A DNA stretch of 40,389 nt, taken from IMG/VR virus record IMGVR_UViG_3300025120_000160, positions 1-40,389 of that record; one strand, written 5' to 3'. The stretch comes from a virus. This document shows positions 1 through 40,389 of this stretch, piece by piece. Position 1 is the first letter of the stretch, and each line of letters begins with the position of its first letter. Under the pieces are notes generated by a model. It worked only from the letters and a program-made list of their open reading frames with translations, was not told the origin of the DNA and ran no database searches. A program made the position numbers and the translations under genes.

Positions 1-572
1 CAATAGGAGCGGCAGGTGCTGCTTCTTCAGGATCTGCTTACAATACAACTGCTGGTAACGGTGGTAGCACTGTTTTATCAGGAGCTACAACAGGAGCTAT
101 TTTTACTTTAACAGGTGGTACAGGTGGTTCTGGCGTCAATGGTGGTGTTCAAGGACCTTTACGTACTAATAATCCTTCTGTTGCAGGAACAGCAACAGTC
201 AATGCAACACCTCTTACTTCAGGAAGTTTTCGAGAGTCTGATGGTTCATCAGTCACGTTTGGCACAGCAACAACCTTGGACGACGGACCAGTGGGTACTT
301 TTAATCAATCAGGTAATGGTACCGCAGGAACAAATCCCGGAAATTGTAGTGGTGACAACTGTCAAATTGATGGAGGTGCAGGGGGCTCTTCTTATGCAGG
401 TAATATTGCTGGAGGTGTAGCAGGCGATACAAGTGCTGGATCTAGTGGCGGTAGTGGTTCACGAGGATCAGGCGCAGGTGGTGGTGGAGCACAAGTTCCT
501 GGAGGTTTCTCTACAGCAGGTGGTTCTGGAGGCGCAGGCGAAATTAAATTTAGATTTTTACGAGTTAATTAA
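1..572 (+). CDS. Glycine-rich tail/fibre-type protein, 3' part
   Basis: The reading frame is open from base 3 to the TAA at 570-572, giving 189 visible residues; the start lies off the left edge. The protein is dominated by Gly, Ser, Ala and Thr with runs such as GGSGG and GAGGGG, and ends in a short non-repetitive segment, EIKFRFLRVN. Low-complexity glycine-rich C-terminal domains of this kind are typical of phage tail fibres and other receptor-contact proteins, and the position just before tail genes agrees. No specific family is recognised. The fibre role is inferred from composition and context only. Confidence 0.7.
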   Translation, partial: IGAAGAASSGSAYNTTAGNGGSTVLSGATTGAIFTLTGGTGGSGVNGGVQGPLRTNNPSVAGTATVNATPLTSGSFRESDGSSVTFGTATTLDDGPVGTFNQSGNGTAGTNPGNCSGDNCQIDGGAGGSSYAGNIAGGVAGDTSAGSSGGSGSRGSGAGGGGAQVPGGFSTAGGSGGAGEIKFRFLRVN

Positions 573-587
573 GAAAGGTGAATAATA

Positions 588-1433
588 ATGATAGAAGGCG
601 ATCTTAAAGATCATAATATAAAACTATATTTAGGTATGCCCATGTACGGTGGGATGCTTAGTGAAAATACACTACATGGTGTATTAGGGCTACAAAACTG
701 GACAGCAAAGTCTGATGTAGGTATGAAACTACAAACGATGGGTAATGAGTCATTAATTACTCGAGCAAGAAATACTATTGTCTCTATGTTTTTAGATGAT
801 CAAAATTATATAGGCACACATCTTTTATTTATTGATGCTGATATCGGTTTTCAACCGATGAATATTGAACGACTAATTAGAGCAGACAAAGATATTGCTT
901 GTGGTATTTATCCTCGTAAATGTATTCATTGGAATCAAGTCAAAGATGCACTGATAAAAAATCCTGATCTTCCAGAAGAACAATTACAATATAAAGCTTT
1001 AGGTTATAACTTGAATTTTGAAAACACACAAAGCATTAAATTACAAGGTGGATTTTGTGAAGTTATGGAAGCAGCAACAGGTATGATGCTGATTAAAAGA
1101 GATGTATTTTCTAAAATGAGAAAGGCTTATCCTGAACGTAAATACAAATCTGATCAAATTGTTAATGGTCAAATTTGGCGTTCTGATAACTGCTATGATC
1201 TCTTTGGTGTCGGTAAATTACCTTGGGATGAGAGTGAAAGATACCTCAGTGAAGACTATTATTTTTCTAGACTATGGTCTAAGATCGGTGGTAAGATATG
1301 GGCGGATATCGCTTCGCCATTACAGCATCATGGTAGTATGCATTTTAGTGGTCATGTTGGATCCATGTTTAGTTTAGCTGATGACATTAACAAAAATACA
1401 ACTCAAACCGGGAATACAGAAACAAACAAGTAG
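588..1433 (+). CDS. GT-A-type glycosyltransferase
   Basis: 281 aa, with AAAGGTG ahead of the ATG as ribosome site. The fold signature is FIDADIGF: D83-A-D85 is the DxD motif that binds metal and nucleotide-sugar in GT-A enzymes. ESLITRARN (54-62) and CGIYPRK also fit the phage glycosyltransferase family often found near tail genes. The likely role is transfer of a sugar, perhaps to phage DNA, virion or host surface; the substrate cannot be read from sequence. The last 53 bases overlap the next gene in another frame. Confident on class, not on substrate. Confidence 0.8.
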   Translation: MIEGDLKDHNIKLYLGMPMYGGMLSENTLHGVLGLQNWTAKSDVGMKLQTMGNESLITRARNTIVSMFLDDQNYIGTHLLFIDADIGFQPMNIERLIRADKDIACGIYPRKCIHWNQVKDALIKNPDLPEEQLQYKALGYNLNFENTQSIKLQGGFCEVMEAATGMMLIKRDVFSKMRKAYPERKYKSDQIVNGQIWRSDNCYDLFGVGKLPWDESERYLSEDYYFSRLWSKIGGKIWADIASPLQHHGSMHFSGHVGSMFSLADDINKNTTQTGNTETNK

Positions 1434-3249
1434 TCTAGGTGTAGCTAATGGTTACACGGATTGCGATAATATTCGTTTTCGTTATGGTCTCCCTGAAAAA
1501 ATAGGTGGTTGGCAAAAGACTACAGACAATAAGTTAATTGGTGTGGCTCGTGATGCTCATCATTGGGTTTCACTAGATGGCACACGATTAGCGGCTCTCG
1601 GTACAGATAAAAAATTATACATTTATGCTAACAGTATTTTGTATGACATCACACCTGTAAGACAAACTAATTCTTCTGTAGCTAATATTTTTGCAACAAC
1701 AAATGGTTCAGCTAATGTGACTGTTAATATTACAAGTCATGGAGCCAATGTAGGAGATATTGTTACTTTCTCAGGCACTACAGGATTATCAGGCACAAGT
1801 TTTACAGCAGAACAATTTAATCGAAGTTTTGAAATAAAATCAATAACAAGTACCAATGCTTTTGTTATTCAGCAAGATGCAACAGAATCCACAGGAACCA
1901 CTACAAATAATGGAACTGCTACTGCAGTTTTTGATATTAGTATTGCTCCACCCTTTTCTACTTTTGGTTATGGTTGGGGTACATCAACTTGGAATACAGA
2001 AACATGGGGCACAGCTCGTTCAACATCTTCTGTAACATTAGATGGTCGAGATTGGTCACTTGATAATTTTGGCGAATTATTAATTGCAACTGCACTAAAT
2101 GGATCTACGTTTCAATGGTCGCCGACCTCGGATGGTTTAACAGGTAAAGCAAGTTTAGTTACAAATGCACCAACAACTTCAAAGTTTTCTTTAGTGTCTA
2201 CACCCGACAGACATTTAATTTTATTCGGTACAGAAAAAACTGTAGGCACAGGTTCTTCACAAGATCCTTTGTTACTGCGTTTCTCATCACAAGAAGATAT
2301 TAATACATATCAACCTGCTGCAGAAAATACGGCAGGGTCACTGCGAATACAAGATGGTTCTAGTATTGTGGGAGCAGACAAAGCTCGTGGTCAAATATTA
2401 GTATGGACAGATACATCATTGCATGGCTTACAATTTATTGGTCCACCCTTTACATTTGGATTAAATCAATTAGGCCGTAACTGTGGATTGTTAGGGCAAC
2501 ACTCTGCTGTTGTTGTCAGAGACGTGGCCTACTGGATGGGTCAGAATGCTTTCTTTGTCTTTGATGGTACCGTGAAAAAATTACCTTGTAGTGTTGATGA
2601 TTTCGTATTTGAAAATTTAGATTTAACACAATCCGATCAAATCTTTGCTGGTGTGAATACAGAGTTTGCAGAAATTATTTGGTTCTATGTAACTAATCCT
2701 GATAACATTGCACAACCACAAGTTAATCGTTGTGTTGTCTATAACTACTTAGAACAAACCTGGTCCGTGGGCACACTCAATAGAACATCGTGGGTTGATC
2801 GTGGTGTCTTTCAGTTTCCTTTAGCAACAGAATATTTAACAAATACTGCTGCCAATACAACACCCACCGTGATTGGTTTATCGAATGGTGCCTCCAATTA
2901 TTATGAACAAGAGTTTGGTACAGATGATGATGGTTCTGCTATGCAATCTTTTATTCAAACAGGAGATTTTACCATTGATCAGTCTGGAGAAAACCCTATG
3001 AGAATCTCTAGATTTGTTCCTGACTTTAGAGATCAATCAGGTAACCTAACTGTAACATTTAGTTTTAAAGATTATCCTTATGGAAATGTTGTTAGTCAAA
3101 CAGCTTTGACAGTAGCAACAACAGATACAAAAAAAGATATGAGAGGTAGAGGTAGACAAGCTAATTTTAGAATAGAAAGTAATACTGCAGGTGGTAATTT
3201 TAAAATAGGAACGTATCATATAGATGCAGAACCTGATGGAGGACGATAA
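1381..3249 (+). CDS. Large virion protein, tail or head-closure/stabilisation type
   Basis: 622 aa. The N-terminus (QLKPGIQKQTSS, then DCDNIRFRYGLPEKIGGW) is a signature I associate with a large structural protein of marine podovirus-like phages, sometimes annotated as stabilisation or tail protein. The body looks beta-rich and repetitive (many Gly, Thr, Asn, Trp), as in a propeller or tail-tube-associated fold. The start at 1381 is kept because the family signature begins immediately after it, which makes the 53-base overlap with the glycosyltransferase real. It overlaps the next gene by one base (TAATG). The exact virion position is not determined. Confidence 0.75.
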   Translation: MTLTKIQLKPGIQKQTSSLGVANGYTDCDNIRFRYGLPEKIGGWQKTTDNKLIGVARDAHHWVSLDGTRLAALGTDKKLYIYANSILYDITPVRQTNSSVANIFATTNGSANVTVNITSHGANVGDIVTFSGTTGLSGTSFTAEQFNRSFEIKSITSTNAFVIQQDATESTGTTTNNGTATAVFDISIAPPFSTFGYGWGTSTWNTETWGTARSTSSVTLDGRDWSLDNFGELLIATALNGSTFQWSPTSDGLTGKASLVTNAPTTSKFSLVSTPDRHLILFGTEKTVGTGSSQDPLLLRFSSQEDINTYQPAAENTAGSLRIQDGSSIVGADKARGQILVWTDTSLHGLQFIGPPFTFGLNQLGRNCGLLGQHSAVVVRDVAYWMGQNAFFVFDGTVKKLPCSVDDFVFENLDLTQSDQIFAGVNTEFAEIIWFYVTNPDNIAQPQVNRCVVYNYLEQTWSVGTLNRTSWVDRGVFQFPLATEYLTNTAANTTPTVIGLSNGASNYYEQEFGTDDDGSAMQSFIQTGDFTIDQSGENPMRISRFVPDFRDQSGNLTVTFSFKDYPYGNVVSQTALTVATTDTKKDMRGRGRQANFRIESNTAGGNFKIGTYHIDAEPDGGR

Positions 3250-3437
3250 TGGCTAAAATACCTCAAACTAGATTTCCTGATCCACCACAAGATTATGATC
3301 CTAGAGCTTTTGCTGAGATGGTACGACAACTAGAACAAATTGTTCTACAATTAAATTCATCCTATCAACAAGATAATAAAGACGAAGTGAACAGAAGAAC
3401 TACATTCTTTGCAACAGGAGGAACAACAGATGCCTGA
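3249..3437 (+). CDS. Small hypothetical protein in tail module
   Basis: 62 aa, starting on the TAATG overlap with the preceding gene. It begins with a proline/aspartate-rich stretch (RFPDPPQDYDPRAF) and continues as a predicted helix (EMVRQLEQIVLQLNSSYQQ), which may be a short coiled coil. There is no membrane segment or signal peptide. Co-directional and overlapping with neighbours, it probably belongs to the virion module. Function unknown. Confidence 0.7.
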   Translation: MAKIPQTRFPDPPQDYDPRAFAEMVRQLEQIVLQLNSSYQQDNKDEVNRRTTFFATGGTTDA

Positions 3438-3786
3438 TCGTTTTAGAACCTTTGCTTTAAGTCCTGCAAATACAGGAGCAAATACTTTATTTACAGTTCC
3501 ATTAGCTGATGTGGCAGCGACACCACCCGTTCCTGTGACTACTTTTATGGTCAAAACCATTGTTTTACATAATGATTCAGGGTCTGGAACACTCAATGCA
3601 GTATTAACTTATAACAACGGAACCACTGATTTTGAGATAAATAATGTAGCTGTGCAACATCAAGGTACAAAGATTATTAATGGCACCTTTGTTTTTGAAG
3701 GTGGCGACAGTTTAAAAGTAACGTCAAGTGCAGCTAATGACCTTGTAATTAAGGTTTCTGTGCTTGAAATGAAAGACCAACAATAG
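3430..3786 (+). CDS. Small beta-rich probable virion protein
   Basis: 118 aa. The ATG at 3430 is chosen over an in-frame TTG upstream because AGGAGG at 3416-3421 lies at ideal spacing; that Shine-Dalgarno sits inside the end of the previous gene, which overlaps by 8 bases. The sequence is rich in Val, Thr and Asn with alternating hydrophobics (TFMVKTIVLHNDSG, DLVIKVSVLEM), as expected for a beta-sandwich such as a decoration or tail accessory protein. No family recognised. Confidence 0.75.
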   Translation: MPDRFRTFALSPANTGANTLFTVPLADVAATPPVPVTTFMVKTIVLHNDSGSGTLNAVLTYNNGTTDFEINNVAVQHQGTKIINGTFVFEGGDSLKVTSSAANDLVIKVSVLEMKDQQ

Positions 3787-3803
3787 TACAAATAAAGGTT
3801 AAT

Positions 3804-4055
3804 ATGAATAAAATAGTAGAAGAACCAAAGCTTTTAGGACACAAAGAAGTTAATGGTCAACAGGTTCCTGTTTACAGTTGTAAAACAGAAACAGTGCTTA
3901 CGAATAAAAATACTAGTGAAACGTACGAATCGGAAGAAGCGTGCACTGCAGACATTGAAAATCCAGATACGGATACTGCAGAAGAGCATATTCAAAGAGA
4001 TGTAAAAATTTTCGCACCACGACTTGCTAGTTTGGGTGCATCAAATAAAAAATAA
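3804..4055 (+). CDS. Small acidic hypothetical protein
   Basis: 83 aa with AAAGG ahead of the ATG. The middle is acidic (SEEACTADIENPDTDTAEEH), followed by a short basic or hydrophobic tail (VKIFAPRLASLGASNKK). There are two cysteines and no membrane helix. It lies between tail-type genes with gaps under 20 bases, so it is cotranscribed with them. Function unknown. Confidence 0.65.
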   Translation: MNKIVEEPKLLGHKEVNGQQVPVYSCKTETVLTNKNTSETYESEEACTADIENPDTDTAEEHIQRDVKIFAPRLASLGASNKK

Positions 4056-4064
4056 AGGTGAAAA

Positions 4065-5096
4065 ATGGATCAAAAAGAGTATGCACAGATTTATGAACTA
4101 GGTCTCGGATCTCTTATTGGTGATTTTTTTCAAAATGTTAAAGACACTGTTGTGGGTGTTGCTAGGGCAGTAGAGCCTATAGCTCCTTATGTTTTACCTT
4201 TTATTCCAGGTATTGGTCCTGCAGCACAACTAGGAATAGGTGCTGGAATAGGTTTAGCCGCTGGGAAAAAACCAGTAGACGTAGCAAAAGATTTAGCCTT
4301 GCAAGCAGCTCTTACAGGTGTAACAGGTGGGTTCAAAGGTACAGGGACACAAGCTGCTATTGGTGGTGGAAAAGAAATGCCTTTTCTCAGTAATATGAGA
4401 GGAGACCCATCAATTATTTCGTCAGGTATTGAACAAGCTGCTCCTAATTTCTTTGAAAAAACAGTAGGTGCAACAAAAGACTTTTTTACAGGTGAGGGTA
4501 TAGGTGCAAGAATAAATCCTTTTAGTGATGCTTCTAAATTTAAGTTAAACTCTGCTTATTCAGGTGTGGATAAAAGTATTATTGAAGATATCATGAGAAA
4601 CCCATTTGATCCAAAATATTCAGATTATGTGAATAAGTTTGGTATGCCTATGCAAGAGCGAGGTATCGTAGGTCAAATTGCTCCATTAGCTACTTTAGCC
4701 AGTGCTGCTGCACCTGTATTATTTCCTCAACAAGCACCCGTAGAAGAAGATGAATCAGATGCTGTACAACAATACAGAGACGCTTTTCAAATTTCTTACT
4801 CCGCGGACGGCGGACCAGTGACCGGGTTTGCTGCAGGTAGTGGCCAAAAAATAGAGCACCCTAATGGTAAAGTAAAAGAACATCCAAAGCGTATCGGTGA
4901 AATTGCAGGAGCTGGAACGGGAACTTCTGATGATATTCCTGCAATGCTATCGGACGGAGAATTTGTCATGACTGCTCAAGCTGTGAGAAACGCGGGCGGC
5001 GGATCGCGGAAACAAGGAGCAAAAAACATGTATAAAATGATGAAAAGTTTAGAAAACGGTGGTAGTCTATCACAGCAAAGTATAGGTATGGTATAA
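4065..5096 (+). CDS. Probable internal virion protein
   Basis: 343 aa. The N-terminal third is hydrophobic and glycine/alanine/proline-rich (about 35-70), suggesting membrane interaction. The C-terminal part has YSADGGPVTGFA at 245-256, then SDDIPAMLSDGEFVMTAQAV at 288-307 and a basic helix MYKMMKSLENGG. I know the DDIPAMLSDGEFVM signature from uncharacterised virion-associated proteins of marine phages. It is the first of four consecutive large genes that look like internal or ejection proteins. It ends on a TAATG overlap with the next gene. Confidence 0.7.
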   Translation: MDQKEYAQIYELGLGSLIGDFFQNVKDTVVGVARAVEPIAPYVLPFIPGIGPAAQLGIGAGIGLAAGKKPVDVAKDLALQAALTGVTGGFKGTGTQAAIGGGKEMPFLSNMRGDPSIISSGIEQAAPNFFEKTVGATKDFFTGEGIGARINPFSDASKFKLNSAYSGVDKSIIEDIMRNPFDPKYSDYVNKFGMPMQERGIVGQIAPLATLASAAAPVLFPQQAPVEEDESDAVQQYRDAFQISYSADGGPVTGFAAGSGQKIEHPNGKVKEHPKRIGEIAGAGTGTSDDIPAMLSDGEFVMTAQAVRNAGGGSRKQGAKNMYKMMKSLENGGSLSQQSIGMV

Positions 5097-6019
5097 TGGA
5101 AGAAGAGATTCAAGGTAAATATTTAGGGTACTTAGATAGTATTCAAGGACTTATTAGTGATATTCAATCAGGAGCTGTTCAAGGTGTTCCTGAACAAAAA
5201 TTAGCAGAATTAAATAGTCTTTATCAGCAAGCTCAAGACAGGTTTACTCAAGGTATTGGAGCCTTTGAACCCTATGTTCAAACAGGACAAGAAACAATGG
5301 CCGAGGGAGTATCATCTATTGGAACAGGTCAAGAGGCTTTAGGTCAGGCTGCAGATATCTACAAAGGATTAGGAACTGCTCCTACGATGGAACAGATTCA
5401 ACCTTTTATCAACCCTTATCAACAAGTTATTCAAGATGAAATTAATCGTGCTTATGATATTGCTGCTAATCAAGCCTCTGCCGAAGCAATAGGGTCAGGT
5501 GCTTTTGGTGGTGGCCGTGAAGGAATTCAAAGAGCTCAAATGGAGAGAGATAGAACTTCTGCTTTAACACAAGCGCAAGGACAAGCTTTTGGACAAGGAT
5601 TACAACAGTATTTAGCTTCTCAATCAGCCGCTGCTGGTGGCTTGGGAAATGTCGCTAGTCAGTTTGGTAGTTTTGGAACACAATTAGGGCAATCAGGTGC
5701 GGGTCAAGCAGGTCTTGGTTTTGATGTACAAAAAGCAGGAATTGCTGATGTCAGCACTTTATTAGATTTTGCTAACTTACAGCAACAACAACAACAAAAA
5801 GGTTTTGACGTTGATTATTCTAATCAATTGGCTCAGTATCAACGACCATTTACAGAATTAGGTTTCTTAGGATCTGCATTTGGTTATGCACCATCAATAC
5901 CTTCTTATACCCCTGCAGGTGGCGGAGGATCTGTATCCCCTCTACAACAAATGATTGGTTATGGTTCATTAGGGTTAGGAGCTCTTAGTGGATTAAAAGG
6001 AATTCAAGGGTTGTTTTAA
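5096..6019 (+). CDS. Gln/Ala/Gly-rich probable internal virion protein
   Basis: 307 aa, start on a TAATG overlap. The sequence is strongly enriched in Gln, Gly and Ala, with a long predicted helix (about 118-180: YDIAANQASAEAIGSGAFGG, then an RAQMERDR-type segment) and a poly-Gln run near 228-233. Gln/Ala-rich helical proteins at this position are commonly DNA-injection or inner-core proteins in podovirus-like phages. There are no enzymatic motifs. Function inferred from composition and order. Confidence 0.65.
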   Translation: MEEEIQGKYLGYLDSIQGLISDIQSGAVQGVPEQKLAELNSLYQQAQDRFTQGIGAFEPYVQTGQETMAEGVSSIGTGQEALGQAADIYKGLGTAPTMEQIQPFINPYQQVIQDEINRAYDIAANQASAEAIGSGAFGGGREGIQRAQMERDRTSALTQAQGQAFGQGLQQYLASQSAAAGGLGNVASQFGSFGTQLGQSGAGQAGLGFDVQKAGIADVSTLLDFANLQQQQQQKGFDVDYSNQLAQYQRPFTELGFLGSAFGYAPSIPSYTPAGGGGSVSPLQQMIGYGSLGLGALSGLKGIQGLF

Positions 6020-8388
6020 TGACAGTTCTTACAAGACCTATGTTTCAACCACAGATTGTGAGAAGACAAACGGGTACCCCTATAACAGGTGAAATGAAAA
6101 ATGTTTTAAGAGATGAATTTCAAGCTAGTGAAAATAATATTAAAAATTTATCTTCTTTAACTCCTGATGCTAGAGACGTTTTAATGGAAGCGTTATCTAT
6201 GAGAAACATTGGGGTTTTTAAAGAAAAACCTGAATTAGATGATTATGGAAAGACTGTTATTGATCCTGAATTTCAAAACTTTTTATTAAGCACTTATGGA
6301 GAAAGAGGCCAAAGTATTTTGGACACTCTTTTACAAGGTAATAACTCAGAAAACTTCAGCATGTTAACTGGTTTAATGAATGAGTTTACTAATTTTAAAA
6401 TTTCAAATGAGATGAAAGAAAAAGAAGCTGTCCCCTCTAGAAGCGATGGTTTATCTGAGGCAGAAAAAAACTTTTTAAATAGATTAAAAAATAGAGCTGA
6501 AGGATCACCTATGGAAGGTGAAAGATCAGATGCTGTTGGTATTGCTGATGGATTAGATCAAGAGACGATGCAAGCAGATCCTAATACTGAAGGTGTTGCA
6601 AAAGTTTCTCCTGAGCAATATGTCGAACTCATGAACCAAGTTCGTGGTGATGAAGTTCCTATGGAAGGAAGAGTTCAAGAACTAGCGATGACTGTTGGAG
6701 AGAAAGACGCTCAAGATACTCCCTTATCTGTCTTAGCTTTAGTTCAGCCCGTCTTTGAATTACAAGAACAACAAGGAGGGTTAGCCGCGGCCCCCGGAGC
6801 GCAACAAATGATGCAGCAACAGAACCCTATGATGATGAAAGAAGGAGGTATCGTTTATCGTGAAAATGGAAGTGATTCAAAAGGTGAAAATGCTTTTTCT
6901 ACTTTAGCTGCCGCTGGTTTTGATAAAAATATGTTAGATGCTGTTCAATCGCTTGGTAAAGAATATTTTGGAGTAGGATCAGAATTTGATACTCAAGCTG
7001 CTCGTCAACAATACGAACAAATGTTAATTAATAAAAGTCAAATGAGAGATCAAGCTTATTTAGATGCTGCTCCTTTATTATTACAGTTAGGGGCTACTGC
7101 ATTAAACCCTGAAGCCAGTATAAGTGATGTATTTACTGTGGGTGCTAGTAACTTAGCTAAGTTTGGTTCAGATATAGGAAACAAAACAAAAGTTTTACAA
7201 GATCAAGCTTTAAAATTAGCGTTAGCGGATAAACAAAAAGAAGAGAACAAAGAGTCAGCATTTATGTCTGCTATAGCTCCAAAATTACTTGAAACTGCAT
7301 TTAAAGACCCACAAACTGTAGCACTACAAGCTTTGGACATAACTTCTAAAACTTTAGATAATCTAGAAAAAGAAACAAAATTAGGTGTTTTAGATGAAAC
7401 ATTACAAACAGAATTAGCAACAAGTATTGCCTCTTTAGAGAAAATGAAAACTGAAAATAAATATTTAGGAACAACCTTGCAACTAGATATTGAAACAAAA
7501 TTAGAACAACTTTATGGAATACAGTACGATAATAACAAAAAGCAGTTAGATAATGAATATCAAACAATTATGAATAATTTTGCCGAGGATAAAGAGGATG
7601 CTGCACTTCAAGGTCAATTATTAAATAATATCAACACAAGATTGAATAACGCTAAATTAGGTATTGAAAATGAATATATAAAAACAGAAAAAGATTTAGG
7701 ATTGGAAAAATTAAACGCTGATATTAATTCAGTATTAGGCCAAAACATCGGTCAAGTTTTTGAGAATGAAATGAAACAAATAGAATTACAAAACTTTGAT
7801 GCAATGCAAACTTTAGAGTTAATTGAAAAACAAGAAACAATTAACAAATTAATGGCAGAAGCAAAAGAGATGGACTTTGAAAAGATAAACGCAGAGTCTA
7901 GTTTTAGAAAAGAATTTGTAGCATTAAAAGTATATAAAAACACTGATCAAAGATATACATCATTAACTAATCTCATAGCTGCCGCTGAAGAAGATTCCGC
8001 AGCAGGTGATGTTGCTTTCATTTTTGATTTTATGAGAATGGTTGATCCAAATTCTGTCGTCAAAGAAGGTGAGTTTCAATTAGCTGAAGATGCTTCTCCT
8101 CTAATGAAAGGATTGGAAAAATTACTTAATAAAGCAAAAACAGGAGAGAGATTATTGCCTGAGCAAAGAGACGAATTCTTATCTACTGCTAGAAGTATTT
8201 TTGGAAAATCATTGGAAACATATCAAGCCACTGAAGAAACCTATAAGGAAATAGCTGGTAACATATTTGGAAAAGATGACATACAAAACATTATACCTGG
8301 GATACAGTTTGATCAAAAACTACTTACATCAATTAATAATAAAGATTCTTTTGACAGTTATTTAAAATCAATAGGAATAGACGGTTAA
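6019..8388 (+). CDS. Large coiled-coil probable internal virion protein
   Basis: 789 aa, start on a TAATG overlap. The N-terminal 270 residues are acidic and loosely structured, and end in a Met/Gln-rich stretch with MMMKEGGIVYRENGS (about 272-286). The rest is mostly long amphipathic helix rich in Leu, Lys, Glu and Gln (about 370-640), a likely extended coiled coil. The GGIVYRE motif is familiar from marine phage virion proteins. No peptidase, transglycosylase or other catalytic motif is apparent. Probably part of the ejected core, by position. Confidence 0.65.
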   Translation: MTVLTRPMFQPQIVRRQTGTPITGEMKNVLRDEFQASENNIKNLSSLTPDARDVLMEALSMRNIGVFKEKPELDDYGKTVIDPEFQNFLLSTYGERGQSILDTLLQGNNSENFSMLTGLMNEFTNFKISNEMKEKEAVPSRSDGLSEAEKNFLNRLKNRAEGSPMEGERSDAVGIADGLDQETMQADPNTEGVAKVSPEQYVELMNQVRGDEVPMEGRVQELAMTVGEKDAQDTPLSVLALVQPVFELQEQQGGLAAAPGAQQMMQQQNPMMMKEGGIVYRENGSDSKGENAFSTLAAAGFDKNMLDAVQSLGKEYFGVGSEFDTQAARQQYEQMLINKSQMRDQAYLDAAPLLLQLGATALNPEASISDVFTVGASNLAKFGSDIGNKTKVLQDQALKLALADKQKEENKESAFMSAIAPKLLETAFKDPQTVALQALDITSKTLDNLEKETKLGVLDETLQTELATSIASLEKMKTENKYLGTTLQLDIETKLEQLYGIQYDNNKKQLDNEYQTIMNNFAEDKEDAALQGQLLNNINTRLNNAKLGIENEYIKTEKDLGLEKLNADINSVLGQNIGQVFENEMKQIELQNFDAMQTLELIEKQETINKLMAEAKEMDFEKINAESSFRKEFVALKVYKNTDQRYTSLTNLIAAAEEDSAAGDVAFIFDFMRMVDPNSVVKEGEFQLAEDASPLMKGLEKLLNKAKTGERLLPEQRDEFLSTARSIFGKSLETYQATEETYKEIAGNIFGKDDIQNIIPGIQFDQKLLTSINNKDSFDSYLKSIGIDG

Positions 8389-8389
8389 A

Positions 8390-10891
8390 ATGGAATACAT
8401 AACTTTTGATCAAATGATAGAAAGTGGTCAGGCTAGTAAACAACAAAAACAGTTGTTAAATCTTGAAAGATTCGGTTTATTACCAGATAATATAGCATCA
8501 GCTGTAAACGAGGAAAGATCTATAGGTAATTTTCCTAACCCTCTTGTCCCTATCCCACAAGAAGAGTTTGAAGATTTTAAAAATTTAATGGGTATGTTTT
8601 TAGGAGATAAATCAGCTTCCACTGATGAAGACTTTGCTAAAATATATTATTCTTTAGATAGAACGAAAGAATTTTTAACTGATAGAGATGTTTTACAAGA
8701 AGCAGGTGCAATTTCTGGTGGAATTATTTTACCAACTATAATTGGAGGACCTGCGGGAGCAGCTTCTCTTGGTCCTAGACTTTCAGCTTTTATTGAAAAG
8801 TATCCGAGATACGCAAAAACTTTGGCAGCTTTTTTTGGAGGAGCAGGAGGTTCTGCTCCCTTCAGTGACAGTTATTTAGAAGCATTAGGTTACGGAGCGC
8901 GCGAAGCGGCAGGTGAAGGAGCTTTTCAGTTATTAAATAAATATTTTCCATTTTTAAGAAAAATTTTTAAAGGAAAAGATGGAGAAGCTTTGGAAGCTGG
9001 AGCTAAATCTTCTCAAAAGATTTTAAGTGATGCTGGAGCAACTTTGACTCCAGCTAGATTATCTAAATCACCTACTGTTGATATGATAGAACAAGCCGCT
9101 GAAGTTTCTTTTTTAGGGGGAGGAGAACTTAGAGAAGCAGGTGAACGAGCTGTTCTTGCTTCTCAAGAACAATTAGGAAAATATTTAACACAGCTTTATT
9201 ACCCTGGAACAGCAGAAAGAAATTTTGTTAAAAATTTTGTGAATAGAGCTTCTTTAGAAAATGTTGATGATTTAATGAAAAATTTTTTACTTAAAGGAAG
9301 AGATTTTTATGATGGAGCAATAAATTCTGCTTATAAAAATGTTAATCAAACTGCAAAAAAATATTTAAGAAATAATAAAATTATAGATACAAATAAACTA
9401 TTAACCTCCTTTGATAGACAAATTAAACTTCAAGGAGGTGATATGAGTGATCCTGCCGTTCAATCTTTAAGAAAATACATTGCTAATTTTGCTGAAACAG
9501 GAAAAGGCGGTGTTGATTTTTTAACTGGTAAAAACATAAGATCTAATCTGTTGTCAAAAACAGGTTATTACACTACATCAGGAACAACTCCTCCAAAATA
9601 TTTAAATAAGATAGCAGGTGATATGGCTGTGTATATGACTAAGTTAATGGATGACTCTATTAAAGCACAAGTAAAATCAGGAAGAATTACGAAAGAAGCC
9701 GGTGAAGAAATATCAAAGGCTTATAAGTCAGCCAATCAACTTTATAAACAAGGTAAAGAAACTTTTAATACCAAATTTGTGTCTCAATTATTGTTAGACG
9801 AAACAGCAGGACAAACTTCTAAACAGTCTTTAGATGCTATTGACAATATTTATAAAACAATCACAGGTGCGGGAAATAAACCTGGAAGAGCTAGAGAATT
9901 TTTTAAATTAATAGATGACGGTGTAAAAAACAAAATTATAACACGACAAGGAGCCGATGTTATTAGACAAAAAATGCAGGGCCAGTTTTTTAGTAATGTT
10001 TTAAAAGACGTTACTGATAAAGGAATAATTGACGCTCAAAAAGTGTTGGATTTTACTAGTGGAAGAAAAGGACCTGGTCAAAGAGTTTTAAAAGAACTAT
10101 TTTATGGAAACCAAAGTTCACTTAAAAATATGGAAAAATATTTGAATAGTATGGTTTTAGCTCAGTCTAGGGGTATAGAAAAACAAAAAGGATCTCTTGC
10201 TTTTATTTCTTCACAATTTGCTGCGGCTGGAACTGTATTGACTCTTGGAGGAGGAAGCGTGACAGCTATTGGAGGTGGTTTAGCTATACTTGGAGGACCT
10301 GCAATGATTGCTAAACTTTTTTCAGATAAAAAATTTGTAGATAACTTATTAAATTTAGAATTATCAAAATCAGGAACAAATAAATATGCTCGTTCTATGA
10401 TACAAGTGATAAATAATTTGGTAAATAATCAATTTGTTGATCCTATTTTAGCTAAAAGATTTGTTGATGAAGCTGTCGTAGAAGATATTTTTCCTGAACC
10501 TGACAAAGCTTTAAAAGAGATGAAATGGTATGACAATGTAAAAAATTCAGATCTTACAGCTGAGGAAAATGATAATCCAGCCATATTAGATATTCAAGCA
10601 AAATTTAATCAATCACCTCCGGGTCTTTTAGAATCAATGGGCATGGCTACTTTAGAGTCAGAGCCAACAACCGTTGCATCCGCTTCAGCACCTCCTAGGT
10701 TTCAAGATCCTGGTCTTATAGGTGCTTTAGACTTAGGGCCGCTTACAGCTGCTTCAGCTCCTCCTTCTCAATCAATTAATCCAGAAACTATAGCTAGTTT
10801 AGATTCTGTTGGACTACCTTTTTTTGCAAAAGACGGTGGACTAGCGAGCATCGAACCAAAGAAATTTAAAAAACCACAAGTGGTATCGTAA
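8390..10891 (+). CDS. Large probable internal virion/ejection protein
   Basis: 833 aa, starting one base after the previous stop. There are two hydrophobic glycine-rich stretches (about 104-130 IISGGIILPTIIGGPAGAA-like, and about 610-640 GTVLTLGGGSVTAIGGG) that could insert in membranes. Between them is a long helical region. The C-terminus is Pro/Ser/Ala-rich and ends with AKDGGLASIEPKKFKKPQ, a tail I associate with marine phage virion proteins. A pore-forming ejection protein is plausible but inferred. Confidence 0.65.
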   Translation: MEYITFDQMIESGQASKQQKQLLNLERFGLLPDNIASAVNEERSIGNFPNPLVPIPQEEFEDFKNLMGMFLGDKSASTDEDFAKIYYSLDRTKEFLTDRDVLQEAGAISGGIILPTIIGGPAGAASLGPRLSAFIEKYPRYAKTLAAFFGGAGGSAPFSDSYLEALGYGAREAAGEGAFQLLNKYFPFLRKIFKGKDGEALEAGAKSSQKILSDAGATLTPARLSKSPTVDMIEQAAEVSFLGGGELREAGERAVLASQEQLGKYLTQLYYPGTAERNFVKNFVNRASLENVDDLMKNFLLKGRDFYDGAINSAYKNVNQTAKKYLRNNKIIDTNKLLTSFDRQIKLQGGDMSDPAVQSLRKYIANFAETGKGGVDFLTGKNIRSNLLSKTGYYTTSGTTPPKYLNKIAGDMAVYMTKLMDDSIKAQVKSGRITKEAGEEISKAYKSANQLYKQGKETFNTKFVSQLLLDETAGQTSKQSLDAIDNIYKTITGAGNKPGRAREFFKLIDDGVKNKIITRQGADVIRQKMQGQFFSNVLKDVTDKGIIDAQKVLDFTSGRKGPGQRVLKELFYGNQSSLKNMEKYLNSMVLAQSRGIEKQKGSLAFISSQFAAAGTVLTLGGGSVTAIGGGLAILGGPAMIAKLFSDKKFVDNLLNLELSKSGTNKYARSMIQVINNLVNNQFVDPILAKRFVDEAVVEDIFPEPDKALKEMKWYDNVKNSDLTAEENDNPAILDIQAKFNQSPPGLLESMGMATLESEPTTVASASAPPRFQDPGLIGALDLGPLTAASAPPSQSINPETIASLDSVGLPFFAKDGGLASIEPKKFKKPQVVS

Positions 10892-12198
10892 TGGCTAGAG
10901 GAAAAAAAAGAAAATCAACTGCAAAAAGTTTTAGTGATTTTAAAAAATCTCAAAATGAAAAGCGATTAAATCGTATTTACTCTCAAGGTGAAAAAGATTA
11001 CGCTAATCAAAACAGAGGTCAATCTGGTGGATTGTCATCTATTCCTTCTTCTAGTAAAAAAGATGCATTTGTTAATCTACAAAGACAAAAATTTTTTGGC
11101 GGTAGAAAAGTGCCTGAAGAAAGAGTTTTTAACAGAACTGCGCAGGACACAAACTTAGAACTTTTTAAAAAACGATTCACTAAACCCGTTAATATTGTCA
11201 ACCCTAATACAGGAGAAGTAACTGGAACTGTATCAGGTTTGACTCAAGCTACAGACGATGCTCCAAGAAGTTTAACGGAAGAAAGACAAAGACTTGTTAA
11301 TTTATATGGACCTACAAATAAAGAAGTTATGGGAGACATAGGTTCTGGTTTAGGAAACTTAATCAAATCGTATGGAATACCTTTTGTCAGTCCTATCATG
11401 AAAGGAATGAATGTAATTAAAAGCGGAGTAGAAGCAGCGTGGGACGCGGTTCGTGGAGAGCCTTCTCAACAAACATTTCCTGAGTTCAGAGGTGAATCAG
11501 AAAACTATTTCAATAACATTGATACTGGAATATCTCAAGTAGACCCTAATAACATGTTAGTTCGAATCGCCAAAGAAAATGAAGAAAAATTTGATGATGC
11601 TCCAACATTTCAAGAACAATTAGCAAATGCCACTGCTATGAATCTTAACATTCCAAATCCTGTGGATATTGCACAAACTGTTGCTGATTACTATGATGCT
11701 GCTGCACAAGGAGTTAATTTAGACCTTCCTATAGGAAATCTTAATCTAAACCCTTTAGCAAAAAAAGTTTTTTTAGATGGAGGGATAGGTAATGTAAGGT
11801 ATGGTGGATCTATAGACCCTAATACGCTTGATTACAATCTAGGTATTAGTACAGCTTTACCGGGTGATTTTAGATTATCAGCGGGTGCCTCTTCAAGTGA
11901 TCTTCCAGGAGTAAGTTTGTCTAATACTTATTTACCAGAAATTTTTGATAGGAATATACCAGGAATTAGCAATGTTACACCTTCTCTAAATATGTCAGGA
12001 CGAGGAGACCTAAGCTTGGGGGTAAATACAACAGTAGATCCTTTAAGAAGTTTTTATCCTGGTTCAGCTATAGGGACACCTATAAATGTAGGTGCTTCTG
12101 TTGATTCTAGAGGTAATATTACTCCTAATATCTCTTTCTTAAAAAACTTTAAAGATGGTGGAGCTGTTAATAGTGGTTTAGGGTATATGTTTAAATAA
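10891..12198 (+). CDS. Probable virion protein with basic N-terminus
   Basis: 435 aa, start on a TAATG overlap. The first 30 residues are very basic (MARGKKRKSTAKSFSDFKKS), compatible with DNA contact inside the particle. The C-terminal half has repeated beta-strand-like Asn/Gly/Ser-rich segments (GNLNLNPL, LGISTALPGDFRLSAGASSS, TPSLNMSGRGDLSLGV). It ends with FKDGGAVNSGLGYMFK, a terminal motif related to those of the preceding proteins. No enzymatic motif recognised. Confidence 0.65.
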   Translation: MARGKKRKSTAKSFSDFKKSQNEKRLNRIYSQGEKDYANQNRGQSGGLSSIPSSSKKDAFVNLQRQKFFGGRKVPEERVFNRTAQDTNLELFKKRFTKPVNIVNPNTGEVTGTVSGLTQATDDAPRSLTEERQRLVNLYGPTNKEVMGDIGSGLGNLIKSYGIPFVSPIMKGMNVIKSGVEAAWDAVRGEPSQQTFPEFRGESENYFNNIDTGISQVDPNNMLVRIAKENEEKFDDAPTFQEQLANATAMNLNIPNPVDIAQTVADYYDAAAQGVNLDLPIGNLNLNPLAKKVFLDGGIGNVRYGGSIDPNTLDYNLGISTALPGDFRLSAGASSSDLPGVSLSNTYLPEIFDRNIPGISNVTPSLNMSGRGDLSLGVNTTVDPLRSFYPGSAIGTPINVGASVDSRGNITPNISFLKNFKDGGAVNSGLGYMFK

Positions 12199-12284
12199 TG
12201 ATTGGTAAAATAAAGGCATTTATAATAAGGTTATTTAAAAAACAAGACGAAAGGGACGAACATGAAATATTTCCAGGAATCTGA
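12198..12284 (+). CDS. Tiny basic peptide, possible
   Basis: 28 codons starting on a TAATG overlap with the preceding stop and overlapping the M15 peptidase start in another frame. The sequence begins MIGKIKAFIIRLFKKQ, a short amphipathic basic helix, then turns charged. A small membrane-active lysis helper is imaginable next to an endolysin, but the overlap and the length make coincidence quite possible. Confidence 0.3.
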   Translation: MIGKIKAFIIRLFKKQDERDEHEIFPGI

Positions 12285-12651
12285 ATTAGCCTGCCCTACA
12301 ACAGGTGTGTTTCAGTTACAAGATGGTTTTGCAGATGATCTTGATCAATTAAGAGAGGCTTATGGACAGCCTATCGTGGTCACTTCAGGATGCAGAACAG
12401 AAGAACATAATGAATGGTTACAATCACGAGGCTATCCTGCTTCTAATAATTCATTACATTTAATTGATAATAACAAGTATGGAACAGATACTTGCGCAAT
12501 TGATATGAAAAGACCTGATGGAGTTTTATTAGTAAAACTTTTTCAAATAGCACTAGAACTTGGATGGACAGTTGGTTTAGCTAAGACTTTTGTACACCTA
12601 GATAAAAGAGCGAAATATACAGATCTTTCTCAAATTATTTATAGTTACTAA
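12262..12651 (+). CDS. M15-family peptidase (endolysin)
   Basis: 129 aa with AAAGGGA a few bases ahead of the ATG. The motifs match peptidase M15 (VanY / D-Ala-D-Ala carboxypeptidase-like, zinc): SGCRTEEHN (42-50), a zinc-ligand His in SLHL (H66), CAIDM with Asp81, and the VHLD pair H112/D114. Such small M15 enzymes cut peptide cross-links in peptidoglycan and serve as phage endolysins. The length is normal for a single-domain enzyme. No signal peptide is seen, so release would need a holin; a holin-like gene is encoded near 37.9 kb. Confidence 0.85.
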   Translation: MKYFQESELACPTTGVFQLQDGFADDLDQLREAYGQPIVVTSGCRTEEHNEWLQSRGYPASNNSLHLIDNNKYGTDTCAIDMKRPDGVLLVKLFQIALELGWTVGLAKTFVHLDKRAKYTDLSQIIYSY

Positions 12652-12854
12652 TGAAATTCTTTCTCATAGGTTGGATATGCCTAGGAGTAGGAATAGATGA
12701 GAAATGCGTAAGAATGGGGTCGGAAGTTATCCACCCCTCTTACGAACTGTGTAACGAATATTACACTGTAATACGAGAAGAATTCTCTGATATTAAAGAT
12801 TTAGAAATGAGCTTTACTTGTGTTCAAGCAGGTTTATTAGAAGATTTATTATAG
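12651..12854 (+). CDS. Small cysteine-containing protein with hydrophobic N-terminus
   Basis: 67 aa, start on a TAATG overlap with the endolysin. The N-terminus MKFFLIGWICLGVGI is short and hydrophobic and could be a weak signal or membrane anchor. Four cysteines (11, 19, 34, 57) are spread along the chain, compatible with disulfides in the periplasm. Following the endolysin, a lysis-related role such as spanin-like is possible but unproven. Its stop overlaps the end of the opposite-strand gene, so the two transcription units converge here. Confidence 0.6.
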   Translation: MKFFLIGWICLGVGIDEKCVRMGSEVIHPSYELCNEYYTVIREEFSDIKDLEMSFTCVQAGLLEDLL

Positions 12855-13025
12855 GGTTCTTCTTATAAAATTTGGAAATCGACCTTCTTCTTTAAAAGAT
12901 CTATAGGCTGCATACCAATCTTTTTTATATTCTGCTTGACAGAAATCTTTGATTGATTGGTCTTTGTCATCACTCTTAAAAAAATTCAAGAAATGATCTT
13001 TTGCTTTATTGGTTAAGTTAAACAT
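12849..13025 (-). CDS. 58-aa hypothetical protein
   Basis: A short frame beginning MFNLTNKAKDHFLNFFKSD and ending FPNFIRRTL, with GAAAGGA about 12 bases before the ATG. The composition is charged and aromatic (many Lys, Asp, Phe, Tyr), helical and soluble-looking. It is the last gene of the minus-strand replication block and its stop overlaps the end of the convergent plus-strand operon by six bases. Function unknown; coding is supported by the ribosome site and the amino-acid composition. Confidence 0.55.
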   Translation of the reverse strand: MFNLTNKAKDHFLNFFKSDDKDQSIKDFCQAEYKKDWYAAYRSFKEEGRFPNFIRRTL

Positions 13026-13212
13026 GGTTATTTTTTCCTTTCAGTTTAGTTTTTAATTAAATGTCAAGAAAAAAGAATTGTTGTTTATGCACAACTGATA
13101 TGATAAATTTTTAATTAGAATGGTAACGACTAAAATGTACAGGAAGGTAACTTAATGTATATTGCAAAAGTTTTTAGATTTAGTGTCTCTTGCGAATAAC
13201 TATAGTAATTTA

Positions 13213-13434
13213 TTAACTGTCGTTACCTTCTTCTTCTTTCCATTCTGATAACTCTTTTTTCATTTGAACATATCTTAAATATTGTGTGACACATTTAGAT
13301 ATATCTTCATGTAAAACAGTTAAACTACCAATATCCAATTTTATTGGTTTACCCGCATCATCATGGACTCTTTTTACTTCATCACGTGTTAAACTTAAAT
13401 ACAGTTTTCCATCTTGATATATAATTCTACTCAT
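13213..13434 (-). CDS. 73-aa hypothetical protein
   Basis: Starts MSRIIYQDGKLYLSLTRDEVKR and ends with a charged helix (KKELSEWKEEEGNDS). The ATG overlaps the stop of the upstream zinc-ribbon gene, so the two are translationally coupled. AAGGAG lies just upstream inside that gene. The N-terminal half looks like a short beta hairpin plus helix. No family recognised. Confidence 0.7.
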   Translation of the reverse strand: MSRIIYQDGKLYLSLTRDEVKRVHDDAGKPIKLDIGSLTVLHEDISKCVTQYLRYVQMKKELSEWKEEEGNDS

Positions 13435-13582
13435 TTTCTTGCTCCTTTGGATAATATACCTCTACAAAACTTTTACACTTTGGACAACTAAGGTTTGTTA
13501 CAATACAATATTCTTCGTTTTCCTCTTCAATATCATGATCTCCGCCCCATATTAGTTCTTCATTACAATGCCAACAATTCAT
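13427..13582 (-). CDS. Small zinc-ribbon protein
   Basis: 51 aa beginning MNCWHCNEELIWGGDHD, with a second pair CPKC at 33-36. Two CxxC knuckles (C3/C6 and C33/C36) make a zinc ribbon. The CWHC-x-ELIWGGDHD signature is one I know from small proteins of cyanophages and other marine phages. The ATG overlaps the polymerase stop as ATGA, so it is coupled to DNA polymerase and probably belongs to the replication operon. A DNA or protein-binding role is inferred. Confidence 0.8.
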   Translation of the reverse strand: MNCWHCNEELIWGGDHDIEEENEEYCIVTNLSCPKCKSFVEVYYPKEQENE

Positions 13583-15459
13583 TGTGTTTCTCCCCAATTA
13601 TCTGCTATCGCTACATCTACTTTAGAAGGTATTTCCATCTCCAAAGATTTTTCCATAACTTCTATAATTTTATCTTGTTGTTCCTTAGAACTATCAACAC
13701 TAATAGCTAGCTCATCATGTATTTGTATCATTGGTATAATACCTTCTTTATGTAAGTCTACCATAGCTTTTTTAATTTGATCTGCTGCTGAACCTTGAAT
13801 CAATCTGTTCAAAGATTTATAAGTTCCAGCTCTTTTTAGGCCAATATTACTTCCATATTCTTCAACTGCTTTTTCATGAGGATATGCTTTATGTACTCCA
13901 AAACTTTTTGGTTCCCATAAATCAAACCTGCATTGCCTTCCAAGAATTGTTCTTACTCTCCCTTTTCGTTGAGCGTGATCAGAAACTTTGTCTGCAAGTT
14001 GTCTTACAAAAGGAACTCTTTCATTATACTGCCTAATTAATGCTTTTGCCTCGTCAGGATCAATTCCTAGCTGATCTGACAGTTTTCCAACACCCATTCC
14101 ATAAAAAAGTCCTAAATTTATGGTTTTAGCGCTCTTACGTGGTATATTAGCTATTTCAGCCATGATCGTATGGAAGTCGGTGTTTTTGTCCTCTCTATAA
14201 GCCTCTAAAAGCTTTTTTGATCCGTCAAGTCCCACTTTATTCGCATAATGAACCACTAAACGAGGTTCTTGTTGTGAGTAATCAAATGAACCCCATTTTT
14301 CTCCTTCTTCAGGTAAAAACAAACTTCTAATTAAAGTTCCAATCTTTAATTCAGCATTAGCTGAATCTCTTGCAGGAATTTGTTGTAAATTTGGATTATT
14401 GTAACTAAACCTACCTGTGACTGTTCCTCCACTATCACTACGTAATTGATTTATGTTCGCGTGTATTCTTCCATTATGATGAAATTTATTAATCATATTA
14501 GTAAAAGTTCCTCGAGCTTTATTATAGCTTCTAGCTTCCACAATAGCTTTTGGAATTTTATGAGGATTATTTTCTAAAAAACTTTTTGTAAAACTAGGAT
14601 TCCCTTTTTCTGTTTGCGGATACTCAATCCCACATCCTTTAAAAACTTCTTCAATTGATCTAGCGGCCCAAATATCACATCTCATTCCTGTTTCATCATG
14701 TATATATTTTAGTAATTTATTCTCTCTTTTAATAAGATTTTTCTCTGCCTTATCAACAGCTTCTAAATCTACTCGAACACCTTTTGTTCTCATCTCAATA
14801 AGAATAGGTAAAAGATCTAATTCTAAATCTAAAACTGTTTGCAAATCACTTTTAGTTATTTCTTCTTGAAGCCTATCCCATAAACGTAAACATAAAGCAG
14901 CATCTTGTTCTGCGTATTCACCTACAAAAGTAGCGGGCATTTTATACATTTCTGATTTAGCATCGACACCAAACTGAGCAGCAGCTTCGTAAAGCCCCCA
15001 TTCAGACTTACTATCAGCTAGATATTCTTTTGATAAAGCATTCAAAGAATAACTATACCTGTTTTCATCTACTAACGGAGCGGCAATCATTGTATCAATT
15101 ATACGCCCATTCCAACTAACTCCCTCAGCTTGTAACCATCCAAAATCATAAGTTGCATTATGAGCAATCTTATCGCAGTCAGTAGATAACATTTCTTTTA
15201 ACCAGTCTAAAGTTACTATCGGATCAAAGTTAAAACTATTTTCATGACGAATAGGATAATAACCCTCCCAGCCATCAACAGCTACAGCGACACCAATAAT
15301 ATGCCCATCGTTTGTAGCCCATCCTGGTCCTTTAGACATAATGTTCGGATCTCTTGTTTCTAAGTCGATAGCAATTCTTTTTGCATCTTTAATATCTTTA
15401 AATTCCTGTGGTGGTAACCACTCTGATTTCGGTTTAAACATTCCTATTTGTTTACTCAT
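13579..15459 (-). CDS. polA: Family A DNA polymerase with 3'-5' exonuclease
   Basis: 626 aa replicative polymerase. The exonuclease domain has IDLET (D32, E34), NATYDFGWL (101-109) and YAEQDA (182-187). The polymerase domain has TVTGRFSYNNPNLQQIP (346-362), motif A SFDYSQQEPR (391-400), motif B RKSAKTINLGLFYG (441-454) and motif C IQIHDE (579-583 area). There is no 5'-3' exonuclease domain, as usual in phages. The residue aligned with E. coli Phe762 is Leu449 (codon 14113-14115). Its start overlaps the helicase stop as ATGA. Confidence 0.95.
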   Translation of the reverse strand: MSKQIGMFKPKSEWLPPQEFKDIKDAKRIAIDLETRDPNIMSKGPGWATNDGHIIGVAVAVDGWEGYYPIRHENSFNFDPIVTLDWLKEMLSTDCDKIAHNATYDFGWLQAEGVSWNGRIIDTMIAAPLVDENRYSYSLNALSKEYLADSKSEWGLYEAAAQFGVDAKSEMYKMPATFVGEYAEQDAALCLRLWDRLQEEITKSDLQTVLDLELDLLPILIEMRTKGVRVDLEAVDKAEKNLIKRENKLLKYIHDETGMRCDIWAARSIEEVFKGCGIEYPQTEKGNPSFTKSFLENNPHKIPKAIVEARSYNKARGTFTNMINKFHHNGRIHANINQLRSDSGGTVTGRFSYNNPNLQQIPARDSANAELKIGTLIRSLFLPEEGEKWGSFDYSQQEPRLVVHYANKVGLDGSKKLLEAYREDKNTDFHTIMAEIANIPRKSAKTINLGLFYGMGVGKLSDQLGIDPDEAKALIRQYNERVPFVRQLADKVSDHAQRKGRVRTILGRQCRFDLWEPKSFGVHKAYPHEKAVEEYGSNIGLKRAGTYKSLNRLIQGSAADQIKKAMVDLHKEGIIPMIQIHDELAISVDSSKEQQDKIIEVMEKSLEMEIPSKVDVAIADNWGETQ

Positions 15460-17042
15460 ACTCTATATGCCTCCCTGCTTGTTGGTGTTACAATGTAAAG
15501 ATTTTCTTTTGCTCTTGAAAAGGCGACATAAAAAAGTCGATGTTCACTAATAGGATTTTTCTTATAATCTTCATAAGCCATTTTACCTATATCTAATGAA
15601 ACAATAACGTTATCAGCTTCCCCGCCTTTTTGCTGATGTATTGTAGACAAAGTTACTCTTGGTTCTTTGCCTATATCTTCTCCTCTTGACTCCAAGTTTT
15701 CCAAGTAAGCTCTTGTTTCTGTATTTAAAGTAGTCATAACTTCTGCCCATGACTGATCCTTATCTACAACAAGACCAAAATCTTGAATTAATTCGTCAAG
15801 AGAAACTTTTTTATCCGGTAAAGATTTTCTTTGTTCTGATACTATTTTTTTATACCCTCTAGTCACAAAACCTTTTCCTAAAACTTTGTACATATTCTCT
15901 ACCATTTTTAAGGAAACAGAGTTTTTATAAATTGTTAAGTCCTTCCAAGTTAGTATCGCATTTCTCTCTTGTGATTTAATCGAATATCGATATTTATTAT
16001 CTCTCATTTTCACACGAAAAAATACATTTTTCTTAACTAACATTTCTTCTAAGTCTTCTCTAATTGATCTTGTTCTACCCATTATTAACCATGAGCCTTG
16101 GCTCATATTTAAATGATAAATATTTCTTACAAACTCGACTTGACCATCACGCTCCGCGGGTCGCCACTCGATATCCTCGGAGCTCGTAATCTGTTCTTCT
16201 ACTCTATTAACTACTTCCCAAACTTTTCTTGGAACTCTTTTCGATTGATCTAAGACAATTAATTCTTTTGCATTTTCTTTTACCTCTAATGCCTTTTCTA
16301 CATCAGCATCTGCCCAAGTATAAATAGCTTGATTAGGGTCCATTGCAATATAGGAAGTCTCTGAGTTTTTCCAAATTTTTTCAGCCATTTTCCATTGAAC
16401 CGTGGACATGTCTTGAGCTTCGTCAAAAAACACCACCTTAAATTCTTTGACCCTATTGCTTAGTACATAATCAGTAATTAAATCAGTAAAGTCTTTTTTG
16501 GGCCCCACATCTTTAACCATATAACCTGTCACACCATCAGTAAAATTTTCATACCCATAGTCTTTATATTCTTGAAGTCCTTTAGCTATATATTCTAACT
16601 TATGTTTCACAATATCTTTCGCAAACATTGCCCAAGCATCGTCTAATGAAATACCTCTTCTTTTAGCTTTTTCTATAAGATGTATATATTTTTCATCATA
16701 TGAGTTAAAAAAACTGTCATCGTCATTACTGACATTAATATTAATCCTAAGTACATTTGATATATTTCTCCAATCGTTTTTACTTAATATATATTCTCTA
16801 GTTAATCCCATTTGACGTAAAGCAAAGGAATGTAGTGTCGAGAAGTTTTCTAATTGATTCATGGGAACTTTAAATCGGTCCGCGGCCCGTTGCTTGGCCT
16901 CGTCCACTGCTTTATTTGAAAAAGAAAAAAAAGCAATTTCATCAATCTTAACTTCTTGTTGAACATATTCTTCAATCTTATTTAAAATAAAAGTGGTTTT
17001 ACCTGTCCCCGGAGGACCAATAACGACTATTGGTTTACTCAA
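15456..17042 (-). CDS. UvrD/Rep-like SF1 DNA helicase
   Basis: 528 aa. Walker A is GPPGTGKTT (9-17), Walker B with the UvrD-type DEAQD is at 207-211 (VVFFDEAQDMS), motif V region STIHQQKGGEADNV is near 455-470, and motif VI FYVAFSRAKENL is near 504-515. This is a superfamily 1A 3'-5' helicase, probably the replicative or recombination helicase of this phage. It overlaps both neighbours by four bases (primase upstream, polymerase downstream). It is shorter than UvrD (about 720 aa), as many phage members are. Confidence 0.9.
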   Translation of the reverse strand: MSKPIVVIGPPGTGKTTFILNKIEEYVQQEVKIDEIAFFSFSNKAVDEAKQRAADRFKVPMNQLENFSTLHSFALRQMGLTREYILSKNDWRNISNVLRININVSNDDDSFFNSYDEKYIHLIEKAKRRGISLDDAWAMFAKDIVKHKLEYIAKGLQEYKDYGYENFTDGVTGYMVKDVGPKKDFTDLITDYVLSNRVKEFKVVFFDEAQDMSTVQWKMAEKIWKNSETSYIAMDPNQAIYTWADADVEKALEVKENAKELIVLDQSKRVPRKVWEVVNRVEEQITSSEDIEWRPAERDGQVEFVRNIYHLNMSQGSWLIMGRTRSIREDLEEMLVKKNVFFRVKMRDNKYRYSIKSQERNAILTWKDLTIYKNSVSLKMVENMYKVLGKGFVTRGYKKIVSEQRKSLPDKKVSLDELIQDFGLVVDKDQSWAEVMTTLNTETRAYLENLESRGEDIGKEPRVTLSTIHQQKGGEADNVIVSLDIGKMAYEDYKKNPISEHRLFYVAFSRAKENLYIVTPTSREAYRV

Positions 17043-18598
17043 AACGGTATCTCTTCATCATTTATTTCTGATCTTTTCATGTCAGGGGTTTCTAATTCTA
17101 CATCATCAGATAAAATTTCTTTAATTTTCCATAATCGAACTTTTACTTTTTTAACTCTTTTTGTTAAATCTTCCGCCTGATATTCTTCACGAAGTCTCAC
17201 CGTTACCCATGATCGAGATTCCTTAAAATCATTTCTTTTCAAATGATCCATTAAATCTTTTAAAGCAAAATAAGTAAAACCTTCTTCTGTAAATGATTTA
17301 CCTAAAAAAATATCTTCAATACTAACTGCTTCGCCTTGATGTAAAATAAATTCTTCTAACAGTTCTCTAAACTCACCTTTCTTTGTTACTTCTTCTGGTG
17401 GATAGTCGATAGAAATATTTTCTAAAAGTTCTGTATACGATTGATTCCAATCATTCATAGCCATATTTGGAATACCTTTATTCAATTGTTCAATACATGC
17501 TTGAATGACTTTTTTATGAGTCATTAAATCTTCCGTAGAAGAAAGTTCAATCCTACGATCATCAACATTGAGAAAGTAACGAGGTGGATCAGATTTATAA
17601 ACCTTGAGATCAGAATAAACTGGATGCTCACGATCATTTTCTCCGCCCACCCCGTACTTTCTCTTCTTACAGAGCCTCTTGTTACAGAGGGATTCAATAG
17701 GAGGCTGAGTGCATCTGTAAGAATATCTTGGTGCCCCATTTGAGTCACTTTGAGACACCTGCTTAATGACAACTAAAACCTCGTCAGATTTTAAAGGAGG
17801 CTGTACGTACTGACGATTATAGTCCTCAATAAGATTTTTATAATTATCGGGATCAAATTTACGATAATAAACCCCAATATTAAATAACGCATTATTTCTA
17901 CCACCTTCTCCGATACCGTCTTCAGTTAAAATTTGAAGACAAGGTGGACCATCTTTAATAACTTCATTTTTGAAATCTGTTTTAATTTTTTTTAAATCAG
18001 AAACAACATATTTTTCGTATAACTCAAAAAACTTTTCTAATGATGCTGCTGAACCGTCATCATTTAAGGCATAACGATTACGACCATGATAAGGTAGATT
18101 AATCCAACTTCCAGTGTCTCTTTTCTCTTCACCCTCTTTTACAAACAACTCAATTTGTTTAGGAAAAACTTCTGCACTTGGATAGCCTAAAGCGGTGGCC
18201 ATCTCGCTTAGCTTAAATTGTATTTCTTTTGCGCTTACTGATTGCACCATGAACATATATAAATGAGCTCCACCACTTTTTGAAAGACACATGATCAAGG
18301 GAAATTTTTTTGATTGAATCTTTTGTTGTAAAGCTTTGTGGTCAAGAGGATAAATATCAATATCAATTGCACCAAACACGCATTTATTTTCATCATTAAT
18401 AGGAACAATACCCATAGCCGGATATTCTCCTTTTAAGTGTTGCTCAAATTTTTCAATGGTCGGCGGCTCGTGGACCGTCTTCATTCTAGCTTCTACTTTT
18501 TTTCCTTGCTGTGGCTCGTTTGATTTCTCAAAAACTCCATGAGCCCTTTCTAAGCCGGTAAAAATATTTTTAAACTTATTTACTAATTCTAAATTCAT
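17039..18598 (-). CDS. Archaeo-eukaryotic-type primase with PriCT-like domain
   Basis: 519 aa. The catalytic AEP motifs are visible: hhDhD as AIDIDIY (D79, D81), SKSGGAHLYMF (106-116) with the sxH histidine H112, and SWINLPYHG (164-172). After it comes a PriCT-like helical segment (GEGGRNNALFNIGVYYRK) and a cysteine cluster with CNKRLCKKRKYGVG, as in phage primases with a zinc site. It makes primers for the neighbouring polymerase. The C-terminus ends NDEEIPF, resembling the SSB acidic tip. A terminator-like hairpin separates it from the SSB-like gene upstream. Confidence 0.85.
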   Translation of the reverse strand: MNLELVNKFKNIFTGLERAHGVFEKSNEPQQGKKVEARMKTVHEPPTIEKFEQHLKGEYPAMGIVPINDENKCVFGAIDIDIYPLDHKALQQKIQSKKFPLIMCLSKSGGAHLYMFMVQSVSAKEIQFKLSEMATALGYPSAEVFPKQIELFVKEGEEKRDTGSWINLPYHGRNRYALNDDGSAASLEKFFELYEKYVVSDLKKIKTDFKNEVIKDGPPCLQILTEDGIGEGGRNNALFNIGVYYRKFDPDNYKNLIEDYNRQYVQPPLKSDEVLVVIKQVSQSDSNGAPRYSYRCTQPPIESLCNKRLCKKRKYGVGGENDREHPVYSDLKVYKSDPPRYFLNVDDRRIELSSTEDLMTHKKVIQACIEQLNKGIPNMAMNDWNQSYTELLENISIDYPPEEVTKKGEFRELLEEFILHQGEAVSIEDIFLGKSFTEEGFTYFALKDLMDHLKRNDFKESRSWVTVRLREEYQAEDLTKRVKKVKVRLWKIKEILSDDVELETPDMKRSEINDEEIPF

Positions 18599-18610
18599 TT
18601 TGCCTCCGAA

Positions 18611-18640
18611 TTTAAAAGCTAGCCGAGTTTATCGGCTAGC
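18611..18640 (-). terminator. Hairpin terminator between SSB-like and primase genes
   Basis: On the minus strand a perfect 9-bp stem (GCTAGCCGA / TCGGCTAGC, 18618-18640) with a 5-nt loop is followed by TTTT. It lies just after the SSB-like stop and before the primase, so it probably reduces read-through and lets the SSB-like protein be made in excess over the primase. Confidence 0.7.
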
Positions 18641-18652
18641 CCACCTTTATAT

Positions 18653-19492
18653 TTAAAACGGTAAATCAGAATCTGCTTGAGCAGAATTTCCTTGAACCGG
18701 AGCTTTCTCGTCTTCTCTTTGTGGTGCTGAGTCTACTTCACCACTATGTATTTGTTTTTCAAACATCATAGCGTCTTCATAGATCTTCTGAATGTTAGGA
18801 TTGTCTAACTCATCAATCCATTTACTTTCAGAAACAACCCAACCAAACCATTTACCTTTGTCATTCTTTTCTCTTATTGTTTTTAAAATATAAGAACGCG
18901 CAAAGTCTTTTGGTTGATAAACCTCGTCACCATCTACTCTTCTTTGATTAGACATGATTGAGTTCCATGTTCTTGACTTTTTAAGCTGAGTAGATTTCAT
19001 TTTTATAATCGCTTTTGACCACATTCCATCGGGTTCTAAGACAATTACATAATGCTCCGCAGTATTCTCAATATAAGTATCTCCACCAACAATTCTTTCT
19101 TTATTGTCTTCACCGCGAACAACTTTGCCTTCTCTTTTCATTTGTTCAAACTGTGATGGTGTATAGATATTTACAGGAGCACCGGGACCTTCGCCTCTTT
19201 CAGCCCATTCAACATATCGTCTTCTGTAATAAACAGGAAGTACGACAATATCTTTATAAGCTTTATCGGTTACATTATTGAAGATCATTCCAGCTTCTGC
19301 TCCAGAAATATAGTCTGAGTCTTCCTTATCTATTTGAGGAGAAGTATCTCCAATGATATTTAAATAAGGAATTGCAAAATCTTCAGTACCTCTTTCTGAT
19401 AAAGAGGGGCCTGTCTTCTTTAGCAAATCACCCATCGCTAACGCATTTCCTGTTTGTTTTTTAGCTACCGCTTGTTCTTTTTTCTCGGTCAT
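18653..19492 (-). CDS. Probable ssDNA-binding protein (SSB-like tail)
   Basis: 279 aa. The core (GAEAGMIFNNVTDKAYKDIV, then LPVYYRRRYVEWAER and a basic TQLKKSRTWNSIMSNQRR stretch) resembles an uncharacterised phage replication-module family. The C-terminus is disordered, Gln/Ser/Asp-rich and ends ADSDLPF, a close match to the bacterial SSB tip DDDIPF that docks replication partners. Lying directly upstream of primase, helicase and polymerase, an ssDNA-binding role is the best inference. A terminator follows it, consistent with high expression. Confidence 0.65.
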   Translation of the reverse strand: MTEKKEQAVAKKQTGNALAMGDLLKKTGPSLSERGTEDFAIPYLNIIGDTSPQIDKEDSDYISGAEAGMIFNNVTDKAYKDIVVLPVYYRRRYVEWAERGEGPGAPVNIYTPSQFEQMKREGKVVRGEDNKERIVGGDTYIENTAEHYVIVLEPDGMWSKAIIKMKSTQLKKSRTWNSIMSNQRRVDGDEVYQPKDFARSYILKTIREKNDKGKWFGWVVSESKWIDELDNPNIQKIYEDAMMFEKQIHSGEVDSAPQREDEKAPVQGNSAQADSDLPF

Positions 19493-19493
19493 A

Positions 19494-20036
19494 TTATTTA
19501 CCTTTCTTTATGTTTATTTTATGTCCCACAAAAACTCCAAAAGTTTCCATAGGAAGTTCTTTACCACTCTCAATCATTTCACGAATGAAACCTTTAAGAG
19601 TCATAGGTTCGACTTTAATATTACGATCAATATCAAAGCCTTTTTCCAAGAAGCTTGTATACATTTGATTAGCTTTTTCATCTTCTGCTCTACCAAATTT
19701 TACAACAACTTGATTTTTTATAATGTCATCATAACCTTTGTCACGAAGCCATTGAAAGGCCTCCTCTTGTCTGTCTTTGGTTATGCTTCCAGTATAAAAT
19801 GGTTTGATGTCAACTGCTTGACCATCTTTCATCTTAATAGAAGTAACTCCTCGTTCTTCCATTAATTGGACAATCAATTCATTCTGTTGACGTAAATTAT
19901 CTTTTTTTGATTTAATTAATAATTCAAGATTACTTATCTCTTCTTCTGATTTTAAATAATCTTGGCAAGCTTTAGAAATGGGGTCGACTTCATTAACCTC
20001 AAAATCTTTTTTATCTCTTCTAAGATCTAGGGTCAT
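19494..20036 (-). CDS. Replication-module protein with coiled coil, unknown function
   Basis: 180 aa. Residues about 25-60 form a likely coiled coil (YLKSEEEISNLELLIKSKKD), then a compact domain ending EPMTLKGFIREMIESGKELP-METFGVFVGHK. I have seen this last signature in uncharacterised proteins of marine phage replication operons. It overlaps the upstream gene by 17 bases and is one base from the SSB-like gene, so it is cotranscribed with the replisome. A recombination or loader accessory role would be a guess. Confidence 0.75.
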   Translation of the reverse strand: MTLDLRRDKKDFEVNEVDPISKACQDYLKSEEEISNLELLIKSKKDNLRQQNELIVQLMEERGVTSIKMKDGQAVDIKPFYTGSITKDRQEEAFQWLRDKGYDDIIKNQVVVKFGRAEDEKANQMYTSFLEKGFDIDRNIKVEPMTLKGFIREMIESGKELPMETFGVFVGHKINIKKGK

Positions 20037-20511
20037 ATTGCTTCCTCAATTCTTGTTCTTTTTTATTTTTTACATCTACCAATTGCTTATCGTAAATTTT
20101 TTGTGCGATACCAATTGCCATAAGCTTAGTAAAAGAATCCATCACTTTATCTTTTACTTTTTTTACATCTTTCTTTTCAAGATTCATTTTGTCTATCTTT
20201 TGTAATGCATCTACTGTCATCTTTATAATGTTCTTATCTGATCTAGAAAATTCTTTATCAGAAATTTTAGCAGCTAATGCATCAGCGACAGCATCTTCTG
20301 TACTTACAGTTGCATCACAAATAGTATAACTAACAATAGGACACTTCTCATAATTTTTAGTAATGTCTTGTCTACTTGGAACAGTATGTAAAATTATTTT
20401 TTCATCCTTCTTGATTGTTATGTCATGTTTAGGATAAAAAACTGCCATGCCACCTTTCGTCTTTTTATGATACGTTATTACGCCATTTATTTTTTCGTTT
20501 TTCTCAGTCAT
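20020..20511 (-). CDS. Hypothetical protein in replication operon
   Basis: 163 aa, very Lys-rich. The N-terminal half looks like mixed beta (GVITYHKKTKGGMAVFYPKH), the C-terminal half is helical (KMNLEKKDVKKVKDKVMDSF). The stop overlaps the start of the next gene. No motif recognised. Position between the operon's first gene and the coiled-coil protein suggests a DNA metabolism or host-takeover role. Confidence 0.7.
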   Translation of the reverse strand: MTEKNEKINGVITYHKKTKGGMAVFYPKHDITIKKDEKIILHTVPSRQDITKNYEKCPIVSYTICDATVSTEDAVADALAAKISDKEFSRSDKNIIKMTVDALQKIDKMNLEKKDVKKVKDKVMDSFTKLMAIGIAQKIYDKQLVDVKNKKEQELRKQYDPRS

Positions 20512-20526
20512 TTTTTTTTGCCTTTC

Positions 20527-20877
20527 TTATTCGTTCATGTCGACTCTGATAGGAAAGTAATCTCTTTCTAATCTATCATATTTCAACATATTATATCTAC
20601 CATGGAGAATATATGAAACCACACTTGTGGTCAAGCCAATAAGTGCGGGATCTCCTACTAGTAATATATAGTCTGTATCTTTTATGTTTTTCAGCATACT
20701 TTTTAATTTTCTTATTGTAGGCTGAGGAGACATAACCACCTGTTTTTGACCCTCGAATAAAAATATTACCTCACCAAATCTTTTGGCTTTGGAATAATCA
20801 AGAGATCGTATTGTACCATCAGGATATTTTCTCATTACATCTTGTACAATATAAACTTTACTTTTTTCATCATTCAT
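20527..20877 (-). CDS. Hypothetical protein, first gene of the replication operon
   Basis: 116 aa with AAGGAAG ahead of the ATG. It contains the pattern YILLVGDPALIGLTTSVVSYI (read as DYILLVGDPALIG plus a hydrophobic helix), a signature I associate with small uncharacterised marine phage proteins at this operon position. The N-terminal half is basic. It starts 32 bases from the divergent helicase gene. Function unknown. Confidence 0.7.
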   Translation of the reverse strand: MNDEKSKVYIVQDVMRKYPDGTIRSLDYSKAKRFGEVIFLFEGQKQVVMSPQPTIRKLKSMLKNIKDTDYILLVGDPALIGLTTSVVSYILHGRYNMLKYDRLERDYFPIRVDMNE

Positions 20878-20900
20878 AATAATTTCTTCCTTAGAATAAT

Positions 20901-20929
20901 TTTATAATCATGTTATTAGAAAAATACAA
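20901..20929 (-). promoter_or_regulatory. Candidate sigma70-type promoter of the replication operon
   Basis: On the minus strand TTGTAT (20929-20924) and TATAAA (20906-20901) are separated by exactly 17 bases, about 25 bases before the first start codon of the minus-strand operon. It overlaps the first codons of the divergent helicase gene. AT-rich sequence makes chance matches common, so this is a candidate only. Confidence 0.45.
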
Positions 20930-22370
20930 GTTTAAAACTAAACCTATGCAACACCAGTTAATTGGCTTAGGTGCAATGATGTCTCAATTTGAGAATCATA
21001 GTCCTGAGTACGCTTTATTTATGGAAATGGGTTGTGGTAAAACTAAGGTACTTATTGATGGTGTTTCTATTCTTTATGATAATGGAAAAATAGATCAATT
21101 GTTTGTCGTTTGCCCTAATGGAATTAAATACAATTGGCGTGATGAATTAAAAAAACATTTAGCAGATCATATTGAATTTGAAGTTCATGTTTGGGAAGGT
21201 GCGAAAACTAAAAAAGAACAAAAGGAAATAAAAGAAAAATTGTTTTCTATTAATCAAAAATTAAAAATTTTGATTATGAATGTTGAAAGCATTATTACTA
21301 CCTATGGCTCCAAGATTGCAGATAGTTTTAGCTATTCTGGAAAAACTTTAATGTGTATTGATGAGTCTACAATCATTAAAAATATGTCTACGAAGAGGAC
21401 AAAGCGTTGTATTAAAATTGGTAGTACCGCCAAGTATCGTGTTATTTTAACAGGTTCACCTATTACGAAATCACCAGAAGATTTATACGGTCAATGCGCT
21501 TTTTTAAATGAAGATTTATTAGGGTTTAGCTCCATTTATTCGTTTAAGGCCAGATACTGTGATCAAGTTAAGTTATCTTTTGGTGGCCGTAGTTTTAATA
21601 AAGTTACCGGATATAAAAGATTAGACGAACTTACAGATAAAATACGACAATTCTCTTATCGTGTCACTAAAGATGAAGCGTTAGATCTTCCTGATAAAAT
21701 TTATATGAAAAGACGTGTTCCCATGAATGAAAAACAGCTTAAAGCTTATGTTCAAATGAAGAATTTAGCTTTGGTTCAGTTAGAAGAAGGGGAATTAACT
21801 ACGGCCACCTTAATTGCTCAATTAAAACGACTTCATCAAATTGCGTGTGGTTATATGACGACTGATGAAGGCGGTATTATTGATTTTTCTGAGAATAGAT
21901 TAAAAGAATTACTCGATACAATTGAGGAGGTCGATGGAAAAGTAATTATTTGGTGCTCGTATCGCCATAATATTAGAAAAGTGATTGAAACTTTAGATAA
22001 GAAGTTCGGATCGGGGTCCGCGGAGGGTTTCTATGGAGAAACTCCAAGTACAGAAAGACCTAAAATATTAGAAAAATTTTTAAATCCGAAACATCATATG
22101 AGGTTCTTGGTCGGTCACCCTCGGACAGGGGGATATGGATTGACTTTGACGATAGCCAAAACCATGATTTTTTATTCTAATGATTATGACTTAGAAATAA
22201 GAGAACAGGCGGAGGCCAGAAATCATCGTATTGGAACAGAAAGTAAGGTAACATACGTTGATTTAGTTTGCGAAGGAACTGTAGATGAAAACATCTTAAA
22301 AAGTCTTCGGCAGAAAATAAATATAGCAACCCAAATAATGGGAGAGGAGTTTAAAAAATGGCTGATTTAG
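20910..22370 (+). CDS. SNF2/SF2-type DNA helicase
   Basis: 486 aa. Motif Q-like KPMQHQLIGL, Walker A EMGCGKTKVL (GCGKT 41-45), Walker B CIDEST (DEST 151-154 in place of DEAH), motif III LTGSPITKSPEDLYGQ, and C-terminal motifs KVIIWCSYRHNIRK, HPRTGGYGLTLTIA and REQAEARNHRIGT. This is a superfamily 2 SNF2-like translocase, compact and without the insertions of chromatin remodellers. Phages use such enzymes in replication, recombination or fork restart. It is transcribed away from the replication operon. Confidence 0.9.
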   Translation: MLLEKYKFKTKPMQHQLIGLGAMMSQFENHSPEYALFMEMGCGKTKVLIDGVSILYDNGKIDQLFVVCPNGIKYNWRDELKKHLADHIEFEVHVWEGAKTKKEQKEIKEKLFSINQKLKILIMNVESIITTYGSKIADSFSYSGKTLMCIDESTIIKNMSTKRTKRCIKIGSTAKYRVILTGSPITKSPEDLYGQCAFLNEDLLGFSSIYSFKARYCDQVKLSFGGRSFNKVTGYKRLDELTDKIRQFSYRVTKDEALDLPDKIYMKRRVPMNEKQLKAYVQMKNLALVQLEEGELTTATLIAQLKRLHQIACGYMTTDEGGIIDFSENRLKELLDTIEEVDGKVIIWCSYRHNIRKVIETLDKKFGSGSAEGFYGETPSTERPKILEKFLNPKHHMRFLVGHPRTGGYGLTLTIAKTMIFYSNDYDLEIREQAEARNHRIGTESKVTYVDLVCEGTVDENILKSLRQKINIATQIMGEEFKKWLI

Positions 22371-22531
22371 TCGATAGAAATAAACTAATATGGCTGAAAG
22401 AAAAAGAATTAATAGAAGCAATAAAAGATGTTTTAAATTATTGTAAAAATAAACCTATTAAAAATTTTAAATGGTCAATTTTAACAATTGAATTGTTTCT
22501 TGAAATGAAAGGAGAAATTATAAATGACTGA
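22358..22531 (+). CDS. Tiny protein, paralogue A
   Basis: 57 aa starting within the end of the helicase gene (ATG at 22358) in another frame. The core reads WLKEKELIEAIKDVLNYCK, then a linker and IELFLEMKG. It aligns without gaps over its N-terminal half with the next tiny gene (KEDELKKALRNILLYCK), so the two look like a tandem duplication. Both are short helical hairpins with one conserved Cys. Function unknown. Confidence 0.6.
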   Translation: MADLVDRNKLIWLKEKELIEAIKDVLNYCKNKPIKNFKWSILTIELFLEMKGEIIND

Positions 22532-22685
22532 TTTAAGTGAAGCGTATAAATTTGTTAAAGAAGATGAGTTAAAAAAAGCACTTAGAAATATTCTTCTTTA
22601 TTGTAAATTTGATACAGCAGAAAATTTATTAGAATCTGTTGAAATTGTAGAAAAATTTTTACAAGAAAAGACTAAAGAAGAATAA
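22524..22685 (+). CDS. Tiny protein, paralogue B
   Basis: 53 aa with AAAGGAG ahead of the ATG and an 8-base overlap with paralogue A. Core: VKEDELKKALRNILLYCK followed by a helix SVEIVEKFLQEK. The shared pattern KE-x-EL-x2-A-x3-(V/I)L-x-YCK with paralogue A indicates duplication then divergence. Possibly a small inhibitor of a host protein, but nothing in the sequence shows it. Confidence 0.65.
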   Translation: MTDLSEAYKFVKEDELKKALRNILLYCKFDTAENLLESVEIVEKFLQEKTKEE

Positions 22686-22690
22686 ATATA

Positions 22691-22909
22691 ATGTTGAATT
22701 CTAGTAGAAAATATCGTTTAAAAAAAAGACCGGTATATGAAATTACTGATAAACGTGCTTCAGAACGTTATAAAAATGAGGAAGACAAAAGAAGAAGAGC
22801 AAGAAAACTTGCAGAAAAACTAATGGGTAAAAGTTATTTTACTAATATGCAAGAAGTTATGCTTCAAGCTGCAATAGAAATGCAGGAAAGGAAAAAAAAT
22901 GAAACATAG
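22691..22909 (+). CDS. Small highly basic protein
   Basis: 72 aa with about one third Lys and Arg (SSRKYRLKKRPVYEITDKR, EEDKRRRARKLAEKLMGK), then an amphipathic helix (NMQEVMLQAAIEMQERKK). It is probably nucleic-acid binding by charge. Its end overlaps the methyltransferase start by 11 bases and carries GGAAAGG as that gene's ribosome site. No family recognised. Confidence 0.65.
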   Translation: MLNSSRKYRLKKRPVYEITDKRASERYKNEEDKRRRARKLAEKLMGKSYFTNMQEVMLQAAIEMQERKKNET

Positions 22910-23528
22910 TTATTTTAAAATCCCAGGGTGGTTTAACTACTCAGAAACTTATGACATCATTGTTGATCAAATTAAGGACGATGGAAAAATCGTAGAGATA
23001 GGTTCTTTTTTAGGAAGGTCTACTCATTATTTAGCTACCTCTTTATTTAATGCAAACAAGACGAATGTAAAAATTTATTCAGTAGATACTTTTGAAGGAT
23101 CTTCGGAACATGTAACATTAAAATTACCAAAAGATTTTTCATCAACTTTTAAAAATAATTTAGAATTTTTTATTGAAAAAGGAATGGTAACTGTTTGTCA
23201 AGGTAGATCGGATTCTGAAGAAATTTTAAATCAATTTAAAGATGAATCTGTTGATTACATTATGGTTGATGGAGCTCATGAATATGAACCAGTTATGGGT
23301 GATATAGAAAACTGGTGGCCCAAATTAAAGACTAATGGAGTTATGTTTGGTGACGATTATAGTCTACCTTCTGTATCAGAAGCAGTTCAAACTACCCTTT
23401 CTAACTTAAAAATTACAGGTTTAGGCGTAAATATGAGTCATGAACAAACTTGGTACTCAGGTAAAACCCTTGAAAAACTTAAAGTTTTTGAAAAATTAGT
23501 TCCGGGGCAGAATACTTTAAAAAAGTAA
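22899..23528 (+). CDS. Class I SAM-dependent methyltransferase
   Basis: 209 aa. Motif I is IVEIGSFLGRSTHYLA (SAM-binding glycine loop), then SVDTFEGSSEH with the acidic residue ending strand 2, and YIMVDGAHEYEPVMGDIENW (motif IV region), GVMFGDDY. This matches the Methyltransf_24-like group, whose members often methylate sugars or other small groups rather than DNA. Length is normal. It sits among accessory genes; the substrate is unknown. Confidence 0.85.
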   Translation: MKHSYFKIPGWFNYSETYDIIVDQIKDDGKIVEIGSFLGRSTHYLATSLFNANKTNVKIYSVDTFEGSSEHVTLKLPKDFSSTFKNNLEFFIEKGMVTVCQGRSDSEEILNQFKDESVDYIMVDGAHEYEPVMGDIENWWPKLKTNGVMFGDDYSLPSVSEAVQTTLSNLKITGLGVNMSHEQTWYSGKTLEKLKVFEKLVPGQNTLKK

Positions 23529-23538
23529 ATAATTTTCT

Positions 23539-23570
23539 ATACTCAAGCTATGGATTATCAGCTTGAGTAT
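23539..23570 (+). promoter_or_regulatory. 11-bp hairpin holding a start codon in its loop
   Basis: ATACTCAAGCT (23539-23549) and AGCTTGAGTAT (23560-23570) are perfect complements; the 10-base loop is ATGGATTATC, whose first three bases are the ATG of the following gene. No T-run follows, so it does not look like a simple terminator. It could hide or present the start codon. Confidence 0.6.
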
Positions 23571-23831
23571 GTCGTTTGGAGAGACACTGTCGAAAAAGAG
23601 TCGGGATGGCACACATATGGTGATATGAAAAAATTAAAAACTGCTATATGCGATGAGGTTGGATGGGTCCTTCAAGAAAATAAAGATGAGTTAAAGTTAA
23701 TGGCTTCGATGATCCGAAAAGATAAAGAGGGCGGTCGAACAATTGTTCTTTATAAAAGCTCTATTATATATCGAGTACCTATTCCTTTGAAGCTTTATTC
23801 CTTTGATGTCAAACAAAAGATACTCAATTAA
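23550..23831 (+). CDS. 93-aa hypothetical protein
   Basis: Starts MDYQLEYVVWRDTVEKESGWH, similar to small phage proteins that begin with a V-x-W-x-D strand followed by a D/S-x-W segment. The ATG lies in the loop of a perfect 11-bp hairpin and has no clear Shine-Dalgarno. The C-terminal part is basic and hydrophobic (VLYKSSIIYRVPIPLKLYSF). It overlaps the nuclease start by 26 bases. Function unknown. Confidence 0.65.
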   Translation: MDYQLEYVVWRDTVEKESGWHTYGDMKKLKTAICDEVGWVLQENKDELKLMASMIRKDKEGGRTIVLYKSSIIYRVPIPLKLYSFDVKQKILN

Positions 23832-24177
23832 AAACAATTTATTAAATGAAAAACACGCGACAGGTGTTATTTCAGAGCTCAAGGCAACACAATTTTTAAT
23901 AAAAAATGGTTTTTTAGTGTTCACAAACACTTCGCCTAATGGATTAATTGATATTATTGCAGTAAATGATGATGGAGAAGTTTTTTTAATTGATGTTAAA
24001 ACAATTACTCATAGAAAAAAGTATAAATATCCTTCCAAAAAAGAGATTAATAGATGTCCAACTTCAAATCAAAAGAAAATGGGAGTAATTTTAATGATGA
24101 TTGATGACGAAAATATAAAGTTTTCACCAAGTAACTGTATTTTAGCTAAGATTGTAAAAAAAATAAAATGTCAATAA
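23806..24177 (+). CDS. PD-(D/E)XK nuclease
   Basis: 123 aa from the ATG at 23806 (preferred over an in-frame TTG one codon earlier). The core is E24 in VISELKATQFL, D49 in NGLIDIIAV, and D63-V-K65 in EVFLIDVKT, the classic PD-(D/E)XK layout. The compact size and the ELKATQFLIKNGF helix resemble Holliday-junction-resolvase-like or restriction-type nucleases. It may resolve phage DNA branches or degrade host DNA. No ribosome site is obvious; expression probably depends on coupling to the preceding gene. Confidence 0.75.
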   Translation: MSNKRYSIKNNLLNEKHATGVISELKATQFLIKNGFLVFTNTSPNGLIDIIAVNDDGEVFLIDVKTITHRKKYKYPSKKEINRCPTSNQKKMGVILMMIDDENIKFSPSNCILAKIVKKIKCQ

Positions 24178-24215
24178 ATTTATTTGATGTTTTTAAAAAT
24201 AAATGTGTGGAAATT

Positions 24216-24235
24216 TATATCAAGAATTTGATATA
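24216..24235. promoter_or_regulatory. Perfect inverted repeat, candidate operator
   Basis: TATATCAAGAATTTGATATA: 8-bp arms with a 4-base centre, about 65 bases before the next start codon. TATACT directly overlaps its right arm and could be a -10 box. It also could act as a weak terminator stem for the nuclease gene, but no T-run follows. Confidence 0.45.
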
Positions 24236-24244
24236 CTAAGATTT

Positions 24245-24264
24245 CGCGCGTACGCACGTATGTA
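24245..24264. repeat. Alternating purine-pyrimidine tract 1
   Basis: Twenty bases of perfect pyrimidine-purine alternation starting CGCGCG and running into GTATGTA. It is the first of four such tracts in intergenic DNA (others at 25492, 26355 and 26764), all with the CG-rich end at the low-coordinate side or in the middle. Confidence 0.7.
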
Positions 24265-24297
24265 AATAATATGTAATTAATATATAAGGAGAGAAAA

Positions 24298-24462
24298 ATG
24301 GCTACAACACCATTCAAAGATTCTACGGTCAAAAGATTAACAGAATTAGAGATTAACAAAATGACGGAAAAACAACTACAAGAACAATATATAAAATATC
24401 TTCAACAAAGATTATTAAAAATGGACGATAAAGTCTGCACTTGTGGTGGAAGTAGGGTATAA
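24298..24462 (+). CDS. 54-aa protein with C-terminal CTCGG
   Basis: ATG preceded by a strong AAGGAGAG. Sequence MATTPFKDSTVKRLTELEIN, then a Gln-rich amphipathic helix (QEQYIKYLQQRLLK) and the end VCTCGGSRV with a CxC pair. A candidate operator and an alternating tract lie upstream, so it probably has its own promoter. It is convergent with the Arc-like regulator gene and its stop lies in the loop of a shared hairpin. Function unknown. Confidence 0.7.
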   Translation: MATTPFKDSTVKRLTELEINKMTEKQLQEQYIKYLQQRLLKMDDKVCTCGGSRV

Positions 24463-24472
24463 ACCCTACTTC
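24449..24472. terminator. Shared bidirectional hairpin between convergent genes
   Basis: GAAGTAGGGT (24449-24458) pairs perfectly with ACCCTACTTC (24463-24472) around the loop ATAA. The plus-strand gene's TAA is in the loop and the minus-strand gene's TAG is in the stem. A partly T-rich tail (TTAGTCTTGTT) follows on the plus strand only. Confidence 0.6.
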
Positions 24473-24615
24473 TTAGTCTTGTTATGAATCGTTTCTACTA
24501 TTATCTCTAATTCAGTAGGAACTGATCTTCTAGTTTTTTGACATATTTCTTCTAACATTTTTCTTGTTTTAGTGGATATCATTTGAGATACCCATTTAGT
24601 TTTGTCTCTACTCAT
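24466..24615 (-). CDS. Arc/MetJ-like ribbon-helix-helix regulator
   Basis: 49 aa: MSRDKTKWVSQMISTKTRKM and onward through LEEICQKTRRSVPTELEIIV. A short strand (7-13), a helix (15-28), the RSV turn and a second helix (32-45) match the RHH fold; RRSVPTELEIIVETI lines up well with the GRSVNSEIYQRVMESF part of P22 Arc as I remember it. RHH proteins bind palindromic operators as dimers of dimers. AAGGAG lies upstream. It is the last gene of a four-gene mini-operon. Candidate repressor of nearby promoters. Confidence 0.65.
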   Translation of the reverse strand: MSRDKTKWVSQMISTKTRKMLEEICQKTRRSVPTELEIIVETIHNKTKK

Positions 24616-24725
24616 TTTTTCTTTTTTCTCCTTTTTTTCTTAGCTGCTCTTTTAATTTTAGCAGCACCTGTTGGCGGACCGTGACGCATTGATACTGCAT
24701 TACATGATCCAATAGTTTTACCCAT
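24612..24725 (-). CDS. 37-aa Lys/Arg-tailed peptide
   Basis: Begins MGKTIGSCNAVSMRHGPPTG and then has a C-terminal tail that is almost all Lys and Arg. The start shares a TAATG overlap with the upstream gene, and the stop overlaps the regulator start as ATGA, so coding within an operon is well supported. The tail would bind nucleic acid strongly. Function unknown. Confidence 0.6.
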   Translation of the reverse strand: MGKTIGSCNAVSMRHGPPTGAAKIKRAAKKKRRKKKK

Positions 24726-24919
24726 TATATTAAATCCATCAATTTATTGATATCATGGAGCTCGTTTTGTAGTTTTGTGATTTCGTGAGTAAAACGGTCG
24801 TTCACTAACTCCACTTTTGCTTTGCCTCGAACTTTAAAATACTTTTCTAATTGTATAAGTATCTGTTCTTTTCTTTTAGCGTGTTTATTTAGCCATGTTT
24901 GTTCTGTTTCGTTAGTCAT
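24725..24919 (-). CDS. 64-aa helical hypothetical protein
   Basis: Start set at the second ATG (MTNETEQTWLNKH) because AAGGAGAAAG lies directly ahead of it; an ATG five codons upstream would leave no ribosome site. The protein is charged and probably all helical (KRKEQILIQLEKYF, EITKLQNELHDINKLMDLI), a likely coiled coil. It overlaps both neighbours. Function unknown. Confidence 0.65.
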   Translation of the reverse strand: MTNETEQTWLNKHAKRKEQILIQLEKYFKVRGKAKVELVNDRFTHEITKLQNELHDINKLMDLI

Positions 24920-25032
24920 TCTTTCTCCTTCCATTTTTCTAATATTTGTTCTCCAGTTGAATCATCAATATAATAAACAACTCCCTTTATTGTGATATAA
25001 ACACAATCTTTTGATCTTACGTCTATTTTCAT
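24916..25032 (-). CDS. 38-aa protein, first gene of the mini-operon
   Basis: MKIDVRSKDCVYITIKGVVY followed by YIDDSTGEQILEKWKEKE. The pattern of three short strands and the DDSTGE turn is a recognisable small phage fold. AGGAAAG precedes the ATG, and the stop overlaps the next start as ATGA. A TTATAAT box lies about 35 bases upstream. Function unknown. Confidence 0.65.
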   Translation of the reverse strand: MKIDVRSKDCVYITIKGVVYYIDDSTGEQILEKWKEKE

Positions 25033-25078
25033 TATTCTTTCCTTTCTAATATAATGTAATTTATTATAACAAATTATT

Positions 25079-25122
25079 TGCTACAGACACTAAAAAAATG
25101 AAAAGGTAGCCCGAAGGCTACC
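25079..25122 (-). promoter_or_regulatory. Leader element copy 8 with UUCG terminator
   Basis: Reading the minus strand: a 7-bp stem GGTAGCC/GGCTACC with the stable TTCG tetraloop (25122-25105), a T-rich tail TTTTCATTTTTTT, then AGTGTCTGTAGCA (25091-25079). The first part is a good intrinsic terminator. The second is the 5' half of the repeated leader; here no GGAG-loop hairpin follows. TTATAAT lies 16 bases further on, so this copy may overlap a conventional promoter for the mini-operon. Confidence 0.6.
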
Positions 25123-25395
25123 AAGGGTCAAGAACTACAAACATATTATAGCCTCCTTTATTGAAACGAAGAAAGACCTAAAGGCATTCGTGGGACTAGT
25201 TTTTTCACCCACAACTTTCGGTCGGTCAGATGAACTGTTTCTCCATCTACTCGTGCCTATTTCCCAAGACCTCAACCATTTGGTCATACTTCTTGGGCCT
25301 TACACCTTATGCCTCTGACTTAAAGACATTGTTCAGTCAGAATGCCGCTAAACAATTTGCAAATCGTTTAGTGTTAGGTCTTTCTTTATTTCTTA
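25098..25395 (-). ncRNA. Candidate structured leader/non-coding RNA
   Basis: No convincing gene fills this stretch. On the minus strand, downstream of a promoter-like site, several stems are visible: CTAAAC/GTTTAG around ATTTGCAAAT (25348-25371), TCTGACT/AGTCAGA (25314-25341), CCCAAGA/TCTTGGG (25263-25297), and the UUCG-capped terminator at 25105-25122. Length from the promoter to the terminator is about 290 nt. Boundaries are estimates; folding and expression are not shown. Confidence 0.45.
25118..25144 (-). CDS. Possible 8-aa leader peptide
   Basis: MFVVLDPW, preceded by AAAGGAGG at good spacing, with its TAG stop inside the stem of the downstream UUCG terminator. A ribosome on this peptide would cover part of the terminator, the layout expected of transcription attenuation. 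Very short, so only a suggestion. Confidence 0.35.
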   Translation of the reverse strand: MFVVLDPW

Positions 25396-25400
25396 TACTT

Positions 25401-25430
25401 ACTATATCGAGACAATCTCGAAAAATTCAA
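25401..25430 (-). promoter_or_regulatory. Candidate promoter with palindromic operator in its spacer
   Basis: On the minus strand TTGAAT (25430-25425) and TATAGT (25406-25401) are 18 bases apart. The spacer contains the perfect inverted repeat TCGAGATTGTCTCGA (25421-25407, 6-bp arms, 3-base centre), a position where a bound repressor would block RNA polymerase. Confidence 0.5.
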
Positions 25431-25491
25431 CAAAAAAAATAAATTTTTTTTCATAATATAGTTATGTGTAATTTTTATTTTTTTTCAACTT

Positions 25492-25519
25492 CGCGCGCAT
25501 ACGTATATATACATATGTA
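25492..25519. repeat. Alternating purine-pyrimidine tract 2
   Basis: Twenty-eight bases of perfect alternation from CGCGCGCATACG through TATATATACATATGTA. On the plus strand it folds as an imperfect hairpin (CATACGTATA/TATACATATG) and is followed by TTTTTTT, so it could also be a plus-strand terminator. It shares TATATATACATAT and AATTTTTTTAT with tract 4. Confidence 0.7.
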
Positions 25520-25540
25520 ATTTTTTTATGTATATTATTT

Positions 25541-25559
25541 ATGTTCATGAAATGAACAT
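25541..25559. promoter_or_regulatory. Perfect inverted repeat, candidate operator
   Basis: ATGTTCATGAAATGAACAT: 8-bp arms around GAA. It lies in non-coding DNA after the terminator of the small-gene block. The centre ATGAAAT is shared with another perfect palindrome at 29407-29423, so the same protein might bind both. Confidence 0.45.
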
Positions 25560-25576
25560 TCCCTCCTTTCAACTAA

Positions 25577-25605
25577 GAGGGCCTGAATGTTGTAATCAGG
25601 CCCTC
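25577..25605 (-). terminator. 10-bp hairpin after small-gene operon
   Basis: GAGGGCCTGA and TCAGGCCCTC (25577-25586 and 25596-25605) pair perfectly with a 9-base loop, just after the stop at 25614 on the minus strand. The T-run is weak (TTAGTTG), so it may terminate or protect the RNA end. Confidence 0.6.
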
Positions 25606-25613
25606 CACAAAAT

Positions 25614-25784
25614 TTATTTTTCCGCCATTGGATCGTGAAAATAGAGGTCAAGAGCAAGAAATAAGATTGTTTCTACCGTATGATACTCTTCTTTAGCTTC
25701 GTCTCCGGCTAAAGACTGTTGTTCCATTTCATCGTAAACATCTAGAATGTTAATTAGATATTCTCTTACTTCTTTTTTAGTCAT
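25614..25784 (-). CDS. 56-aa acidic hypothetical protein
   Basis: Start taken at the inner ATG (MTKKEVREYLINILDVYDEM), which overlaps the upstream stop by 8 bases; an ATG five codons earlier (MGRVK) is the alternative. The chain is acidic and helical (QQSLAGDEAKEEYHTVETIL, ALDLYFHDPMAEK). Last gene of a three-gene run led by leader copy 6. Function unknown. Confidence 0.65.
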   Translation of the reverse strand: MTKKEVREYLINILDVYDEMEQQSLAGDEAKEEYHTVETILFLALDLYFHDPMAEK

Positions 25785-26109
25785 TTTCACTCGGCCCATT
25801 GTAAGCTTTCATGATTTCTTCTTTTTTATATTCACGATCATAATACCATTGATCTAAGATTTTATCTAAGTCAAAACCATGATTTTTTCTAGCATACAAA
25901 AGTAATCCATGATGCCTGTCTAAGATACCTTGGATTCTTTGTAGTTTTTGAATAATGATATCTCTGTACTCAGTAAAATTGATATCGGTAATACCAAGAT
26001 TTTTAATCACAGGGATGATATCGTTGATATTGTTTTCAATATAATCCAATTTTTCATATGGATCAGAGTTTCTTATCACTGCTTTTACTTCATTGTTTTT
26101 TCTTGTCAT
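25777..26109 (-). CDS. 110-aa helical hypothetical protein
   Basis: The start overlaps the upstream stop as ATGA. The sequence is all-helix in appearance (YIENNINDIIPVIKNLG, YRDIIIQKLQRIQGILDRHH) with an aromatic, charged C-terminus (DQWYYDREYKKEEIMKAY). No motif recognised. It is translated from the same leader-controlled transcript as its two neighbours. Confidence 0.7.
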   Translation of the reverse strand: MTRKNNEVKAVIRNSDPYEKLDYIENNINDIIPVIKNLGITDINFTEYRDIIIQKLQRIQGILDRHHGLLLYARKNHGFDLDKILDQWYYDREYKKEEIMKAYNGPSEND

Positions 26110-26324
26110 TTGTCTTCCTCCTTGTTTAACGCAAGTTTTTGAACACCTTCTAGTCTGCGCTCTTTCTCTTCTAAAGGTAAACTATCCCAATCATCCGGAA
26201 AATTCATTCCCTTGACTGTTTCAAAAAATCTTTTTTGATATTTTACCTTACCTTCTCTATCGTCTCCGGACATAATACCAAACAATGCTGATACCATGCC
26301 GACTGTTTTTAATTGATCGTTCAT
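26106..26324 (-). CDS. 72-aa hypothetical protein
   Basis: MNDQLKTVGMVSALFGIMSG, then DDREGKVKYQKRFFETVKGM and an acidic helical end (PLEEKERRLEGVQKLALNKEEDK). Translation starts from leader copy 6, whose loop provides AGGAG. First gene of a run of three. Function unknown; a short hydrophobic segment at 8-18 is too weak for a membrane claim. Confidence 0.7.
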   Translation of the reverse strand: MNDQLKTVGMVSALFGIMSGDDREGKVKYQKRFFETVKGMNFPDDWDSLPLEEKERRLEGVQKLALNKEEDK

Positions 26325-26380
26325 TATTGGTAGCCTCCTATTGCTACAGACACGGCATACGCGCGTATATACGCGTATGC
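26325..26380 (-). promoter_or_regulatory. Leader element copy 6
   Basis: Minus strand, 5' to 3': a 9-bp hairpin GCATACGCG/CGCGTATGC (26380-26355) that is itself an alternating tract, C, GTGTCT (26353-26348), stem arm GTAGC (26347-26343), loop AATAGGAG with the Shine-Dalgarno, stem arm GCTAC (26334-26330), CAATA, then ATG. Pairing of GTAGC with GCTAC is perfect. Confidence 0.7.
26355..26380. repeat. Alternating purine-pyrimidine tract 3
   Basis: Twenty-six bases of perfect alternation, nearly palindromic, running from GCATACGCGCG to CGTATGC. It doubles as the upstream hairpin of leader copy 6. Confidence 0.7.
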
Positions 26381-26392
26381 TCTAATGTATTT

Positions 26393-26572
26393 TTATTTTG
26401 TACAATACCCCGCCTCGATCAGCTCAACCGCTCTGCGGCCGAACCATCCTTGAAGCGTCCAAGCGTAGCCAGTGTCAATCAATGTCTGCCATGCTTCGAT
26501 GTACTGTTCTTCGTTTTCGGGTTCTGTCATACCTTCACAGATACCAACAGCATCAAAAATACTTTTAATCAT
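26393..26572 (-). CDS. 59-aa widespread small phage protein
   Basis: Start at the ATG overlapping the upstream stop (ATGA), served by GGGAGG; a longer start five codons earlier would begin inside that ribosome site. The core AWQTLIDTGYAWTLQGWFGR is a signature I know from many phages (AWQ-x-LIDTG-x-W-x-LQGWFGR-x-A-x2-LI), possibly catalogued as a domain of unknown function. Here it is complete. Function unknown. Confidence 0.8.
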   Translation of the reverse strand: MIKSIFDAVGICEGMTEPENEEQYIEAWQTLIDTGYAWTLQGWFGRRAVELIEAGYCTK

Positions 26573-26724
26573 TTGTCTTCCTCCCATTTAAGAGCATTGT
26601 CTGAATACTCCATTATCTTATCAGCAACTGTTTGATAGTCTTCATCATCTAACAATTCTTGAGTAAGTTTTGTTTCTCCATATGCGATCTCAAATATATA
26701 TTTAATAAATTGCTCTTTGTTCAT
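26569..26724 (-). CDS. 51-aa acidic hypothetical protein
   Basis: Real start at MNKEQFIKYIFEIAYGE, directly after leader copy 5; the frame stays open upstream but those codons are the leader hairpin and the alternating tract. The chain is acidic (LLDDEDYQTVADKIMEYSDN). Its last codons carry the ribosome site of the next gene. Function unknown. Confidence 0.65.
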   Translation of the reverse strand: MNKEQFIKYIFEIAYGETKLTQELLDDEDYQTVADKIMEYSDNALKWEEDK

Positions 26725-26756
26725 AATATATGGCCTCCTAATTGCCATAAACACTG
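26725..26756 (-). promoter_or_regulatory. Leader element copy 5
   Basis: Minus strand: CAGTGTTT (26756-26749, one change from AGTGTCT), stem arm TATGGC (26749-26744), loop AATTAGGAG, stem arm GCCATA (26734-26729), then TATT-like spacer and ATG. Stem of 6 bp. Instead of a GC-rich hairpin, alternating tract 4 lies directly upstream. Confidence 0.65.
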
Positions 26757-26763
26757 AAAATCT

Positions 26764-26789
26764 CGCGCGCGTATATATACATATATGCA
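26764..26789. repeat. Alternating purine-pyrimidine tract 4
   Basis: Twenty-six bases of perfect alternation: CGCGCGCG, then TATATATACATATATGCA, followed by TTTTTTT on the plus strand. A plus-strand stem GCGTATAT/ATATATGC is possible. It is the closest relative of tract 2. Confidence 0.7.
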
Positions 26790-26921
26790 ATTTTTTTATC
26801 ACGGAGTAGACGTCTAACCGCCTGCGGATGCAATAGTCTGTTAGCTTCTGCCTTTTCTACCCCGTTTACGCGAGGATCTCGTGCGAAGTAGAATCTTCAT
26901 TATGAGATTCCGAAGTACACG
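26790..26921. other. Non-coding stretch with strong stems
   Basis: No gene supported. Visible structure includes CTAAC/GTTAG enclosing CCG-CCTG-CGG, a 7-bp GGGGTAG/CTACTCC pair on the minus strand (26863-26803), and at 26879-26922 a hairpin TCGTG ... GAATCT / AGATTC ... CACGA whose internal loop carries CGAAGTA on both sides. In plus-strand RNA that loop could form stacked purine pairs. Which strand is transcribed is unknown. Confidence 0.35.
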
Positions 26922-27035
26922 AAAAAATAGCAAGGCTTGTTGATAAAACATTTAGCACTGGCCGGTGATCACGTCCGGATAGTAGTTAAGCGGGTAAAAT
27001 TTAAAAACCTACCCCTTCATGGTTTACCTTGCTAC
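26922..27035 (-). ncRNA. Candidate ~115-nt structured RNA
   Basis: On the minus strand TAGCAAGG (27034-27027) pairs with CCTTGCTA (26935-26928), which is followed by TTTTTT, the layout of an intrinsic terminator closing the whole RNA. Inside lie TACCC-type stem GGGTA/TACCC (27014-27010 with 26996-26992) and CCGG/CCGG (26978-26962). It begins at leader copy 7 and contains no reading frame above three codons with the proper start. Expression is not shown. Confidence 0.5.
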
Positions 27036-27081
27036 AGACACTGAAATTTTTTAGGGAGACGCGGCTTGTGGACCGCGTCTC
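27031..27081 (-). promoter_or_regulatory. Leader element copy 7 heading a non-coding RNA
   Basis: Minus strand: 9-bp hairpin GAGACGCGG/CCGCGTCTC (27081-27056), CCTAAAAAATTT, then CAGTGTCT (27043-27036) and GTAGC (27035-27031). No GGAG loop hairpin follows; instead the GTAGC arm pairs about 95 bases away with GCTA. This copy suggests that AGTGTCT acts at the RNA 5' end or as a promoter, not only in translation. Confidence 0.6.
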
Positions 27082-27092
27082 GCGGGAGGTAT

Positions 27093-27194
27093 TTATGAAT
27101 TTAATTTTAGTCTTCTTAGATAGAGATCATTGTTAGCTTTCCATTCTTTCTCTTCGATTATGTTTTTTATTTTTTTAATAATAAAGTTTAACAT
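27093..27194 (-). CDS. 33-aa basic peptide
   Basis: MLNFIIKKIKNIIEEKEWKA then NNDLYLRRLKLNS. The ATG follows leader copy 4 with GGAGG at good distance, the same way the larger genes of the block start, which supports coding despite the length. It looks like one amphipathic helix. Function unknown. Confidence 0.55.
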   Translation of the reverse strand: MLNFIIKKIKNIIEEKEWKANNDLYLRRLKLNS

Positions 27195-27241
27195 TGTTGA
27201 TGGCCTCCTATTGCCATAGACACTGGGGCCCTAAGGCCCCA
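27195..27241 (-). promoter_or_regulatory. Leader element copy 4
   Basis: Minus strand: 7-bp hairpin TGGGGCC/GGCCCCA (loop TTAG, 27241-27224), GTGTCT (27223-27218), stem arm ATGGC (27217-27213), loop AATAGGAG, stem arm GCCAT (27204-27200), CAACA, ATG. Confidence 0.7.
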
Positions 27242-27245
27242 TGTT

Positions 27246-27536
27246 TTATAAGCTTCCGCCAAATTGTCTAAAAGTTTCTAGAGTGTAAGATCTTTTTTGA
27301 TCTAGGGGTGAAACATCATAATTATTTTTGTTCCATCTTCTAACATACCAAGCGGCGATGTCTTCTTGAGCTTCACCAACAAATCTAAAAGCTTCGTACG
27401 GTTCGTCTTTATTGAAATTACCCCAGTGTTTATCATTTACAGTGAAGTAAAGTTCACGAGTATTATCGTAAATCACGGTAAACGGCCCGTGAAAATCAGT
27501 AGGATATGTTTCTAAAGTATATCTTTTGTATTCCAT
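27246..27536 (-). CDS. 96-aa hypothetical protein
   Basis: MEYKRYTLETYPTDFHGPFT, rich in Tyr, Phe and Trp, with likely beta strands (YTLETYPTD, FTVIYDNTRELYFTVND) and a helix EDIAAWYVRRWNKNN. The start follows leader copy 3. Single-gene unit between two leader hairpins. No family recognised. Confidence 0.7.
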   Translation of the reverse strand: MEYKRYTLETYPTDFHGPFTVIYDNTRELYFTVNDKHWGNFNKDEPYEAFRFVGEAQEDIAAWYVRRWNKNNYDVSPLDQKRSYTLETFRQFGGSL

Positions 27537-27587
27537 AATAAGTAGCCTCCCATGCTACAGACACTGGGAGGACCAAAAGGCCCTCCC
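27537..27587 (-). promoter_or_regulatory. Leader element copy 3
   Basis: Minus strand: hairpin GGGAGGGCC/GGTCCTCCC with TTTT loop and one G-U pair (27587-27566), AGTGTCT (27565-27559), stem arm GTAGC (27558-27554), loop ATGGGAG, stem arm GCTAC (27546-27542), TTATT, ATG. Confidence 0.7.
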
Positions 27588-27593
27588 TATAAA

Positions 27594-27941
27594 TTAATCC
27601 GGATTTGAACTCATATAAGCATCAAATCCAACCTCTCTAAACATTTCTGCATACTTCTCTGCGCCAATTTCTTTTAAATCCATTGACTGGTAAGTTAACT
27701 TAAAACCCGCGGGATTACTAAGATATAGACCGCCGCCGTAGTTATCATTAAAACCCAATTCTTTGAGTAACTTACCTACTCTTGAATTGCCTCTTACACC
27801 TTTAACAACAACACCGGCAAAACCACAATAAAATGGTTCGCCGTGTTTCTCTATAAAATCAGTGACTGCTTTTTTAGCAGCCATCACTGCTTCATGATGA
27901 AGTATGTTGATAGTGTATAATTTTTCTTTTTCTATTTTCAT
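27594..27941 (-). CDS. 115-aa phage protein of CGFA-type family
   Basis: Start set at 27941 (MKIEKEKLYTINILHHEAV), right after leader copy 2; 30 further open codons upstream are the leader itself. The sequence PFYCGFAGVVVKGVRGNSRV, GGGLYLSNPAG, QSMDLKEIGAEKYAEMF and the final FDAYMSSNPD match a widespread uncharacterised phage family with CGFAWV and SQSMDVKE-type motifs. Compact alpha/beta. Function unknown. Confidence 0.8.
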   Translation of the reverse strand: MKIEKEKLYTINILHHEAVMAAKKAVTDFIEKHGEPFYCGFAGVVVKGVRGNSRVGKLLKELGFNDNYGGGLYLSNPAGFKLTYQSMDLKEIGAEKYAEMFREVGFDAYMSSNPD

Positions 27942-27989
27942 AACAAATGGCCTCCCTGCCATAGACACTGGAGGGCCAAAAGGCCCTCC
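27942..27989 (-). promoter_or_regulatory. Leader element copy 2
   Basis: Minus strand: 8-bp hairpin GGAGGGCC/GGCCCTCC with TTTT loop (27989-27970), AGTGTCT (27969-27963), stem arm ATGGC (27962-27958), loop AGGGAG, stem arm GCCAT (27951-27947), TTGTT, ATG. Confidence 0.7.
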
Positions 27990-27996
27990 GGAAAAT

Positions 27997-28449
27997 TTAG
28001 AAGTGAGGGTCACGATATTCGTGACGATCACCGAGGCTAACCACAGCCCATCCGTTTTTATTAAAACGTTTGGTCTTGTGGTTAAAATCAGCCCTCTGAA
28101 GTATGAAGACTAATTCATCGTTGTCGTCTTTAAAGAAGACAACCTCAGCCCAACACCAACCCCCTTGAGGATTAGGTGTGAATTTGTATTTAGGCTGATC
28201 GCTAAAGCTTTTAGCCTTCTCGATCACTTCCTTATGGTCTTTTGTGACCTTAAGGTAAGTACGGCCCGCTTTGGTCTGTACGACCTCTTGAACCGTAGCG
28301 GCGTGGCTGTCAGACCACATGTTGATGGTAGCCGGTGTTCCGACTTCCAACATATTACTAGGATAGTAGACCCTAGCCCTTTGATAGTTAACCAAAGAAC
28401 CAACATCTCTACCTAGATTAGGTAGTTTAATATTGTTAGGTAGTTTCAT
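27997..28449 (-). CDS. 150-aa hypothetical protein
   Basis: MKLPNNIKLPNLGRDVGSLV, then a probable SH3-like or beta-barrel region (YYPSNMLEVGTPATINMW, SHAATVQEVVQTKAGRTYLK, GWCWAEVVFFKDDNDELVFI). Translation starts from leader copy 1. It is the largest gene of the small-gene block and the first on its strand. No known motif; the beta-rich N-terminal part could bind nucleic acid, but this is only a guess. Confidence 0.7.
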   Translation of the reverse strand: MKLPNNIKLPNLGRDVGSLVNYQRARVYYPSNMLEVGTPATINMWSDSHAATVQEVVQTKAGRTYLKVTKDHKEVIEKAKSFSDQPKYKFTPNPQGGWCWAEVVFFKDDNDELVFILQRADFNHKTKRFNKNGWAVVSLGDRHEYRDPHF

Positions 28450-28494
28450 AATATATAGCCTCCCGTGCTATAGACACAGCGGGATAACCCGCTG
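28450..28494 (-). promoter_or_regulatory. Leader element copy 1
   Basis: Minus strand: 7-bp hairpin CAGCGGG/CCCGCTG with TTAT loop (28494-28477), merging into TGTGTCT, stem arm TATAGC (28472-28467), loop ACGGGAG, stem arm GCTATA (28459-28454), TATT, ATG at 28449. Stem of 6 bp. Confidence 0.7.
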
Positions 28495-28509
28495 TCAGTG
28501 TTTCGGCCA

Positions 28510-28763
28510 TTAAGGCCTCATCAGTATAGCTTTGGAGTGTGAAACTGTTCCCAGTGGTGTGGCATCTTCTGTGATACCCTCTTCAGTAGTGTCTTCTGTT
28601 ATTCTACCCAGTTCGCCCTTTTTGACTTGCCCCTATTTTGTTCGCCTCGGGGCCAGTGGTCTATCTTAAAAAGATAAGTTACCATACCATGTGGTACAGT
28701 ATCGTCAACAGCTAAATCAAATAAAATTGGTCACAATTGTCGCACTTTGATAAAGTTACTCAC
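28510..28763 (-). pseudogene. Broken small gene spread over two or three frames
   Basis: Protein-like sequence continues across frames: SKCDNCDQFY, then FDLAVDDTVPHGMVTYLF and KIDHWPRGEQNRGKSKRANWVE, then ITEDTTEEGITEDATPLG up to LMRP and TAA at 28510. Adding one T in the run at about 28728 and one A in GAATAAC at about 28600 would join all three. There is no clean ATG at the front (a GTG at 28763 is in another frame). Either a decaying gene or two homopolymer sequencing errors. A CxxC suggests a zinc site. Confidence 0.45.
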
Positions 28764-29435
28764 AGGTTAATTAAAACGTTGAAAAATATAGAGGAATTAA
28801 TTATCGATTAAATTCCTATTATGTTTCTCGGACCGCGGAACGCCGACCGGTTTTAAGAGGTTTAGAGGTGTCAAGTTTTTTATTTTAAGTTAGCTTTCAT
28901 TTTGTATATTAGAACGCTCTGTAGGGCTCTTATATGGTAAAATATGGTACTGTATAACATGGTTTAGAAAATGAGGGAAAAATAAAAACGGTTTTAAGAG
29001 CTGTAGAGATGGGTTGACGGGTTCTTTCTGTATGATTAAGTATGATATTTTATGGTACATCTCTACGGTTAAAAAATGTAGGTTAAAAGCGATTTTGGGT
29101 TTGTTCGTAGTTTGTTCGTTTTAATAGGTTGGTGGACCGCGGACCGTGGAACACTGGAACGGTACAAGAGTTTTTTTGAAAAAATTTAAAATAAAAAAAA
29201 GTTTTTATAAAAAAGAAGTGTGGCACTGTTCCATTCTTCTATAATAGTTGAAAAATATAGTAAAACCTGTCCACAGTTCTATTTTTAGTAGTGTGGACAG
29301 TGTTCCATCTTCCCTTGGGCATTAGACTGTTTTTAAGATAAATTTTATTTATAAATATAATTTTGGAAAAACTTCTAGTAACGATTTGGTATAGTTGATT
29401 TGTTTAACATTATGAAATAATGTAACGGTGTATTT
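28764..29435. other. AT-rich non-coding region with repeats
   Basis: About 670 bases with no supported gene. It holds a hairpin with 7-bp arms AGGAATT/AATTCCT (28792-28817), a 23-base direct repeat starting CGGTTTTAAGAG (28848-28870 and 28989-29011, three mismatches), GTAGAGATG inverted at 29003 and 29058, several ATGGTA words (28932-29056), a 9-bp stem CTGTCCACA/TGTGGACAG (29267-29300) and two GTGTTCCAT-like words. A replication origin or packaging site is plausible before the terminase genes, but not shown. Confidence 0.5.
29407..29423. promoter_or_regulatory. Perfect inverted repeat before the late operon
   Basis: ACATTATGAAATAATGT: 7-bp arms around GAA, 12 bases before the nuclease start codon. 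The shared centre with the palindrome at 25541-25559 makes a common regulator conceivable. It may also hide the ribosome-binding region in a hairpin. Confidence 0.45.
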
Positions 29436-29864
29436 ATGGCCGGACCTGAAAAGAATTTATATAAAATGGTAAAAGAAAAGTTATCAGAATTTAATCCAAT
29501 TCGCATTGAAACTACTACAATTAACGGTTTTCCGGATCTAATTTTATTTAATAAGAATAGAGAAGTTTTGTTTATGGAGTGTAAGGTATGTGAACGTGAA
29601 AAATTGTTACAAAATCTCAGACCCCATCAAAAAGCTTTTCATCACAAATATTCTAAAATTTTTGACGGGATGTTCATCTTGCAGAGGGCCCTCTCTTCGA
29701 GAGAAGTTTTCCTGTATAGATCAAAAGATTTTGATTTTTTGGACGGTGCGAGCACCGCGGAACCTTGCGCGCGGGCCGCTGATCGTGAAAATTGGCGTGC
29801 GCTCAGTGCACAGCTGAATTCTGACATACTAAATGTAGTGGGTGGGTTCGATAATAATGAGTGA
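29436..29864 (+). CDS. VRR-NUC/PD-(D/E)XK-type nuclease
   Basis: 142 aa. The catalytic pattern is D34 in NGFPDLILF, then E48-C-K50 in VLFMECKV, followed by LRPHQKAFHHK with the helix Gln, as in VRR-NUC-like single-domain phage nucleases. The first 100 residues are the domain. The last 40 (from about DGASTAEPCARAAD) are encoded by unusually GC-rich DNA and look like an added tail. It lies before the terminase genes, suggesting a role in DNA processing or packaging. Confidence 0.75.
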   Translation: MAGPEKNLYKMVKEKLSEFNPIRIETTTINGFPDLILFNKNREVLFMECKVCEREKLLQNLRPHQKAFHHKYSKIFDGMFILQRALSSREVFLYRSKDFDFLDGASTAEPCARAADRENWRALSAQLNSDILNVVGGFDNNE

Positions 29865-30054
29865 TTTCACAAAAACGTTGAAAAATAACGCTTTTATAGG
29901 GGTAAAAAGGGCCTATACTGTGTATTATGCAACAAATTTTTGTTCCACATTGTGGAACGCTAGGTACTTAGAGAAAAACGAACAGAATACGAACAAAATC
30001 TACCCCCCACCCACGAAAAATGGCCCGTGCGCTTACAGGCGAGGGCAATGGTGA
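29857..30054 (+). CDS. Doubtful 65-aa frame before terminase
   Basis: MSDFTKTLKNNAFIGVKRAY starting on an 8-base overlap with the nuclease gene. The C-terminal half (YPPPTKNGPCAYRRGQW) does not look like a folded protein, and the frame covers a perfect GTTCCAC-ATT-GTGGAAC palindrome (near 29941-29957) that may instead be regulatory. The 225 bases between nuclease and TerL could simply be a leader. Confidence 0.25.
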   Translation: MSDFTKTLKNNAFIGVKRAYTVYYATNFCSTLWNARYLEKNEQNTNKIYPPPTKNGPCAYRRGQW

Positions 30055-30089
30055 GCAACATTTTCACAGTCATAGGATGAAATCTGTAT

Positions 30090-31568
30090 ATGGATATTGA
30101 AAAATACAAAACACTAGACAAAGAGCAGCTAAAAGCAATGGTTTTGCTTCGTCAAAAGATAGAACAAGAGGGTGCACGCACTAATTTTATGCGTTTTGTT
30201 AAAGCGGTGTGGCCAGAATTTGTCGAAGGACCGCATCATCTACGAACATCAGAAAAATTTCAAAAATTTTCTACCGACAAAGCTTGTCGCTTAATAATTA
30301 ATATGCCACCTAGGCACACAAAATCAGAATTCGCTAGTTATTTGTTTCCGGCATGGATGATAGGACTTAATCCAAAATTAAAAATTATTCAAGCAACTCA
30401 CACTGGTGAACTTGCAGTTAGATTTGGTAGAAAAATTCGTAACTTAATGAATACAAAAGAATATAAACGAATATTCCCTGGTGTAACGTTGCGAACAGAT
30501 AATCAAGCTGCTGGTAGATGGGAAACGAATCATGGAGGCGAATACTTTGCAGCAGGTGTAGGTGGTGCAATCACAGGTCGTGGTGCTGATCTGTTAATTA
30601 TTGATGATCCTCACTCCGAACAAGATGCTTTATCAGAAACTGCAATGGATAATGCTTATGAATGGTATACCTCAGGTCCTAGACAACGTTTACAACCTGG
30701 TGGATCAATAGCTATTGTGATGACTCGCTGGTCTCAAAAAGATTTAACTGCACAACTTGTAAAAAAGATGGGAGATCTTAAAGCTGATAAATGGGATTTG
30801 GTAGAATTTCCTGCTATCTTAGAAGATGAGGATGAAGAGAAAAGAAAACCTATTTGGCCTCAGTATTGGAAACTTGAAGAACTCGATAAAGTAAAAGCTT
30901 CTTTGGTTCCTAGTAAATGGAATGCTCAATGGCAACAAAATCCTACGTACGATGGTACGAGCATCATTAAACGCGAATGGTGGAGGGTGTGGGACAAGGA
31001 AATAACCCCTGAATGTTATTTTAAGATTCAAACATACGATACTGCATTTTCAAAAAAAGAAACTGCGGACTTTTCTGTTATTGCTACTTGGGGAATATTC
31101 TATCCAAACGAGAGTGACGAGCCTCATATCATTTTACTAGATATCGACAAAGGTCGATGGGATTTTCCTGAACTCAAAAAAATGGCTATGGAAAATCTTA
31201 GGTACCACGACCCTGAATTAGTAATTATTGAAGCAAAAGCAACCGGAATGCCCTTGATACATGAGCTTAGACGAGCTGGCGTGTATGCTACTGCCTATTC
31301 CCCGAACCGCGGTCAGGACAAACATGTTCGTGTTAATACAGTCGCCCCTATATTCGAAGCGGGCCACGTGTGGCGGTCCAATGACGACTTTGCAATTGAA
31401 ATGATGGAAGAGTGTGCGTCCTTTCCTTTCGGAGAACATGATGATTTAGTTGACGCAATGACATTGGCTTTGTTAAGATATCGTCAAGGAAACTTGGTGG
31501 AATTAGCTGATGACGAAGATGATTATATACCAAGGAGTAAACGAAACTATGAATACTATAACGGTTAA
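30090..31568 (+). CDS. terL: Terminase large subunit
   Basis: 492 aa DNA-packaging motor. The ATPase part has an adapted Walker A in NMPPRHTKSE (about 72-81), Walker B LLIIDDPHSEQD, and coupling region VMTRWSQKDLTAQL. The nuclease part has QTYDTAFSKKE, LVIIEAKATG and GEHDDLVDAMTLAL with the acidic metal ligands. Length is typical. It pairs with the small subunit, whose gene starts inside its last 20 bases, and it docks on the portal encoded downstream. Confidence 0.95.
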   Translation: MDIEKYKTLDKEQLKAMVLLRQKIEQEGARTNFMRFVKAVWPEFVEGPHHLRTSEKFQKFSTDKACRLIINMPPRHTKSEFASYLFPAWMIGLNPKLKIIQATHTGELAVRFGRKIRNLMNTKEYKRIFPGVTLRTDNQAAGRWETNHGGEYFAAGVGGAITGRGADLLIIDDPHSEQDALSETAMDNAYEWYTSGPRQRLQPGGSIAIVMTRWSQKDLTAQLVKKMGDLKADKWDLVEFPAILEDEDEEKRKPIWPQYWKLEELDKVKASLVPSKWNAQWQQNPTYDGTSIIKREWWRVWDKEITPECYFKIQTYDTAFSKKETADFSVIATWGIFYPNESDEPHIILLDIDKGRWDFPELKKMAMENLRYHDPELVIIEAKATGMPLIHELRRAGVYATAYSPNRGQDKHVRVNTVAPIFEAGHVWRSNDDFAIEMMEECASFPFGEHDDLVDAMTLALLRYRQGNLVELADDEDDYIPRSKRNYEYYNG

Positions 31569-32100
31569 AAAAATAAATCCTGAGGATAGAAGACTCAAAC
31601 AAAAGCTAACGCCCAAGCAAATGTTGTTCGTCACGAACTACGTCCAACAAACTTTAACAGGCAAAATTTCCGCAAGCGAGGCGGCCCGCATGGCGGGGTA
31701 CTCTCAAAATCGTGCCCGACAAACGGCGCACGAATTATTAAATCCAAAAATTAATCCCTATATTGTGGAAGCAGTAAACGAAATGAAACAAGATCTGTAT
31801 GAGACATCGGGTGTCTCGATGGCTTCTCATTTAACAGCACTGAAAGAAATGCGGGACGAGGCCCGGGATGACAAGCATTACTCAGCAGCCATCAACGCGG
31901 AAGTCGCAAGGGGAAGAGTAGCAGGATTTTATGATTTGAAGAATAAAGCAGAAGAGTCAATGGATACCATGTCAAAAGAAGAGTTAGTAGAAATACTGGA
32001 AAAATACGATCAACAAGGTATAACTCATGATAGAGGTTTGATCGTAGATGATGACAAGAGGTCATTGACTAGCGAAACGCGGACCGTGGAAGGTGATTAA
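31549..32100 (+). CDS. terS: Terminase small subunit
   Basis: 183 aa from the ATG at 31549 (MNTITVKKINPEDRRLKQK), served by AAGGAG inside the end of terL. KLTPKQMLFVTNYVQQTLTG and ASEAARMAGYSQNRARQTAHE with LLNPKINPYI form the DNA-binding helix-turn-helix of Terminase_2-type small subunits. It recognises the packaging site. The order is large then small subunit, the reverse of the common order. It ends on a TAATG overlap. Confidence 0.85.
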   Translation: MNTITVKKINPEDRRLKQKLTPKQMLFVTNYVQQTLTGKISASEAARMAGYSQNRARQTAHELLNPKINPYIVEAVNEMKQDLYETSGVSMASHLTALKEMRDEARDDKHYSAAINAEVARGRVAGFYDLKNKAEESMDTMSKEELVEILEKYDQQGITHDRGLIVDDDKRSLTSETRTVEGD

Positions 32101-34961
32101 TGGTGTACCCTTTTTTAACAGGAGTAGCTGGAAAAGAGATTACAAAGAGAATAGCGACTAATCCTAATATTGTAGGTCCTTTGTTAATTAGTGCTGTCGG
32201 AGCACAAAACGCAGAGAAAATCATGAATGCCTATGATTCTAATCAAATAATTTTTGATGATATTTTAAATATTTTATCAGGTAACCCTATTCAATCGATT
32301 GTCAGTCGAATACAAGAAACACCCGCTGGAGCTGTTTATGCTCCTGATGCAGATCAAATAGAAGCAGAAAGAATATTTAATGAAAAATTAAATAAACCCG
32401 CTGATGTTATTCCTGAAGAAAAGAAAGTAACAGTCGATGATGTGGGATTTACAGAAGCACAACAAGATTTCGAACCTTTGATTACTCCGGATATTCCGTA
32501 TGAAAAAATTAATGTACAAGATATTGGTTTTACCGCTGCTCCTGATATTAAACCTTCTGATTACATTATGACAGCGGAAGAAAAGAAAACAGATTTAAAA
32601 CCTAATGAAAAAATATTTAATCAAATAGCAGGTGTTAAAAATCATACAATAGAAAGAGACCCTAATGACTTATTTATGGAGGGATGGGAGAAAATGATTA
32701 TCGCTCAACCAAAACGATTAGGAAATCTAGGAGAATATGCAATCGCTATTGATCCCATGAAAAGATCAGATAATAATTTTATTTTGGTAAAAGAAGGTAA
32801 AGTACATGCAACATTAGAGCTAGCAGCACCGATGGGTCAAGGTAAAGTTCTTGAATTAGATGCAATCGGTGTTCCTGTTGAGATGCAAGGACAGGGAATC
32901 GCGAAAGATGTTTTAAATGAATTATTTAAATTAGCGGATGAAAACGGAGTGACAATCACAGGAGTAGCTCAACCTTTTGGAAGTAGAACTCTTAATAAAA
33001 AACAGTTAACTAAATTTTATAAAAGTATGGGATTTACAACTAAGGGAGAGGAACTTACAAGAGAACCTAAAGAAATTAAAAAAGAAGAAGAAATATTTAC
33101 AGATGTAACTGTAGAAGGACTTACTGATTTTATCGGAGGCATAAACTTTCCTGATGATAAAACAGAAAACAATTTAAGACTACATACAGATAGAATTAAA
33201 AAAATAAAAGAAGGAAAAGTAGATTCTTACCCTGGAGGACCACAAAATGAAAGAATAGTTTTGAAAGCCCCTGGAACTAATTTACCTGATATAGCAATTG
33301 GTAATATTGAATTTGATGATTGGAAAAACAGAATTGATTCAACAATGAATAAAGAACAAATACTTAACGCTGCTAATTGGTATAAGAAAATTTTTGATGA
33401 GTTCGATTCTATCGGAGCTGGTGACAAAGCGGAAAGAGATAAGTTAGCCACTGCTTGGTTATCAGGACAACAGAACGAAACACCTACCAGTGCTTTAACT
33501 AATACTTTGTTTATTTACGAGCAAATGCAGCAAGGCGTGCCTTACACCGAAATAAAAGGAAAAGGATTACCTATGGCTAATCAAGTCATTAAAGACATTC
33601 TTTTTGAAAAAAAAGTAACAAAAGGTGTCGGACAAAAAATTTCTGATTTTATAGATGCCGGGTATGGCAAAGATGTTAGATCCATAATGGGAAATAATGA
33701 GGAGGGAGGCTCTCCCTTTGTTGTAGATATACACACTGCTAGAGACATGGGTTTAGTTGATAAAACTTATTTAAATAAATTAAAGAAACTAGGATATGAA
33801 ATACCAGAAGGAATTAAAATTGACATAAGTGATGGCGGTATTACAGGGACCAAATATGAAAATAGAGCCATGTTTGGAAGAGAGTTAACAGATTATTTAA
33901 ACAGTGTCGAATGGCAAGGTAAATCAGATTGGAAACCTGCTGAGATTCAGGCTATAGGATGGATGAACTTAACAGACTTCACAGGTGAATTAGGAACCAG
34001 TGGAGATGTATCAATGGCTATGGCAAGAAACCAAAGAAGAATTTCTATGGAGGTAGCTCCAGGAGAGGGGTCTCCTTGGGAAGAACAATTCAGTGAGGAC
34101 TACTCAAAGTTAGATATTTCTAAACAAGAAAAAATAAATAACGAGGTTACCGCTGAAGCAATTAAAATGGTTAACCAAGTTTTTGGAACAAATCTTTCTG
34201 GTGCTGTTCATGGTACAGGAGGATGGGAGCTTTATCAAAACCCTTCTACGGTTGAGCAAATGTTTTCATCAAAAGAGAATGCAAAAAAAGCTGGAGCGAT
34301 GTTAGGATATTTATTAAACCAAACAGAAGTATGGGTTAATACAGCAAAAGAGTTAACAAAAAATCCTAAAAATTTTGGTATTGATTTAGTTGAAGATGGG
34401 ACAAGTAATCTAAGAGATAGTGATACTTTAAAACAATTTTTTGAATACTTTGTAGCCAATGACCCTAATGGAATATTTAGGGGATATCAGCCTATCGAAA
34501 CAATAGATGGAAATGACGGTATTAGAATTATTGTGGATAATGAGGCAATAAAAAATTCTCCACTAAAAAAAGCGGATGTACTGCCTTATATACAAGACTT
34601 TATAGACAACAAGTTCCCTGAGTTTACGAAAGACCTTGATTTCACTGTACAATCATATATATCAGAAGTAGAATTAGAGAAATTAAAAAACGATTGGAAG
34701 GTAGATAAAAATGGTGAAAGTTATCAAAAGTATTTTAGTGACGAAACCGGAACAGTTACTCCGCTTAAAAGCTGGTCCGATATCGGTGATTACCTCGAAA
34801 AACTTACGAACCTCTTCGGATCAAAAATCGAAGAAGGAAAAGGCATAGATAAAAAAAGAAAAGGCGGATACGTAACGCCTTTACCTAAAATACCATCACT
34901 TGTAAATGGTGGATTAGTTGATATAAATTATTTAACGAGATCTTTAAACAATGGCAGATAA
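32100..34961 (+). CDS. Large protein with embedded GNAT acetyltransferase domain
   Basis: 953 aa. Residues about 205-320 show a GNAT fold: DAIGVPVEMQGQGIAKDVL (acetyl-CoA loop Q-x-G near 263-266), then TGVAQPFGS and KKQLTKFYKSMGF. The N-terminal 170 residues are acidic with a repeat (VDDVGFTEA / VQDIGFTAA). The C-terminal 600 residues look like a polyvalent-protein type region (SDWKPAEIQAIGWMNLTDF). It ends GGYVTPLPKIPSLVNGGLVD, like the virion proteins. Lying between TerS and portal, it may be packaged and injected. Inference. Confidence 0.65.
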   Translation: MVYPFLTGVAGKEITKRIATNPNIVGPLLISAVGAQNAEKIMNAYDSNQIIFDDILNILSGNPIQSIVSRIQETPAGAVYAPDADQIEAERIFNEKLNKPADVIPEEKKVTVDDVGFTEAQQDFEPLITPDIPYEKINVQDIGFTAAPDIKPSDYIMTAEEKKTDLKPNEKIFNQIAGVKNHTIERDPNDLFMEGWEKMIIAQPKRLGNLGEYAIAIDPMKRSDNNFILVKEGKVHATLELAAPMGQGKVLELDAIGVPVEMQGQGIAKDVLNELFKLADENGVTITGVAQPFGSRTLNKKQLTKFYKSMGFTTKGEELTREPKEIKKEEEIFTDVTVEGLTDFIGGINFPDDKTENNLRLHTDRIKKIKEGKVDSYPGGPQNERIVLKAPGTNLPDIAIGNIEFDDWKNRIDSTMNKEQILNAANWYKKIFDEFDSIGAGDKAERDKLATAWLSGQQNETPTSALTNTLFIYEQMQQGVPYTEIKGKGLPMANQVIKDILFEKKVTKGVGQKISDFIDAGYGKDVRSIMGNNEEGGSPFVVDIHTARDMGLVDKTYLNKLKKLGYEIPEGIKIDISDGGITGTKYENRAMFGRELTDYLNSVEWQGKSDWKPAEIQAIGWMNLTDFTGELGTSGDVSMAMARNQRRISMEVAPGEGSPWEEQFSEDYSKLDISKQEKINNEVTAEAIKMVNQVFGTNLSGAVHGTGGWELYQNPSTVEQMFSSKENAKKAGAMLGYLLNQTEVWVNTAKELTKNPKNFGIDLVEDGTSNLRDSDTLKQFFEYFVANDPNGIFRGYQPIETIDGNDGIRIIVDNEAIKNSPLKKADVLPYIQDFIDNKFPEFTKDLDFTVQSYISEVELEKLKNDWKVDKNGESYQKYFSDETGTVTPLKSWSDIGDYLEKLTNLFGSKIEEGKGIDKKRKGGYVTPLPKIPSLVNGGLVDINYLTRSLNNGR

Positions 34962-37332
34962 TACAGATAAAGCTTTAGACCTAGGTGGTAAACCTGAACT
35001 TGAAATTTTAAAAAAAGAAACGGAAGTAATAGTTGATGGACAACAAATTCCAACACCTGAAGGTTTAGAAATTGAAATGGACGAAGATGGTGGTGCCACT
35101 CTTGATTTTGATCCAAGAGAAGCTTTACCTGAAATAGAATTTTACTCTAACTTAGCAGAAGTTATTGATGATCGTGATTTGGATCAATTATCAGATGAAC
35201 TAATGGGAGATTTTGAAAGTGATAAATCTTCTCGTAAAGAATGGGAAGATGCTTATATCAAAGGATTAGATCTTCTAGGTTTAAATTACAAAGAGAGAAC
35301 AAACCCGTTCCGCGGAGCGAGTGCCGCTACTCACCCTCTTCTAGCTGAGAGTGCTACACAGTTCCAAGCGACAGCGTTTAAAGAGTTGTTACCCGCAAGC
35401 GGACCTGTGCGAACCATTATTATGGGAGACGAAAGTCCAGAGAAGTACGCAAGAGCCGGACGTGTTCAAGAGTTTATGAATTTTCAGTTAATGAATAAAA
35501 TGGAAGATTATACTCCAGAGTATGATCAGATGTTATTTTATTTACCTTTAGCAGGATCGACCTTTAAAAAAGTTTACTACGATGAGTTAATGGACAGACC
35601 TGTTTCTAAGTTTGTTCCAGCAGAAGATTTAGTTGTTAACTATATGGCAACAGACCTAGATGGCTGCGAAAGAATTTGTCATGTCATTAACATGAGTTAC
35701 AATGATTTTCGTAAAAAACAAGTTTCTGGTTTTTACAAAGATGTAGAAATACTTCCTCAAGAAGCAGAGGCAGATAGAGTCAAACAAAAGTATGACCAAA
35801 TTGATGGCCAAAGACCTAGTTATGCGGATAAAGTTATAAAGCTTTATGAGTTCCATACTTCGATAGATTTAAAAAATTTCGAAGACCAAGATGAAACAGG
35901 AGAGATGACAGGAATAAAAAGCCCTTACATTGTAACTATAGAAGAGGGATCTAGTAGGGTCGTAGGTATTCGTAGAAATTTCGAAAAAGATGATCCGAAG
36001 AAAATGAAGAAACAATACTTTGTTCAATATAAGTTTTTACCTGGTTTAGGTTTTTATGGTTTTGGTTTAATTCACATGATTGGTGGTTTATCTAGAACAG
36101 CTACTGATATCTTACGACAGCTAATTGATGCCGGTACTTTATCCAATCTACCCGCAGGATTTAAAGCTCGAGGTATTCGTATGAGAGATGATGCTGATCC
36201 TTTACAACCTGGAGAGTTTAGAGATATTGATGCACCAAATGGTGATTTGAGAAACTCTTTTATGCCTCTTCCTTACAAGGAACCTTCTCAAACATTATAC
36301 AGTCTTTTAGGTTTTGTCGTACAAGCCGGACAACGATTCGCTAGCATTGCAGATATGCAAGTGGGAGATGCTAATCAAAATGCTCCTGTCGGAACAACAA
36401 TCGCTTTATTAGAACGTGGTTCCAAAATTATGTCAGCGATTCACAAACGTTGCTACTATTCTCAAAGAAAAGAATTTAAATTATTATACAAAGTTTTTGG
36501 TGATTATTTACCAGAAACATACCCTTATTCTGTAGAAGGTGCTGATAGAACTATTAAAGCAGAAGACTTTGATAGTAGTTTAGATGTACTACCTATAGCG
36601 GATCCTAACATTTTCTCCACAGCACAAAGAGTTACTTTAGCACAAACTGAACTACAGCTAGCACAAAGTGCCCCTGATTTACACAACATGAAAGAGGCAT
36701 ATCGCAGAATGTATGAAGCTTTAGGTGTAAAAGATGTGGATCAAATTTTACGAAAAGATACTCCAGTAGCTCCAAAAGATCCTGCTATGGAACATTCAGA
36801 TTTACTCGATGGTAATTTGATGCGTGTTTATGAGGGACAAGATCATGACGCACATATTCAAAATCATTTAATTTTTGGAACTAATCAAATGATTTTAGGT
36901 AATCCTGCTATGGCTATGAAACTACAAAAACACATTTTAGAACATGTATCTTTAAAAGCAAAAGAACAAGTATCATTCTTAATTAGTGAAGGACAACTTC
37001 CTGAAGAAGATATGGATCAGGCTATTGCTAGATTAGAAGCTCAGTTCATGGGAGAATTAAAACAAACATCTCAACAACTTTCTGGAGGAGGACAACCCGA
37101 TCCTGCAATACAATTAAAACAACAAGAATTACAACAAGATGCGCAAAAAGATCAAATGGATACCCAAAGAGATCAAGCAAGAATACAATTAGACGCTGAG
37201 AGATTAAAACAGAAGACAGCTATTGATCAAGCAAGAATACAAAAAGATTATGATATAGCAGATAAGAGGGCAGAAGTTCAGTATGATAAGATGACTACGC
37301 AATCATTTAATCAAAGAAATAAAAATGCCTAA
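34951..37332 (+). CDS. Portal protein
   Basis: 793 aa, the DNA-entry ring of the head. The segment NPFRGASAATHPLLAESATQ and the following FQATAFKELLPASGPVR are typical of the large podovirus-type portals of marine phages; later QVGDANQNAPVGTTIALLER and a C-terminal Gln-rich coiled coil (about 700-790) fit as the barrel. The acidic N-terminal 90 residues are an extension. It overlaps the preceding gene by 11 bases. TerL binds it during packaging. Confidence 0.9.
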   Translation: MADNTDKALDLGGKPELEILKKETEVIVDGQQIPTPEGLEIEMDEDGGATLDFDPREALPEIEFYSNLAEVIDDRDLDQLSDELMGDFESDKSSRKEWEDAYIKGLDLLGLNYKERTNPFRGASAATHPLLAESATQFQATAFKELLPASGPVRTIIMGDESPEKYARAGRVQEFMNFQLMNKMEDYTPEYDQMLFYLPLAGSTFKKVYYDELMDRPVSKFVPAEDLVVNYMATDLDGCERICHVINMSYNDFRKKQVSGFYKDVEILPQEAEADRVKQKYDQIDGQRPSYADKVIKLYEFHTSIDLKNFEDQDETGEMTGIKSPYIVTIEEGSSRVVGIRRNFEKDDPKKMKKQYFVQYKFLPGLGFYGFGLIHMIGGLSRTATDILRQLIDAGTLSNLPAGFKARGIRMRDDADPLQPGEFRDIDAPNGDLRNSFMPLPYKEPSQTLYSLLGFVVQAGQRFASIADMQVGDANQNAPVGTTIALLERGSKIMSAIHKRCYYSQRKEFKLLYKVFGDYLPETYPYSVEGADRTIKAEDFDSSLDVLPIADPNIFSTAQRVTLAQTELQLAQSAPDLHNMKEAYRRMYEALGVKDVDQILRKDTPVAPKDPAMEHSDLLDGNLMRVYEGQDHDAHIQNHLIFGTNQMILGNPAMAMKLQKHILEHVSLKAKEQVSFLISEGQLPEEDMDQAIARLEAQFMGELKQTSQQLSGGGQPDPAIQLKQQELQQDAQKDQMDTQRDQARIQLDAERLKQKTAIDQARIQKDYDIADKRAEVQYDKMTTQSFNQRNKNA

Positions 37333-37582
37333 ACCACAGTATATTATGAGTATGATTGATAAAAAAACAGAAGCAAGAGTTCAAAAAATAATAGATGAAA
37401 CAAGGGTTTTTATTCAAGATCAAGCAGAAAAAGGTGTTGATCTTGTTGAATTAGCTCAAGTAATGTTAAGTATGAGCCGTGAAGCAATGGTAGATGCCTA
37501 TGGAGAGTATGTTGCAGATACTTACATAACTACTCAAATTAGTAGGTTGAAAACAGAAGAAAATAGTTTAACATTACACTAA
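37325..37582 (+). CDS. 85-aa hypothetical protein
   Basis: MPKPQYIMSMIDKKTEARVQ, all-helical and charged, overlapping the portal stop by 8 bases and the next start by one (TAATG). A later ATG (MSMIDKK) is possible. The amphipathic helix DLVELAQVMLSMSREAMVDA may pack on the portal or scaffold. Function unknown. Confidence 0.7.
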   Translation: MPKPQYIMSMIDKKTEARVQKIIDETRVFIQDQAEKGVDLVELAQVMLSMSREAMVDAYGEYVADTYITTQISRLKTEENSLTLH

Positions 37583-37752
37583 TGACTAAACGATTAACAA
37601 AAACTATTCCTCCTAAAAAAGGACCTAAGTCACAAGGCATGGATATTCCTTATGGAAAAATAGTGCCAGTAGGTTCTGTACCAGAAGACACAAAGAAAAA
37701 AAAGGGATATGGAATAGCCTCTAAAGGACTCAAATTCGAAGGAGTATTCTAA
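37582..37752 (+). CDS. 56-aa basic protein
   Basis: MTKRLTKTIPPKKGPKSQGM then DIPYGKIVPVGSVPEDTK and the end GLKFEGVF. The PPKKGP-x-SQG pattern and a final F-x-G are familiar from small marine phage proteins next to portal genes. TAATG overlaps on both sides support coding. Function unknown. Confidence 0.65.
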   Translation: MTKRLTKTIPPKKGPKSQGMDIPYGKIVPVGSVPEDTKKKKGYGIASKGLKFEGVF

Positions 37753-37850
37753 TGCAAAAATGGATTAAGGACCTTTGGGATAAACACCCAAAGAAAAAAT
37801 GGCTTGTAATCGGTGTAGTAATCGGTTGGGTAGCTGCTCAATACATCTAA
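37752..37850 (+). CDS. 32-aa single-pass membrane peptide
   Basis: MQKWIKDLWDKHPKKKWLVI followed by GVVIGWVAAQYI. One hydrophobic segment (18-32) after a basic amphipathic start, so it is probably anchored with the N-terminus in the cytoplasm. It lies 4 bases before the holin gene and could be an accessory or anti-holin. Starts on a TAATG overlap. Confidence 0.55.
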   Translation: MQKWIKDLWDKHPKKKWLVIGVVIGWVAAQYI

Positions 37851-37853
37851 TCA

Positions 37854-38273
37854 ATGTTATCTAAATTATTAGGCGGATCTTTAGTAGACACTGTCGGTAA
37901 AGTTATTGACAGTGTCCACACTTCAGAAGAAGAAAAAGGTCAAATTAAAATAAAGCTTCAACAATTAGAAAACGAAATTAATTCCAAACAAATGGATATT
38001 AACTTAGCTGACGCTAAGTCTACTGCTACAGGTATCGGTGGTATCATGCAGCGGTCGTGGCGCCCCCTCATCGGAATGAGTTGTGCCCTAGCTATATTGT
38101 GGGAGTACGTATTAAAACAATTTATCATGTTTATACTTGCAGCGTTTAGTGTAGAACACGATCCTTTACCTGCCCTAGACATGGCTGTTTTAATGCCCCT
38201 TGTGCTTTCCTTATTAGGAATGGCGGGCATACGCAGCTTCGATAAATTAAAAAAGACAAATTCAGATAAATGA
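37854..38273 (+). CDS. Holin of the 3-helix GTA type
   Basis: 139 aa. Cytoplasmic helical N-terminus (EEEKGQIKIKLQQLENEINS), the family marker RSWRPLIG (67-74), then two clear membrane helices (about 73-98 and 108-128), with the short segment before RSWRP possibly counting as the third. This matches the 3TM holin family of gene transfer agents. It would let the M15 endolysin reach the cell wall. Located far from the endolysin gene. Confidence 0.75.
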   Translation: MLSKLLGGSLVDTVGKVIDSVHTSEEEKGQIKIKLQQLENEINSKQMDINLADAKSTATGIGGIMQRSWRPLIGMSCALAILWEYVLKQFIMFILAAFSVEHDPLPALDMAVLMPLVLSLLGMAGIRSFDKLKKTNSDK

Positions 38274-38286
38274 AAGGCAAAAAATA

Positions 38287-38634
38287 ATGACAATACTAGA
38301 AAACGAACTACCTGATAATCTGTTAGGTAGCACATCAACTATAAAATTCACTTTAGATGATAGTGGATATGTAAAAATTGAAAAAGACTTCACTACAGGT
38401 GGATGGGATGTAGATGTTACAGGAACAATTACTGACCCAGACGGAACAACTTGGCAAATGGAAGTAAAAACTTCTGCAGGTTCTGATCACAACAAATCAG
38501 GGGTAGCGACAGGACAATCAGAAGAATTTACACTAAAAACTAACTTTGATAAAACAACTGTAACGCTTAAACTTTGGGCTGAAAATGGTGCTGCTTCTGC
38601 AGGAGCAGTTGGGCACATAAGTTTAAAATATTAA
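38287..38634 (+). CDS. 115-aa beta-rich probable virion protein
   Basis: MTILENELPDNLLGSTSTIK, with regular strands (GWDVDVTGTITDPDGTTWQM, TVTLKLWAENG, GHISLKY) and few helices, an immunoglobulin-like or decoration-type look. GAAAGG is upstream. It sits in the head gene module before the GroES-like and scaffold-like genes. Decoration or head fibre by inference. Confidence 0.65.
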   Translation: MTILENELPDNLLGSTSTIKFTLDDSGYVKIEKDFTTGGWDVDVTGTITDPDGTTWQMEVKTSAGSDHNKSGVATGQSEEFTLKTNFDKTTVTLKLWAENGAASAGAVGHISLKY

Positions 38635-38646
38635 TTCAGATAAATA

Positions 38647-38835
38647 GTGGCTTTTTTTGATTACGAAGTAACTAAACTTATCAAGGATAAGATACAGGCT
38701 CTAGAAGAAGAAATAATCTCAATGAATATTACTTCTTTTGAAGAGTACAGATATTGTTTAGGTAAACTTCATGAAATGCAGAAGTTTCAAAGAGACTATA
38801 AAGAGATTATGGAAAGGATGAATAAAGATGAGTAG
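38647..38835 (+). CDS. 62-aa hypothetical protein with GTG start
   Basis: Begins at GTG (MAFFDYEVTKLIKDKIQALE) because no ATG exists upstream in frame and the sequence is protein-like from there. Charged helical hairpin (EEEIISMNITSFEEYRYCLG, KFQRDYKEIMERMNK). Weak ribosome site. It overlaps the GroES-like start by 8 bases. Function unknown. Confidence 0.65.
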   Translation: MAFFDYEVTKLIKDKIQALEEEIISMNITSFEEYRYCLGKLHEMQKFQRDYKEIMERMNKDE

Positions 38836-39241
38836 TTTAATACTGCCAGAAGGGCTTAAAAAAGTCGTTAATAAAAAAAAGAAAGAAGAGAATGAAAAAC
38901 CTGCTATGGAAAGAGTTCCTCAGGCAACAGGTTGGAGAATGGTTATATTACCTTATAAAGGTGTAGAAAAAACAAAAGGTGGTTTGTTACTTACTGATAA
39001 AGCCATCGAGGAACAACAACTCACTACTAATGTGGGTTTAATTTTAAGTATGGGTTCTGATGCTTACGCTGATAAAAATAAATTTCCCAATGGACCTTGG
39101 TGTAAAAAAGGAGATTGGGTAGTGTTTGCTAAATATGCTGGCTCCAGAGTCAAAATTGAAGGCGGAGAAATACGTATTCTTAATGACGATGAAATATTAG
39201 CAAAGTTGAAAGATCCGAAAGATGTACTAACTATCTATTAA
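38828..39241 (+). CDS. GroES-like co-chaperonin
   Basis: 137 aa. After a basic leader comes GWRMVILPYKGVEKTKGGLL, the mobile-loop region TDKAIEEQQLTTNVGLIL, then GDWVVFAKYAGSRVKIEGGE and IRILNDDEILAKL, the order of the Cpn10 beta-barrel. Phage GroES analogues (such as T4 gp31) cap host GroEL so that capsid protein can fold. Position before the scaffold-like gene and the expected capsid gene agrees with this role. Confidence 0.85.
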   Translation: MSSLILPEGLKKVVNKKKKEENEKPAMERVPQATGWRMVILPYKGVEKTKGGLLLTDKAIEEQQLTTNVGLILSMGSDAYADKNKFPNGPWCKKGDWVVFAKYAGSRVKIEGGEIRILNDDEILAKLKDPKDVLTIY

Positions 39242-39251
39242 GGAGATAAAA

Positions 39252-40178
39252 ATGACTGAAGAAAAAATGGTAGACCTTGACACTACTGGCGAGGGTCAAG
39301 AGGTTGAACTTCAAGAAGAAGAATCTACTAAAGAAGAAAAAGTCGAAGAAGAAAAAGTAGAGGCTTCCACTGAAGAACAACAAGAAGAAAAAACCAAAGA
39401 GGATGATTCCAAGGATGATTCCAAGGATGATGGTTTAGATAAATATTCTAAAAATGTTCAAAGAAGAATTAAAAAACTTTTGGACAGAGTAGAAAAAACT
39501 GAACAACGTGAACAAGAGGCTCTTCGTTTTGCAGAAACTGCAAAGAAAAAATACGAAGACTACGAAAATAAAATAAAGTCTCTTGATGAAAACTATCTTT
39601 CAGAGTATGAAACAAGAGTTCAGTCTCAGATAGAACAAGCTAAAAAGGCATATCAAGATGCCTTATATAATAATGATGTTAATGCTCAAGTTGAAGCTCA
39701 AAGGGCTTTAACTAGATTAGCAATTGAAGAAGAAAGAGCTATTGCTTCTAAATCTCAAAGGGAACAGTTATTAAAACAACAAGAAGGTTTAATGGCTGAA
39801 AAAAATAAACCAGAGCAGCCTTCTCAAAGACAACCTGATCCTAGAGCGGAACAATGGGCAGAAGAAAATAAGTGGTTTGGTCAAGATGAAGCAATGACTT
39901 TCACTGCTTTAGCTCATCATAAAAAGCTTTTAAAAGAGGGTTATGATCCCAAAAGCGACGATTATTATGAGGAAATTAATTCTTATATAAAAAATCAGTT
40001 TCCTAATAAATTTAATCAAAAAGAAGAAGAAGTGAAAGAAAAAGCTCCTCAAACAGTTGCTGGAACTTCACGGACATCAAAAACAAGCGGTTCTAAAAAA
40101 GTAAAGTTAACTCCTAGTCAAGTAGCAATTGCAAAAAAATTAGGTCTTACTCTTGAACAATACGCTAAATATGTATAG
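39252..40178 (+). CDS. Scaffold-like head assembly protein
   Basis: 308 aa with AAGGAG before the ATG. Very acidic N-terminus (about 1-65) with a direct repeat (DDSKDDSKDD, bases about 39409-39432), a long coiled coil (65-185), and a basic C-terminal end with KKVKLTPSQVAIAKKLGLTL (about 281-300). Acidic/coiled-coil proteins just ahead of the capsid gene are normally scaffolding proteins, and the basic end would touch the capsid protein. Inferred from architecture and order. Confidence 0.75.
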   Translation: MTEEKMVDLDTTGEGQEVELQEEESTKEEKVEEEKVEASTEEQQEEKTKEDDSKDDSKDDGLDKYSKNVQRRIKKLLDRVEKTEQREQEALRFAETAKKKYEDYENKIKSLDENYLSEYETRVQSQIEQAKKAYQDALYNNDVNAQVEAQRALTRLAIEEERAIASKSQREQLLKQQEGLMAEKNKPEQPSQRQPDPRAEQWAEENKWFGQDEAMTFTALAHHKKLLKEGYDPKSDDYYEEINSYIKNQFPNKFNQKEEEVKEKAPQTVAGTSRTSKTSGSKKVKLTPSQVAIAKKLGLTLEQYAKYV

Positions 40179-40190
40179 ATTGGAGATAAT

Positions 40191-40389
40191 ATGGTAAATA
40201 AAACGTCAAGATCTAATGATACTAGAGAAAAAACAGCTCGTAAAAAAGGCTGGGTTAGACCTTCTTCATTAGACGCACCCCCAGCACCTGAAGGTTTTAA
40301 ACACAGATGGATAAGGGAATCAGTCAGAGGATTTGATGATACAAAAAACATCATGGGAAAATTACGAGAAGGTTGGGAATTAGTCCGAG
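40191..40389 (+). CDS. Protein preceding capsid gene, 5' part
   Basis: 66 residues visible before the window ends: MVNKTSRSNDTREKTARKKG, then WVRPSSLDAPPAPEGFKHRW and IRESVRGFDD. The LDAPPAPEGFKHRWIR signature is one I know from small uncharacterised phage proteins next to the major capsid gene. GGAGAT precedes the ATG. Function unknown. Confidence 0.7.
   Translation, partial: MVNKTSRSNDTREKTARKKGWVRPSSLDAPPAPEGFKHRWIRESVRGFDDTKNIMGKLREGWELVR

Follow-up and report, generated by a model that had tools for sequence, protein, structure and literature searches.

The role of the hammerhead ribozyme in prokaryotes is an open question, and the motif is persistently tied to phage genomes (review PMC6155905). 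Most natural hammerheads self-cleave and do not cut other RNAs in trans, according to a 2019 paper (PMC6412130). Perreault et al. 2011 (PMC3088659) described clusters of complete hammerheads around prophage genes, proposed that these cut long phage RNAs into pieces of single-gene or operon length, and found three tandem sets to be active in vitro. The discontinuous hammerhead of mammalian Clec2 3' UTRs has its parts far apart in one transcript (review PMC6155905). In the literature searched, no natural hammerhead with multiple substrates was found. RNase P is a natural RNA enzyme with many substrates, which works with protein in most organisms. The T4-type phages carry PeSL cassettes, short repeated intergenic elements with stem-loops, sigma-70 promoters and terminators, which go along with gene shuffling.

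The locus described here lies in a marine-type phage, in a stretch of DNA of 40,389 nucleotides which is referred to below as the window. It resembles the Perreault clusters in placing a hammerhead in a row of phage genes, but there each junction has its own complete ribozyme, whereas here one ribozyme appears to serve up to a dozen core-less junctions, and the predicted cut ends are built to fold away. The separate ribozyme and substrate strands, with two binding arms around NUH, recall engineered trans-cleaving hammerheads, which are man-made. The parts are distant within one transcript, as in Clec2, where, in contrast, there is one site per ribozyme and no multi-gene processing. RNase P likewise processes many substrates, with unrelated structure and chemistry, and the PeSL cassettes are likewise short repeated intergenic stem-loop elements tied to gene shuffling, but carry a sigma-70 promoter in each repeat, whereas in the present repeat no promoter was found. 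The reading that we favour, and consider very probable, is that one ribozyme in the leader cuts the polycistronic message at every gene junction and also trims a small RNA. The features on which it is built are the following (^ marks the predicted cut; SD, Shine-Dalgarno).

28681..28708 (-): candidate sigma-70-like promoter, TTGACG-16-TATGGT, by consensus match, upstream of the ribozyme leader
28538..28680 (-): leader stretch on the 5' side of the ribozyme, conserved in alignment A1
28467..28537 (-): complete type I hammerhead ribozyme, in the first leader copy; CUCC 28537-28534, stem I 5' strand GCUAUA 28530-28525, core CUGAUGAG..CGAAAC 28524-28500, then substrate arm ACACU, 3' hairpin and cleavage site GUGUC^UAUAGC
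28455..28478 (-): site 1, the ribozyme's cis site, UGUGUC^UAUAGC with SD hairpin, before gene 28449-27997
27947..27969 (-): site 2, AGUGUC^UAUGGC with SD hairpin, before gene 27941-27594; the preceding gene has its 3' hairpin at 27989-27970
27542..27565 (-): site 3, AGUGUC^UGUAGC with SD hairpin, before gene 27536-27246; upstream hairpin 27587-27566
27200..27224 (-): site 4, AGUGUC^UAUGGC with SD hairpin, before the gene starting at 27194; upstream hairpin 27240-27225
27031..27042 (-): site 5, AGUGUC^UGUAGC, gene-less; the predicted cut gives the 5' end of a structured RNA at 27036
26926..27036 (-): candidate small RNA, cloverleaf-like, closed by (U)GUAGCAAGG...CCUUGCUAU, beginning at the predicted cleavage site
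26730..26755 (-): site 6, AGUGUU^UAUGGC (GUU variant) with SD hairpin, before gene 26724-26569; no upstream hairpin
26330..26354 (-): site 7, CGUGUC^UGUAGC with SD hairpin, before gene 26324-26106; upstream hairpin 26380-26355
25063..25091 (-): site 8, array end, AGUGUC^UGUAGC, loop without SD, 13 nt past the terminator-like hairpin 25122-25105

The first-pass annotation of this DNA had described six copies of a repeated minus-strand leader with a covarying hairpin, and all six are present where it placed them, with GGAG in every loop and with the stem arms that it listed (TATAGC/GCTATA at 28478, ATGGC/GCCAT at 27969 and 27224, GTAGC/GCTAC at 27565 and 26354, TATGGC/GCCATA at 26755); the GC hairpin is missing only before the copy at 26755. 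Two further copies of the left half had been overlooked, one at 27042, where it marks the start of the gene-less predicted structured RNA, and one at 25091, at the end of the array. The motif GTGT[ACT]T[AG]T[AG]GC occurs eight times in the window, always on the same strand; simulated sequence has 0.13 on average. What had also been missed is that the first copy is itself, judged by its sequence, a complete ribozyme.

The element at 28537-28467 is a type I hammerhead by conserved core and by alignment. Its layout, read 5' to 3', is CUCC-AAA-GCUAUA-CUGAUGAG-stem II-CGAAACACU...GUGUC^UAUAGC, and the hammerhead core CUGANGA...GAAA...NUH is present in the window and its relatives as CUGAUGA, GAAA and GUC. 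RNAalifold, run on the alignment, returns all three helices (stems I, II and III) arranged about the core, stem I being open; 100% of helix cells in the alignment are paired, and three of the four pairs of stem II show compensatory changes on both sides. The Rfam Hammerhead_3 model gives 20.6 bits against a gathering score of 48.5, a curation threshold and not a defining property, probably because stem III is bulged. TTGAC and ATGGTA of the promoter candidate are conserved across many related leaders; since promoter-like sites in the region are no commoner than in shuffled sequence, the candidate is suggestive only.

The remaining leaders are predicted hammerhead substrates without a catalytic core. 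The leader AGUGUC^URURGC can pair with both arms of the ribozyme, ACACU and GCUAUA, on either side of an NUH, stem I needing no more than one wobble, and the GGAG which follows can pair with CUCC. CUCC itself is present in 18 of 18 ribozymes with these arms. When 95 sites in the related contigs, whose counts are not independent because the contigs are related, were located through the ribosome-binding half alone, GTGT and U1.1 proved nearly invariant, position 17 was C in 90, U in 3, A in 2 and G in none, and the variable stem I positions held A or G only, both of which pair with the ribozyme U. The two-wobble form GTGGC was never found (family-by-arm states 11/22/21/0; Fisher p=3e-7). Ribozyme base 15.5 covaries with site base 16.5 across contigs (64/109 paired, against 47.8 on permutation; p=0.007). 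Because the stem I arm and ACAC are invariant within the window group, covariation between site and ribozyme is confined to this one stem III position and to the comparison with a second group of phages.

That second group (L173, L352, L356, L359, L360, L363, L367, L368, L371, L378, L379) repeats the design with exchanged arms: a single ribozyme whose arm is GGUUAA is accompanied by sites reading GUGUC^UUAACC, which lack a core, stand ahead of ATGs and have no SD hairpin. No protein similarity between this group and the window phage was detected on the stretches compared, and no hammerhead was detected in Phage C75C1, which is related to it. The second-group ribozyme also has ACAC, as in the window group.

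The leader was found in 22 stretches of IMG/VR contigs, in arrays of up to 12 sites ahead of 47 protein families with a single core. Each contig that includes the array start has one complete hammerhead at the array head and none at internal sites, the L009 ribozyme, which lies under the detector's stem III cut-off, having been identified by pattern. Within 6 kb downstream of the ribozyme there are 7 core-less sites in the window, 11 in L007, 9 in L012 and 9 in L071, and in these four none lies upstream of the ribozyme or on the opposite strand. In a hammerhead survey which is a sample of viral contigs, 168 of 187 comparison hammerheads have no core-less site, 18 have one, and one has two, this last being L173 of the second group. 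The full ribozyme at each junction that Perreault et al. described is absent from these arrays, which have one apiece, and does occur in other phages, for example L028, L031 and L196. A wider scan for CUCC plus hammerhead gave no further arrays among the matches listed. TerL relatives at about 59-82% identity have no arrays, some (L058, L062, L066) having type II-like hammerheads instead, and the nearest isolates by TerL (Pelagibacter phages HTVC023P and HTVC027P, 023Pt_psg01, DSL-LC04) have neither ribozyme nor sites in the stretches examined.

In cofolding, several window sites complete a whole hammerhead with the ribozyme. Once cleaved, the ribozyme is predicted to keep its ACAC arm unpaired in 10 of 11 contigs, whereas 3 of 175 phage hammerheads used for comparison have a free arm, and adding a second site to the predicted cleaved ribozyme gives the full complex in 7 of 9. 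In L012 and L016 the hammerhead is not the lowest-energy cofold, and nearest-neighbour energies do not separate the pairing from random windows (ddG -5.4 to -12.5, with 5% at -9.1). In the second group the predicted freedom of the arm depends on the hairpin loop, being free in L173, L363, L368 and L379 and paired in the others.

Put together, these data suggest the following course of events. The array would be one transcription unit whose leader encodes the type I hammerhead, and the ribozyme would first cut itself at site 1. Its former substrate strand would then join a longer 3' hairpin, freeing the ACAC(U) arm, with the GCUAUA strand and CUCC also single-stranded. The freed ribozyme could bind the other junctions through AGUGU (stem III), URURGC (stem I) and GGAG (with CUCC), supply the sole catalytic core, and cut after C, U or A at position 17, either in trans or over a long range within the same transcript. 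Each cut would leave an upstream mRNA with a protective hairpin at its 3' end, and the mRNA downstream would start with 5'-OH-URURGC, a new end that could fold back on GCYAY, displacing the ribozyme, capping the end and exposing the Shine-Dalgarno in the loop; at the gene-less site the cut would produce the 5' end of the small structured RNA. The long phage message is probably chopped in this way into one-gene pieces by a single RNA enzyme. The ribozyme, the complementarity, the one core with many sites, the hairpins, the covariation and the second group with exchanged arms all come from sequence and comparison, and from them we infer cleavage itself, its action in trans or at a distance in one transcript, turnover and a benefit for expression. 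The fuller reading, a natural hammerhead which frees itself and then acts in trans as a multiple-turnover enzyme on a set of phage messages while maturing a small RNA, and which arose or persisted in two lineages with different recognition arms, is held with less assurance, as the likelier account. If cutting occurs as proposed, the system would give prokaryotic hammerheads a concrete role in processing polycistronic phage mRNA at each gene junction, a natural counterpart of the engineered trans-cleaving hammerhead, and ready-made ribozyme-substrate pairs with built-in product release. It would account for a repeated covarying leader that resembled an unknown regulator, and would offer a model for how cis ribozymes turn into many-site enzymes, other phages having a full ribozyme per junction.

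The SD hairpin had been taken as selected RNA structure, and covariation bears this out: across 50 distinct copies pairing holds in 99.6% of cells and both sides have changed in 35, a level that none of 500 shuffles reaches. Within orthologous families the arm varies together with its pairing partner, so that pairing is kept and not lost, and the sites are not duplicated gene units, given that they stand ahead of 47 protein families. Rather than being the primary element, the hairpin is probably the shape that the 5' end would take after the predicted cut, because the second group's sites lack it and the left half is kept at gene-less places. A separate hairpin stands just upstream of the site in 93 of 100 cases, against 15 in shuffled sequence, and in 57 it adjoins the site.

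A simpler account, which we consider unlikely, is that site 1 alone is cut and that the others are a shared ribosome-binding leader spread by recombination between junctions, the copies resembling substrates since any cassette may sometimes sit first behind the ribozyme. Gene order is indeed reshuffled between contigs, with the site sequence tracking the downstream gene and the hairpin the upstream gene. Against this, GTGT and U1.1 stay almost unchanged all along the array, including the gene-less sites and the array end; L009 retains the ribozyme ACACU, matching its other sites, although its cis site has lost AGTG and no longer requires that arm; an arm predicted to be freed after self-cleavage would serve nothing; and the same pattern recurs in the second group, where the arms differ and the SD hairpin is lacking. 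Integron-like cassettes, considered because the sites are exchange points between genes, were dropped once the sites matched the ribozyme arms; no tyrosine recombinase was found among the window proteins scanned.

The first-pass annotation had recognized no known riboswitch or thermometer, in agreement with the lack of any such match, or of a known leader, in Rfam at gathering score for the window and 16 array loci. Its three suggestions were a protein-regulator site, an RNA processing site and a promoter joined to a translation switch, and the evidence favours the second; the others are unsupported, since AGTGTC and URURGC match two hammerhead arms in the same leader and position 17 obeys the hammerhead rule. 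That a protein, whether an RNA-binding regulator or an endonuclease, recognizes AGUGUC and the SD hairpin while the ribozyme merely shares the sequence would fit the covarying stem, a conserved hairpin with the SD in its loop being a usual protein-binding layout, but leaves unexplained the complementarity to both arms and CUCC, the H17 rule, the exclusion of the two-wobble form, the fact that in the second group arm and sites have changed together, and the sites without a hairpin. No Pfam family was found in the array proteins tested, an unrecognized one being possible, and we rate this reading very improbable. Slightly more improbable still is a terminator-plus-promoter cassette at each junction like the PeSL elements, as the intergenic stem-loops and modular reshuffling might suggest: the internal hairpins adjoin AGTGTC without a T run, the minus-strand scan gave a terminator-like site at the array end and none at the internal hairpins, no promoter-like site was found on that strand between 28681 and 25868, and only about 20-25 nt separate AGTGTC from ATG.

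End elements like site 8 recur in L005/L024, L007, L009, L012, L015, L022 and L071; site 8, behind its terminator-like hairpin, may not share a transcript with the other sites. In the candidate small RNA at 26926..27036 no tRNA was found by ARAGORN. Homologues of this RNA are present in L014/L071 and L020, and in L071 the cut site flanks it on both sides.

The six leaders that the first-pass annotation placed before small minus-strand genes are borne out by the window sequence in both position and stem sequence, and the left half of the leader, AGUGUC^URURGC (^ marks the predicted cut), has two extra copies, at 27042 and 25091. The pattern GTGT[ACT]T[AG]T[AG]GC has 8 matches in the window, all on the minus strand, compared to 0.13 in simulated sequence, and a scan of IMG/VR for the leader yielded 22 stretches, many with several copies (maximum 12), set in rows of small genes.

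Together with the sequence on its 5' side, GCUAUA-CUGAUGAG-GCCUUAAUGGC-CGAAACACU, the first leader copy, GUGUC^UAUAGC, makes up a complete type I hammerhead ribozyme. RNAalifold recovered all three stems (I, II and III) unprompted from an alignment of 16 relatives, in which 100% of cells are paired and stem II has compensatory changes; the Rfam score of the window hammerhead, 20.6 bits, is under the Rfam threshold. The half conserved in every leader, AGTGTCTRTRGC, is the predicted substrate strand of this ribozyme, with the pairings AGUGU:ACACU, URURGC:GCUAUA and, farther on, GGAG:CUCC, and CUCC is present in 18/18 ribozymes with these arms, 3 bases 5' of GCUAUA (2 in one contig, L021).

A detector covering all three hammerhead permutations found one ribozyme per array, located at the head, and no complete hammerhead at internal array sites; the ribozyme of contig L009 is present, though its stem III with the adjoining cis site is too short for the detector. 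Core-less sites, which are hammerhead substrates without a catalytic core, lie downstream on the same strand (7 in the window, up to 11 in other arrays), and none was found upstream of array ribozymes or on the opposite strand. Among the 187 other phage hammerheads listed for comparison, 168 have no core-less site, 18 have one, and a single one, L173, has two.

What most suggests that the ribozyme is built to act on other sites is the predicted folding of its 5' self-cleavage product. ACAC is unpaired there in 10 of 11 contigs, since a longer 3' hairpin absorbs the former cis-substrate strand. The predicted lowest-energy complex with a second site of the same contig is a full hammerhead in 7/9 cases. 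Only 3 of 175 comparison type I hammerheads, L173 among them, have a free arm.

The substrate rules were evaluated on 95 sites gathered via the Shine-Dalgarno (SD) half alone, which reduces bias in their left half. GTGT and U1.1 hardly vary, and position 17 is C in 90 sites, U in 3, A in 2 and G in none, as a hammerhead requires. Both variable positions of stem I hold only A or G, the partners of ribozyme U, and no site has the combination with two wobbles (family-by-arm states, Fisher p=3e-7). For that one point, limited hairpin stability could also explain the absence; the hairpin by itself would permit the combination. In L009 the cis site is UUGUC, yet the ribozyme arm is still ACACU, which the other sites of this contig need. 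Ribozyme base 15.5 covaries with site base 16.5 across contigs (p=0.007; the contigs are not independent).

A second group comprises L173 and ten further contigs (several closely related, with identity up to 99.9%), each with a single hammerhead, whose arms are GGUUAA and ACACCG, plus between one and five core-less GUGUC^UUAACC sites. In the stretches compared by tblastn, no proteins similar to those of the window phage were found. Judged from these sequences, the ribozyme and its sites have changed in concert from one group to the other, and the second is a putatively independent case. Its sites have an upstream hairpin in 26/32 cases, compared to 6 when shuffled, and are followed by ATG; the SD hairpin is absent, which suggests that this hairpin is an extra rather than the essence of the design.

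In the window's group, a GC hairpin lies 5' of the cut site in 93/100 distinct sites (15/100 shuffled), abuts it in 57/100, and, judging by its recurring combinations, belongs with the upstream gene. The new 5' end made by the cut would pair with GCYAY to form the SD hairpin, which the first-pass annotation had regarded as a selected structure; that reading is supported: the stem covaries, and its arms change inside orthologous gene families F01, F09, F10, F12, F16 and F19. Leader loops in the phage of L014/L071 are mostly AATTAAGGAG or ATTAAGGAG, and other phages mostly have AATA, AACA or AAAA before GGAG; the loops look as if homogenised within a genome.

Scans found no promoter-like site on the minus strand from 28681 to 25868 and no terminator-like site at internal hairpins of that strand, so the array is most likely transcribed as one single transcript. 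The ribozyme would cut itself out of this transcript and then cut the gene junctions, either in trans or via looping within the transcript. During infection this could provide stabilised single-gene messages with exposed SDs, small RNA maturation, and perhaps even expression of reshuffled cassettes. Further features of the window are:

27042, minus strand: site with no gene after it; a predicted cloverleaf-like RNA starts at the predicted cut, and its L071 counterpart is flanked by cut sites on both sides.
26925-26770, minus strand: another non-coding stretch with predicted structure, flanked by the small RNA 27036-26926 and by site 6; it is also conserved in L020.
25361-25180, minus strand: manA RNA match, weak yet significant (31.5 bits, E 1.9e-5) and under the gathering cut-off; in L015, L022 and L071 a similar sequence, with a T-arm-like part, lies directly 5' of the last cut site.
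25144-25118, minus strand: tiny ORF MFVVLDPW* after a strong SD.

The counterpart of the tiny ORF near the array end in L015 and L022 is MIVIVIDDW*; in all three a terminator-like hairpin follows directly 3', then the last cut site, and the ORF could be a leader peptide. On the minus strand of L007 near 3986 and L009 near 10088, a cut site is followed by ~115-120 gene-less bases before the next site, possibly further small RNAs.

Complete hammerheads are known in clusters around prophage genes, with a suggested role in phage RNA processing (PMC3088659), and discontinuous hammerheads with one site are also known (PMC6155905). Among the titles listed by literature searches, which exclude preprints and most subscription papers, none concerns a natural hammerhead that has many separate substrates, and the mode of action is very likely new.

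Other arrangements were observed in passing. Six sites lie on L036 (JAURDE010000206.1), a contig of 3 kb that was assigned to a Bdellovibrionota MAG, which is a weak hint of a host or a binning error. In L345 and L346, few-SD phages, a complete hammerhead precedes several genes (GUC^UUAAYCAAA...AUG). A 5' product hairpin is common in ordinary phage hammerheads (L129, L196, L138 and others), at 63/172 compared to 39 shuffled (maximum 50), a count that includes the hammerhead's own stem I in some type III cases. Three TerL relatives (L058, L062 and L066, ~78% identical) have type II-like hammerheads with stem II almost missing; bases following CUGANGAG, AACUC or ACCC, complement the loop of stem I, GAGUU or GGGU, a possible pseudoknot replacing stem II. 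Ordinary cis hammerheads also lie 5' of a MarR-like gene and integrase in the cultured pelagiphages HTVC019P (which has an additional type III hammerhead), Jormungand, HTVC131P and HTVC022P (L387, L388, L390 and L391), which are convenient for tests.
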